Source: Fusobacteriaceae bacterium (lineage in GTDB: Bacteria > Fusobacteriota > Fusobacteriia > Fusobacteriales > Fusobacteriaceae). Taken from it: 32,274 nt of DNA. The notes beneath the pieces were generated by a model. It was not told where the DNA came from. It worked only from the letters and a program-made list of their open reading frames with translations, and made no database searches. The position numbers were made by a program, and so were the translations under genes. The stretch is taken from the NCBI GenBank assembly GCA_017984315.1, contig JAGNZR010000011.1:1-32274 (forward strand), in the 5' to 3' direction. Below are positions 1 to 32,274 of the stretch, in pieces (position 1 is the stretch's first letter; each line of letters begins with the position of its first letter).

Positions 1-111
1 AAAAATAGCTACGGGGGTACACCTGGTCACATTTCGAACCCAGAAGTTAAGCCCGTAAACGCTGAAGGTACTTGGTGGGAAGCTGCCCGGGAGAATAGGA
101 ATTTGCCAAGC
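1..111 (+). rRNA. rrf: 5S ribosomal RNA, 5' end outside the window
   Basis: The segment carries the conserved 5S core: ACGGGGGTACACCTGGT, then CGAACCCAGAAGTTAAGCCC, then GGTGGGAAGCTGCCCGGGAG. It ends in TTGCCAAGC, the 3' strand of the terminal helix. The matching 5' strand (expected to resemble GCTTGGCA) is not in the window, so roughly the first ten bases are missing. It is presumably the last gene of an rRNA operon to the left. The window also encodes RNase M5 (15791-16333), the 5S maturation enzyme of Bacillus. The exact 3' end is set by the helix and may be off by a base or two. Confidence 0.95.
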
Positions 112-119
112 TTTTTTTT
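112..119 (+). terminator. T-tract ending the rRNA transcript
   Basis: A run of eight T directly follows the 3' strand of the 5S terminal helix. The 5S helix itself may serve as the terminator stem, but its 5' arm lies outside the window, so this cannot be confirmed here. Confidence 0.4.
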
Positions 120-188
120 ATTTTTTGGTATTTATTTCTTTCATTTTAAAAAATTCTCAAAAATGTAATAGAAAAGACAAAAAAAATA

Positions 189-217
189 TTGTAAAAAAAA
201 ACAGAATTATATATAAT
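189..217 (+). promoter_or_regulatory. Sigma-70-type promoter for the permease
   Basis: TTGTAA (189-194) and TATAAT (212-217) are separated by 17 bases. The -10 box is perfect and the -35 box matches four of six. Transcription would start near 224, giving a leader of about 130 bases before the permease start. The region is AT-rich, so chance matches are possible. Confidence 0.5.
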
Positions 218-231
218 ATAAAAGAACAGAT

Positions 232-298
232 AGTGCTTATTTAAAACGTTATATAATTAGAAAAAAATTTTTTAAAAAAAATGAAGACAATAAGCATT
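232..298 (+). other. Inverted repeat in the permease leader
   Basis: TGCTTATT (234-241) is exactly complementary to AATAAGCA (289-296). One G-T and one A-T pair at 232-233/297-298 extend the stem to about ten base pairs. The loop contains an A7-T6-A7 tract (261-280) that can fold on itself. It lies between the predicted transcription start and the ribosome binding site. It matches no riboswitch class I know; a regulatory role is only a guess. Confidence 0.3.
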
Positions 299-357
299 TC
301 TTATGTTAGTATGGTTCAATGTATTTTAAATATTTGTTTTACAAAGGGGGAGTTATT

Positions 358-1686
358 ATGGAGGAAAGAAAAGAAGGGAGATATGGACTACCAGTAGCAC
401 TTTCAACGGTAATTGGAATTGTAATTGGAATAGGGATATTTTTCAAAGCAAAACCAGTTTTAGTTGCATCAGGAGGAAATCCTAAAATTGCTATTACTGC
501 ATGGATCTTAGGGGGAATAATTACAATTATATCAGGTCTTACAGCAGCAGAAGTAGGTGCGGCAATTCCAGAAGCTGGAGGAATGTTTGCATGGATTAGA
601 AAACTTTATGGGAATAAAATAGGATTTTTAGTTGGATGGGCTCAAGCTTTTATATATACACCAGGTCTTGTAGCAGTACTAGCGTATTATTTTACAGTAT
701 TTATGTTTGATTATTTAGGAACTTCAGCATCAGAAGCGACAAAATATTTGTTGGCTATGGGATCAGTAACTTTTGTATATCTAGTAAATATTTATACAAG
801 AAAAGGTGGAGGATATATTCAAACAACAACAACAATGATAAAATTAATACCACTAATTGCTATAACTATATTCGGGTTAGTATCAAATAACAATCCAGAG
901 CCATTTGGAATGCCAGCAGAGGTAGTAACGGCTACAACTGGAAATACACTGAAATTAGTAGGATTAGCTCTAGTACCAATAATGTTTGCATTTGATGGTT
1001 GGATGTTAGTTGGAACAATAGCTGGAGATTTAAAAAATGTAAAAAAAACATTACCTACAGCGATAATTTTAGGAATTGGTGTAGTAGCATTATGTTATTC
1101 AGGTTTAAATATTGCAATTTTAAAAGTTTTCCCTGCACAGGAGTTAATTGCACAAGGTGGATTATCAAAAGTTGCAGAAGCATTATTTGGTGGAAATGCA
1201 TCAAAATTGATATTATTAGGTATAACAATATCAGCATTTGGAGGACTTAATGGAAATATATTAGTTTCTACAAGAGTTCCATATGCACTAGCTTTAGAAG
1301 GAAGTTTTCCAAAAAGTGAATACTTTAGTGTAGTAGATGGAAAAAGTGAGCAGCCAGTTAGATCATCATGGTTAATGTATGCTGTTTCTATGACTTATTT
1401 AGGAATTATGTGGGCAACAAATGACCCAGATACATTATCAAATATTCCAGTAGCTTTATTCTTCTTCTTCTATTTATTTGTATTCTACGGAGTATTTATA
1501 TTAAGAAAGAAATTCCCTGAGATAGAAAGACCATATACAGCACCATTGTATCCAGTATTACCAATGTTAGCTATAGCTGGTGGAGTATACATTTTATACT
1601 CTGCATTAGTTGGTGGATTTGTGTATATGCTAGTAGGAATAGGAATTACACTTACAGGTTTATTCTTTTATAAAGAGAAAAAGTAA
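358..1686 (+). CDS. APC superfamily amino-acid permease
   Basis: The product is a 442-residue inner-membrane protein with about twelve hydrophobic segments, the usual size for amino-acid transporters of the APC superfamily. Near the N-terminus, YGLPVALSTVIGIVIGIGIF is the glycine-rich first helix typical of the family. The following segments (EVGAAIPEAGGMFAWIRKLYG) match the second conserved region seen in LAT/SteT-like serine/threonine exchangers. The start is the ATG at 358, because AAGGGGG (344-350) lies seven bases upstream; an in-frame ATG at 319 has no such site. The gene appears to be transcribed alone and ends at a bidirectional terminator. Substrate cannot be told from sequence alone; a neutral amino acid is a guess based on SteT resemblance. 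Confidence 0.85.
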   Translation: MEERKEGRYGLPVALSTVIGIVIGIGIFFKAKPVLVASGGNPKIAITAWILGGIITIISGLTAAEVGAAIPEAGGMFAWIRKLYGNKIGFLVGWAQAFIYTPGLVAVLAYYFTVFMFDYLGTSASEATKYLLAMGSVTFVYLVNIYTRKGGGYIQTTTTMIKLIPLIAITIFGLVSNNNPEPFGMPAEVVTATTGNTLKLVGLALVPIMFAFDGWMLVGTIAGDLKNVKKTLPTAIILGIGVVALCYSGLNIAILKVFPAQELIAQGGLSKVAEALFGGNASKLILLGITISAFGGLNGNILVSTRVPYALALEGSFPKSEYFSVVDGKSEQPVRSSWLMYAVSMTYLGIMWATNDPDTLSNIPVALFFFFYLFVFYGVFILRKKFPEIERPYTAPLYPVLPMLAIAGGVYILYSALVGGFVYMLVGIGITLTGLFFYKEKK

Positions 1687-1710
1687 TATAAAAAAATTAA
1701 TTAATATAAT

Positions 1711-1748
1711 AAAAGCTACCATTAAATTAATGGTAGCTTTTTTATTTT
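1711..1748. terminator. Bidirectional terminator between permease and lacZ
   Basis: AAAAGCTACCATTA (1711-1724) pairs perfectly with TAATGGTAGCTTTT (1728-1741) around a three-base loop. T-rich sequence follows on the plus strand, and A-rich sequence precedes it, giving a U-tract for the minus strand. It sits between converging genes and can serve both. Confidence 0.85.
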
Positions 1749-1764
1749 TTAAAAAATTGAACAA

Positions 1765-4700
1765 CTAGTTTTTATAAGATATTTTAAAAGTAAAATTCAA
1801 TGGAGCATTGCTTGGAATTAGGTATTCAGCATGAGTACAAGCACCCCATGAATCATCACCACCAACGCCCATTTGTATTTTATTAATATTTATAACTGTA
1901 TAGTTAGGATTAGAGTTTAAATCATATAAATGAGCTGCAGACTCTAATTCATGGCATGTATAAGGGAGTACTGAACATTCAAAAGGCGTGATTGCAGAAA
2001 ATTTCAGTCCAATTTCTTCTTTATCAACTACTTCTAGCCATCTAACCTCAGTTTTATTCCCACACTCTTGAGGAATAACATACTGTGAAATAGATTCTTT
2101 AGCAGTAGAATTAAATATTCCTAATCTAGCTCCATGTTTTCTATCAATATAGCTCTCTTCAGGACCGTTTCCATACCACTTCATACTGCTATATTTATTA
2201 GGGACTTTAAATGAAATACCAAATACAGGGATTTCACTTAAAGAATTACACCCATCATAATTAAGTTCCACAATCATCTCACCTGTTGAATTTATTAGAT
2301 ATTTTAGATTACAAGTTATAATTGGTGATGTAGGAAGCTCGTATGTGTAGTTAATACATGCGTATAAAATCCCATCTATATCTACTTTGCTTAAATGAAT
2401 ATCTACACATTTTTGATAAAGAGATGCAATTTTCCATTGTGAATATCTAAAAGGCATCTTATTTCCTCTGTCATTGTCAGTAGGAGCTCTCCAGAAATTA
2501 GGAAGTATCGGTGAAGATAAAAATTCAATATTATTATACTTCATCGATACTATAGAACCATAAGATCTAGAGAAAATATGATGGAAGTTATCACCTTTAA
2601 TACCTATATTAATATCACAGTCTTCTATTAGAAGTTTAGCATCACTATTTTTTAGAGAGTTGTTAAAATCAGGGTTATTAGTTTCTGTTATTGAGTAGAC
2701 ATACTGCCCAAATGATATTTCATGCCCTTGCTCAGCCCACAATGTATCTTCCTTCAAAACGATGGACACTTCGTGAATATATTCCCCTACTATGCCTTGT
2801 AGTGCAAATGGAAGCTTAAACTCTCCTGTTGTAAGAGGTTGGAGATCAAAAATATATGGCTCTCCACTGCAAATAGAAATTCCGTCTCTTAAAACTCTCC
2901 ACTTAACATGATATTTATTTAAGTTTGTAAAAAGAGAGGTGTTTTTTATTATTACACTATCTAGTGTTGGTTTAACTTTAAAATCAGAAAAAAGTGCTTT
3001 TACCTCCTGCATTTTAGGTGATGGTTTTCTATCTCCATATACTAGACCATTTACACAAAAATTATAATCTGTAGGACGGTCATCATAATCTCCACCAAAA
3101 GCTAAATAATTTTCACCATTTTCTGCTGTTTTCATAAGAGACTGATCTATAAAATCCCAAATAAATCCACCTTGATATAATTGATATTTATCTTCTAATT
3201 CAGTATATTTATGAAGTGCACCATTTGAGTTTCCCATTGCATGAGAGTATTCACATGAGATAAAAGGTTTTGCAGGATTATTGTTTAAATACTCCTCAAT
3301 TTCACTCACTTTTGCATACATTCGACTCTCTACATCTGATGTATCATTAAATCTTCTATCCCAAAATACACCTTCATACTGTATAACTCTTGTTTTATCT
3401 CTACTTTTAAGCCATTTAGAAAGCTCATAAAGGATTCTTCCACCATATGCTTCATTTCCACATGACCAGATAACAATAGATGGGTGGTTCTTATCTCTTT
3501 CAAGCATAGAGATTCCTCTGTCAATAATAGAATTTAGCCATTTTTCATTATCATTAGGAACAGCATTTTCTGGAGAGCATTTTCCCATTTTTTGCCAAGT
3601 ACCATGAGTTTCAATATTTGCTTCATCAATAACATAAAGACCATACTCATCGCAAAGCTCATACCACCTAGAATTATTAGGGTAATGGGAAGTCCTTACA
3701 GCATTGAAATTATTAGCTTTTAAGAATTTTATGTCCCAAAGCATCTCCTCTTCTGAAATAACACGTCCGTTGTAACAAGAAAATTCATGACGGTTAACCC
3801 CTTTAAATACAACTCTTTTTCCATTAATTTTCATTATTTTGTCATTAATTTCAAATTTTCTAATCCCTATTTTTTGTGGAATAACTTCAATTATCTCATC
3901 AGTCTCTGAATTTTTTAAAATAATATAGCATGTATAAAGATTAGGAAACTCAGCACTCCAAAGATTTGGATTATTTATTGTTAAATCTAAAGTTACTTCA
4001 GTTTTAAAATTATTAGATGATATATTTTTAAGATTGTTATTAAAATAAACGTTACTCTCTGTTGCATTAATTAGAATATCTTTAGAGTCATAAATCTCTT
4101 GAATAACAGATATATTATTTTCTAATAAAGATTGAAAATATTGGAGAGATTTTGAATGTTCTAATTTTAACTTTGTTTTAATGTAAGCAGTAGAAAAACT
4201 GTCATTAAGCAGAGTCTTTATAAAGATATCATTAACATGCACTTTTGGTTTTGTATATAGATAAACATCACGAAAAATCCCGGAAAATCTCCAGAAGTCT
4301 TGATCTTCAAGCCAAGAACCGCTGCACCATTTGTGTACCTCTACAGCAACTGTATTTTCTCCATCTTTTATAAAAGGGGAGATATCAAATTCAGAAGGAG
4401 TAAAACTATCTTCAGAATACCCTATATAGTTTCCATTTATCCAAAGATAAAATGCAGATTCAACACCTTGTAAAGAGATATAAATAGAGCTTTTATCCCA
4501 ATTATCAGGGATAAAGATTTTTTTTACATACTGTCCTACTGGATTATAATCTTTTGGAATTTCAGGAGGGATAAGTTTATTGTGTCCATCCCATGGATAC
4601 ATGGTATTTACATAATGGGGTTTATCATAACCTTGAAGTTGAATGTGTGATGGAACAGTTATAGTATTCCAAGTGCTAATATCAAAATCCTCTTTATAAA

Positions 4701-4893
4701 AACCTTCTATTTTTAAGGCACTACAACTGGAATATGAAAAAGACCATTCCCCATTTAACGAGGATTTATAATCCATAAAATTACCCTCTTTAGCTGAAGC
4801 GATGTCAGAATAATATTTATGATCTGAGTGTGCTTCTAAAGTATTAACTTTAAAAATTTCCGGATCTACTAAATTTTTTAATGTGTATTGCAT
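1765..4893 (-). CDS. lacZ: Beta-galactosidase, glycoside hydrolase family 2
   Basis: This 1042-residue cytoplasmic enzyme hydrolyses lactose and other beta-galactosides; its length is close to E. coli LacZ (1024). Residues about 45-215 form the sugar-binding domain, followed by an Ig-like domain, a TIM barrel (about 347-640) and a C-terminal beta-galactosidase small-chain domain. The acid/base glutamate is E481 in WSCGNEA and the nucleophile E548 in SCEYSHAMGN. IETHG (427-431) carries the expected metal ligands, and RTSHYPNNSRWYELCDEYG matches the E. coli enzyme closely. The start ATG has GGGGG five bases upstream. The gene stands alone, without a lac permease, phospho-galactosidase or regulator nearby, and I see no convincing promoter in the 84 bases before it. 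Sampled lines look slightly richer in GC than neighbours, so acquisition is possible. Confidence 0.95.
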   Translation of the reverse strand: MQYTLKNLVDPEIFKVNTLEAHSDHKYYSDIASAKEGNFMDYKSSLNGEWSFSYSSCSALKIEGFYKEDFDISTWNTITVPSHIQLQGYDKPHYVNTMYPWDGHNKLIPPEIPKDYNPVGQYVKKIFIPDNWDKSSIYISLQGVESAFYLWINGNYIGYSEDSFTPSEFDISPFIKDGENTVAVEVHKWCSGSWLEDQDFWRFSGIFRDVYLYTKPKVHVNDIFIKTLLNDSFSTAYIKTKLKLEHSKSLQYFQSLLENNISVIQEIYDSKDILINATESNVYFNNNLKNISSNNFKTEVTLDLTINNPNLWSAEFPNLYTCYIILKNSETDEIIEVIPQKIGIRKFEINDKIMKINGKRVVFKGVNRHEFSCYNGRVISEEEMLWDIKFLKANNFNAVRTSHYPNNSRWYELCDEYGLYVIDEANIETHGTWQKMGKCSPENAVPNDNEKWLNSIIDRGISMLERDKNHPSIVIWSCGNEAYGGRILYELSKWLKSRDKTRVIQYEGVFWDRRFNDTSDVESRMYAKVSEIEEYLNNNPAKPFISCEYSHAMGNSNGALHKYTELEDKYQLYQGGFIWDFIDQSLMKTAENGENYLAFGGDYDDRPTDYNFCVNGLVYGDRKPSPKMQEVKALFSDFKVKPTLDSVIIKNTSLFTNLNKYHVKWRVLRDGISICSGEPYIFDLQPLTTGEFKLPFALQGIVGEYIHEVSIVLKEDTLWAEQGHEISFGQYVYSITETNNPDFNNSLKNSDAKLLIEDCDINIGIKGDNFHHIFSRSYGSIVSMKYNNIEFLSSPILPNFWRAPTDNDRGNKMPFRYSQWKIASLYQKCVDIHLSKVDIDGILYACINYTYELPTSPIITCNLKYLINSTGEMIVELNYDGCNSLSEIPVFGISFKVPNKYSSMKWYGNGPEESYIDRKHGARLGIFNSTAKESISQYVIPQECGNKTEVRWLEVVDKEEIGLKFSAITPFECSVLPYTCHELESAAHLYDLNSNPNYTVININKIQMGVGGDDSWGACTHAEYLIPSNAPLNFTFKISYKN

Positions 4894-4977
4894 ATTTTCC
4901 CCCTTTCCCCAATATCAGATTTAATTTATTTAACGTAACTAATATTTTAAATTGTAGTAATTTTTAAGGATATAAAA

Positions 4978-5016
4978 GGATGAGCTAAAATTTTTAATTT
5001 TAACTCACCCTTTTTA
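4978..5016. terminator. Terminator downstream of the lipid A acyltransferase gene
   Basis: A 15-bp stem (4978-4992 with 4996-5010, two G-T pairs when read on the minus strand) encloses a three-base loop. On the minus strand it is followed by TTTTATAT, so it ends the acyltransferase transcript before lacZ. The plus strand also has a T-run at 5011-5015. Confidence 0.8.
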
Positions 5017-5018
5017 TA

Positions 5019-5930
5019 TTACTTTTTTTTCTTTTTTTTCAAAGATTTAAATAAGAACTTAGAAAGATTCCATCTGTCGTGAAACCACATCCATTGCTCT
5101 GGATATTTTAGAATAACTTTTTCAATTTCGTTAATAAGAAGCTGCATATTTGAATTTAAATCCTCTTTATAGTTGCCAGTATCAATAAGTTTGATTTCAT
5201 TGCTTACATAAACTGTAGAAGTATTGTCATCATTCAAAATAGTATAATTAAGAACAAGAGGTAGATTATTTTTCATAGCTAATGAAACAGCTCCAGTTGG
5301 AGCAATTGTTGGATGGCCAAAAAATACCACCTCAGCACCTTTATCTCTATGATCAGAAAAAAGAGCAATGATGCATTTTGTACCTATTTTTTTCTTTAGC
5401 TCAACTGCAGTTTTTCTTGATTTTTTTAAAAGAGTAATATTTAGTTTTTCACGATTTTCCGTAATCAATTGGTCTAAATAAGGATTTCTCTGCTTTTTAG
5501 CAACAGTTACAACAGGATATTTTTCTGCAGCTTTAAGTGGTGTTTCCATGTTTCCCATATGCATGCATGCAGCAATAACCGTATTATATTTTGAGATTAA
5601 TTTTTCAATCTCCTCCTCATTTATTATATTAACTTTACCCTCTTCTTTTAAATACTCTTCAAACCATATGGTAGACATAAAAGCTTTAAACATAACTTTA
5701 TATGATTTTAAAATAATCTTTTCTTTTTCTAATTCAGGTAAGTCTGGAAAAGCAAGAGATAAATTAGCAATTGCAATAGCTTTTCTCTTTTTTTCAAATT
5801 TAAAGAATAATACTCCTAATTTTTCAGCAAATTTAAACCTGATTTTTTCAGGAAATAACTTTATCAGTTTTATAAAAATAATGATAAAAAAATATTGTAT
5901 TTTATAGTTAAAATTTTTTATTAATTTCAA
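5019..5930 (-). CDS. Lipid A biosynthesis (KDO)2-lipid IVA acyltransferase family protein
   Basis: The 303-residue protein belongs to the LpxL/LpxM/HtrB family, inner-membrane enzymes that add secondary acyl chains to lipid A. It has an N-terminal hydrophobic anchor (about 12-26), the catalytic H-X4-D/E motif as H124-MGNM-E129, and the family's C-terminal WMWFHDRW motif. Length is typical. The best start is a TTG at 5930, with GGAGG nine bases upstream and no ATG nearby; TTG is unusual but well supported. The C-terminus ends in a run of lysines (KSLKKKKKK). Its presence argues for an LPS-bearing diderm. Which family member it is, and which acyl chain it adds, cannot be told here. Confidence 0.88.
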   Translation of the reverse strand: MKLIKNFNYKIQYFFIIIFIKLIKLFPEKIRFKFAEKLGVLFFKFEKKRKAIAIANLSLAFPDLPELEKEKIILKSYKVMFKAFMSTIWFEEYLKEEGKVNIINEEEIEKLISKYNTVIAACMHMGNMETPLKAAEKYPVVTVAKKQRNPYLDQLITENREKLNITLLKKSRKTAVELKKKIGTKCIIALFSDHRDKGAEVVFFGHPTIAPTGAVSLAMKNNLPLVLNYTILNDDNTSTVYVSNEIKLIDTGNYKEDLNSNMQLLINEIEKVILKYPEQWMWFHDRWNLSKFLFKSLKKKKKK

Positions 5931-6013
5931 TTGAATAAACCTCCACTATAAGTGTATAATGACTGTATTATATATAGCTAGATACAAGTTTTTATTTTAT
6001 GCCATATTTCTGT

Positions 6014-6022
6014 ATTATATCA
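6014..6022 (-). promoter_or_regulatory. Possible extended -10 promoter for the acyltransferase gene
   Basis: Read on the minus strand, TGATATAAT is an extended -10 element (TGn plus a perfect TATAAT). No good -35 box lies at the expected distance. The leader would be about 75 bases. The support is weak because the region is very AT-rich. Confidence 0.25.
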
Positions 6023-6093
6023 CAAATATAATATAAAAATAAATAAAATAATTATAGGAATTATACTAGGTAGTAAACTATTATATTGCAATG

Positions 6094-6102
6094 TGGTATA
6101 AT
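6094..6102 (+). promoter_or_regulatory. Extended -10 promoter for the mtnN cluster
   Basis: TGGTATAAT is a perfect extended -10 element. No recognisable -35 box lies 17 bases upstream, which is common for extended -10 promoters. Transcription would start near 6109, about 32 bases before mtnN, and could run through sepF. Confidence 0.5.
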
Positions 6103-6140
6103 CCTTGTAATAAAAACTTTAAAATAAAGGAGTAATAGAG

Positions 6141-6836
6141 ATGAGAATAGGTATTATAGGTGCTATGAGTGAAGAGGTATGTGAGTTAAAAGATATAATG
6201 ACGATAGAAACAGTGGAAGAGTTATTTGGATTTAAATACTTTGTTGGAAAACTTTTAGGTAAAAATATTGTTTTAGTAGAATCTGGTATTGGAAAAGTAA
6301 ATTCAGCAGTGTGCACTACTGTTTTAATAAAAAAATTTAATATCAGCAAAATTATTTTTACAGGAGTTGCAGGAGCAGTAGGAAGAACATTGAATATTGG
6401 AGATGTTGTAATTGGTTCAGAACTAATTGAACATGATTTTGACTGTACAGCATTTGGAATGCAGCCTGGAGTAATACCAAGAATGGATACATCTATTTTT
6501 AAATCAGATGAAAAATTAATAGAGATTGCTAAAAAAGCAGTTGTAAAAGTACTAGGGGAACATAGAACAAAAATTGGAGTTGTTGTGAGCGGTGATCAAT
6601 TTATAGCTAATAAGGAAAAAATACAATGGCTGGGAGATACTTTTAATGCTCAGTGCACAGAGATGGAAGGGGCATCAGTAGCACATGTATGTTATTTGGC
6701 TAAAGTTCCATTTATTATTTTAAGAGCAATTTCAGATAAAGCAGATGGTTCTGCACATATGGATTTTCCTAAATTTGTAGAATTAGCAGCAAAAAATTCT
6801 AAAAATGTAGTTGAAGAGATGCTTAAAGAGATATAA
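6141..6836 (+). CDS. mtnN: 5'-methylthioadenosine/S-adenosylhomocysteine nucleosidase
   Basis: The 231-residue cytoplasmic enzyme cleaves adenine from methylthioadenosine and S-adenosylhomocysteine, recycling by-products of methylation and polyamine synthesis. Visible family features are the N-terminal RIGIIGAMSEEV with the catalytic glutamate at 11/12, ESGIGKVNSA, the GVAGAVG loop, SGDQFIA, TEMEGAS (catalytic E176) and ISDKAD (catalytic D199). Length equals that of the E. coli enzyme. AAAGGAG lies eight bases before the ATG. It is the first gene of a same-strand cluster, with folC 40 bases downstream; the two have no obvious metabolic link beyond one-carbon and methyl metabolism. Confidence 0.95.
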   Translation: MRIGIIGAMSEEVCELKDIMTIETVEELFGFKYFVGKLLGKNIVLVESGIGKVNSAVCTTVLIKKFNISKIIFTGVAGAVGRTLNIGDVVIGSELIEHDFDCTAFGMQPGVIPRMDTSIFKSDEKLIEIAKKAVVKVLGEHRTKIGVVVSGDQFIANKEKIQWLGDTFNAQCTEMEGASVAHVCYLAKVPFIILRAISDKADGSAHMDFPKFVELAAKNSKNVVEEMLKEI

Positions 6837-6876
6837 AAAACAAAAATATAAAAATATAGACTTATAGGAGACAGTG

Positions 6877-8124
6877 ATGATTGAAAAAGTAACGCAAGAG
6901 CTTTATGACTATGGAATGTACGCGGAAAAAATCGGTTTAGAAAATATAAGGAAAATTTGTCAGGATTTAGGGAATCCACAAGATAAATTAAAAACTATAC
7001 ATATAGCTGGAACAAATGGTAAAGGGTCTACATCAACAACTGTTGAGACAATTTTATTGGAATCTGGATATAAGGTAGGTAAATATACTTCACCACATAT
7101 TTTGAAATTGAATGAAAGAATAGCTTTAAATGGAAAAGATATTAGCGATGATGATATAATTAAATATTATTATATAGTGAAAGAGGTTGTAAAAAAACAT
7201 AATATAAGACCGTCATATTTTGAAGTTATGACAGCTATGATGTACAAATATTTTGTTGATAATGGAGTTGAATATTTAGTATTAGAAACAGGATTAGGTG
7301 GAAGATTAGATTCAACAAATTTATCAAATGCAATAATTTCAGTAATAACTAATGTATCTAAAGATCATTGTGAGTTTTTAGGAGATACAATTGAAGAGAT
7401 AGCAAAAGAGAAATTAGGGATAGTAAAACCTGGATCCACTCTTATTATAGGGAGAAAAATAGACGCTTTAGTTAATAATGCTGAAATGAATAACCCTAAA
7501 AAGATAGTATATGTAGAAGATATTTATAGAGATGCAAAATATAAACTGAATTTTGAAAATTTTTCTACAGAAGTAGATATAAATGGTAATATCTTTGAAT
7601 TTTCACTGTTCGGTGAGTACCAATATAGCAATTTTTTAACAGCTTATGCAGTTCTAAAAGAGTTAGGTATTAGTGATGAAATTATAAAATCAGGTTGTAA
7701 AAAAGTTAAATGGCAATGTAGGTTTGAAGTTTTAAAAAGGGAAAAAATAGTGATATTAGACGGCGCACATAACATTGATGGTGTAGAAAAGTTAAAAATA
7801 ACATTATCAAAAGCTTTTAAACCTGAAGAAGTAACAATAATTACTTCAATTTTAAAAGATAAAGATAGAGAAAATATGGCTAAGTTATTAGAAGAGAGTT
7901 CACATGATATAATACTAACATCATTATCTGAAAACCAAAGAGGAACAACTGGTGAAGAGTTGCTGAAATTCTTTAATGGAAAACAAGGCAGCGTATCAGT
8001 AGAGGAAGATATTACTAAAGCTTATGCTAAAGCATTAAGTGGGAAAAGTAAAGTAATATTGATTTGTGGTTCTTTTTATCTTTTATCAAAATTTAAAGAG
8101 GTAATATTAAATGACAAAAAGTAG
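6877..8124 (+). CDS. folC: Folylpolyglutamate synthase / dihydrofolate synthase
   Basis: The 415-residue cytoplasmic ligase adds glutamate to folates, and in many bacteria also makes dihydrofolate from dihydropteroate. It is a Mur-ligase relative: P-loop GTNGKGS at 45-51, TSPH (71-74), LETGLGGRLDSTN (136-148), NVSKDHCEFLG (159-169), and DGAHN (295-299) in the C-terminal domain. TAGGAG at 6865-6870 is six bases before the ATG at 6877 and only three before an in-frame GTG at 6874, so the ATG is preferred. Its last 14 bases overlap the next gene, suggesting coupled translation. Whether it has both activities is not visible, since no separate folate gene is in the window. Confidence 0.93.
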   Translation: MIEKVTQELYDYGMYAEKIGLENIRKICQDLGNPQDKLKTIHIAGTNGKGSTSTTVETILLESGYKVGKYTSPHILKLNERIALNGKDISDDDIIKYYYIVKEVVKKHNIRPSYFEVMTAMMYKYFVDNGVEYLVLETGLGGRLDSTNLSNAIISVITNVSKDHCEFLGDTIEEIAKEKLGIVKPGSTLIIGRKIDALVNNAEMNNPKKIVYVEDIYRDAKYKLNFENFSTEVDINGNIFEFSLFGEYQYSNFLTAYAVLKELGISDEIIKSGCKKVKWQCRFEVLKREKIVILDGAHNIDGVEKLKITLSKAFKPEEVTIITSILKDKDRENMAKLLEESSHDIILTSLSENQRGTTGEELLKFFNGKQGSVSVEEDITKAYAKALSGKSKVILICGSFYLLSKFKEVILNDKK

Positions 8125-8413
8125 AAAGCAGTTAATGAAGGAGAGAAGACAAAATGTACTTCAGTTCTTATTGTCCCTTGTTTTATTATTTTTTTCATTT
8201 AATTATTATTTAAAAGTTGAAACAGAACTTACAGAAAGGATATTAATGGAGAGAAAGGAGATTTCACTTATAGATGAGCAGTTGTTAATCCGAAAAAAAG
8301 GGTTTTACAATGATAATACTTATTTAGGAAGATATGCCCTTGTAAAAAAAGAGTGGAGTGATAAAAGCACAGGAGGGGTAGAATTTAATGAATACAATGA
8401 AAAAAAGCATTAA
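8111..8413 (+). CDS. Small one-span membrane protein of unknown function
   Basis: I do not recognise this 100-residue protein. Its N-terminus is basic (MTKSRKQLMKERR), then comes one hydrophobic segment at about 18-34. A charged stretch of about 25 residues (VETELTERILMERKEISLID) that could form a short coiled coil follows, then YLGRYALVKKEW and a hydrophilic tail. That order (short cytoplasmic end, one span, extracytoplasmic helix) is the topology of the division proteins FtsB and DivIC, but identity is not established. The frame is supported by a good site (AGAGG, nine bases before the ATG) and by overlaps of 14 bases with folC and 26 bases with hprK. That packing is what a real operon member would show. 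Confidence 0.7.
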   Translation: MTKSRKQLMKERRQNVLQFLLSLVLLFFSFNYYLKVETELTERILMERKEISLIDEQLLIRKKGFYNDNTYLGRYALVKKEWSDKSTGGVEFNEYNEKKH

Positions 8414-10331
8414 GAGTGTTTTTCTTTCTGAGATTATTGAGAAATTAAATTTAACACCATTGAATAAAATTGAAGAGGATATTGAGATATTTAATTCTGG
8501 AATTTACAGAGTAGGTTATGAATTTGCTGGTTTTTTTCAATGCGAACTAGATGAATTACATAATTGCATACATATCATTGGGAAGAAAGAAAGTTTATAT
8601 TTAAGGAAACTACCTTTAGACATAAGAGAAGCTACATTAAAAAAATATTTTTCTTATCCTTTCCCTCTTATAATTGCTAGCTGTGATAGTGGTATTTCAG
8701 ATGAATTTTTATACTATGCTAAAAAAAATAGAAAAGTTGTTTTAAAATCTAATTTAAAGACAGTTGAGACAATAAGAGAATTAAAATTTTATCTTAGTAA
8801 AATTTTAGGCGAAGAGTTAATTATGGATGGATATGTCCTTTTAGAAATAGAGGGAGTAGGAGTTTTATTGACAGGGGATAATGATATAAAAGTAGGTGTT
8901 ACAGTAGAGCTTTTAGAAAGAGGGCATAAACTTATAAGTGATAATAATATCCTAGTTAGAAAAGATGATATGAATAATCTGATTGGATTTAATATGTTAA
9001 ATAATGTTTTAGAAAAAGTTGATTTTTTTCTAGAAAGTAACGGAAAAAAAATTGACATTACAAATCATTTTGGAATAAAATCAACGAGGACTAATAAAAG
9101 AATTGATATGATCATCGAGCTAGAGAGGTGGCAAGAGGATAAATTTTATGACCGACTTGGATTAGATGAGTATTATGAGAAAATATTGGATGTTAATACA
9201 CCCAAAATAACCCTTCCAGTAAAAAAAGGAAGAAATTTAGCTGTAATAATTGAATCTGGAGCAATGAATCGTAGATTAAAAAAAATGGGGGTGAACTCTG
9301 CACAATATTTTTGGACAGAGTCTAAAAAATTGATTCAGGAAAATAAAATGAAAAGAGATGATAAATCTAAAGAGGTAACAGGACTTCCATTAAGAAAATT
9401 AATTAATAAATTCGATTTAAAAGTTATAGTAGGGGAAGAATATATTGATGAAAAAAGAATAAAAATATCTAATATACATAAGCCTTCTTTGGCTTTATCA
9501 GGGTATTTTGACATGTACGAAGAGGAAGGGTACGACGGAATACAGATATTTTCAGAGGTAGAATTTAATTTTTTAGAAAATAAAATAAATCAAAATGAAA
9601 GAGAAAGGAATTTAAGAAGATATTTAAGTTATGATTTTCCATTGATAATAGTTACTTCTGAAGTGCAAGTTCCTGAATATTTTATAAAAAAAGTAAAAGA
9701 GTTTAATTTGGTTTTGGCCAGAACAAATTTAAAAAGATCTGCCCAGGTTGTAGCAATTTATAACTCATATTTAGAATATAAATTTGCACCAAGTATCTCT
9801 ATGCATGGAGTTTTTGTAGAACTTCATGGATTTGGAGTTTTGTTAACAGGAAAAAGTGGGATAGGTAAAAGTGAGACTGCTCTTGAACTTATCCATAGAG
9901 GGCATAGACTTGTTGCAGATGATGTAGTTAAATTTACAAAGGACCCAGCAGGAGATATTATAGGAAAGGCTGATAAACTCCCTTATTTTATGGAAGTAAG
10001 AGGATTGGGTATTATTGATGTAAAAACACTTTACGGGCTAGGTGCTGTAAGGATTGATAAAAGACTGGATATAATAATTGAATTGCAAGAGTCACTAACC
10101 AATGAAGAGTATTTAACTGAAATGGAATTTTCAAAAAAAATTGACGTTATTGGAGTCTCTTTTGATAAAGTATTATTATATATCTCTTCCGGAAGAAATG
10201 CCGCAGCAATGGTAGAAATAGCTGTAATGAACTTAATGGCAAAAAAATTAGGTTATGATTCTGAAAAAGCATATAAAGAAGGAATTTCTAGACTGAGTGT
10301 AGAGGACAAGGAAAGATTAGGGATACATTAA
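8388..10331 (+). CDS. hprK: Tandem HPr kinase/phosphorylase with an inactive-looking first copy
   Basis: HPr kinase phosphorylates and dephosphorylates the serine of the PTS protein HPr in response to metabolic state. Normal length is about 310 residues; this one has 647 and contains two full copies. Copy 2 (about 333-640) has everything expected: MHG with H473, P-loop GKSGIGKSE (488-496), HRLVADD (506-512), the signature MEVRGLGIID (535-544) and GRNAAAMVE (602-610). Copy 1 (about 1-315) aligns throughout but reads MDG for MHG, GDNDIKVGV for the P-loop, HKLISDN for HRLVADD, and LESNGKKID for MEVRGLGIID. It should not bind ATP in the usual way. AGGAGGGG lies nine bases before the ATG, and the frame is unbroken. 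No ptsH is in the window. Copy 1 may be regulatory or structural. Confidence 0.92.
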   Translation: MNTMKKSIKSVFLSEIIEKLNLTPLNKIEEDIEIFNSGIYRVGYEFAGFFQCELDELHNCIHIIGKKESLYLRKLPLDIREATLKKYFSYPFPLIIASCDSGISDEFLYYAKKNRKVVLKSNLKTVETIRELKFYLSKILGEELIMDGYVLLEIEGVGVLLTGDNDIKVGVTVELLERGHKLISDNNILVRKDDMNNLIGFNMLNNVLEKVDFFLESNGKKIDITNHFGIKSTRTNKRIDMIIELERWQEDKFYDRLGLDEYYEKILDVNTPKITLPVKKGRNLAVIIESGAMNRRLKKMGVNSAQYFWTESKKLIQENKMKRDDKSKEVTGLPLRKLINKFDLKVIVGEEYIDEKRIKISNIHKPSLALSGYFDMYEEEGYDGIQIFSEVEFNFLENKINQNERERNLRRYLSYDFPLIIVTSEVQVPEYFIKKVKEFNLVLARTNLKRSAQVVAIYNSYLEYKFAPSISMHGVFVELHGFGVLLTGKSGIGKSETALELIHRGHRLVADDVVKFTKDPAGDIIGKADKLPYFMEVRGLGIIDVKTLYGLGAVRIDKRLDIIIELQESLTNEEYLTEMEFSKKIDVIGVSFDKVLLYISSGRNAAAMVEIAVMNLMAKKLGYDSEKAYKEGISRLSVEDKERLGIH

Positions 10332-10344
10332 AGAGGAGTAAAGA

Positions 10345-11343
10345 ATGAAAATGAAAATTTTTGAAGAAGTAGTGAGAAAAATACACGAAAGCAAAAATAT
10401 TGTATTAACTACACATTTAAACCCTGACGGAGATGGAATTGGTGCAGTGATTGCATTACTTTTAGGATTAAATAAATATATAAAAAATAAAGGGTTAAAT
10501 GATAAGAGAATAAGAGTGATAATTGTTGATAATATCCCTAGTAACCTAAAGTTTTTGTTTGGATCTGAACTAATAGAAAAATATGAGAATTACAATACAA
10601 AATATTCTTCAGATTTATTAATAGCTTTAGATACAGGAACTTTAGAAAGAGTTGGAGATATAAAAAATATATCAAAGAATATATCAAAAAATATAATAAA
10701 TATAGACCACCATGTAAGCAATACAAATTACGGTATAATTAATTATATTGATTCTAAATGTGCCTCAACTTGTGAAATAATCTATGAACTATTAGAATTT
10801 ATGGATATAGAGATAGATGCTTTAATAGGGGAAGCTTTATATACTGGATTCATAAACGATACAGGAAATTTTAAACACTCTAATGTTTTACCTGAAACTT
10901 TTGAAAAAGCTTCAAAACTTATTGCTGCTGGTGTAGATAATACGAAAATAATAAGGGAGTTTTTGGACCGAAAAAAATATTCCGCTTTAAAGCTTTTTGG
11001 TCGTGCACTGGAGAGAGCAAATATAATAGAAGATAAAAAATTTATATATACATATATATCACAAACTGATTTTAAAGAATTTTGTGGAGATAAATTTGAT
11101 ACTGATGGGATTGTAGAGTTTATACTTCAATGTGATTTAGCAGAAACTTCTCTCTTCTTGAGAGAGGAGGAGAATGGAAGTATAAAGGGAAGTATGAGAA
11201 CTAAAAGTGATATTTTAGACCTAAATGATATTGTGGGAGTATTTTCAGGTGGTGGTCACAAGAAGGCAGCAGGATTCTCTTCAAAATTAAGTTGTCAGGA
11301 AATAGTAAAAAAAATAATGGAAATTTTAGAAAAAATAGAGTAG
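10345..11343 (+). CDS. nrnA: DHH/DHHA1 phosphoesterase, NrnA-type nanoRNase/pAp phosphatase
   Basis: The 332-residue cytoplasmic protein matches bifunctional oligoribonuclease/pAp phosphatase NrnA in length and layout. The DHH domain has the metal-binding HLNPDGDG (D28, D30), ALDTG (D96), and DHH itself at 121-123, followed by TGFINDTGNF. The C-terminal DHHA1 domain carries the substrate-binding GGGHKKAAGF (302-311). Expected roles are degrading two-to-five-base RNA ends and removing the 3' phosphate of pAp. A GAGGAG site is six bases upstream of the ATG, and the gene starts 13 bases after hprK. Related DHH proteins act on cyclic dinucleotides, so the exact substrate is inferred from length and the lack of extra domains. 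Confidence 0.88.
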   Translation: MKMKIFEEVVRKIHESKNIVLTTHLNPDGDGIGAVIALLLGLNKYIKNKGLNDKRIRVIIVDNIPSNLKFLFGSELIEKYENYNTKYSSDLLIALDTGTLERVGDIKNISKNISKNIINIDHHVSNTNYGIINYIDSKCASTCEIIYELLEFMDIEIDALIGEALYTGFINDTGNFKHSNVLPETFEKASKLIAAGVDNTKIIREFLDRKKYSALKLFGRALERANIIEDKKFIYTYISQTDFKEFCGDKFDTDGIVEFILQCDLAETSLFLREEENGSIKGSMRTKSDILDLNDIVGVFSGGGHKKAAGFSSKLSCQEIVKKIMEILEKIE

Positions 11344-11386
11344 ACTATATTAAGATAAAAAATTGAGAATCAGGAAGGGGTAAAAT

Positions 11387-11692
11387 ATGGATATAGTTTT
11401 TGCAAAACCTAATAAATTTGAAAATATAATAAAATATATGGATTACGTTAGTAACGATGTGATTTTGCATATTAATTTTCAGGATTTAGATTCTAAGACA
11501 GCTCAAAGAGTTTTAGATTTTGTTAGCGGTGCAGCGTATATTAAAGATGCAATTATAGTTACACCAGGAGAGAGTGTGTTTTGCGTGCTGCCGAAATCTA
11601 AAGAATATGTAATGGATTATAGAAATACTGCTCCAGGTTTAATTGATCCCCGTCATGATGAAGAGGAAGAGATAAGACCTAATAGAAAATAG
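11387..11692 (+). CDS. sepF: SepF-family cell division protein, short form
   Basis: The 101-residue protein matches the conserved SepF core, which binds the FtsZ tail and helps anchor and align the division ring. Recognisable parts are AKPNKFENI at the start, DVILHINFQDLD, AQRVLDFVSGAAY and VFCVLPKS. B. subtilis SepF is about 150 residues and begins with an amphipathic membrane-targeting helix and linker. Here the protein starts directly at the core and instead has an acidic then basic tail (DEEEEIRPNRK). AAGGGG lies six bases before the ATG. It ends the mtnN-to-sepF cluster just before a terminator, with an ftsW/rodA gene next, which supports a division role. Confidence 0.82.
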   Translation: MDIVFAKPNKFENIIKYMDYVSNDVILHINFQDLDSKTAQRVLDFVSGAAYIKDAIIVTPGESVFCVLPKSKEYVMDYRNTAPGLIDPRHDEEEEIRPNRK

Positions 11693-11700
11693 GGAAAATA

Positions 11701-11725
11701 AAGAGTGAGTTATCACTCTTTTTTT
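11701..11725 (+). terminator. Intrinsic terminator between sepF and ftsW
   Basis: AAGAGTGA (11701-11708) and TCACTCTT (11713-11720) form a perfect eight-pair stem with loop GTTA, followed by T-run 11719-11725. It begins eight bases after the sepF stop and ends 29 bases before the ftsW start. Confidence 0.85.
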
Positions 11726-11754
11726 AAAAAATTATTATATTTGGAGATAGCTAA

Positions 11755-12987
11755 GTGGAAGAAAAAAATATTTATTTAAAACATATAGAAGTAAAGAAAA
11801 AAAAGGATATAATGGATAAATATAAAAAATTTATGCTAAGAAATCTATCCATAGTTATTGTGCTGCTGTTAATAATTATAATAAGCATAATCAATATCTA
11901 TAGTGCTAGTTTTTATAGTATGGGAATGAAAAACAAATATCTTTTTCAGCATTTTTGCTATATAATAGTAGCTACCATAATTTTGCTGATAAGTTGCAGA
12001 ATTGATTATAACGTATACAACAGTGGAAATAAAGTAAGACTTATTTTATTTATTGTAATTGTAGTATTTGGAGGGATGAAGATTCTATCTTATATGGCAC
12101 CTCAAATTGTTCCTAGAATAAATGGTGCTACAGGGTGGATAAGGATTCCAGGGATAGGTGGACTACAGCCTGCAGAGATATTTAAAATAATTTTTGTTAT
12201 AATGTTTGCTCAGCGTTTAAGTTTAAGTGAAAGGGAACGCCATAAAGATTTTGAAATTGTAAAATTTAATTTAGTTATCCCTGTAGTTTTTTTTGTAGCT
12301 ATTCTTACACAGAATGATTTGGGAACATTAATTCATTATGGTTTAATATATCTTTTTATGCTTTTTATGACAAAAATTGCTATGAAGTATATAGTTGGGC
12401 TCTCTACATTAGGTGGAATATCTGGTGTAATAATGTTGATGTATGTTTATTTTACTGATTTTACTGCAAGCGGATATAAAATCTTAAGAATAAAAAGTTT
12501 TCTAGTAGGACTTTTAAGTAATTATTATGATAATGATAAAGGGTATCAAGTTAGACAATCTTTAATAGGGATTGGAAGTGGAGGAATATTTGGGAAGGGG
12601 TATGGAAATGGAATACAAAAATATAGTTACCTTCCTGAGATACACACAGACTTTATATTTACCTCTTATGCAGAGGAGTTTGGATTTGTAGGGGTATTAG
12701 CACTTATCTTTTTAATGATATCACTTTTTAGCTTAATTAAATATACAGCTATTGAGTGCGAAGATTATTTCGGAAAGTATTTAGCAATAGGGATAGGGGG
12801 ATATGTAATGCTCCAATTTTTAATAAATATCTCTGTAGCTATTGGATTACTTCCAGTATTTGGAATACCTATGCCACTGATGAGTTTTGGTGGAAGTTCC
12901 TTAGTTGCTGTTTTTTTTGCTTTAGGTATAATTTTAAATATAAATTATCAAAATGCAAGAAAATTAAAAATTGAAAATGCAATGTAG
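11755..12987 (+). CDS. SEDS peptidoglycan glycosyltransferase (FtsW/RodA/SpoVE family)
   Basis: The 410-residue protein has about ten membrane segments and polymerises lipid II into glycan strands together with a partner transpeptidase. Family motifs are NGATGWIRIPGIGGLQPAE (123-141), QNDLGT (186-191), YLPEIHTDFIF (292-302) with the probable catalytic aspartate D299, and the C-terminal GIPMPLMSFGGSS. The start is GTG at 11755 with GGAG eight bases upstream; an in-frame ATG at 11812 would remove 19 basic, cytoplasmic residues and is a possible alternative. The adjacent sepF favours FtsW (division), but RodA (elongation) cannot be excluded, and no penicillin-binding protein gene lies nearby. 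A terminator lies just upstream, so its expression is unclear. Confidence 0.88.
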   Translation: MEEKNIYLKHIEVKKKKDIMDKYKKFMLRNLSIVIVLLLIIIISIINIYSASFYSMGMKNKYLFQHFCYIIVATIILLISCRIDYNVYNSGNKVRLILFIVIVVFGGMKILSYMAPQIVPRINGATGWIRIPGIGGLQPAEIFKIIFVIMFAQRLSLSERERHKDFEIVKFNLVIPVVFFVAILTQNDLGTLIHYGLIYLFMLFMTKIAMKYIVGLSTLGGISGVIMLMYVYFTDFTASGYKILRIKSFLVGLLSNYYDNDKGYQVRQSLIGIGSGGIFGKGYGNGIQKYSYLPEIHTDFIFTSYAEEFGFVGVLALIFLMISLFSLIKYTAIECEDYFGKYLAIGIGGYVMLQFLINISVAIGLLPVFGIPMPLMSFGGSSLVAVFFALGIILNINYQNARKLKIENAM

Positions 12988-13000
12988 TTTAAATAGATGC

Positions 13001-13031
13001 GAGTATAGACTGGTTCTATACTCCTTTTTTT
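13001..13031 (+). terminator. Terminator after the ftsW/rodA gene
   Basis: GAGTATAGA (13001-13009) pairs perfectly with TCTATACTC (13015-13023) around loop CTGGT, followed by a C and a T-run (13025-13031). It separates ftsW/rodA from the next promoter. Confidence 0.88.
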
Positions 13032-13055
13032 ATTGAAAAAATAAGATTTTTTACT

Positions 13056-13085
13056 TTGACAATAGGACAATGAATATTATATAAT
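13056..13085 (+). promoter_or_regulatory. Consensus sigma-70 promoter for the DUF896-asnS cluster
   Basis: TTGACA (13056-13061) and TATAAT (13080-13085) are both perfect, with an 18-base spacer. Transcription would start near 13092, about 27 bases before the DUF896 start. This is the best promoter match in the window. Confidence 0.78.
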
Positions 13086-13118
13086 ATGAAATAGAAATTA
13101 AAGAATTAGGAGTAAACT

Positions 13119-13298
13119 ATGGATATGAAAAATATAATAGAAAAAGTAAATTACTACTCTAAACTTTCAAAATCAAGAGAGCTAACTACTGAGGAGAAAC
13201 AGAGTAGAGAAGAGTATAGAAGAGCTTATATAGAGCAGTTTAAAGCACAGGTAAAAGGGCATTTAGACAACGTAAAAATTGTAGATAAACTTAACTAA
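13119..13298 (+). CDS. DUF896 family small protein (YnzC-like)
   Basis: This 59-residue frame reads MDMKNIIEKVNYYSKLSKSR, then LTTEEKQSREEYRRAYIEQF, then KAQVKGHLDNVKIVDKLN. That pattern (two short helices, LT-EE, R-EY---F, then an N/D-V-K-I-V/I-D end) is the DUF896 signature known from B. subtilis YnzC, a cytoplasmic two-helix protein of unclear function. TTAGGAG lies before the ATG at 13119, and the consensus promoter sits directly upstream. The asnS start is 50 bases downstream with no terminator between, so the two are probably co-transcribed. No function is proposed. Confidence 0.85.
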   Translation: MDMKNIIEKVNYYSKLSKSRELTTEEKQSREEYRRAYIEQFKAQVKGHLDNVKIVDKLN

Positions 13299-13348
13299 TT
13301 TATAATTAACATTATTAATAAAATTAAAGAATAGATGGAGGCATTTTT

Positions 13349-14740
13349 ATGAAAACAATTTCAGTAAGAGAATTACAAAGAAACTATGAAAAGTATCTGG
13401 GTTCTGAAGTGAATTTAGCTGGTTGGGTAAAAAAAATAAGAGCACAAAAAGAGTTTGGTTTTATTGAGTTAAATGATGGATCATTTTTTAATGGAGTTCA
13501 AGTTGTATATTCAGATAAATTAGCAAATTTTGATGAAATATCAAGAGTTTCAATTTCATCTACAATAATTGTAAAAGGGAAAGTTGAAAAATCAGCAGGA
13601 GCAGGTCAGAAGTTTGAAATTATAGCTGAGAGTGTTGAAATATATCAAAAGGCAGATTTAGATTATCCGCTTCAAAATAAAAGACACTCTTTTGAGTATT
13701 TAAGAACAATTGCTCATTTAAGACCAAGAACTAACACATTTTCTGCAGTATTTAGAGTTAGATCAGTGCTAGCTTATGCAATACATAAATTTTTCCAAGA
13801 GAATGACTTCGTATATGTTCATACACCAATTATAACTGGATCAGATTGTGAAGGTGCAGGGGAGATGTTTAGAGTAACAACATTAGATATTAATAACCCT
13901 CCAAGAACAAAAGATGGAAAAATAGATAATTCAAAAGACTTTTTTGGAAAAGAGACTAACTTAACTGTAAGTGGGCAGCTAAATGTTGAAACATATTGTG
14001 CTGCATTTAAAAATGTATATACATTTGGTCCAACATTCAGAGCCGAGTATTCAAATACTTCAAGACACGCATCAGAGTTTTGGATGATAGAGCCTGAAAT
14101 TGCTTTTGGAAATTTAGAAGCTAATATGGAACTTGCAGAAAAAATGGTTAAATATATCATAAAATATGTTATGGAAAAATGCCCTGAAGAGATGGAATTC
14201 TTCAATACACACATTGAGAAAGGGTTATTTGATAAATTAAGTAATATTTTGGAAAATGATTTTGCAAAGTTATCATATACTGATGCAATAGATGTTTTAC
14301 TTAATTGTGGAGAGAAATTTGAATACCCTGTAAAGTGGGGAATTGATTTACAAAGTGAGCATGAGAGATATTTAGCAGAGGTTCATTTCAAAAAACCGGT
14401 ATTTTTAATAAACTATCCAAAAGATATAAAAGCTTTCTATATGAAGCTTAATGAAGATGGTAAAACTGTAAAGGCAATGGATCTATTAGTTCCAGGTATT
14501 GGTGAGATAATTGGTGGTTCTCAAAGAGAGGATAATTTAGAACTGTTACTAAAAAGAATGGATGAGATGAAACTTAATAAAGAGGATTATGGTTTCTATT
14601 TAGATTTAAGAAGATTTGGAAGTTTTCCACACTCTGGTTATGGATTAGGGTTTGAAAGAATGATGATGTATTTAACAGGTATGACTAATATACGTGACGT
14701 TGTACCATTCCCTAGAACACCAAAAAATGCAGAGTTTTAA
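13349..14740 (+). CDS. asnS: Asparaginyl-tRNA synthetase
   Basis: The 463-residue class IIb synthetase charges tRNA-Asn with asparagine in the cytoplasm. An N-terminal OB-fold anticodon-binding domain (about 1-110: [20 protein letters not shown]) is followed by a class II core with [31 protein letters not shown], the motif 2 region [20 protein letters not shown], and motif 3 [15 protein letters not shown] near the C-terminus. Length and the insertion before VSGQLNVE fit AsnS rather than the longer bacterial AspS. GGAGG is seven bases before the ATG. The hydrolase gene starts 15 bases downstream. I see no T-box leader. Confidence 0.96.
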
Positions 14741-14755
14741 TTAATGGGGTGACTA

Positions 14756-15778
14756 ATGGTAACAAGAATATTACTTTTTATTATAGTTCTTATAATAATT
14801 TATATTGTAGTTAAGGATGATATTAGAACAAAATATAAAATTAAAAAGATATTTCAGTTAAAAGAACTAACTTATATCAGAAATATAGAGGATTTTATAG
14901 ATGAATCTTTTACTGAAGAGAGAGTAGATCAGTATGTGGTAAAAGAGACTCAAATAATAAAAAGTGAATATACAAAAGAGGAGATCCCTTTCGATCTTAT
15001 TTTACCTGTAGGTATTAAAGATTTTGAAGTGGATAGAGTACTGGTATTGTTGCATGGTATTAGAGACAAAAAAGAGGATTGGGTTGAGAAAGGAAAACTT
15101 TTAGAAAACTATATTCAACTTTTAGAAAGTGATAAAATAGGGAGAATAGCTTTTATTCTCCCTAATTCTGGTTACAGTGGTGAAAGCTGGTATACTAATT
15201 TTTACCAATTAGATGAATTTAGATATGAGGATTTTTTTAGCAAAGAGCTATTACCTTCAATAAAAGATAGATTTAAAAATGCTAAATTTGGGATTGCTGG
15301 TTTCTCTATGGGAGGGTACGGTTCCTATAAAATAGGTTTAAAAAATCTTGACTCTTTTCATGTAATAGGGAGTATGGCTGGTGCTATAAGTTTAATAAGG
15401 CTTATATTGAAGAGAAGAGTTTTTAGAATTTTTAAATATATGTATATCCCTAAAATTTTGTTTAATAAGTTTGATCAGCGACACTTTATAAGAGTTTTTG
15501 GCTCACAAGGTATTTCTATAATAAAAGAGGATCCCTATAGTATTATGAAAATGCTTAATTATGAGCAAATAAAAAATAAAAATTTTTATGCCAGTGTTGG
15601 AACTAGTGATAATGGGCCATATAGAATGTATCTGCAATGGATAGACTGTATAGGAAGGATGAAAAAATATAACTATAATTTCAAAGCATATTTATATGAG
15701 GGTGAGTCACATACTTGGAACTATATAGCAAAAGATTTGAAAAATTTTTTACAATATTTTAATGATAATACAAAATAA
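14756..15778 (+). CDS. Membrane-anchored alpha/beta hydrolase, esterase-like
   Basis: The 340-residue protein has a single N-terminal hydrophobic segment (about 4-19) that should anchor it in the inner membrane. Behind it is an alpha/beta-hydrolase domain resembling the esterase D / S-formylglutathione hydrolase group. VLVLLHG (95-101) begins the core and holds the oxyanion region. S184 in GFSMGGYGS is the nucleophile, D285 in GTSDNGP the probable acid, and H319 in GESHTW the histidine. Substrate is unknown. It starts 15 bases after asnS and ends 12 bases before the RNase M5 gene, so it is co-transcribed with RNA-related genes without an evident link. Confidence 0.75.
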   Translation: MVTRILLFIIVLIIIYIVVKDDIRTKYKIKKIFQLKELTYIRNIEDFIDESFTEERVDQYVVKETQIIKSEYTKEEIPFDLILPVGIKDFEVDRVLVLLHGIRDKKEDWVEKGKLLENYIQLLESDKIGRIAFILPNSGYSGESWYTNFYQLDEFRYEDFFSKELLPSIKDRFKNAKFGIAGFSMGGYGSYKIGLKNLDSFHVIGSMAGAISLIRLILKRRVFRIFKYMYIPKILFNKFDQRHFIRVFGSQGISIIKEDPYSIMKMLNYEQIKNKNFYASVGTSDNGPYRMYLQWIDCIGRMKKYNYNFKAYLYEGESHTWNYIAKDLKNFLQYFNDNTK

Positions 15779-15790
15779 AAAGGAGAACTA

Positions 15791-16333
15791 GTGAAAAAAA
15801 AAATAAAAGAGGTTATTGTAGTAGAGGGAAGGGATGATATATCCGCTGTAAAAGCTGCAGTAGATGCTGAAGTTGTGGCTGTTCATGGTTTTTCTGTAAA
15901 TAAATATAGAAATTTAGATAAGCTGGAAAAGGCATATGAGAATAATGGATTAATTATACTTACAGATCCTGATTATGCAGGTGAGCAGATTAGAAGAGCA
16001 ATAAGTAAAAGGTATCCTAATTCTAAAAATGCTTATATCTCTAGAGATGAAGGGATAAAAAATGGAGATTTAGGCGTAGAGAATGCAACACCTGAATCTA
16101 TAATTAGGGCATTAGAAAATGTAAAATTAGATGTTATAGATGATAATGGTGAAGATACATTTAGTTTTGAAGATTTAATAGATACAGGGCTGGTAGGTCA
16201 AAATAATTCTAAAATTTTAAGAGAGCACTTAGGAAAAAAGCTTTCAATTGGTTACTGTAATGGTAAACAGTTATTATCTAAACTTAATAGATATAATATA
16301 ACAAGGGAAGAATTTTTTAACGCATTAAAATAA
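15791..16333 (+). CDS. rnmV: Ribonuclease M5
   Basis: The 180-residue protein has an N-terminal Toprim domain with the metal-binding E12 in VVEGRDD and D59/D61 in LTDPDYAG, then the RNase M5 hallmark GVENATPESI. The C-terminal half is the M5-specific domain. In Bacillus the enzyme trims 5S rRNA precursors, with ribosomal protein L18 as partner. A 5S gene lies at the window start, but the two loci are separate. Translation starts at a GTG, with AGGAGA a few bases upstream; no ATG lies nearby. It ends its cluster at a terminator. The usual partner rsmA/ksgA is not downstream. Confidence 0.92.
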   Translation: MKKKIKEVIVVEGRDDISAVKAAVDAEVVAVHGFSVNKYRNLDKLEKAYENNGLIILTDPDYAGEQIRRAISKRYPNSKNAYISRDEGIKNGDLGVENATPESIIRALENVKLDVIDDNGEDTFSFEDLIDTGLVGQNNSKILREHLGKKLSIGYCNGKQLLSKLNRYNITREEFFNALK

Positions 16334-16350
16334 TAATTTAAAAGAAAAAA

Positions 16351-16385
16351 GAGGGTTATCACTTAAAAGTGAAAATCCTCTTTTT
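16351..16385. terminator. Terminator between RNase M5 and the small minus-strand gene
   Basis: GAGGGTTATCACTT (16351-16364) and AAGTGAAAATCCTC (16367-16380) form a 14-pair stem with one G-T and one A-A mismatch, then TTTTT. A-rich sequence on the left gives a U-tract for the minus strand too. The 3' end of the small minus-strand gene lies inside the stem. Confidence 0.82.
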
Positions 16386-16524
16386 CATTTAAATTAGAGC
16401 TGAGTCTAGTCTTATTTTTCTTTAATTTTCTATCGTAAAATTTAGCTAGTATCCCGAAAATATAAAGGGGAAATAAAAAAACATAGGCTAAATATACTGT
16501 TATATGGTATTTTCTTTTTTTCAT
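16363..16524 (-). CDS. 53-residue one-span membrane protein, unknown
   Basis: This frame reads MKKRKYHITVYLAYVFLFPL, then YIFGILAKFYDRKLKKNKTR, then a polar tail ending in EKEDFHF. Residues about 9-27 form one hydrophobic span between two basic stretches. AGGAGGAG lies just before the ATG and overlaps the stop codon of the amidase gene, so the two are spaced as a coupled pair (eight bases apart). The last codons and the stop are formed by the terminator stem, which is unusual but workable. I recognise no family. A gene is likely but not certain, given its size. Confidence 0.5.
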   Translation of the reverse strand: MKKRKYHITVYLAYVFLFPLYIFGILAKFYDRKLKKNKTRLSSNLNEKEDFHF

Positions 16525-16532
16525 ATCTCCTC

Positions 16533-17369
16533 CTAATTAGAATATTTTTTGTTTAAGGCTTTTATTATTGCATAAGTTTCAGAGTCTATATCTCCATTAG
16601 CTTTTTCTGGTCTAAATCTAAGTTGGAATGCGTAAATAACTTTTCTTGATTCATCATCCCAAATATCAGTATCATTTATATCATACCCATATTTTTTAAA
16701 CTCTTTTTTTATATCTAAAGGGGAAAGTGTGCAAAATCTATTTTTGCTCATTATATCCCTCTTATCACTTTCATCATACCAGTGACCAAGACCATACTTG
16801 AAATACAGTTCTTTCCAAGGAAAATATGGTCCAGGATCTTGTTTTCTTTGAGGAGCAATATCAGAATGAGCAACAATATATTTATCATTAACTTTGTATT
16901 GTTCTTTCAAATATGTTACAAGAAAAGCAACTTTTCTAATCTGAGCATCAGTAAATTCGTAATAATAATCTTTTGGTCTAAAATTCATTTTATTATCCTC
17001 AATTGGTGTAAATGGAAGGTTAGTATTATATCCAAAATTAACAATCTCAATACCTATAGAGGAATCGTTTATATTAGTTCTACCATCAAAAGAGCTTTTA
17101 CCGGCATGCCAGGCTCTTTCATTATCAGGAACTAAAGAGAAAATAGGGTCATCATCTTTAGTTGTAACAACATAATGTACGCTTACATTGTCACGAGTTA
17201 AGACTCTTAAAGATTTTTCATCATTAAGAGCAGTGTAGTGGAGTACTATGAATTTAATCCTAGAATCTTTATTTTTAGCAACATAAGTGGAAGTGTCAAC
17301 ATCGTAGGTTTGAACAGATGAACATCCAAATAAAAGCAGTGTAATCAGTATAATAGCAATTTTTTTCAT
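16533..17369 (-). CDS. Lipoprotein N-acetylmuramoyl-L-alanine amidase (amidase_2, AmiD-like)
   Basis: The 278-residue protein has a lipoprotein signal (MKKIAIILITLLLFGC, lipidated Cys16), so it should sit on the inner or outer membrane facing the periplasm. The amidase_2 domain (about 36-190) has zinc ligands H44 in VLHYT, H168 in VAHSD and D178 in KQDPGPYFPW. RAWHAGKSSF and SSIGIEIVN are further family motifs. A C-terminal peptidoglycan-binding domain (about 215-272) follows. The expected job is cutting the bond between MurNAc and the stem peptide, or trimming recycled anhydro-muropeptides as AmiD does. GGGGAG precedes the ATG. It is divergent from the HU gene. Confidence 0.9.
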   Translation of the reverse strand: MKKIAIILITLLLFGCSSVQTYDVDTSTYVAKNKDSRIKFIVLHYTALNDEKSLRVLTRDNVSVHYVVTTKDDDPIFSLVPDNERAWHAGKSSFDGRTNINDSSIGIEIVNFGYNTNLPFTPIEDNKMNFRPKDYYYEFTDAQIRKVAFLVTYLKEQYKVNDKYIVAHSDIAPQRKQDPGPYFPWKELYFKYGLGHWYDESDKRDIMSKNRFCTLSPLDIKKEFKKYGYDINDTDIWDDESRKVIYAFQLRFRPEKANGDIDSETYAIIKALNKKYSN

Positions 17370-17400
17370 AATATCTCCCCAAATTTGTATTTGACATTAT

Positions 17401-17430
17401 ATTATACACATAAACTACATTAAAAATCAA
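17401..17430 (-). promoter_or_regulatory. Promoter for the amidase gene
   Basis: On the minus strand, TTGATT (17430-17425) and TATAAT (17406-17401) are 18 bases apart. The -10 box is perfect. It lies back to back with the HU promoter in the 146-base divergent region. Confidence 0.5.
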
Positions 17431-17446
17431 CAAGAGCAAAAAAAAA

Positions 17447-17475
17447 TTGAATTTCTTTCTTTTATATGGTATAAC
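17447..17475 (+). promoter_or_regulatory. Promoter for the HU gene
   Basis: TTGAAT (17447-17452) and TATAAC (17470-17475) are 17 bases apart, and TGG before the -10 box makes it an extended -10 element. Transcription would start near 17482, about 34 bases before the HU start. Confidence 0.55.
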
Positions 17476-17515
17476 CATTAAGGTATTTAATTTATTATTA
17501 GGAGGAAACACAAGC

Positions 17516-17791
17516 ATGACAAAAAAAGATTTTATAAAATTACTATCAGACAAAGGTATTTTCGCTTCAAAAGTAGAGGCTGAAAGAAAGATAGATGCTA
17601 TTTTTGATGAGATGGAGTTATTATTCAAATCTGGTGAAGATTTAAACTTTATAGGTTTTGGTAAATTTGAAGTTGTTGAAAGAGCAGCAAGAACAGGAAG
17701 AAATCCTAAAACAGGTGAAGAGATTAAAATAGATCCTAAAAAAGCAATTAAATTTAAACCAGGAAAAAAATTAGTAGACGCTTTAAACTAA
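17516..17791 (+). CDS. hup: HU family DNA-binding protein
   Basis: The 91-residue protein has the standard length of HU, the dimeric nucleoid protein that bends DNA. It shows the N-terminal helices (MTKKDFIKLLSDKGIF), then GFGKFEVVERAARTGRNPKT, the conserved arm region with the proline that intercalates into DNA, and the C-terminal KFKPGKKLVDAL. The ATG at 17516 follows AGGAGG by ten bases. A longer in-frame extension from a TTG at 17447 overlaps the promoter and is not used. The gene stands alone between its own promoter and a strong terminator. Whether it is HU or a sequence-specific IHF-like relative cannot be settled, but HU fits. Confidence 0.95.
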   Translation: MTKKDFIKLLSDKGIFASKVEAERKIDAIFDEMELLFKSGEDLNFIGFGKFEVVERAARTGRNPKTGEEIKIDPKKAIKFKPGKKLVDALN

Positions 17792-17808
17792 TATTTATTA
17801 ATATGAAA

Positions 17809-17844
17809 AAAGACTATAAACAGTGTGTTTGTAGTCTTTTTTTT
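17809..17844 (+). terminator. Terminator after the HU gene
   Basis: AAAGACTATAAAC (17809-17821) and GTTTGTAGTCTTT (17827-17839) form a 13-pair stem with one T-G pair around loop AGTGT, followed by a long T-run. Confidence 0.92.
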
Positions 17845-17924
17845 ACTTTTTGTTAGGAGAAAATTAAGTAATGCATTATAATAGACTAATATATAACTTA
17901 ATTAAATATTTTATAGAGGGGATT

Positions 17925-18920
17925 ATGAAAAAGCATAATAAAATTTTAATTACAGGAATCACTTTAATTATTTTATCAGCACTATTTTTTTTAGAGAAAG
18001 GGTATTTTGAAATAGATATATTAAATTTTATATTAAATTCAGATAATTTATCATCAGAACAGCAGGGGCAGATGAGAATAATTCAATATATAAGAGCCCC
18101 TAGAATAATAGTAGCACTTCTAGTAGGTGGAATTTTGAGTATAAGTGGAGTTATATTCCAAGGAGTACTTTTTAATCCTCTTGCAGATTCTTATATATTG
18201 GGAGTGGCATCTGGCGCTTCATTTGGAGCAGCACTGTCGATATATTTTGGTATGAATCAATTTAAAGAGTTCACAATAGTAATAATGGCTTTTATATTTT
18301 CCATGCTTTCTTTATATTTTGTTCTTAGAGTATCCAAAAAAAATGGTACACTTAACTCTAATACACTGATCCTGTCAGGAGTAATAATATCATCATTTTT
18401 TTCAGCAGGGTTAAGTTTTTTACAGTTTTTAAAAGGGAGTGAAGTACAAGAGATAATATTTTGGATAATGGGAAGTTTCTCTTCAAAAACCTGGATAGAT
18501 GTATGGATATTATTGGTATCATCTATAATAGGATTAGGAATTTTCACAATATACAGTAAATCACTTAATATAATCTCTTTAGGAGATAGAGTGGCTAAAG
18601 CCAATGGTGTAGATGTAAAAAAAGTAAAAAGGATTTTACTTATAACAGCTTCTTTCTTATCAGCAGCTGTAGTTTCTACAACTGGGGTTATAGGGTTTAT
18701 AGGGCTTATGGTTCCACACCTTATTAGAAGCGTTGTTGGAAGTGACAATAGTCGAGTTATTCCTATATCATTTGTATATGGTGGATTAATAACTATGCTG
18801 GCGGACAATATTATAAGGGTATATTTTCCAAGTGAAATACCTGTAGGTGTTATAACAGCGCTGTTTGGAGCACCATTCTTTATCTTTATTTTTAGGAAAA
18901 AAATATTGGGGAGATTCTAA
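17925..18920 (+). CDS. FecCD-family ABC transporter permease (iron/cobalamin type)
   Basis: The 331-residue protein has about ten membrane segments and matches BtuC/FecCD/FhuB permeases, which import iron-siderophore, haem or cobalamin. Family motifs are the N-terminal region RAPRIIVALLVGGILSISG, then FNPLADSYILGVASGASFGA, and the C-terminal GFIGLMVPHLIRSVVGSDN that contacts the ATPase. Two starts are possible: ATG 17925 with AGAGGGG just upstream (preferred; it gives normal length) and ATG 17871 with AGGAGA further upstream, which adds 18 residues. The ATPase follows with no gap. No substrate-binding protein or outer-membrane receptor is in the window, so the substrate is unknown. I saw no convincing Fur box upstream. 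Confidence 0.88.
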   Translation: MKKHNKILITGITLIILSALFFLEKGYFEIDILNFILNSDNLSSEQQGQMRIIQYIRAPRIIVALLVGGILSISGVIFQGVLFNPLADSYILGVASGASFGAALSIYFGMNQFKEFTIVIMAFIFSMLSLYFVLRVSKKNGTLNSNTLILSGVIISSFFSAGLSFLQFLKGSEVQEIIFWIMGSFSSKTWIDVWILLVSSIIGLGIFTIYSKSLNIISLGDRVAKANGVDVKKVKRILLITASFLSAAVVSTTGVIGFIGLMVPHLIRSVVGSDNSRVIPISFVYGGLITMLADNIIRVYFPSEIPVGVITALFGAPFFIFIFRKKILGRF

Positions 18921-19691
18921 ATGATAAAATTAAAAGATATAAACTACTCAATTGAAGATAAAAAAATACTCCATGATATAAATTTAGAATTTGAAAAAGG
19001 TAAATTTTACGGATTAATTGGGCCTAATGGAAGCGGTAAATCAACGCTTTTAGATATAATAGTGGGGCACAAAGAGTTTGATAATGGGGAAATATTAATA
19101 GAGGATAAAAAGTTAAAAGAATATAAAATTGTAGACTATGCTAAAAAAATTGCTCTAGTTCCTCAAGAGTTTGACACACATTTTAATTATACAGCAAGGG
19201 AGATAATTGAAATGGGGCGTTATCCATATATAAATAATGAAAATGAGAGTGTAGCTGGTAAAAAGTTAATTGATCATTTTATACATAAATTTGCTATAGA
19301 AAAACTCCTAGAAAAAAGCATAACAGAGATGAGTGGTGGAGAGAGGCAAAGAGTGCTGTTTATAAAGGCATTAGTTCAAGATACAGATTATATACTTTTA
19401 GATGAGGCAACTTCTAATTTAGATCTATTTAATACACATAAACTTATGCACGAAATTTTAAAAGAGATAAAAGAAAAGGAAAAAAGCGTAATTGCAGTTA
19501 TTCATGACATGAATTTAGCTTCTCTTTATTGCGATGAGATTATCATGTTAAAAAATGGAAGGGTTATTGCAAAAGACAAAAAAGATAATGTATTGGTTCA
19601 TGATAAAATAAAAGAGTTGTTCAATGTAGAATCTGAAATAATAGATTCTAAGGGAAAAAGAATAATTTTTTCTTATTTAGATAAAAAATAA
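18921..19691 (+). CDS. ABC transporter ATP-binding protein (FecE/BtuD type)
   Basis: The 256-residue cytoplasmic ATPase drives the permease encoded directly upstream. It has Walker A GPNGSGKST (34-42), the Q-loop around VPQEF (80-84), signature MSGGERQRV (137-145), Walker B YILLDEATSNLD (157-168) and the switch histidine H195 in VIHDMNLA. The start ATG follows the permease stop (TAA) immediately, with GGGGAG as its binding site inside the permease end, so translation is probably coupled. The type fits iron or cobalamin importers; the substrate is unknown. Confidence 0.92.
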   Translation: MIKLKDINYSIEDKKILHDINLEFEKGKFYGLIGPNGSGKSTLLDIIVGHKEFDNGEILIEDKKLKEYKIVDYAKKIALVPQEFDTHFNYTAREIIEMGRYPYINNENESVAGKKLIDHFIHKFAIEKLLEKSITEMSGGERQRVLFIKALVQDTDYILLDEATSNLDLFNTHKLMHEILKEIKEKEKSVIAVIHDMNLASLYCDEIIMLKNGRVIAKDKKDNVLVHDKIKELFNVESEIIDSKGKRIIFSYLDKK

Positions 19692-19700
19692 AAAATGATA

Positions 19701-19726
19701 TTAAATGCAAATCGCATTTAAGGAGG
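19701..19726 (+). promoter_or_regulatory. Hairpin overlapping the ribosome binding site of the aminopeptidase gene
   Basis: TTAAATGC (19701-19708) and GCATTTAA (19714-19721) form a perfect eight-pair inverted repeat with loop AAATC. The last two bases of the right arm are the first two of AAGGAGG (19720-19726). It could tune ribosome access, or be a protein operator; nothing in the window shows which. Confidence 0.4.
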
Positions 19727-19731
19727 AAAAG

Positions 19732-21156
19732 ATGTTTAATAAAAAAGTATATGTAGAGAGAAGAGAAGAGTTATGTAAAATAATGAAAAAAGGGATAGGA
19801 GTGTTTTTAGGAAATGGAGATTCACCTAAAAATTATTTAGATAACTGCTATGAATTTTCTCAAGATTCAACATTTTTATACTACTTTGGATTAAATAGAG
19901 CTAACTTAGTTGCAGTAATAGATTTTTCAAATGGAGATACATATATTTCAGGAGTAGATTTTACATTAGATGATATGATTTGGATGGGTGAGCAAAAAAC
20001 AATTTTAGAGTGTTCTAAAGAATATGGAATAAATAAATTTATACAGGATAAAAAACTAAAAGAATTTATTTTAGATAAATCAGAGGGAACAGATGAAGAT
20101 GATGAGGATTACTACCAAGAGATCCTTTATATAGAGCCGTATAGGGCAGATTTAACAATAAAGTTAGCAGAACTTTTAGATATAGAGATTTCAGAGGTTT
20201 TAACATACTCCTCTCTAAAATTAAAAAAAGCTGTTATTCAACAAAGAAATATAAAGTCTCAAGAAGAGATAGTTGAGATAGAAAGAGCTGTAAACATCAC
20301 TAGAGAGATGCACTTAAAAGCTATGGAGATAATAAGACCAGATATTTATGAGTATGAAATAAAGGCAGAAGTGGAAAAAGTTGCTGAAAAATATAATTGT
20401 ACAACATCTTTTCAGACTATAGCAACGATACATGGAGAGACACTTCATAATCATAACTATAATAACCTTTTAAAAGAGGGAGATATACTGCTTTTAGATT
20501 GTGGTGCAAGAACAGAGCTGGGATATTGTGGAGATATGACAACAGTTATTCCTGTATCTGGAAAATTTAGTGAAAAACAAAAAGAGATATATGGAATTTT
20601 AATAGAGATGTTTGACGCTGCTGTATCTAAATTAAAACCTGAAGTTGAATATAGAGAAGCTTATTTAGCTTCATCTAAAGTTTTAATAGAGGGGATGAAA
20701 AGGTTAGGGATGTTAACAGGGCAAACAGAAGAGATATTAGAAAAAGGTGCTCATGCTCTGTTCTTCCCTCATGGACTGGGGCATATGCTGGGAATGGATG
20801 TACATGACTGTGAAAATCTAGGGGAAGAGTATGTTGGTTATGATGAAGGAAAGAGTAGAGATAAAAGGCCTGGACATGGTAGTCTAAGACTGGCTAGAAC
20901 TCTAAAAGTTGGACATGTATTTACAGTTGAACCTGGAATTTATTTTATACCTAGATTTATAGAAAACTGGAAATCAAAAGGATTATTTAAAGAGCATTTA
21001 AATTACTCAGAAATAGAAAAATATAGTGATTTTGGTGGAATGAGATATGAAGGGGATTTTGTAATAACAGAAGACTCTTCAAGAAGACTTGGTGATAGAA
21101 TGCCAAAATTATACACAGAAGTTGAAGAGTTAACAGGGAAAAATAAAAAATGTTAG
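19732..21156 (+). CDS. M24B family metallopeptidase, Xaa-Pro aminopeptidase
   Basis: The 474-residue cytoplasmic enzyme removes an N-terminal residue that precedes proline. An aminopeptidase P N-terminal domain (about 1-160, with FLYYFGLNRANLVAVI) is followed by the pita-bread catalytic domain. Metal ligands are visible as D256 in LDCGAR, D268 in YCGDMTT, H351 in FPHGLGH, E400 in TVEPGIY and E440 in RYEGDFV. The start is ATG 19732, five bases after AAGGAGG; an in-frame ATG at 19705 would lie in the hairpin. The gene is 40 bases after the ABC ATPase, and its end overlaps the malQ start by seven bases. It would complement the Opp transporter and the M19 dipeptidase in peptide use. Confidence 0.9.
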   Translation: MFNKKVYVERREELCKIMKKGIGVFLGNGDSPKNYLDNCYEFSQDSTFLYYFGLNRANLVAVIDFSNGDTYISGVDFTLDDMIWMGEQKTILECSKEYGINKFIQDKKLKEFILDKSEGTDEDDEDYYQEILYIEPYRADLTIKLAELLDIEISEVLTYSSLKLKKAVIQQRNIKSQEEIVEIERAVNITREMHLKAMEIIRPDIYEYEIKAEVEKVAEKYNCTTSFQTIATIHGETLHNHNYNNLLKEGDILLLDCGARTELGYCGDMTTVIPVSGKFSEKQKEIYGILIEMFDAAVSKLKPEVEYREAYLASSKVLIEGMKRLGMLTGQTEEILEKGAHALFFPHGLGHMLGMDVHDCENLGEEYVGYDEGKSRDKRPGHGSLRLARTLKVGHVFTVEPGIYFIPRFIENWKSKGLFKEHLNYSEIEKYSDFGGMRYEGDFVITEDSSRRLGDRMPKLYTEVEELTGKNKKC

Positions 21157-24100
21157 GGCGAAGTAGTGGGGTGCTTATGCATATAAGCTCTCTACCTAAT
21201 GATACAGGGATTGGAGATTTTGGAAAGAGTGCATATGAATTTATTGATTTTTTAAAAGAAGCAGGTCAAAGTTTGTGGCAAATTCTACCTTTAGGTCCAA
21301 CAGGGTATGAGGATTCCCCTTATCAATCTTTTTCATCTTTTGCAGGAAATCCATATTTTATTAATTTAGATTATCTTGTAGAAGAGGGTTTTTTGCACCT
21401 AAATGATTTAAGCAATTTAAAAGAAAAAAATAATGTAGATGTTGTAGATTATGGATTTATTTATAAAGAGAAAATGAATGTTTTAAGAAAAGCATTCAAT
21501 AATTTTTTAATATTTAATGCCAAAGGTGAAATTGAGGTTTTCAAAAAGGAAAACAGTTATTGGTTAGAAGATTATTCTCTTTATATGGCACTTAAAAAAA
21601 ATTTTAAGGATAAAATCTGGCTGCATTGGCCTAAAGAGTATAAAGATAGAGATAAAAATGCCCTTAAAAAAATAAAAGATGAGTTAAAAATAGAGATTGA
21701 GTATCAAAATTTTTTACAATACGAATTTTATAAGCAATGGAAAAATTTAAAGAAGTATGCCAATTTAAAAGGGATAAAAATAATAGGTGATATCCCTATA
21801 TTTGTGGCTTTAGATAGCTCTGATATATGGGCTAATAATGATATGTTTTTACTTGATAAAGATAAATCTCCTTTAAAAGTTTCTGGTTGTCCACCAGATG
21901 CTTTTAGTGAAGAGGGACAGTTATGGGGAAACCCTTTATATGACTGGTCTTTTTTGAAAAAAAACAGCTACTCTTGGTGGATAGAAAGAGTGAGATACTC
22001 CTTTAATCAATATGATATAGTGAGGATAGACCATTTTAGGGGGTTTGAATCTTACTGGGAGATTCCAGCAGATGCTGTTAATGCAAAAAATGGTAAATGG
22101 CAAAAAGGTCCAGGAATTGATTTTTTTAATACCCTAGAAAGAGCTTTAGGGAAAAAAGATATTATTGCAGAAGATCTAGGATTTTTAACACCTGATGTTA
22201 AAATGCTTTTAAGAAAAACTAAATTTCCTGGGATGAAAGTTTTACTTTTTGCTTTTGATTCTGAGCACGAAAGTGATTATCTACCTCATAAATATGATTT
22301 AAATTCAATAGCTTATGTAGGAACTCATGATAATGAAACTGTTGTTGGATGGTATGAAACTGTAAGCTTAAAAGATAAAAAATATTGTGATGAGTACTTA
22401 AAAACTATAAAGGGTGTTACATCTAAAGAGATAAATTGGAAATTTATAGAGGCGGCCTGGAGTAGTAAATCTGTGGTAGCAATAGCTCAAATTCAAGATT
22501 TTTTAGGGCTTAATAATCTAGCTAGGATGAATAAACCTTCAACAGAGAGTGGAAATTGGAGTTGGAGATTGAATAAAAAATTACTAACAAAAGAGTTAGC
22601 CAAGAGAATGAAAAAATTGACTGTAGATAATAGTAGAAAAGTAGATTTTGATGAAAAATATAATGTTAAAAGGAACACATTATTGGAGGGATCAAATATG
22701 AAATTGTCTGTAGAAGATATAAAAAAAGGGATAAATAAAAATTTACTTCAAGATTTTTCAACAAAATTGGAGTATGCAGAAAAACATGAAATATACCAAG
22801 CTTTAACAAAAACTATTTTAGACAAAATTAGTACTAATTGGGTAAATACAGCTGATAAATATCAAGAAAATAAGCAGGTTCACTATTTTTCTTCAGAGTT
22901 CTTAATGGGAAGAGCATTTGGGAATAATCTTATTAATCTTGGAATGATGGATAATGTAAAGCAAGCAATAAATGAACTGGGTATAGACTACAATATTATT
23001 GAAGAGAGTGAAGAGGATGCAGGAACAGGAAATGGTGGACTTGGAAGACTTGCAGCATGTTTTATTGAATCCCTAGCAACACTTAATTTACCAGGAATAG
23101 GTTACAGTATTAGATATAAAAATGGTATTTTTAATCAGAAGATAGAAAATGGTTATCAAGTAGAATATCCAGAAACATGGCTAAAATATGGGGATGCATG
23201 GTCTATAAAAAAATTAGGAGATGAAGTGATTGTAAATTTTAAAGATTTTTCAGTAAGAGCAATCCCTTATGATACACCTATTTTTGGTTATGGAACGAAC
23301 AATGTAAATACACTTAGATTATGGGAAGCAGCTCCAATGGTAGATTTTAATTATTCAGCTTTTAATGCACAAGATTATAACAGTGCTTTATATGAAGCTA
23401 ATAGAGTTGAAGATATCTCAAGAATACTTTATCCAAATGATTCAACTAATGAAGGGAAGAAACTTAGATTAAGACAGCAGTATTTCTTTGTTTCAGCTTC
23501 TTTGCAAGATATTGTAAAAAAATATAAAAGAGTACATGGAGATGATTTTAGCAAGTTTTCTAACTTGACAGTGATACAACTAAATGACACTCATCCAACA
23601 GTGGCAATTCCTGAGCTTATGAGAATATTGTGTGAGCAAGAGAGAATGTCATGGTATGAAGCTTGGGCAGTTGTTACTAAGACTTTTGCTTATACAAATC
23701 ATACAATTTTAGCTGAGGCATTAGAGAAATGGTGGATAGGTCTTTATGAGGAGATTTTACCTAATATTTATAATATAATCAGAAGAATAAATGAACAATT
23801 ATTGGGAGAGCTACGTACTATTTATCCAGACGACGGGGCTAAACACCATAGAATGGCTATAATACAAGGAGATTTAATTCATATGGCATGGCTTGCAATA
23901 TATGGAAGCTCATATGTAAATGGAGTTGCAGCCCTTCATACAGAGCTTTTAAAACATGAAGAGTTAAAAGAGTGGTATGAGTTATATCCAGAAAAATTTC
24001 AAAATAAAACAAACGGAATTACTCAGAGAAGATGGTTACTGCTTTCAAATCCAGAGTTATCAAAATTTATTACCTCTTTAATTGGTGATACATGGATAAA

Positions 24101-25079
24101 AGATCTTTCTCAACTTAAAAGATTAGAAGAGTATGCAAATGATAAAGATGTGTTAAATAAATTTATTGAAATAAAATCTGGTAAAAAATATGAACTTGCA
24201 AATTATTTAGAAAAAGCTCAAGGAGAAGTAATTAATACCAGTTCAATATTTGATGTTCAAGTTAAGAGATTGCATGAATATAAAAGACAGCTACTGAATA
24301 TATTCCATGTAATTGATCTTTATAATACATTGAAGCATGATCCTAATATTGATATGGCTCCTGTAACATATATTTTTGGTTCTAAAGCAGCACCTGGATA
24401 TAGAAGAGCTAAAGGGATAATTAAATTAATCAATGAAGTTGCAAAAAAAATAAATGAGGATCCTGTAATTAGTAAAAAAATTAAAGTTGTCTTTGTGGAA
24501 AATTATAGAGTCTCTTTAGCTCATCTGATTTTCCCAGCAGCAGATATTTCAGAGCAGATATCTACAGCAGGAAAAGAAGCTTCTGGAACTGGAAATATGA
24601 AGTTTATGCTAAATGGTGGATTGACATTGGGGACTTTAGATGGTGCTAATATAGAGATTGTTGAAGAAGCAGGAGCAGAGAATAATTTTATATTTGGTCT
24701 TACAGTAGAAGAGATAAATGAGATTAAAAAAATTGGTTATAACCCGTTAAACTATTATAATTCAGTTTCTGGGCTTAAAGCAGTTATAGACTCTTTAGTT
24801 GATGGAACATTTGATGATAATGGGAAAGGGTATTTTAGAGATATATACAACTCACTCCTTTATGGAACTGATTGGCATCAACCAGATGAATATTTTGTTT
24901 TAAAAGATTTTGAAGCCTATAGAAATATTCAAAAAATGGCTAATAATGCATATAAAGACAGAGAAGGATGGGCTAAAAAAGCTTGGTTCAATATTGCCAA
25001 TGCTGGAAAATTTTCATCAGATAGAACTATAGCACAGTATGCAAAAGAGATTTGGGATATTAAATCTGTAAAAATTTAA
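21150..25079 (+). CDS. malQ-glgP: Fused 4-alpha-glucanotransferase and glycogen/maltodextrin phosphorylase
   Basis: One unbroken frame of 1309 codons encodes two enzymes that are normally separate. Residues 1 to about 490 are MalQ (GH77), which moves glucan chains between maltodextrins: SPYQSFSSFAGNPYFI, GDIPIFVA, nucleophile D294 in RIDHFRGFE, acid/base E341 in IIAEDLGF, D394 in GTHDNE. Residues 517-1309 are GlgP (GT35), which releases glucose-1-phosphate: EDAGTGNGGLGRLAACF, IQLNDTHPT, and the pyridoxal-phosphate lysine at 1151 in GTGNMKF. The joint, about 491-516, is polar and shows no domain. The GlgP part begins at a methionine with its own ribosome binding site (22685-22690). Both halves have full family length. 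A lost stop codon or a sequencing error could also explain the joined frame. The start ATG overlaps the aminopeptidase stop. Confidence 0.9.
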   Translation: MLGRSSGVLMHISSLPNDTGIGDFGKSAYEFIDFLKEAGQSLWQILPLGPTGYEDSPYQSFSSFAGNPYFINLDYLVEEGFLHLNDLSNLKEKNNVDVVDYGFIYKEKMNVLRKAFNNFLIFNAKGEIEVFKKENSYWLEDYSLYMALKKNFKDKIWLHWPKEYKDRDKNALKKIKDELKIEIEYQNFLQYEFYKQWKNLKKYANLKGIKIIGDIPIFVALDSSDIWANNDMFLLDKDKSPLKVSGCPPDAFSEEGQLWGNPLYDWSFLKKNSYSWWIERVRYSFNQYDIVRIDHFRGFESYWEIPADAVNAKNGKWQKGPGIDFFNTLERALGKKDIIAEDLGFLTPDVKMLLRKTKFPGMKVLLFAFDSEHESDYLPHKYDLNSIAYVGTHDNETVVGWYETVSLKDKKYCDEYLKTIKGVTSKEINWKFIEAAWSSKSVVAIAQIQDFLGLNNLARMNKPSTESGNWSWRLNKKLLTKELAKRMKKLTVDNSRKVDFDEKYNVKRNTLLEGSNMKLSVEDIKKGINKNLLQDFSTKLEYAEKHEIYQALTKTILDKISTNWVNTADKYQENKQVHYFSSEFLMGRAFGNNLINLGMMDNVKQAINELGIDYNIIEESEEDAGTGNGGLGRLAACFIESLATLNLPGIGYSIRYKNGIFNQKIENGYQVEYPETWLKYGDAWSIKKLGDEVIVNFKDFSVRAIPYDTPIFGYGTNNVNTLRLWEAAPMVDFNYSAFNAQDYNSALYEANRVEDISRILYPNDSTNEGKKLRLRQQYFFVSASLQDIVKKYKRVHGDDFSKFSNLTVIQLNDTHPTVAIPELMRILCEQERMSWYEAWAVVTKTFAYTNHTILAEALEKWWIGLYEEILPNIYNIIRRINEQLLGELRTIYPDDGAKHHRMAIIQGDLIHMAWLAIYGSSYVNGVAALHTELLKHEELKEWYELYPEKFQNKTNGITQRRWLLLSNPELSKFITSLIGDTWIKDLSQLKRLEEYANDKDVLNKFIEIKSGKKYELANYLEKAQGEVINTSSIFDVQVKRLHEYKRQLLNIFHVIDLYNTLKHDPNIDMAPVTYIFGSKAAPGYRRAKGIIKLINEVAKKINEDPVISKKIKVVFVENYRVSLAHLIFPAADISEQISTAGKEASGTGNMKFMLNGGLTLGTLDGANIEIVEEAGAENNFIFGLTVEEINEIKKIGYNPLNYYNSVSGLKAVIDSLVDGTFDDNGKGYFRDIYNSLLYGTDWHQPDEYFVLKDFEAYRNIQKMANNAYKDREGWAKKAWFNIANAGKFSSDRTIAQYAKEIWDIKSVKI
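22685..22700 (+). promoter_or_regulatory. Internal ribosome binding site and ATG for glgP inside the fused frame
   Basis: GGAGGG (22685-22690) is followed after seven bases by ATG (22698-22700), in frame with the upstream malQ part. Starting here gives a 793-residue GlgP, the normal length for the family. It looks like the original glgP start, still intact, so free GlgP may be made as well as the fusion. Confidence 0.7.
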
Positions 25080-25099
25080 AATTTTAATTAATAAAAAAA

Positions 25100-25156
25100 G
25101 AGGCTAACTCCTAAAAAATAGATTTTTTTCTATCTTTTAGGTCAGCCTCATTTTTT
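25100..25156. terminator. Bidirectional terminator between malQ-glgP and the EamA gene
   Basis: A long imperfect stem: GAGGCT (25100-25105) with AGCCTC (25144-25149), CCTAAAA with TTTTAGG, and ATAGA with TCTAT around a T-rich loop. T-run 25151-25156 follows on the plus strand, and an A-run (25093-25099) precedes it for the minus strand. Confidence 0.85.
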
Positions 25157-26045
25157 ATATGAATAATAAACTTACACCAATACATGAAAGGAATGCACCA
25201 ATAGTATCCCGCATAGTAATTTTTTCTTTAAAAAAGAAGTATGAAATAGGAAGTATAAGTATAGGACTAGTACTTGAAATAGTAGAAACAATCCCTATTT
25301 TTGTATGTTTCATTGCAAGTATTAAAGTGCAGATTCCTACTGTTGATATAATAGTAGCACAAAATATAGCGAATAAAACTTTTTTATTAAAAATCGCCTC
25401 TTTTACAACACTCCATTCACCCCTCAAAGTGATGTATATTATGAAGCAGATGAAGGCTGGAATTATTCTAGTTTCAGTTACAGAGTAAGGATCGTAACCT
25501 TGTGACCCTATTTTTGTAAAAACAATTCCAAGAGAATCCATAAGTATAGCGATAATCCCATATACTAAACCTTTTGTGCAAAGTTTAGGTTTTTCACTAT
25601 CCTTTCTGGAACTATCATTTTTTATTACAACTAATGCAATCCCTACGCAGATTATTGCAATTGCAAATAACTGGTTCATATTTAATGATTCATTTAAAAA
25701 TAAAAACCCAAGTAGTGATACTATAATAGGGGTAAGAGTACCAAAAATAAGAGTAACTCTAGCACCTATAAGGTTATAAGCTCTAAATAAAAAATAATCT
25801 CCAATAAATAGACCGATAATTCCAGATATAGTCAAAAAAATTCTAGACTTTGCCTCTATATGAAAAAGAACAGAGTTACCTTGTACATAAGTGCTCATAA
25901 AAAAAACTAAAAGCAGTGAAAAAAACAGCTTGAGTAGATTTAAAGCAGCACCAGATATTTTTTTTGTGGCATGTTCATACAGAATTGAGCTCCCAACCCA
26001 ACTTAAAGCAGTAACAAAAGCAAAACTTTCCCCTAAATAATTCAT
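25155..26045 (-). CDS. EamA/DMT family transporter
   Basis: The 296-residue inner-membrane protein has about ten hydrophobic segments in two EamA repeats (about 1-140 and 155-296), the standard drug/metabolite transporter layout. Typical pieces are the start FAFVTALSWVGSSILYEHA, the middle GTLTPIIVSLLGFLFLNESL, and its repeat STISSTSPILILPISYFFFK. The ATG at 26045 has GGGGAG four bases upstream; a longer frame from 26093 has no site and is rejected. Substrate cannot be predicted, since the family exports amino acids, nucleobases and other metabolites. It is a single gene ending at a shared terminator. Confidence 0.85.
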   Translation of the reverse strand: MNYLGESFAFVTALSWVGSSILYEHATKKISGAALNLLKLFFSLLLVFFMSTYVQGNSVLFHIEAKSRIFLTISGIIGLFIGDYFLFRAYNLIGARVTLIFGTLTPIIVSLLGFLFLNESLNMNQLFAIAIICVGIALVVIKNDSSRKDSEKPKLCTKGLVYGIIAILMDSLGIVFTKIGSQGYDPYSVTETRIIPAFICFIIYITLRGEWSVVKEAIFNKKVLFAIFCATIISTVGICTLILAMKHTKIGIVSTISSTSPILILPISYFFFKEKITMRDTIGAFLSCIGVSLLFI

Positions 26046-26140
26046 GATTCTCCCCGTTATTAAAAAATATATGTGATTCAAATTTAAAATCACTAAGTGT
26101 GATTATAGCATGAAAAAGAATTTTTTAAAATTTAAATTGC

Positions 26141-26182
26141 AATAAAAGAGGCTAGAGAAAAAATTTACTCTCTAGCCTCTTT
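26141..26182 (-). terminator. Terminator of the opp operon
   Basis: AAAGAGGCTAGAGA (26145-26158) and TCTCTAGCCTCTTT (26169-26182) form a perfect 14-pair stem with a ten-base loop. On the minus strand it is followed by TTATT-type sequence. It lies about 33 bases beyond the oppA stop. Confidence 0.85.
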
Positions 26183-26215
26183 AAATCTATAAATTTCAGT
26201 TATTTAAAAGAGAAT

Positions 26216-27859
26216 TTATTTCTCCACATAAGCCTCTTTAAATGAGTAGTTACCTAAAGGTGAAACAACAACATTTTTAACTTTAGGGTTAATACAAGCT
26301 ATTTTTGTATAGAAATATAATGGTAATATAGGCATATCATTCATTAAAATATCTTCAGCTTCGTGTAAAAGAGCAGTTCTCTTATCAGCATTAAGCTCTT
26401 TTTGAGCTTCTTTTATAAGTCTATCATATTCAGGATTATTATAATCAGAATCATTGTTACCACTTCCAGAGATCCACATATCTAAAAAAGTCATAGGGTC
26501 ATTATAGTCTGCAATCCAACCATGTCTAGCTATTTCATAATTTTTAGAAGATCTAGTAGTTTGGAATACAGCCCATTCCTCATTTTTAAGTTCTATCTGT
26601 ATACCAAGGTTTTTACTCCACATATCTTGGATAGCTTGGGCAACAAGAGCATGAGATTCACTTGTATTATATGTAAGTACTAATTTTGGAAGCTTCGCAG
26701 AAGAATCATACCCAGCTTCTGCCAGTAATTTTTTAGCTAGTTCAACATTAGCAGTAGGCTCAATGTAAACTTTAGTAGCAAACTCTTTACCAGAAGTATC
26801 TACAACACCTTTAGGAACAAAACCAGTTGCAGGAAGTTGTCCCCCTTTAGTTACTTGCTCAACTAAAAGTTTTCTGTCTAATGCAAGTGATAAAGCGTGT
26901 CTAGCTTTAGGGTTAGATAAAAATTTTTGTGCTTCAGGAGTATTTAATTTTAATTTATCAGAAAGATTAACTACATAAAAATAAGTTCCTAAATAAGGGT
27001 AAGTTTTAGCAGTACCTTCACTTAAAAGTGTAGGGATTTCAGTAGCTGGTGGAGCATCAATAATATCAATTTCACCGCTTCTAAAAGCACCTAAATATGT
27101 TTTTTGGTCAACAATCATTTTTAATATAACTTCGTCTACTTTGATATTTGATGCATCCCAGTAATTAGTATTTTTTTCTAGTACAAACTCCTCTTTTGGA
27201 GACCAAGCTTTTACTTTAAATGCTCCATTTCCTATGTAAGTTTCAACTTTAGTTGCCCAAGTGCTGTCTTTAGATACAATATCCTCTCTTAATGGGAAAT
27301 ATGCAGGTACTGCAGTTAAAGATAAGAAATAAGGTGTAGCTGATTCTAGAGTAACTTCTAATGTATAATCATCAATTACTTTAATTCCTAAATCGCTCTC
27401 TTTAGCTTGACCATTGTAGTATTTTTCCGCATTTTTAATATAATAAAGCTGATATACATACTCCATAGCTGTTTCAGGGTTTAGCCCTCTTCTCCAAGAA
27501 TATGCAAAGTCATTAGCAGTTACTGGTTTTCCATCAGACCACTTTCCATTTTTTCTTAAATTAAAAGTATATACAGTGCCATCTTCAGAAATTTTTACAC
27601 TTTCTGCAGCAGCAGGAACAGTTTTAGAATCTACACCGACAAAGAATAAACCTTCAAAGACATTGTTAGCAACAATAGAACCATCAATAGCAGTATTAAG
27701 TTGTGGATCAATTGTTTTAGGATCTGATCCTAAATTAAAAGAGATTTTTTGTGCAACTGGCTCATTTGAAGGAGAAGCCCCCTCTTTTTTATCACCACAT
27801 CCAACAAAAAATAACGAAATAAGCAGTGATGTAATTAAAAACAGTAACTTTTTTTTCAT
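26216..27859 (-). CDS. oppA: Oligopeptide ABC transporter, substrate-binding lipoprotein
   Basis: The 547-residue protein begins with a lipoprotein signal (MKKKLLFLITSLLISLFFVG, lipidated Cys21), so it is anchored by lipid in the periplasm. The rest is one SBP_bac_5 domain: SDPKTIDPQLNTAIDGSIV, TFNLRKNGKWSDGKPVTAND, FAYSWRRGLNPET and KARHALSLALDRK are family hallmarks. It binds peptides and delivers them to OppBC. GAGGAGG lies before the ATG. It is the last gene of the opp operon, 46 bases after oppF. OppA is the first gene in many operons, so this order may reduce its transcription. Peptide length preference is unknown. Confidence 0.93.
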   Translation of the reverse strand: MKKKLLFLITSLLISLFFVGCGDKKEGASPSNEPVAQKISFNLGSDPKTIDPQLNTAIDGSIVANNVFEGLFFVGVDSKTVPAAAESVKISEDGTVYTFNLRKNGKWSDGKPVTANDFAYSWRRGLNPETAMEYVYQLYYIKNAEKYYNGQAKESDLGIKVIDDYTLEVTLESATPYFLSLTAVPAYFPLREDIVSKDSTWATKVETYIGNGAFKVKAWSPKEEFVLEKNTNYWDASNIKVDEVILKMIVDQKTYLGAFRSGEIDIIDAPPATEIPTLLSEGTAKTYPYLGTYFYVVNLSDKLKLNTPEAQKFLSNPKARHALSLALDRKLLVEQVTKGGQLPATGFVPKGVVDTSGKEFATKVYIEPTANVELAKKLLAEAGYDSSAKLPKLVLTYNTSESHALVAQAIQDMWSKNLGIQIELKNEEWAVFQTTRSSKNYEIARHGWIADYNDPMTFLDMWISGSGNNDSDYNNPEYDRLIKEAQKELNADKRTALLHEAEDILMNDMPILPLYFYTKIACINPKVKNVVVSPLGNYSFKEAYVEK

Positions 27860-27905
27860 AATTCCTCCTCATATAAAATTATTGATATTAAAATATGTAA
27901 TTAAA

Positions 27906-28889
27906 CTAATATAAATGACAAGCAACTTTATGATTAGGCTTAACTTCTTTCAATATAGGCTCCTCACAATGGCAAATCTCTTTAACAAATTTACACCTAG
28001 TTTTAAACCTGCACCCTGGAGGCGGGTTTATAGGGGTTGGAATATCCCCCTCTAGTATAATTCTCTCCCTTTTTTCACTTAAATCAGGATCAGGGATAGG
28101 GATAGCTGAAAGTAATGCATTAGTGTAAGGGTGCAATGGATTAGAATAAACATCATCACTCACTGCAATCTCAACTAATTTTCCAAGATACATAATTCCA
28201 ACTCTATCAGATATATGCTTAACCATAGATAAATCATGTGCAATAAATAGATATGTTAGACCTAAACGCTCTTGGAGCTCCTCTAACATATTTACAACTT
28301 GAGCTTGAATAGAAACATCAAGTGCTGAAATAGGTTCATCACAAATTATGAACTCAGGATTAACAGCAAGGGCACGGGCAATTCCAATTCTTTGTCTTTG
28401 TCCCCCAGAAAATTCATGTGGGTATCTGCTCAGATGTGAAGAGCTTAATCCTACCATCTCCAAAATTTCTAAAACTTTTTTAGGGATTTCTGTTTCAGGG
28501 TATAAATTATGAATTTTCATAGGTTCACCAATAATATCCCCAACAGTCTGTCTAGGATTTAAAGAGGCATAAGGATCTTGAAATATCATCTGGATCTTTT
28601 TTCTAAAAGGAAGCATCTGATTAAAATTATATTTTGTAATATTCTCTTTATTGTAAATAATCTCTCCAGAAGTAGGTTCGTATAATTTTAAAATAGTTCT
28701 ACCTAAAGTAGTTTTTCCACACCCAGATTCACCTACAAGACCTAAAGTCTCACCCTTTCTAATCTCTAAAGAGACATTGTCTACAGCTTTTAATACTTTT
28801 TTTTCTTTAGCAAAAAAGCTATTTTTTTGTGGAAAAAATTTAGTAAGATTTTTGATTTCAATTAAATTTTCCTGTTTATCATTATTCAT
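27906..28889 (-). CDS. oppF: Oligopeptide ABC transporter, ATP-binding protein OppF
   Basis: The 327-residue cytoplasmic ATPase has Walker [10 protein letters not shown] (53-61), Q-loop at [12 protein letters not shown] (103-114), signature SGGQRQR (161-167) and Walker [13 protein letters not shown] (180-191). The C-terminal oligopeptide/dipeptide domain carries cysteines in the pattern C-x5-C-x6-C plus CHC and a last cysteine in KVACHL, as in transporters whose ATPases hold an iron-sulfur cluster. It starts at an ATG immediately after the oppD stop, with GGGAGG inside the oppD end, so the two ATPases are probably made in equal amounts. It pairs with OppD as a heterodimer. Confidence 0.93.
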
Positions 28890-29900
28890 TTATAAAACCT
28901 CCCTAGTTATAGGTGATTCAACTTTAGGAGCTTTGGGATCATTTAGCCAGCATGCTGATTTATGTCCATCATTAATATCGTAAAGTTTTGGCATATACTC
29001 TTTACACACTTCCATAGAGTATGAGCATCTTTGGAAAAAAGGGCATCCAGAAGGTGGTTTTAAAAGATCAGGAGGCTGCCCATCAATAGGCTTTAGTCTC
29101 TCCTTATGTAACCTAATTGGATTAGGAACACTTTGCAGAAGTCCCCATGTGTAAGGGTGTCTTGTATTATAAAAAATATCTTTTTTGCTGCCTTGTTCAA
29201 CAATAACTCCACCATACATTACATTAACTCTGTCACAAATATCTGCTACAACACCTAAATCGTGAGTAATTAAAATAATAGATGTATTAAACTCTTTTTT
29301 TATTTTTTTCATAAGTTCTAAAATTTGAGCTTGAATAGTAACATCAAGGGCAGTAGTAGGTTCATCAGCAATTAAGAGCTGAGGATTGCATGAAAGAGCC
29401 ATAGCTATCATAACTCTTTGTCTCATACCTCCTGAAAATTCATGAGGATACTGCTTCATCCTTGATTCAGGTGATGGTATCCCTACACTTTTTAGAAGTT
29501 CCACTGCTTTTTTATTTGCCTCTTTTCTGCTAATTCCTTTGTGTTGCAGTAAAGGCTCCATAATTTGCTCCCCCACTGTCAATAATAAATTAAGAGAGGT
29601 CATAGGATCTTGAAATATCATTGATATATCATTACCTCTTATTTTATTCATTTCCTTCTCGTTTAGCTGAGAAATATCTTTACCATTAAAAAAAATCTTT
29701 CCATCATGTACCCTTCCATTCTCTTCTAACAGTTTCATAATACTCATCATTGTAATACTTTTACCACTTCCAGATTCACCAACTATCCCTATAACTTCCC
29801 CTTTTTTTAAGTCGAAAGTCACTCCTCTAACAGCTTGTACTTCACCGAAATATGTATCAAATGAAGTTTTCAAATTTATAACATCAAGTAGTTTCTCCAA
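28890..29900 (-). CDS. oppD: Oligopeptide ABC transporter, ATP-binding protein OppD
   Basis: The 336-residue ATPase has Walker A GESGSGKS (41-48), Q-loop FQDPMTSLN (96-104), signature FSGGMRQRV (155-163) and Walker [13 protein letters not shown] (175-186), then the oligopeptide/dipeptide C-terminal domain. The C-terminal cysteines again follow C-x5-C-x6-C, with a fourth in KSACWL. Translation starts at a TTG at 29900, with AAGGAAGG seven bases upstream; no ATG is closer to a site. The start lies 13 bases after oppC. With OppF it powers peptide import. Confidence 0.93.
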
Positions 29901-29913
29901 TTTGATACCTTCC

Positions 29914-30822
29914 TTATTTTCTTATTTTAGGATCTAACGCATCTCTAAGACCGTCACCTAATAGGTTAAATGATAAAATTGTTAAGCAGATTGCAATAGT
30001 TGGAAATAAGATTTGATATGGAAATAATCTAAATCCTCCAAGAGCATCATTAGCCAAAGTTCCCCAAGAAGCTGCAGGTGGAGAGATACCAAGGCCGATA
30101 AAGCTTAAAAATGCTTCAGTAAATATAGCAGATGGGATTTGAAGAGTTAAAGTAACAATTATAGATCCCATACAGTTAGGAATTAAATGTGTAAAAAGTA
30201 TTCTTCTATTAGAAGCACCTATTGTTTTAGCAGCTAAAATATACTCTTGCTGCTTCAATTGAAGTATTTCACCTCTAACTATCCGAGCCATTCCTATCCA
30301 ATAAGAGATAGAAAGGGCAACAATAATATTTATAAACCCACCTTTTTCAAAAGTTATCATTATTAAAATAACGTATATTGTCATTGGTACAGAGTAGATT
30401 ATATCAACTATTCTCATCATAATAAGATCTACTTTTCCACCTAAATACCCAGCAGTTCCTCCATAAACTATTCCTATAAAAAGATTTAAGAATGAAGCAA
30501 TGAAACCAATAGCTAATGAGTAACGTGCACCATATAAGACTCTTACAAAAAGATCTCTTCCTAACTGATCAGTGCCAAACCAATGAGTGCTGCTAGGTGA
30601 TGCATTAGTAGACATTAAATCATTTGAGATAGGAGTGTATTGTGAAAACATTGGTACAAATATAGCTCCAAGAGTAATAAATATAATAAAGTATAAACTT
30701 ATGATAGATAATCTATTTTTTTTAAGTTTTCTCCAAGCATCTTGTGAAAAAGTTAAAGTCTCTCTAGCAATTTTTTCTGTGTCTTTTTGCTCTTTACTAA
30801 CAAATGTAAAATTATATTCCAT
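29914..30822 (-). CDS. oppC: Oligopeptide ABC transporter, permease OppC
   Basis: The 302-residue inner-membrane protein has six or seven hydrophobic segments, a conserved OppC N-terminal region (DAWRKLKKNRLSIISLYFII) and the permease EAA loop (EYILAAKTIGASNRRILFT) that docks on the ATPases. HWFGTDQLGRDLFVRVLYGAR-type sequence early in the protein is typical of OppC/DppC. The ATG at 30822 has GAGGGG five bases upstream; a GTG two codons earlier overlaps that site and is less likely. It begins 12 bases after the oppB stop. Confidence 0.93.
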   Translation of the reverse strand: MEYNFTFVSKEQKDTEKIARETLTFSQDAWRKLKKNRLSIISLYFIIFITLGAIFVPMFSQYTPISNDLMSTNASPSSTHWFGTDQLGRDLFVRVLYGARYSLAIGFIASFLNLFIGIVYGGTAGYLGGKVDLIMMRIVDIIYSVPMTIYVILIMITFEKGGFINIIVALSISYWIGMARIVRGEILQLKQQEYILAAKTIGASNRRILFTHLIPNCMGSIIVTLTLQIPSAIFTEAFLSFIGLGISPPAASWGTLANDALGGFRLFPYQILFPTIAICLTILSFNLLGDGLRDALDPKIRK

Positions 30823-30834
30823 AAACACCCCTCA

Positions 30835-31755
30835 TTAATTTTCAAGTTTAATTCTAGGATCGATAATAACATAAAGGATATCAACCACTAAATTGCATAG
30901 CATTAAAAATGTACTATAAAAGATTGTTACACCCATAACAACTGTATAATCTCTGTTTGTTATAGTAGTTACAAATTCACTTCCCAGTCCTGGTATAGCA
31001 AAAATTGATTCTATAACAAAACTACCAGTTAAAATAGCAGCGATTAATGGACCTAAATAAGTAACAATAGGGATTAAAGTATTTCTTAGTGCATGCTTTA
31101 TTATTATTTTTCCTCTGCTTAATCCCTTTGATTTTGCAGTTCTTATATAATCAGATTTCATTACTTCAATGAGTTTTGATCTTGCAAGTCTTGAAATAAA
31201 GGCAATTGAGTAACCTGAAAGAGCAATAGAGGGTAAAATATAAGAGTCTAATGTCTTTAATCCTGTTATGGGGAGAACTCTGTAATAAACTCCAAATGTA
31301 TACATTAAGAAAACCCCAATAACAAAACTTGGAATGGTTACCCCTAAAGTAGAGAGGACCATGCAAAAGGAATCGGGCCATTTATTAAAGTTGAGGGCGG
31401 AAATTATCCCTAGAATCAGCCCCATAGTTAAAGATAAAATAACAGCAACTCCACCTAGTTTGGCAGAAGTAGGGAAAGAGTAGCCTATGACCCAGTTAAC
31501 AGTTCTCCCCTCCCTTTTCATACTGGGACCTAAATCCCCTTTCAGTAGGTTAAGTGTATAGTCTTTGTATTGTGTTAAAAGCGGTTTGTTAAGTCCAAAC
31601 TTCTCTTCTATCTTAGCTTTAATTTTCGGTGGCAGATTTTTTTCACCATCAAAAGGTCCACCAGGCATAAGCCTTAAAAGAAAAAAAGTTAAAGTAACAA
31701 CCATAAAAAGAGTCAATAAAGTTGTCCAAAGTCTTTTTAAAATATAAAAAATCAT
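30835..31755 (-). CDS. oppB: Oligopeptide ABC transporter, permease OppB
   Basis: The 306-residue inner-membrane protein has about six hydrophobic segments and matches OppB/DppB. It starts with IFYILKRLWTTLLTLFMVV, followed by FFLLRLMPGGPFDGEK, the conserved N-terminal signature, and has the EAA loop DYIRTAKSKGLSRGKIIIK. The C-terminus ends in DILYVIIDPRIKLEN, as in the family. It is the first gene of the operon: a promoter lies about 37 bases upstream and GGGGGAG precedes the ATG. Order is oppB-C-D-F-A. Confidence 0.94.
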   Translation of the reverse strand: MIFYILKRLWTTLLTLFMVVTLTFFLLRLMPGGPFDGEKNLPPKIKAKIEEKFGLNKPLLTQYKDYTLNLLKGDLGPSMKREGRTVNWVIGYSFPTSAKLGGVAVILSLTMGLILGIISALNFNKWPDSFCMVLSTLGVTIPSFVIGVFLMYTFGVYYRVLPITGLKTLDSYILPSIALSGYSIAFISRLARSKLIEVMKSDYIRTAKSKGLSRGKIIIKHALRNTLIPIVTYLGPLIAAILTGSFVIESIFAIPGLGSEFVTTITNRDYTVVMGVTIFYSTFLMLCNLVVDILYVIIDPRIKLEN

Positions 31756-31791
31756 TTGCTCCCCCTAGAAAAACTGTTTTAATTTTAATGA

Positions 31792-31820
31792 AGTATACAT
31801 CAAGCAGTGCATGAATTCAA
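31792..31820 (-). promoter_or_regulatory. Promoter of the opp operon
   Basis: On the minus strand, TTGAAT (31820-31815) and TATACT (31797-31792) are exactly 17 bases apart. Transcription would start near 31785, about 30 bases before oppB. It shares a 145-base region with the divergent dipeptidase gene. Confidence 0.6.
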
Positions 31821-31900
31821 GGATTCAATTTTTTATTTTAATGAAAAAGTTTTAAAAATATAATATAATTATAAAAAATAAGTTTTTTAAGGGGATGAAA

Positions 31901-32274
31901 ATGATAAAAATTTTTGATGGACATGCTGACATTTGGAATGATATATATGAGAAAACTTTAAATAATGAAGATAAAATATTTGAAAGATATCACTATGAAA
32001 GATTTAAGTCTGGTGGAGTAAATGGGGGGATATTTGTTATTTGGCTTCCTGAAAAAAATAGTGAAGGAGAGATATTACAGAAGGAAGAGCTATTACCTTT
32101 ATTCAATGAAATGTTAGATTCTGTTGAAAAAGAGATTGCAAGTTTCGGGGAGAGATTCAAAATAGTAAAAACAATAGAAGACTTAGATATATTTTTTAAA
32201 GATGATAAAATGTATATTGTGAAAGGGATAGAAGGGTTAAAAGTCATTGAAAATGAAAAATCTTTAGAAATAAT
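31901..32274 (+). CDS. M19 family (renal-type) dipeptidase, cut by the window end
   Basis: The frame runs from ATG 31901 to the window edge, giving the first 124 codons of a protein that usually has about 310-400. The start MIKIFDGHADIWNDIYE carries the H-x-D pair (H8, D10) that binds zinc in M19 membrane dipeptidases, and VKGIEGL fits the region of the bridging glutamate. FKSGGVNGGIFVIW is the family's second strand. AAGGGG (31889-31894) is six bases before this ATG and directly abuts an ATG at 31895, so 31901 is preferred. The gene is divergent from opp, and the product would split imported dipeptides. The C-terminal zinc ligands are outside the window. Confidence 0.85.
   Translation, partial: MIKIFDGHADIWNDIYEKTLNNEDKIFERYHYERFKSGGVNGGIFVIWLPEKNSEGEILQKEELLPLFNEMLDSVEKEIASFGERFKIVKTIEDLDIFFKDDKMYIVKGIEGLKVIENEKSLEI

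What the first reader, a model, noticed from the sequence alone, without database searches (positions are those of the whole stretch)
8388..10331. Double HPr kinase whose first half looks catalytically dead
Two HprK copies lie head to tail in one 647-residue chain. Copy 2 keeps the P-loop, the catalytic histidine, the paired aspartates and the signature motif. Copy 1 aligns along its full length but has changed all of them: MDG for MHG, GDNDIKVGV for GKSGIGKSE, SDN for ADD, and no MEVRGLG. HprK is normally a hexamer of about 310-residue subunits, so this chain must assemble differently. A retained inactive copy suggests allosteric, scaffolding or HPr-binding work. I think long HprK entries may exist in other fusobacteria but could not check.
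Basis: partly seen in the sequence, partly recalled or inferred. Interest (0 to 1): 0.68.

Follow-up and report, generated by a model that had tools for sequence, protein, structure and literature searches.

The report
Two half-dead kinase copies, one active site
Fusobacteria carry a sugar-control kinase as two fused copies that have each lost the opposite half of the active site, so the seemingly dead first copy probably supplies the missing half for the second rather than being a leftover.

Summary
In detail: window 8388-10331 encodes one 647-aa chain with two full-length HprK copies, and copy 1 has lost the catalytic motifs. It is not an assembly error: 69 of 98 Fusobacteriota genomes have HprK and 64 (this one included) carry the intact tandem. 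The F. nucleatum tandem was reported in 2008 (PMC2405797).

The reading changes. HprK active sites lie between two adjacent subunits: one gives His140, P-loop, Asp179 and Glu204; the other gives Arg245, K3 loop and C-terminal helix (PMC9399212). In the 64 tandems copy 2 keeps the first face and copy 1 the second, and each has lost most of the other: His140 64/0, Ser162 64/0 (copy 2/copy 1); Arg245 64/4, Pro266 64/0, Glu235 64/0 (copy 1/copy 2). Genome G067 carries a 269-aa version at the same gene position, keeping copy 1's Arg245/K3/helix part and copy 2's P-loop part. Both copies are under purifying selection. Ser46 of one HPr paralogue tracks the kinase: present in 68 of 69 HprK genomes, Asn in 20 of 29 without.

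Best explanation: the copies divided one composite site, giving one live and one degenerate site per pair. Geometry and activity are inferred, not measured.

The parts
8388..10331 (+). tandem HprK gene, 647 aa, stop included
8388..9350 (+). copy 1 (residues 1-321): N domain plus C domain; supplies the Arg245/K3-loop/C-terminal-helix face
   Evidence: fold prediction matches 1ko7 at Z 25.1, rmsd 3.8, 282 aligned
8874..8897 (+). degenerate P-loop of copy 1 (residues 163-170, GDNDIKVG)
   Evidence: G160, S162 and E163 columns canonical in 0 of 64 copies 1; K/R kept at 161 in 59 of 64
9123..9161 (+). copy 1 ERWQEDKFYDRLG (residues 246-258), with the Arg245 equivalent R256
   Evidence: E235 64/64, W237 63/64, R245 64/64, L246 64/64, G247 64/64 in copy 1
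9216..9236 (+). copy 1 K3 loop PVKKGRN (residues 277-283)
   Evidence: P266, G270, R271 64/64 and N272 60/64 in copy 1
9297..9350 (+). copy 1 C-terminal helix (residues 304-321)
   Evidence: predicted helix; F297 and I305 64/64
9351..10328 (+). copy 2 (residues 322-647): supplies the catalytic face
9804..9806 (+). copy 2 His473, equivalent of His140
   Evidence: 64/64 in copy 2, 0/64 in copy 1
9849..9875 (+). copy 2 P-loop GKSGIGKSE (residues 488-496)
   Evidence: G160, K161, S162, E163 64/64
9915..9923 (+). copy 2 ADD (residues 510-512), D178/D179 equivalents
   Evidence: D178 and D179 64/64 in copy 2; 56/64 and 8/64 in copy 1
9990..10010 (+). copy 2 signature MEVRGLG (residues 535-541)
   Evidence: E204, R206, G207, G209 64/64 in copy 2
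10086..10133 (+). copy 2 stretch that replaces ExWxxDKxxDRLG (residues 567-582), no Arg245 equivalent
   Evidence: E235 0/64, W237 0/64, R245 4/64 in copy 2
10179..10199 (+). copy 2 altered K3 loop YISSGRN (residues 598-604)
   Evidence: P266 0/64; Tyr266 56/64, Ser269 58/64 newly conserved

Best explanation
This is the HPr(Ser46) kinase/phosphorylase of Fusobacteriota in a form where an ancient tandem duplication divided one composite active site between the two copies. In ordinary HprK every subunit plays both parts: its P-loop face is completed by Arg245, the K3 loop and the C-terminal helix of a neighbour. In the tandem, copy 2 provides the P-loop face (nucleotide, Mg, general base) and copy 1 the Arg245/K3/C-helix face that closes over the site and holds HPr. 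So a copy 1-copy 2 pair makes one live site and one degenerate site, and three chains probably build a pseudo-hexamer with three live sites. Shown here: the reciprocal residue pattern, its conservation, selection on both copies, the natural short version, the co-occurrence with HPr Ser46. From the literature: which residues come from the neighbouring subunit. Inferred: that copies 1 and 2 pair in this way, whether within one chain or between chains, the hexamer, and the enzyme activity. The confidence given covers the composite site whichever chain the partner copy belongs to.
For: (1) Reciprocal loss in 64 intact tandems. Copy 2/copy 1: His140 64/0, G160 64/0, S162 64/0, E163 64/0, D179 64/8, E204 64/11. 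Copy 1/copy 2: E235 64/0, W237 63/0, R245 64/4, L246 64/0, P266 64/0, L273 64/0. (2) Over 92 columns conserved in 9 single HprKs, mean retention is 0.44 (copy 1) and 0.74 (copy 2) in columns 128-232, and 0.76 and 0.40 in columns 233-310; one column is kept by copy 1 only and 20 by copy 2 only in the first part, 12 and 1 in the second. (3) Published structure account: Arg245, Thr294, Leu301, Ile305 come from one subunit and His140', Ser157', Asp179', Glu204' from the other, and a neighbour's K3 loop packs at the P-loop (PMC9399212, passages). (4) phmmer against S. xylosus HprK 1ko7 reports chain residues 335-562 (copy 2) and 234-309 (copy 1) as its two stretches. (5) G067 (L078:1612-2421, 269 aa) lies between the same neighbours (Pfs-like nucleosidase upstream, NrnA-like DHH gene downstream) and has kept copy 1's DRLG...IPIKKGRD...helix and copy 2's SVHG/GKSGVGKSE/ADD/MEVRGLG, while losing both N domains, copy 1's P-loop to signature, and copy 2's K3 loop and C helix. 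(6) Copy 2's C-terminal helix is cut short (18 or fewer residues from E278 on) in 8 of 64 chains from three genera. (7) Purifying selection everywhere, strongest in copy 2 core (dN/dS 0.015) with copy 1 core at 0.048 and copy 1 neighbour part at 0.030 (11 non-overlapping close pairs). (8) Copies 1 and copies 2 form one clade each (100/99 and 99/97), 29 of 64 chains sampled. (9) HPr: Ser46 in 68 of 69 HprK genomes, Asn46 in 20 of 29 HprK-less genomes.
Against: No measured structure or activity. AlphaFold2 of the whole chain has pTM 0.42, so the copy 1-copy 2 arrangement is not predicted. Leu301, one of the four listed neighbour residues, is not kept in copy 1 (Ser 39, Thr 23 of 64), and Arg180 and Leu199 of the catalytic face are not kept in copy 2. 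The K3 loop is only partly lost in copy 2: Gly270, Arg271 64/64. Which subunit supplies Arg245 rests on one paper's passages; the original structure papers were not held. The short form is a single genome, 88% complete. Nine reference HprKs include five close relatives. The HPr link has exceptions (G081 keeps Ser46-type paralogues, G076 has an additional one, G060 has no HPr found) and 28 of the 29 HprK-less genomes belong to one family, so independent losses are few.
Confidence: 0.85

Rival explanations
1. One reading: copy 1 is a dead pseudokinase kept as an allosteric, scaffolding or docking module; copy 2 is a self-sufficient kinase.
For: Copy 1 has lost His140, P-loop Ser162 and most of the signature; copy 1 keeps the HprK fold in prediction.
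Against: Copy 2 lacks Arg245, Pro266, E235 and W237 in at least 60 of 64 chains, so it is not a complete kinase by the published account. A pure scaffold would not be expected to keep just the neighbour-face residues invariant. G067 has deleted most of copy 1 except that face.
Confidence: 0.07
2. A sub-case of the best explanation: the composite reading is right, but the live site forms between different chains (copy 2 of one chain with copy 1 of another), for instance in rings of alternating chains.
For: Residue patterns cannot tell intra- from inter-chain pairing; whole-chain pTM is only 0.42. The short form of G067 leaves either possible.
Against: Nothing decisive. A short linker (about 11 residues between predicted helices) keeps the copies of one chain close together.
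Confidence: 0.25
3. Division of labour in separate sites: copy 2 does the kinase reaction, copy 1 does the phosphorylase reaction or HPr docking on its own.
For: The K3 loop, kept best in copy 1, is described as important for dephosphorylation.
Against: Copy 1 has no intact P-loop in any of 64 chains, and HprK is described as using one active site for both reactions (PMC9399212, passage).
Confidence: 0.04
4. Relic or artefact: copy 1 is decaying, or the assembly joined two genes.
For: Fragmented or broken copies occur in four genomes (G013, G056, G060, G061).
Against: 64 intact tandems, dN/dS 0.03-0.10 across copy 1, single clades for each copy.
Confidence: 0.01

Closest known systems
Single-chain HprK/P of Bacillota and Mycoplasma (S. 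xylosus 1ko7, L. casei 1jb1/1kkl/1kkm, M. pneumoniae 1knx)
   Same: Fold and the catalytic motifs, taken over both copies together; active sites between adjacent subunits (PMC9399212, passages)
   Different: There each subunit plays both parts; here each copy keeps one part only
Fusobacterium nucleatum tandem HPrK noted by Comas et al. 2008 (PMC2405797)
   Same: Fusion of two HPrK domains in tandem; very probably the same gene family
   Different: The passages seen give the fusion only, without loss patterns, a mechanism, or the short form; the paper was read by word search, not in full
ABC exporters with one consensus and one degenerate ATP site; mammalian adenylyl cyclase C1/C2 (both recalled, no call)
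   Same: Ancestral symmetric pair with two composite sites became one live and one degenerate site after duplication
   Different: Unrelated families; no regulatory role for the degenerate site is shown here

Membership tests
HPr(Ser) kinase/phosphorylase (TIGR00679, PF02603+PF07475) | Whole-protein score over the curated cut-off of 240 bits | tested here: met
   483 bits for the chain; copy 2 alone 281; copy 1 alone 213, below the cut-off
HPr(Ser) kinase/phosphorylase (TIGR00679, PF02603+PF07475) | Walker A, His140, Asp178/179, Glu204 signature | tested here: met
   Met by copy 2 in 64 of 64 chains; not met by copy 1
HPr(Ser) kinase/phosphorylase (TIGR00679, PF02603+PF07475) | Arg245 loop and K3 loop contributed by the neighbouring subunit | tested here: met
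   Residues met by copy 1 in 64 of 64 chains (Arg245, Pro266, Gly270, Arg271); copy 2 lacks Arg245 in 60 and Pro266 in 64. That they act on copy 2 was not tested
HPr(Ser) kinase/phosphorylase (TIGR00679, PF02603+PF07475) | One subunit carries both faces of the site | tested here: not met
   Neither copy has both faces in the 64 chains. So it is filed as a variant, not as the standard form
HPr(Ser) kinase/phosphorylase (TIGR00679, PF02603+PF07475) | Homohexamer, D3 | not testable with these tools
   Whole-chain model pTM 0.42
HPr(Ser) kinase/phosphorylase (TIGR00679, PF02603+PF07475) | Phosphorylates Ser46 of HPr | tested here: inconclusive
   Indirect only: Ser46 of the NGKSIMGLM-type HPr in 68 of 69 HprK genomes, Asn in 20 of 29 without HprK, Ser kept in G081
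Pseudokinase module (considered) | Catalytic residues lost while the partner is complete by itself | tested here: not met
   Partner copy 2 is not complete: Arg245 4/64, Pro266 0/64

The most novel reading that the evidence does not exclude
The second, degenerate site (copy 1's altered P-loop facing copy 2's altered K3 loop) has been turned into a built-in regulatory pocket, so the tandem kinase has three catalytic and three sensor sites in place of six identical ones. Support: newly conserved residues on that side (copy 2 Tyr266 56/64, Ser269 58/64, Ala273 60/64, Met276 59/64; copy 1 Gly163 58/64, Asn195 63/64) and copy 1 core dN/dS of 0.048. Against: G067 has discarded most of it, and eight chains have lost copy 2's C helix.
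Probability: 0.25. Interest if true: 0.75.

Novelty: new variant of a known kind. Interest (0 to 1): 0.62.

Why it matters
It separates, by natural evolution, the two roles every HprK subunit plays at once. The neighbour residues (Arg245, K3 loop) can be tested in one chain without touching the P-loop partner, and the cooperativity of HprK can be asked with three live sites rather than six. The 269-aa form of G067 looks like a minimal HprK made by nature. It also warns against calling a domain dead when its family has active sites between subunits. The paired HPr Ser46/Asn46 pattern ties the enzyme to its substrate in a Gram-negative phylum where no genome of 98 has a CcpA above the curated cut-off.

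Tried and rejected
Whole-chain AlphaFold2 did not give the relative placement of the copies (pTM 0.42), so no interface was read from it. The first dN/dS run used 369 pairs, many with saturated dS; it was replaced by 11 non-overlapping close pairs. A survey of HprK outside the phylum failed, so whether other phyla have such tandems was not tested. Paper searches for the tandem or its mechanism gave Comas 2008 as the only paper seen on the Fusobacterium tandem; the library holds open-licence papers only. Papers by kind of reading: PMC2405797, PMC8004850, PMC9399212, PMC11204831, PMC13055401, PMC7758060 by passages from word searches; all others as listings only. The permutation figure (1e-5) is the floor of 100,000 shuffles over neighbouring, non-independent columns and is meant as a description. 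Genomes dropped before the 64-chain count: G013, G056, G060, G061 (fragments or broken frames) and G067 (short form), 5 of 69. The tree used 29 of the 64 chains. HPr loci: three of the 70 loci gave no HPr frame by its motif (L136, L139, L150) and were left out of that alignment.

Full report
What is there. The window holds an ORF of 647 aa at 8388-10331 (+) with two head-to-tail HprK copies. Upstream lie a nucleoside-phosphorylase-superfamily gene (6141-6836), a FolC-like gene (6874-8124) and a small unassigned ORF (8111-8413) that overlaps its start; downstream is a NrnA-like DHH gene (10345-11343). The genome is fusobacterial: the nearest named relatives are MAG and genome records labelled Fusobacteriaceae and Cetobacterium.

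How general. Of 98 Fusobacteriota genomes, 69 have PF07475. The intact tandem (600 aa or more) is present in 64 of these, the window included; four more are fragments or broken frames (G013, G056, G060, G061) and one (G067) is a short form. The 29 genomes without HprK include 28 of one family (f4), in which G067 and the four genomes of g25 keep it. Comas et al. 2008 reported the tandem for F. nucleatum (PMC2405797, passage). In a tree of 29 chains plus 9 single HprKs, all copies 1 form one clade (100/99) and all copies 2 another (99/97), so the split predates the sampled radiation.

The pattern. With L. casei/E. faecalis numbering, copy 2 keeps His140, Gly160, Lys161, Ser162, Glu163, Asp178, Asp179, Glu204 and Arg206 in 64 of 64 chains. 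Copy 1 keeps them in 0, 0, 39, 0, 0, 56, 8, 11 and about 2 of 64. In the other direction copy 1 keeps Glu235 (64), Trp237 (63), Arg245 (64), Leu246 (64), Gly247 (64), Pro266 (64), Leu273 (64), with copy 2 at 0, 0, 4, 0, 5, 0 and 0. Columns conserved in single HprKs split the same way along the sequence: 20 columns kept only by copy 2 and one only by copy 1 before position 233, one and 12 after it. Some columns are kept by both (Gly155, Gly193, Gly218, Gly270, Arg271, Glu278) and probably hold the fold or loop.

Why this is one site, not two. Passages of PMC9399212 say that one HPr contacts two adjacent HprK subunits, one through the catalytic site and the other through its C-terminal helix; that Arg245 comes from the other subunit; and that a neighbour's K3 loop sits at the P-loop. 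The list of site residues there (Arg245, Thr294, Leu301, Ile305 from one subunit; His140', Ser157', Asp179', Arg180', Ile198', Leu199', Glu204' from the other) was taken as an independent test. Copy 1 keeps letters seen in single HprKs at Arg245 (1.00), Thr294 (0.95) and Ile305 (1.00) but not Leu301 (0.00). Copy 2 keeps His140, Ser157, Asp179, Glu204 (1.00 each) and Ile198 (0.98) but not Arg180 (0.11) or Leu199 (0.00). Means: catalytic face 0.16 (copy 1) and 0.73 (copy 2); neighbour face 0.74 and 0.23. PMC13055401 describes the hexamer as D3 (passage). If the site lay across a three-fold axis, alternating copies could not pair up; so the residue pattern predicts a two-fold pair. That step is inference.

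A natural deletion. G067 carries a 269-aa HprK (L078:1612-2421). It sits between the same kinds of neighbours, a Pfs-like nucleosidase (275-973) and a NrnA-like DHH gene (2418-3437); these two names come from reading the translations against the window's genes, not from a family search. Its first part matches the copy 1 profile at positions 241-321 and its second part the copy 2 profile at 149-289. It lacks both N domains, copy 1's stretch from P-loop to signature, and copy 2's K3 loop and C helix. What remains is the neighbour face of copy 1 and the catalytic face of copy 2. This is one genome of 88% completeness, so an assembly slip is not excluded, but the frame is open throughout. Copy 2's C helix has also been cut short in 8 of 64 chains from three genera.

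Selection. In 11 non-overlapping close pairs, pooled dN/dS is 0.101, 0.048 and 0.030 for copy 1's N domain, core and neighbour part, and 0.056, 0.015 and 0.022 for copy 2's. Mean pairwise identity over the chains shows the reciprocal: copy 1 core 0.47, neighbour part 0.63; copy 2 core 0.74, neighbour part 0.53. So copy 1 is not evolving neutrally.

Substrate. Fusobacteriota have two main HPr types. The one with the NG[KR]SIMGLM context is found by pattern in 67 of 98 genomes, all of them HprK-positive. G097, HprK-positive, has DAKSIMGI; G060 has no HPr found. Among 29 HprK-less genomes, 20 have a paralogue of this type with Asn in place of Ser46. G081 keeps Ser in its paralogues and G076 has a further Ser paralogue; seven have a single HPr of the other or an uncertain type and one has none. 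The second HPr type mostly keeps a Ser there with or without HprK (Ala in G064, G091 and G092), so it is not informative. This supports Ser46 kinase function, with few independent losses behind it.

Structure. AlphaFold2 of copy 1 (pLDDT 81.4, pTM 0.60) matches 1ko7 at Z 25.1, rmsd 3.8, 282 aligned, so copy 1 is predicted to keep the whole fold. The whole-chain model (pLDDT 73.9, pTM 0.42) does not place the copies.

Verdict. The most likely mechanism is one composite active site shared by two copies that have each lost the other's part. Tandem HprK is known; the reciprocal loss, the short form and the HPr Ser46/Asn46 match were found in no paper of the searches listed.

Noticed in passing
L078:1612-2421 (genome G067): A 269-aa HprK without both N domains, apparently the tandem trimmed to one catalytic and one neighbour part, at the orthologous gene position.
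   Followed up: yes
L123, L155-L173, L192-L204 (HPr loci): HPr Ser46 replaced by Asn in 20 genomes that lack HprK; Ser kept in the tandem-HprK genomes.
   Followed up: partly
98 Fusobacteriota genomes: No genome has a CcpA above TIGR01481's cut-off, so what reads P-Ser-HPr is unclear; G048 (100% complete, tandem HprK) has no match at all.
   Followed up: no
window 21150-25079: A 1309-aa fusion of a GH77 4-alpha-glucanotransferase with a glycogen-type carbohydrate phosphorylase.
   Followed up: no
G031:C1:105640-105831 and G033:C2:163792-163932: Weak third HprK-like P-loop matches (E 8e-4 and 6e-4, below the cut-off) in two genomes.
   Followed up: no
G056 (L076): HprK reading frame broken by two in-frame stops and split into 303 and 157 aa; genome 62% complete, so a pseudogene or an assembly fault.
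   Followed up: no
copy 1 P-loop columns, 64 chains: The degenerate P-loop of copy 1 has its own conserved pattern (Gly155 64/64, Lys or Arg161 59/64, Gly163 58/64) rather than random decay.
   Followed up: partly

What the first reader, a model, noticed from the sequence alone, without database searches (positions are those of the whole stretch)
21150..25079. MalQ and GlgP joined in one frame
A single 1309-codon frame contains a full-length 4-alpha-glucanotransferase and a full-length alpha-glucan phosphorylase with every catalytic residue I checked. MalQ makes the longer maltodextrins that GlgP needs, so joining them could pass substrate between the active sites. In the bacteria I know best they are separate genes. 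The link (about residues 491-516) is short and polar and looks like former non-coding sequence. I cannot tell whether this fusion is recorded elsewhere.
Basis: partly seen in the sequence, partly recalled or inferred. Interest (0 to 1): 0.72.

Follow-up and report, generated by a model that had tools for sequence, protein, structure and literature searches.

The report
MalQ-GlgP joined by stop-codon loss
In one Fusobacterium-family genome the genes for two starch- and glycogen-breakdown enzymes, normally neighbours in an operon, have lost the stop between them and read as one 1309-residue protein, but the second gene keeps its own strong ribosome-binding site, so it is probably also made alone; similar joins turn up in a few other bacteria.

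Summary
21150-25079 is one open frame with a complete GH77 4-alpha-glucanotransferase (MalQ) and a complete GT35 glycogen phosphorylase (GlgP), key catalytic residues present. The window is from a 78%-complete, 79-contig assembly related to Fusobacteriaceae. Of 61 family genomes searched, this is the only one found joined. In the two nearest relatives a TrmB regulator gene lies between malQ and glgP; many other relatives have the genes adjacent, mostly out of frame and always with a stop. Here codon 497 (AAA) stands where relatives have the malQ stop. The 20-codon linker (497-516) has no detectable homology and is predicted disordered. It contains GGAGG 8 nt before the ATG where GlgP starts in relatives, the best ribosome-binding site of 48 in-frame start codons. 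I therefore expect two products, a 151 kDa fusion and free 91 kDa GlgP, rather than an obligate fusion. Similar single-frame MalQ-GlgP genes occur in five other genomes (Clostridia); two, 90% identical, lack an internal start and are under purifying selection, so the architecture is real and recurrent though rare. MalQ-GlgP coupling is documented (S. mutans operon; plant Pho1-Dpe1 complex). Channelling is untested, and a one-base assembly error is not excluded.

The parts
21150..25079 (+). Single open frame MalQ-linker-GlgP, 1309 aa, predicted 151 kDa
21150..22637 (+). MalQ part (residues 1-496), GH77 amylomaltase; catalytic D294, E341, D394
   Evidence: Pfam/NCBIfam, alignment to 1cwy, residues
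22638..22640 (+). Codon 497 AAA, where malQ of relatives ends (..NR then TAA/TAG); the AAAA run around it would give a stop (AGA AAG TAG) if one A shorter
   Evidence: junction comparison, sequence read directly
22638..22697 (+). Linker, residues 497-516 (KVDFDEKYNVKRNTLLEGSN); model confidence pLDDT below 50 over residues 491-516
22685..22690 (+). Shine-Dalgarno GGAGGG, GGAGG 8 nt before ATG 22698; best of 48 in-frame start codons, 5th of 25 starts compared in the window
22698..25079 (+). GlgP part with its ancestral internal ATG (residues 517-1309; 793 aa, 91 kDa if started internally); PLP lysine K1151
   Evidence: start aligns with GlgP starts of relatives
19705..21156 (+). Upstream Xaa-Pro aminopeptidase (PepP-like); its stop overlaps the malQ start by 7 nt, so probably co-translated

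Best explanation
An ancestral malQ...glgP operon in a Fusobacteriaceae-related bacterium lost the malQ stop codon and, by comparison with its two closest relatives, an intervening TrmB-family regulator gene. Ribosomes that finish malQ now run through 20 codons of former leader into glgP and make a bifunctional MalQ-GlgP chain. Because the glgP Shine-Dalgarno and ATG remain inside the linker, a second population of ribosomes should start there and make free GlgP. Function: MalQ disproportionates maltose and short maltodextrins (releasing glucose) to chains long enough for GlgP, which phosphorolyses them to glucose-1-phosphate. Shown: intact joined frame, intact domains, separate genes in relatives, retained internal start signal. 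Inferred: the trmB-loss history, the two-product output and cooperation of the two domains. Not shown: any kinetic gain from fusion.
For: Frame and domains. Only joined case among 61 family genomes. Relatives' malQ ends at the matching codon and glgP starts at the residue matching M517, with SD, mostly in another frame. Nearest relatives G002 and G005 carry malQ-trmB-glgP; GlgP tree groups G005+(window, G002) 93/89, window+G002 100/100; trmB not found in the window's genome. Internal SD is the best of 48 in-frame starts. Linker pLDDT below 50. No other glgP in the held assembly, although glgB-glgC-glgD-glgA are present elsewhere without glgP. S. mutans: MalQ acts on maltose/maltotriose, GlgP only on longer chains, and GlgP gains activity on maltose when MalQ is added (PMC3737437).
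Against: No close relative (same species) is available to show that the junction is fixed; the assembly is 78% complete in 79 contigs, so a second glgP or trmB could be missing from it. The trmB-loss history rests on two relatives with some contamination (6% and 8%), and the linker shows no detectable trmB remnant. Elongating ribosomes may reduce internal initiation.
Confidence: 0.68

Rival explanations
1. Assembly or base-calling artefact: the real organism has a malQ stop and two separate genes, and one wrong base (for example one A too many in the AAAA run at 22637-22640) joins them.
For: Draft, 79-contig assembly. One base less in the A-run gives AGA AAG TAG, a stop within two codons of the position where relatives have theirs. 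None of the 60 other family genomes is joined.
Against: The run is only four bases; the other 20 or so genes of the window look intact; the linker stays open for 20 codons after that point and enters glgP in phase, which a single error does not guarantee; similar joins exist elsewhere.
Confidence: 0.13
2. Selected obligate bifunctional enzyme: fusion was favoured because it holds both active sites together and channels maltodextrins; the internal Shine-Dalgarno is a leftover that is not used.
For: Two 90%-identical Eubacterium MAG genes (L039, L040) are joined without internal start signals, with 417 synonymous versus 132 nonsynonymous codon differences and no indels, and an Epulopiscium MAG gene is joined too. 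Plant Pho1 and Dpe1 form a complex with changed kinetics (PMC5417683); PDB entries 9lpw, 9lpz and 9m80 hold both chains.
Against: In the window the GGAGG and ATG are intact and well spaced; the linker shows no conservation with any relative; a single lineage; no structural or kinetic data.
Confidence: 0.14
3. Recent decay: loss of trmB and of the malQ stop is the start of degeneration of the operon, and the joined product is tolerated or partly inactive.
For: Window GlgP has a longer branch than its sister G002 (0.35 against 0.23); the regulator is gone; G001, same genus and 100% complete, lacks both genes.
Against: All catalytic motifs and the full 1309-codon frame are intact; glgBCDA are present in the genome.
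Confidence: 0.05

Closest known systems
malQ-glgP (malM-malP) operons of Firmicutes, e.g. Streptococcus mutans (PMC3737437)
   Same: Same two enzymes in the same order, co-transcribed; S. mutans genes overlap by 29 nt; MalQ feeds GlgP
   Different: Separate proteins with separate stops; window genes are one frame with an open linker
Single-frame MalQ-GlgP genes found here in Clostridia genomes (L035 Epulopiscium MAG; L039/L040 Eubacterium MAGs; L156; L162)
   Same: GH77 then GT35 in one chain of roughly 1250-1330 aa
   Different: GlgP halves roughly 40-50% identical; L035, L039 and L040 lack an internal start; L156 keeps one like the window
Plant plastid Pho1-Dpe1 complex (PMC5417683; PDB 9lpw, 9lpz, 9m80)
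   Same: GT35 phosphorylase and GH77 disproportionating enzyme physically associated; the complex uses G3/G4 that Pho1 alone does not
   Different: Non-covalent complex of two proteins
Other MalQ fusions: GlgB-MalQ in Neisseria (PMC11046441), GlgX/MalQ (NCBIfam NF011083)
   Same: GH77 fused to another glucan enzyme
   Different: Partner is a GH13 enzyme, not a phosphorylase

Membership tests
GH77 4-alpha-glucanotransferase (MalQ, PRK14508 group) | Full-length domain above curated cut-off | tested here: met
   PF02446 600 bits; NF011080 683.6 against cut-off 477
GH77 4-alpha-glucanotransferase (MalQ, PRK14508 group) | Catalytic Asp/Glu/Asp triad | tested here: met
   D294, E341, D394 align with 1cwy motifs RIDHFRG, AEDLG, GTHDN
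GH77 4-alpha-glucanotransferase (MalQ, PRK14508 group) | Disproportionating activity | not testable with these tools
   needs an assay
GT35 glycogen/maltodextrin phosphorylase (TIGR02093) | Full-length domain above curated cut-off | tested here: met
   1096.5 bits against 552.9
GT35 glycogen/maltodextrin phosphorylase (TIGR02093) | PLP-binding lysine in GTGNMKFMLNG | tested here: met
   K1151
GT35 glycogen/maltodextrin phosphorylase (TIGR02093) | Homodimer and phosphorolysis activity | not testable with these tools
   needs expression
Fixed bifunctional MalQ-GlgP fusion | One frame conserved in close relatives | tested here: not met
   0 of 60 other family genomes joined
Fixed bifunctional MalQ-GlgP fusion | No independent start for the second domain | tested here: not met
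   GGAGG plus ATG at 22685-22700
Fixed bifunctional MalQ-GlgP fusion | Single polypeptide observed in cells | not testable with these tools
   needs Western blot or mass spectrometry

The most novel reading that the evidence does not exclude
The gene makes two forms from one message, a MalQ-GlgP fusion and free GlgP, which co-assemble into mixed GlgP dimers carrying zero, one or two MalQ domains, so that the joined frame sets the MalQ:GlgP ratio and tethers maltodextrin supply to the phosphorylase, a bacterial covalent counterpart of the plant Pho1-Dpe1 complex.
Probability: 0.25. Interest if true: 0.5.

Novelty: new variant of a known kind. Interest (0 to 1): 0.3.

Why it matters
If real, it is a natural experiment caught early: two consecutive enzymes joined by stop loss while the second gene's start signal is still in place, with more complete joins of the same pair in Clostridia. 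It lets one ask whether tethering GH77 to GT35 changes flux, as reported for the plant Pho1-Dpe1 complex. Otherwise it is ordinary maltodextrin and glycogen catabolism.

Tried and rejected
Linker as trmB remnant: no alignment of linker DNA or peptide to trmB better than shuffles. Opposite strand of the locus: the complementary frame is full of stops. Literature searches for the fusion ('GH77-GT35', 'malQ-glgP', fusion terms) found no report of a bacterial MalQ-GlgP fusion in the held open-access library; the gene fusion of the Trichomonas paper is unrelated. Long open frames around glgP in G079, G067 and G012 proved not to be malQ fusions (glgC-glgA-glgP clusters, or a frame merely open upstream). 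Several long-frame candidates in the G086 family (G189, G102, G181, G122, G150, G171) had separate malQ and glgP frames.

Full report
What is there. The frame 21150-25079 is real in the sequence: ATG to TAA, 1309 codons, no internal stop. It contains near full-profile matches to GH77 4-alpha-glucanotransferase (residues 10-478) and to GT35 phosphorylase (608-1304; TIGR02093 from 521). Closest solved relatives are an amylomaltase (1cwy) and a glycogen phosphorylase (2c4m); catalytic D294, E341, D394 and PLP lysine K1151 are kept. The opposite strand is full of stops in the complementary frame.

Source. The assembly is 1.47 Mb in 79 contigs, 78% complete. Named relatives point to Fusobacteriaceae: a Fusobacterium vincentii record matches 96% of the query at 59% and Cetobacterium GlgP matches at 64-65%, and the window carries a tandem HPr kinase gene of the kind recorded from Fusobacterium nucleatum (PMC2405797). 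The species name was not available.

Relatives. In 61 genomes of the family, the window's is the only one where malQ and glgP form one open frame. In many relatives malQ and glgP are neighbours with 11-90 nt between the malQ stop and glgP; malQ typically ends ..NR-stop, usually in a different frame from glgP, and glgP has a Shine-Dalgarno and its ATG at the residue matching M517. In some genomes (such as G024, G013, G081, G009) the two are in the same frame but separated by one or more stops. In the nearest relatives G002 (same genus) and G005, a gene for a TrmB-type sugar regulator lies between malQ and glgP. A GlgP tree places the window with G002 (100/100) and these with G005 (93/89), so the simplest history is presence of trmB in their ancestor and loss in the window's lineage; trmB is not found in the window's genome. 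The flanks also differ: pepP upstream here, a PTS transporter in G002. The same-genus genome G001, 100% complete, lacks both enzymes.

The junction. After ..NSR496 the relatives have a stop; the window has AAA. The next 20 codons (497-516) match trmB no better than shuffles and are predicted disordered (pLDDT below 50 over residues 491-516; the alignment gives little depth there). Nineteen codons would stay open by chance about 21% of the time, so the open linker is not in itself evidence of selection. The last codons hold GGAGGG, with GGAGG 8 nt before ATG 22698; its anti-SD duplex energy (-10.2 kcal/mol) is the best of 48 in-frame start codons and ranks fifth among the 25 starts compared in the window, far better than the malQ start itself (-4.6).

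Elsewhere. A scan of named genomes and genome surveys found other single-frame MalQ-GlgP genes: L035 (Epulopiscium MAG), L039 and L040 (Eubacterium MAGs), L156 (G105) and L162 (G146). In L035, L039 and L040 no start codon with a good Shine-Dalgarno remains near the GlgP start; L156 keeps one like the window; L162 has a long acidic linker with several possible starts. L039 and L040 (90% identical) differ by 417 synonymous and 132 nonsynonymous codons without indels over the aligned frame, which indicates purifying selection on the joined frame. The join is rare: 3 of 150 genomes drawn from the family of G086, and in a 398-genome phylum sample only the centre genome itself among the matches listed (the list is cut, so this is a lower bound).

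Function. The genome has glgB-glgC-glgD-glgA elsewhere, with no glgP next to them, and no other GlgP in the held assembly, so the joined gene may supply the only phosphorylase (assembly incomplete). S. mutans MalQ and GlgP, separate proteins of one operon, cooperate in vitro: GlgP alone does not use maltose or maltotriose but does so with MalQ (PMC3737437). In plants the homologous pair Pho1 and Dpe1 forms a complex with changed substrate range (PMC5417683), and PDB entries 9lpw, 9lpz and 9m80 hold both chains. So cooperation is established for the pair; a benefit of the covalent join is not.

Verdict. Very probably a real stop-loss join of an operonic enzyme pair, with a retained internal start; modestly interesting, not a new kind of system. 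The main doubt is a single-base assembly error in an incomplete genome.

Noticed in passing
window 8388-10331 (+): 647-aa frame with two HPr kinase/phosphorylase copies in tandem; the N-terminal copy has a degenerate P-loop (LLTGDNDIKVG) against LLTGKSGIGKSE in the second. Found in 21 of 31 relatives searched and already recorded for Fusobacterium nucleatum (PMC2405797).
   Followed up: partly
L113:3530-4327 (G002) and L114:5418-6224 (G005): TrmB-type regulator between malQ and glgP in the nearest relatives; TrmB-like genes also lie upstream of glgP in several other genomes. Candidate regulator of maltodextrin use in this group.
   Followed up: partly
L203:7518-13225 (G000:C7): glgB-glgC-glgD-glgA cluster of the window's genome without the glgP that follows glgA in relatives such as G079.
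   Followed up: partly
L162:1257-5252 (G146): MalQ-GlgP single frame with a roughly 70-residue acidic linker, unlike the short linkers of the other joined genes.
   Followed up: no
window 25100-25155: Inverted repeat with T-runs just after the GlgP stop, looks like a two-way terminator between the convergent glgP and EamA-type transporter genes; read by eye only.
   Followed up: no
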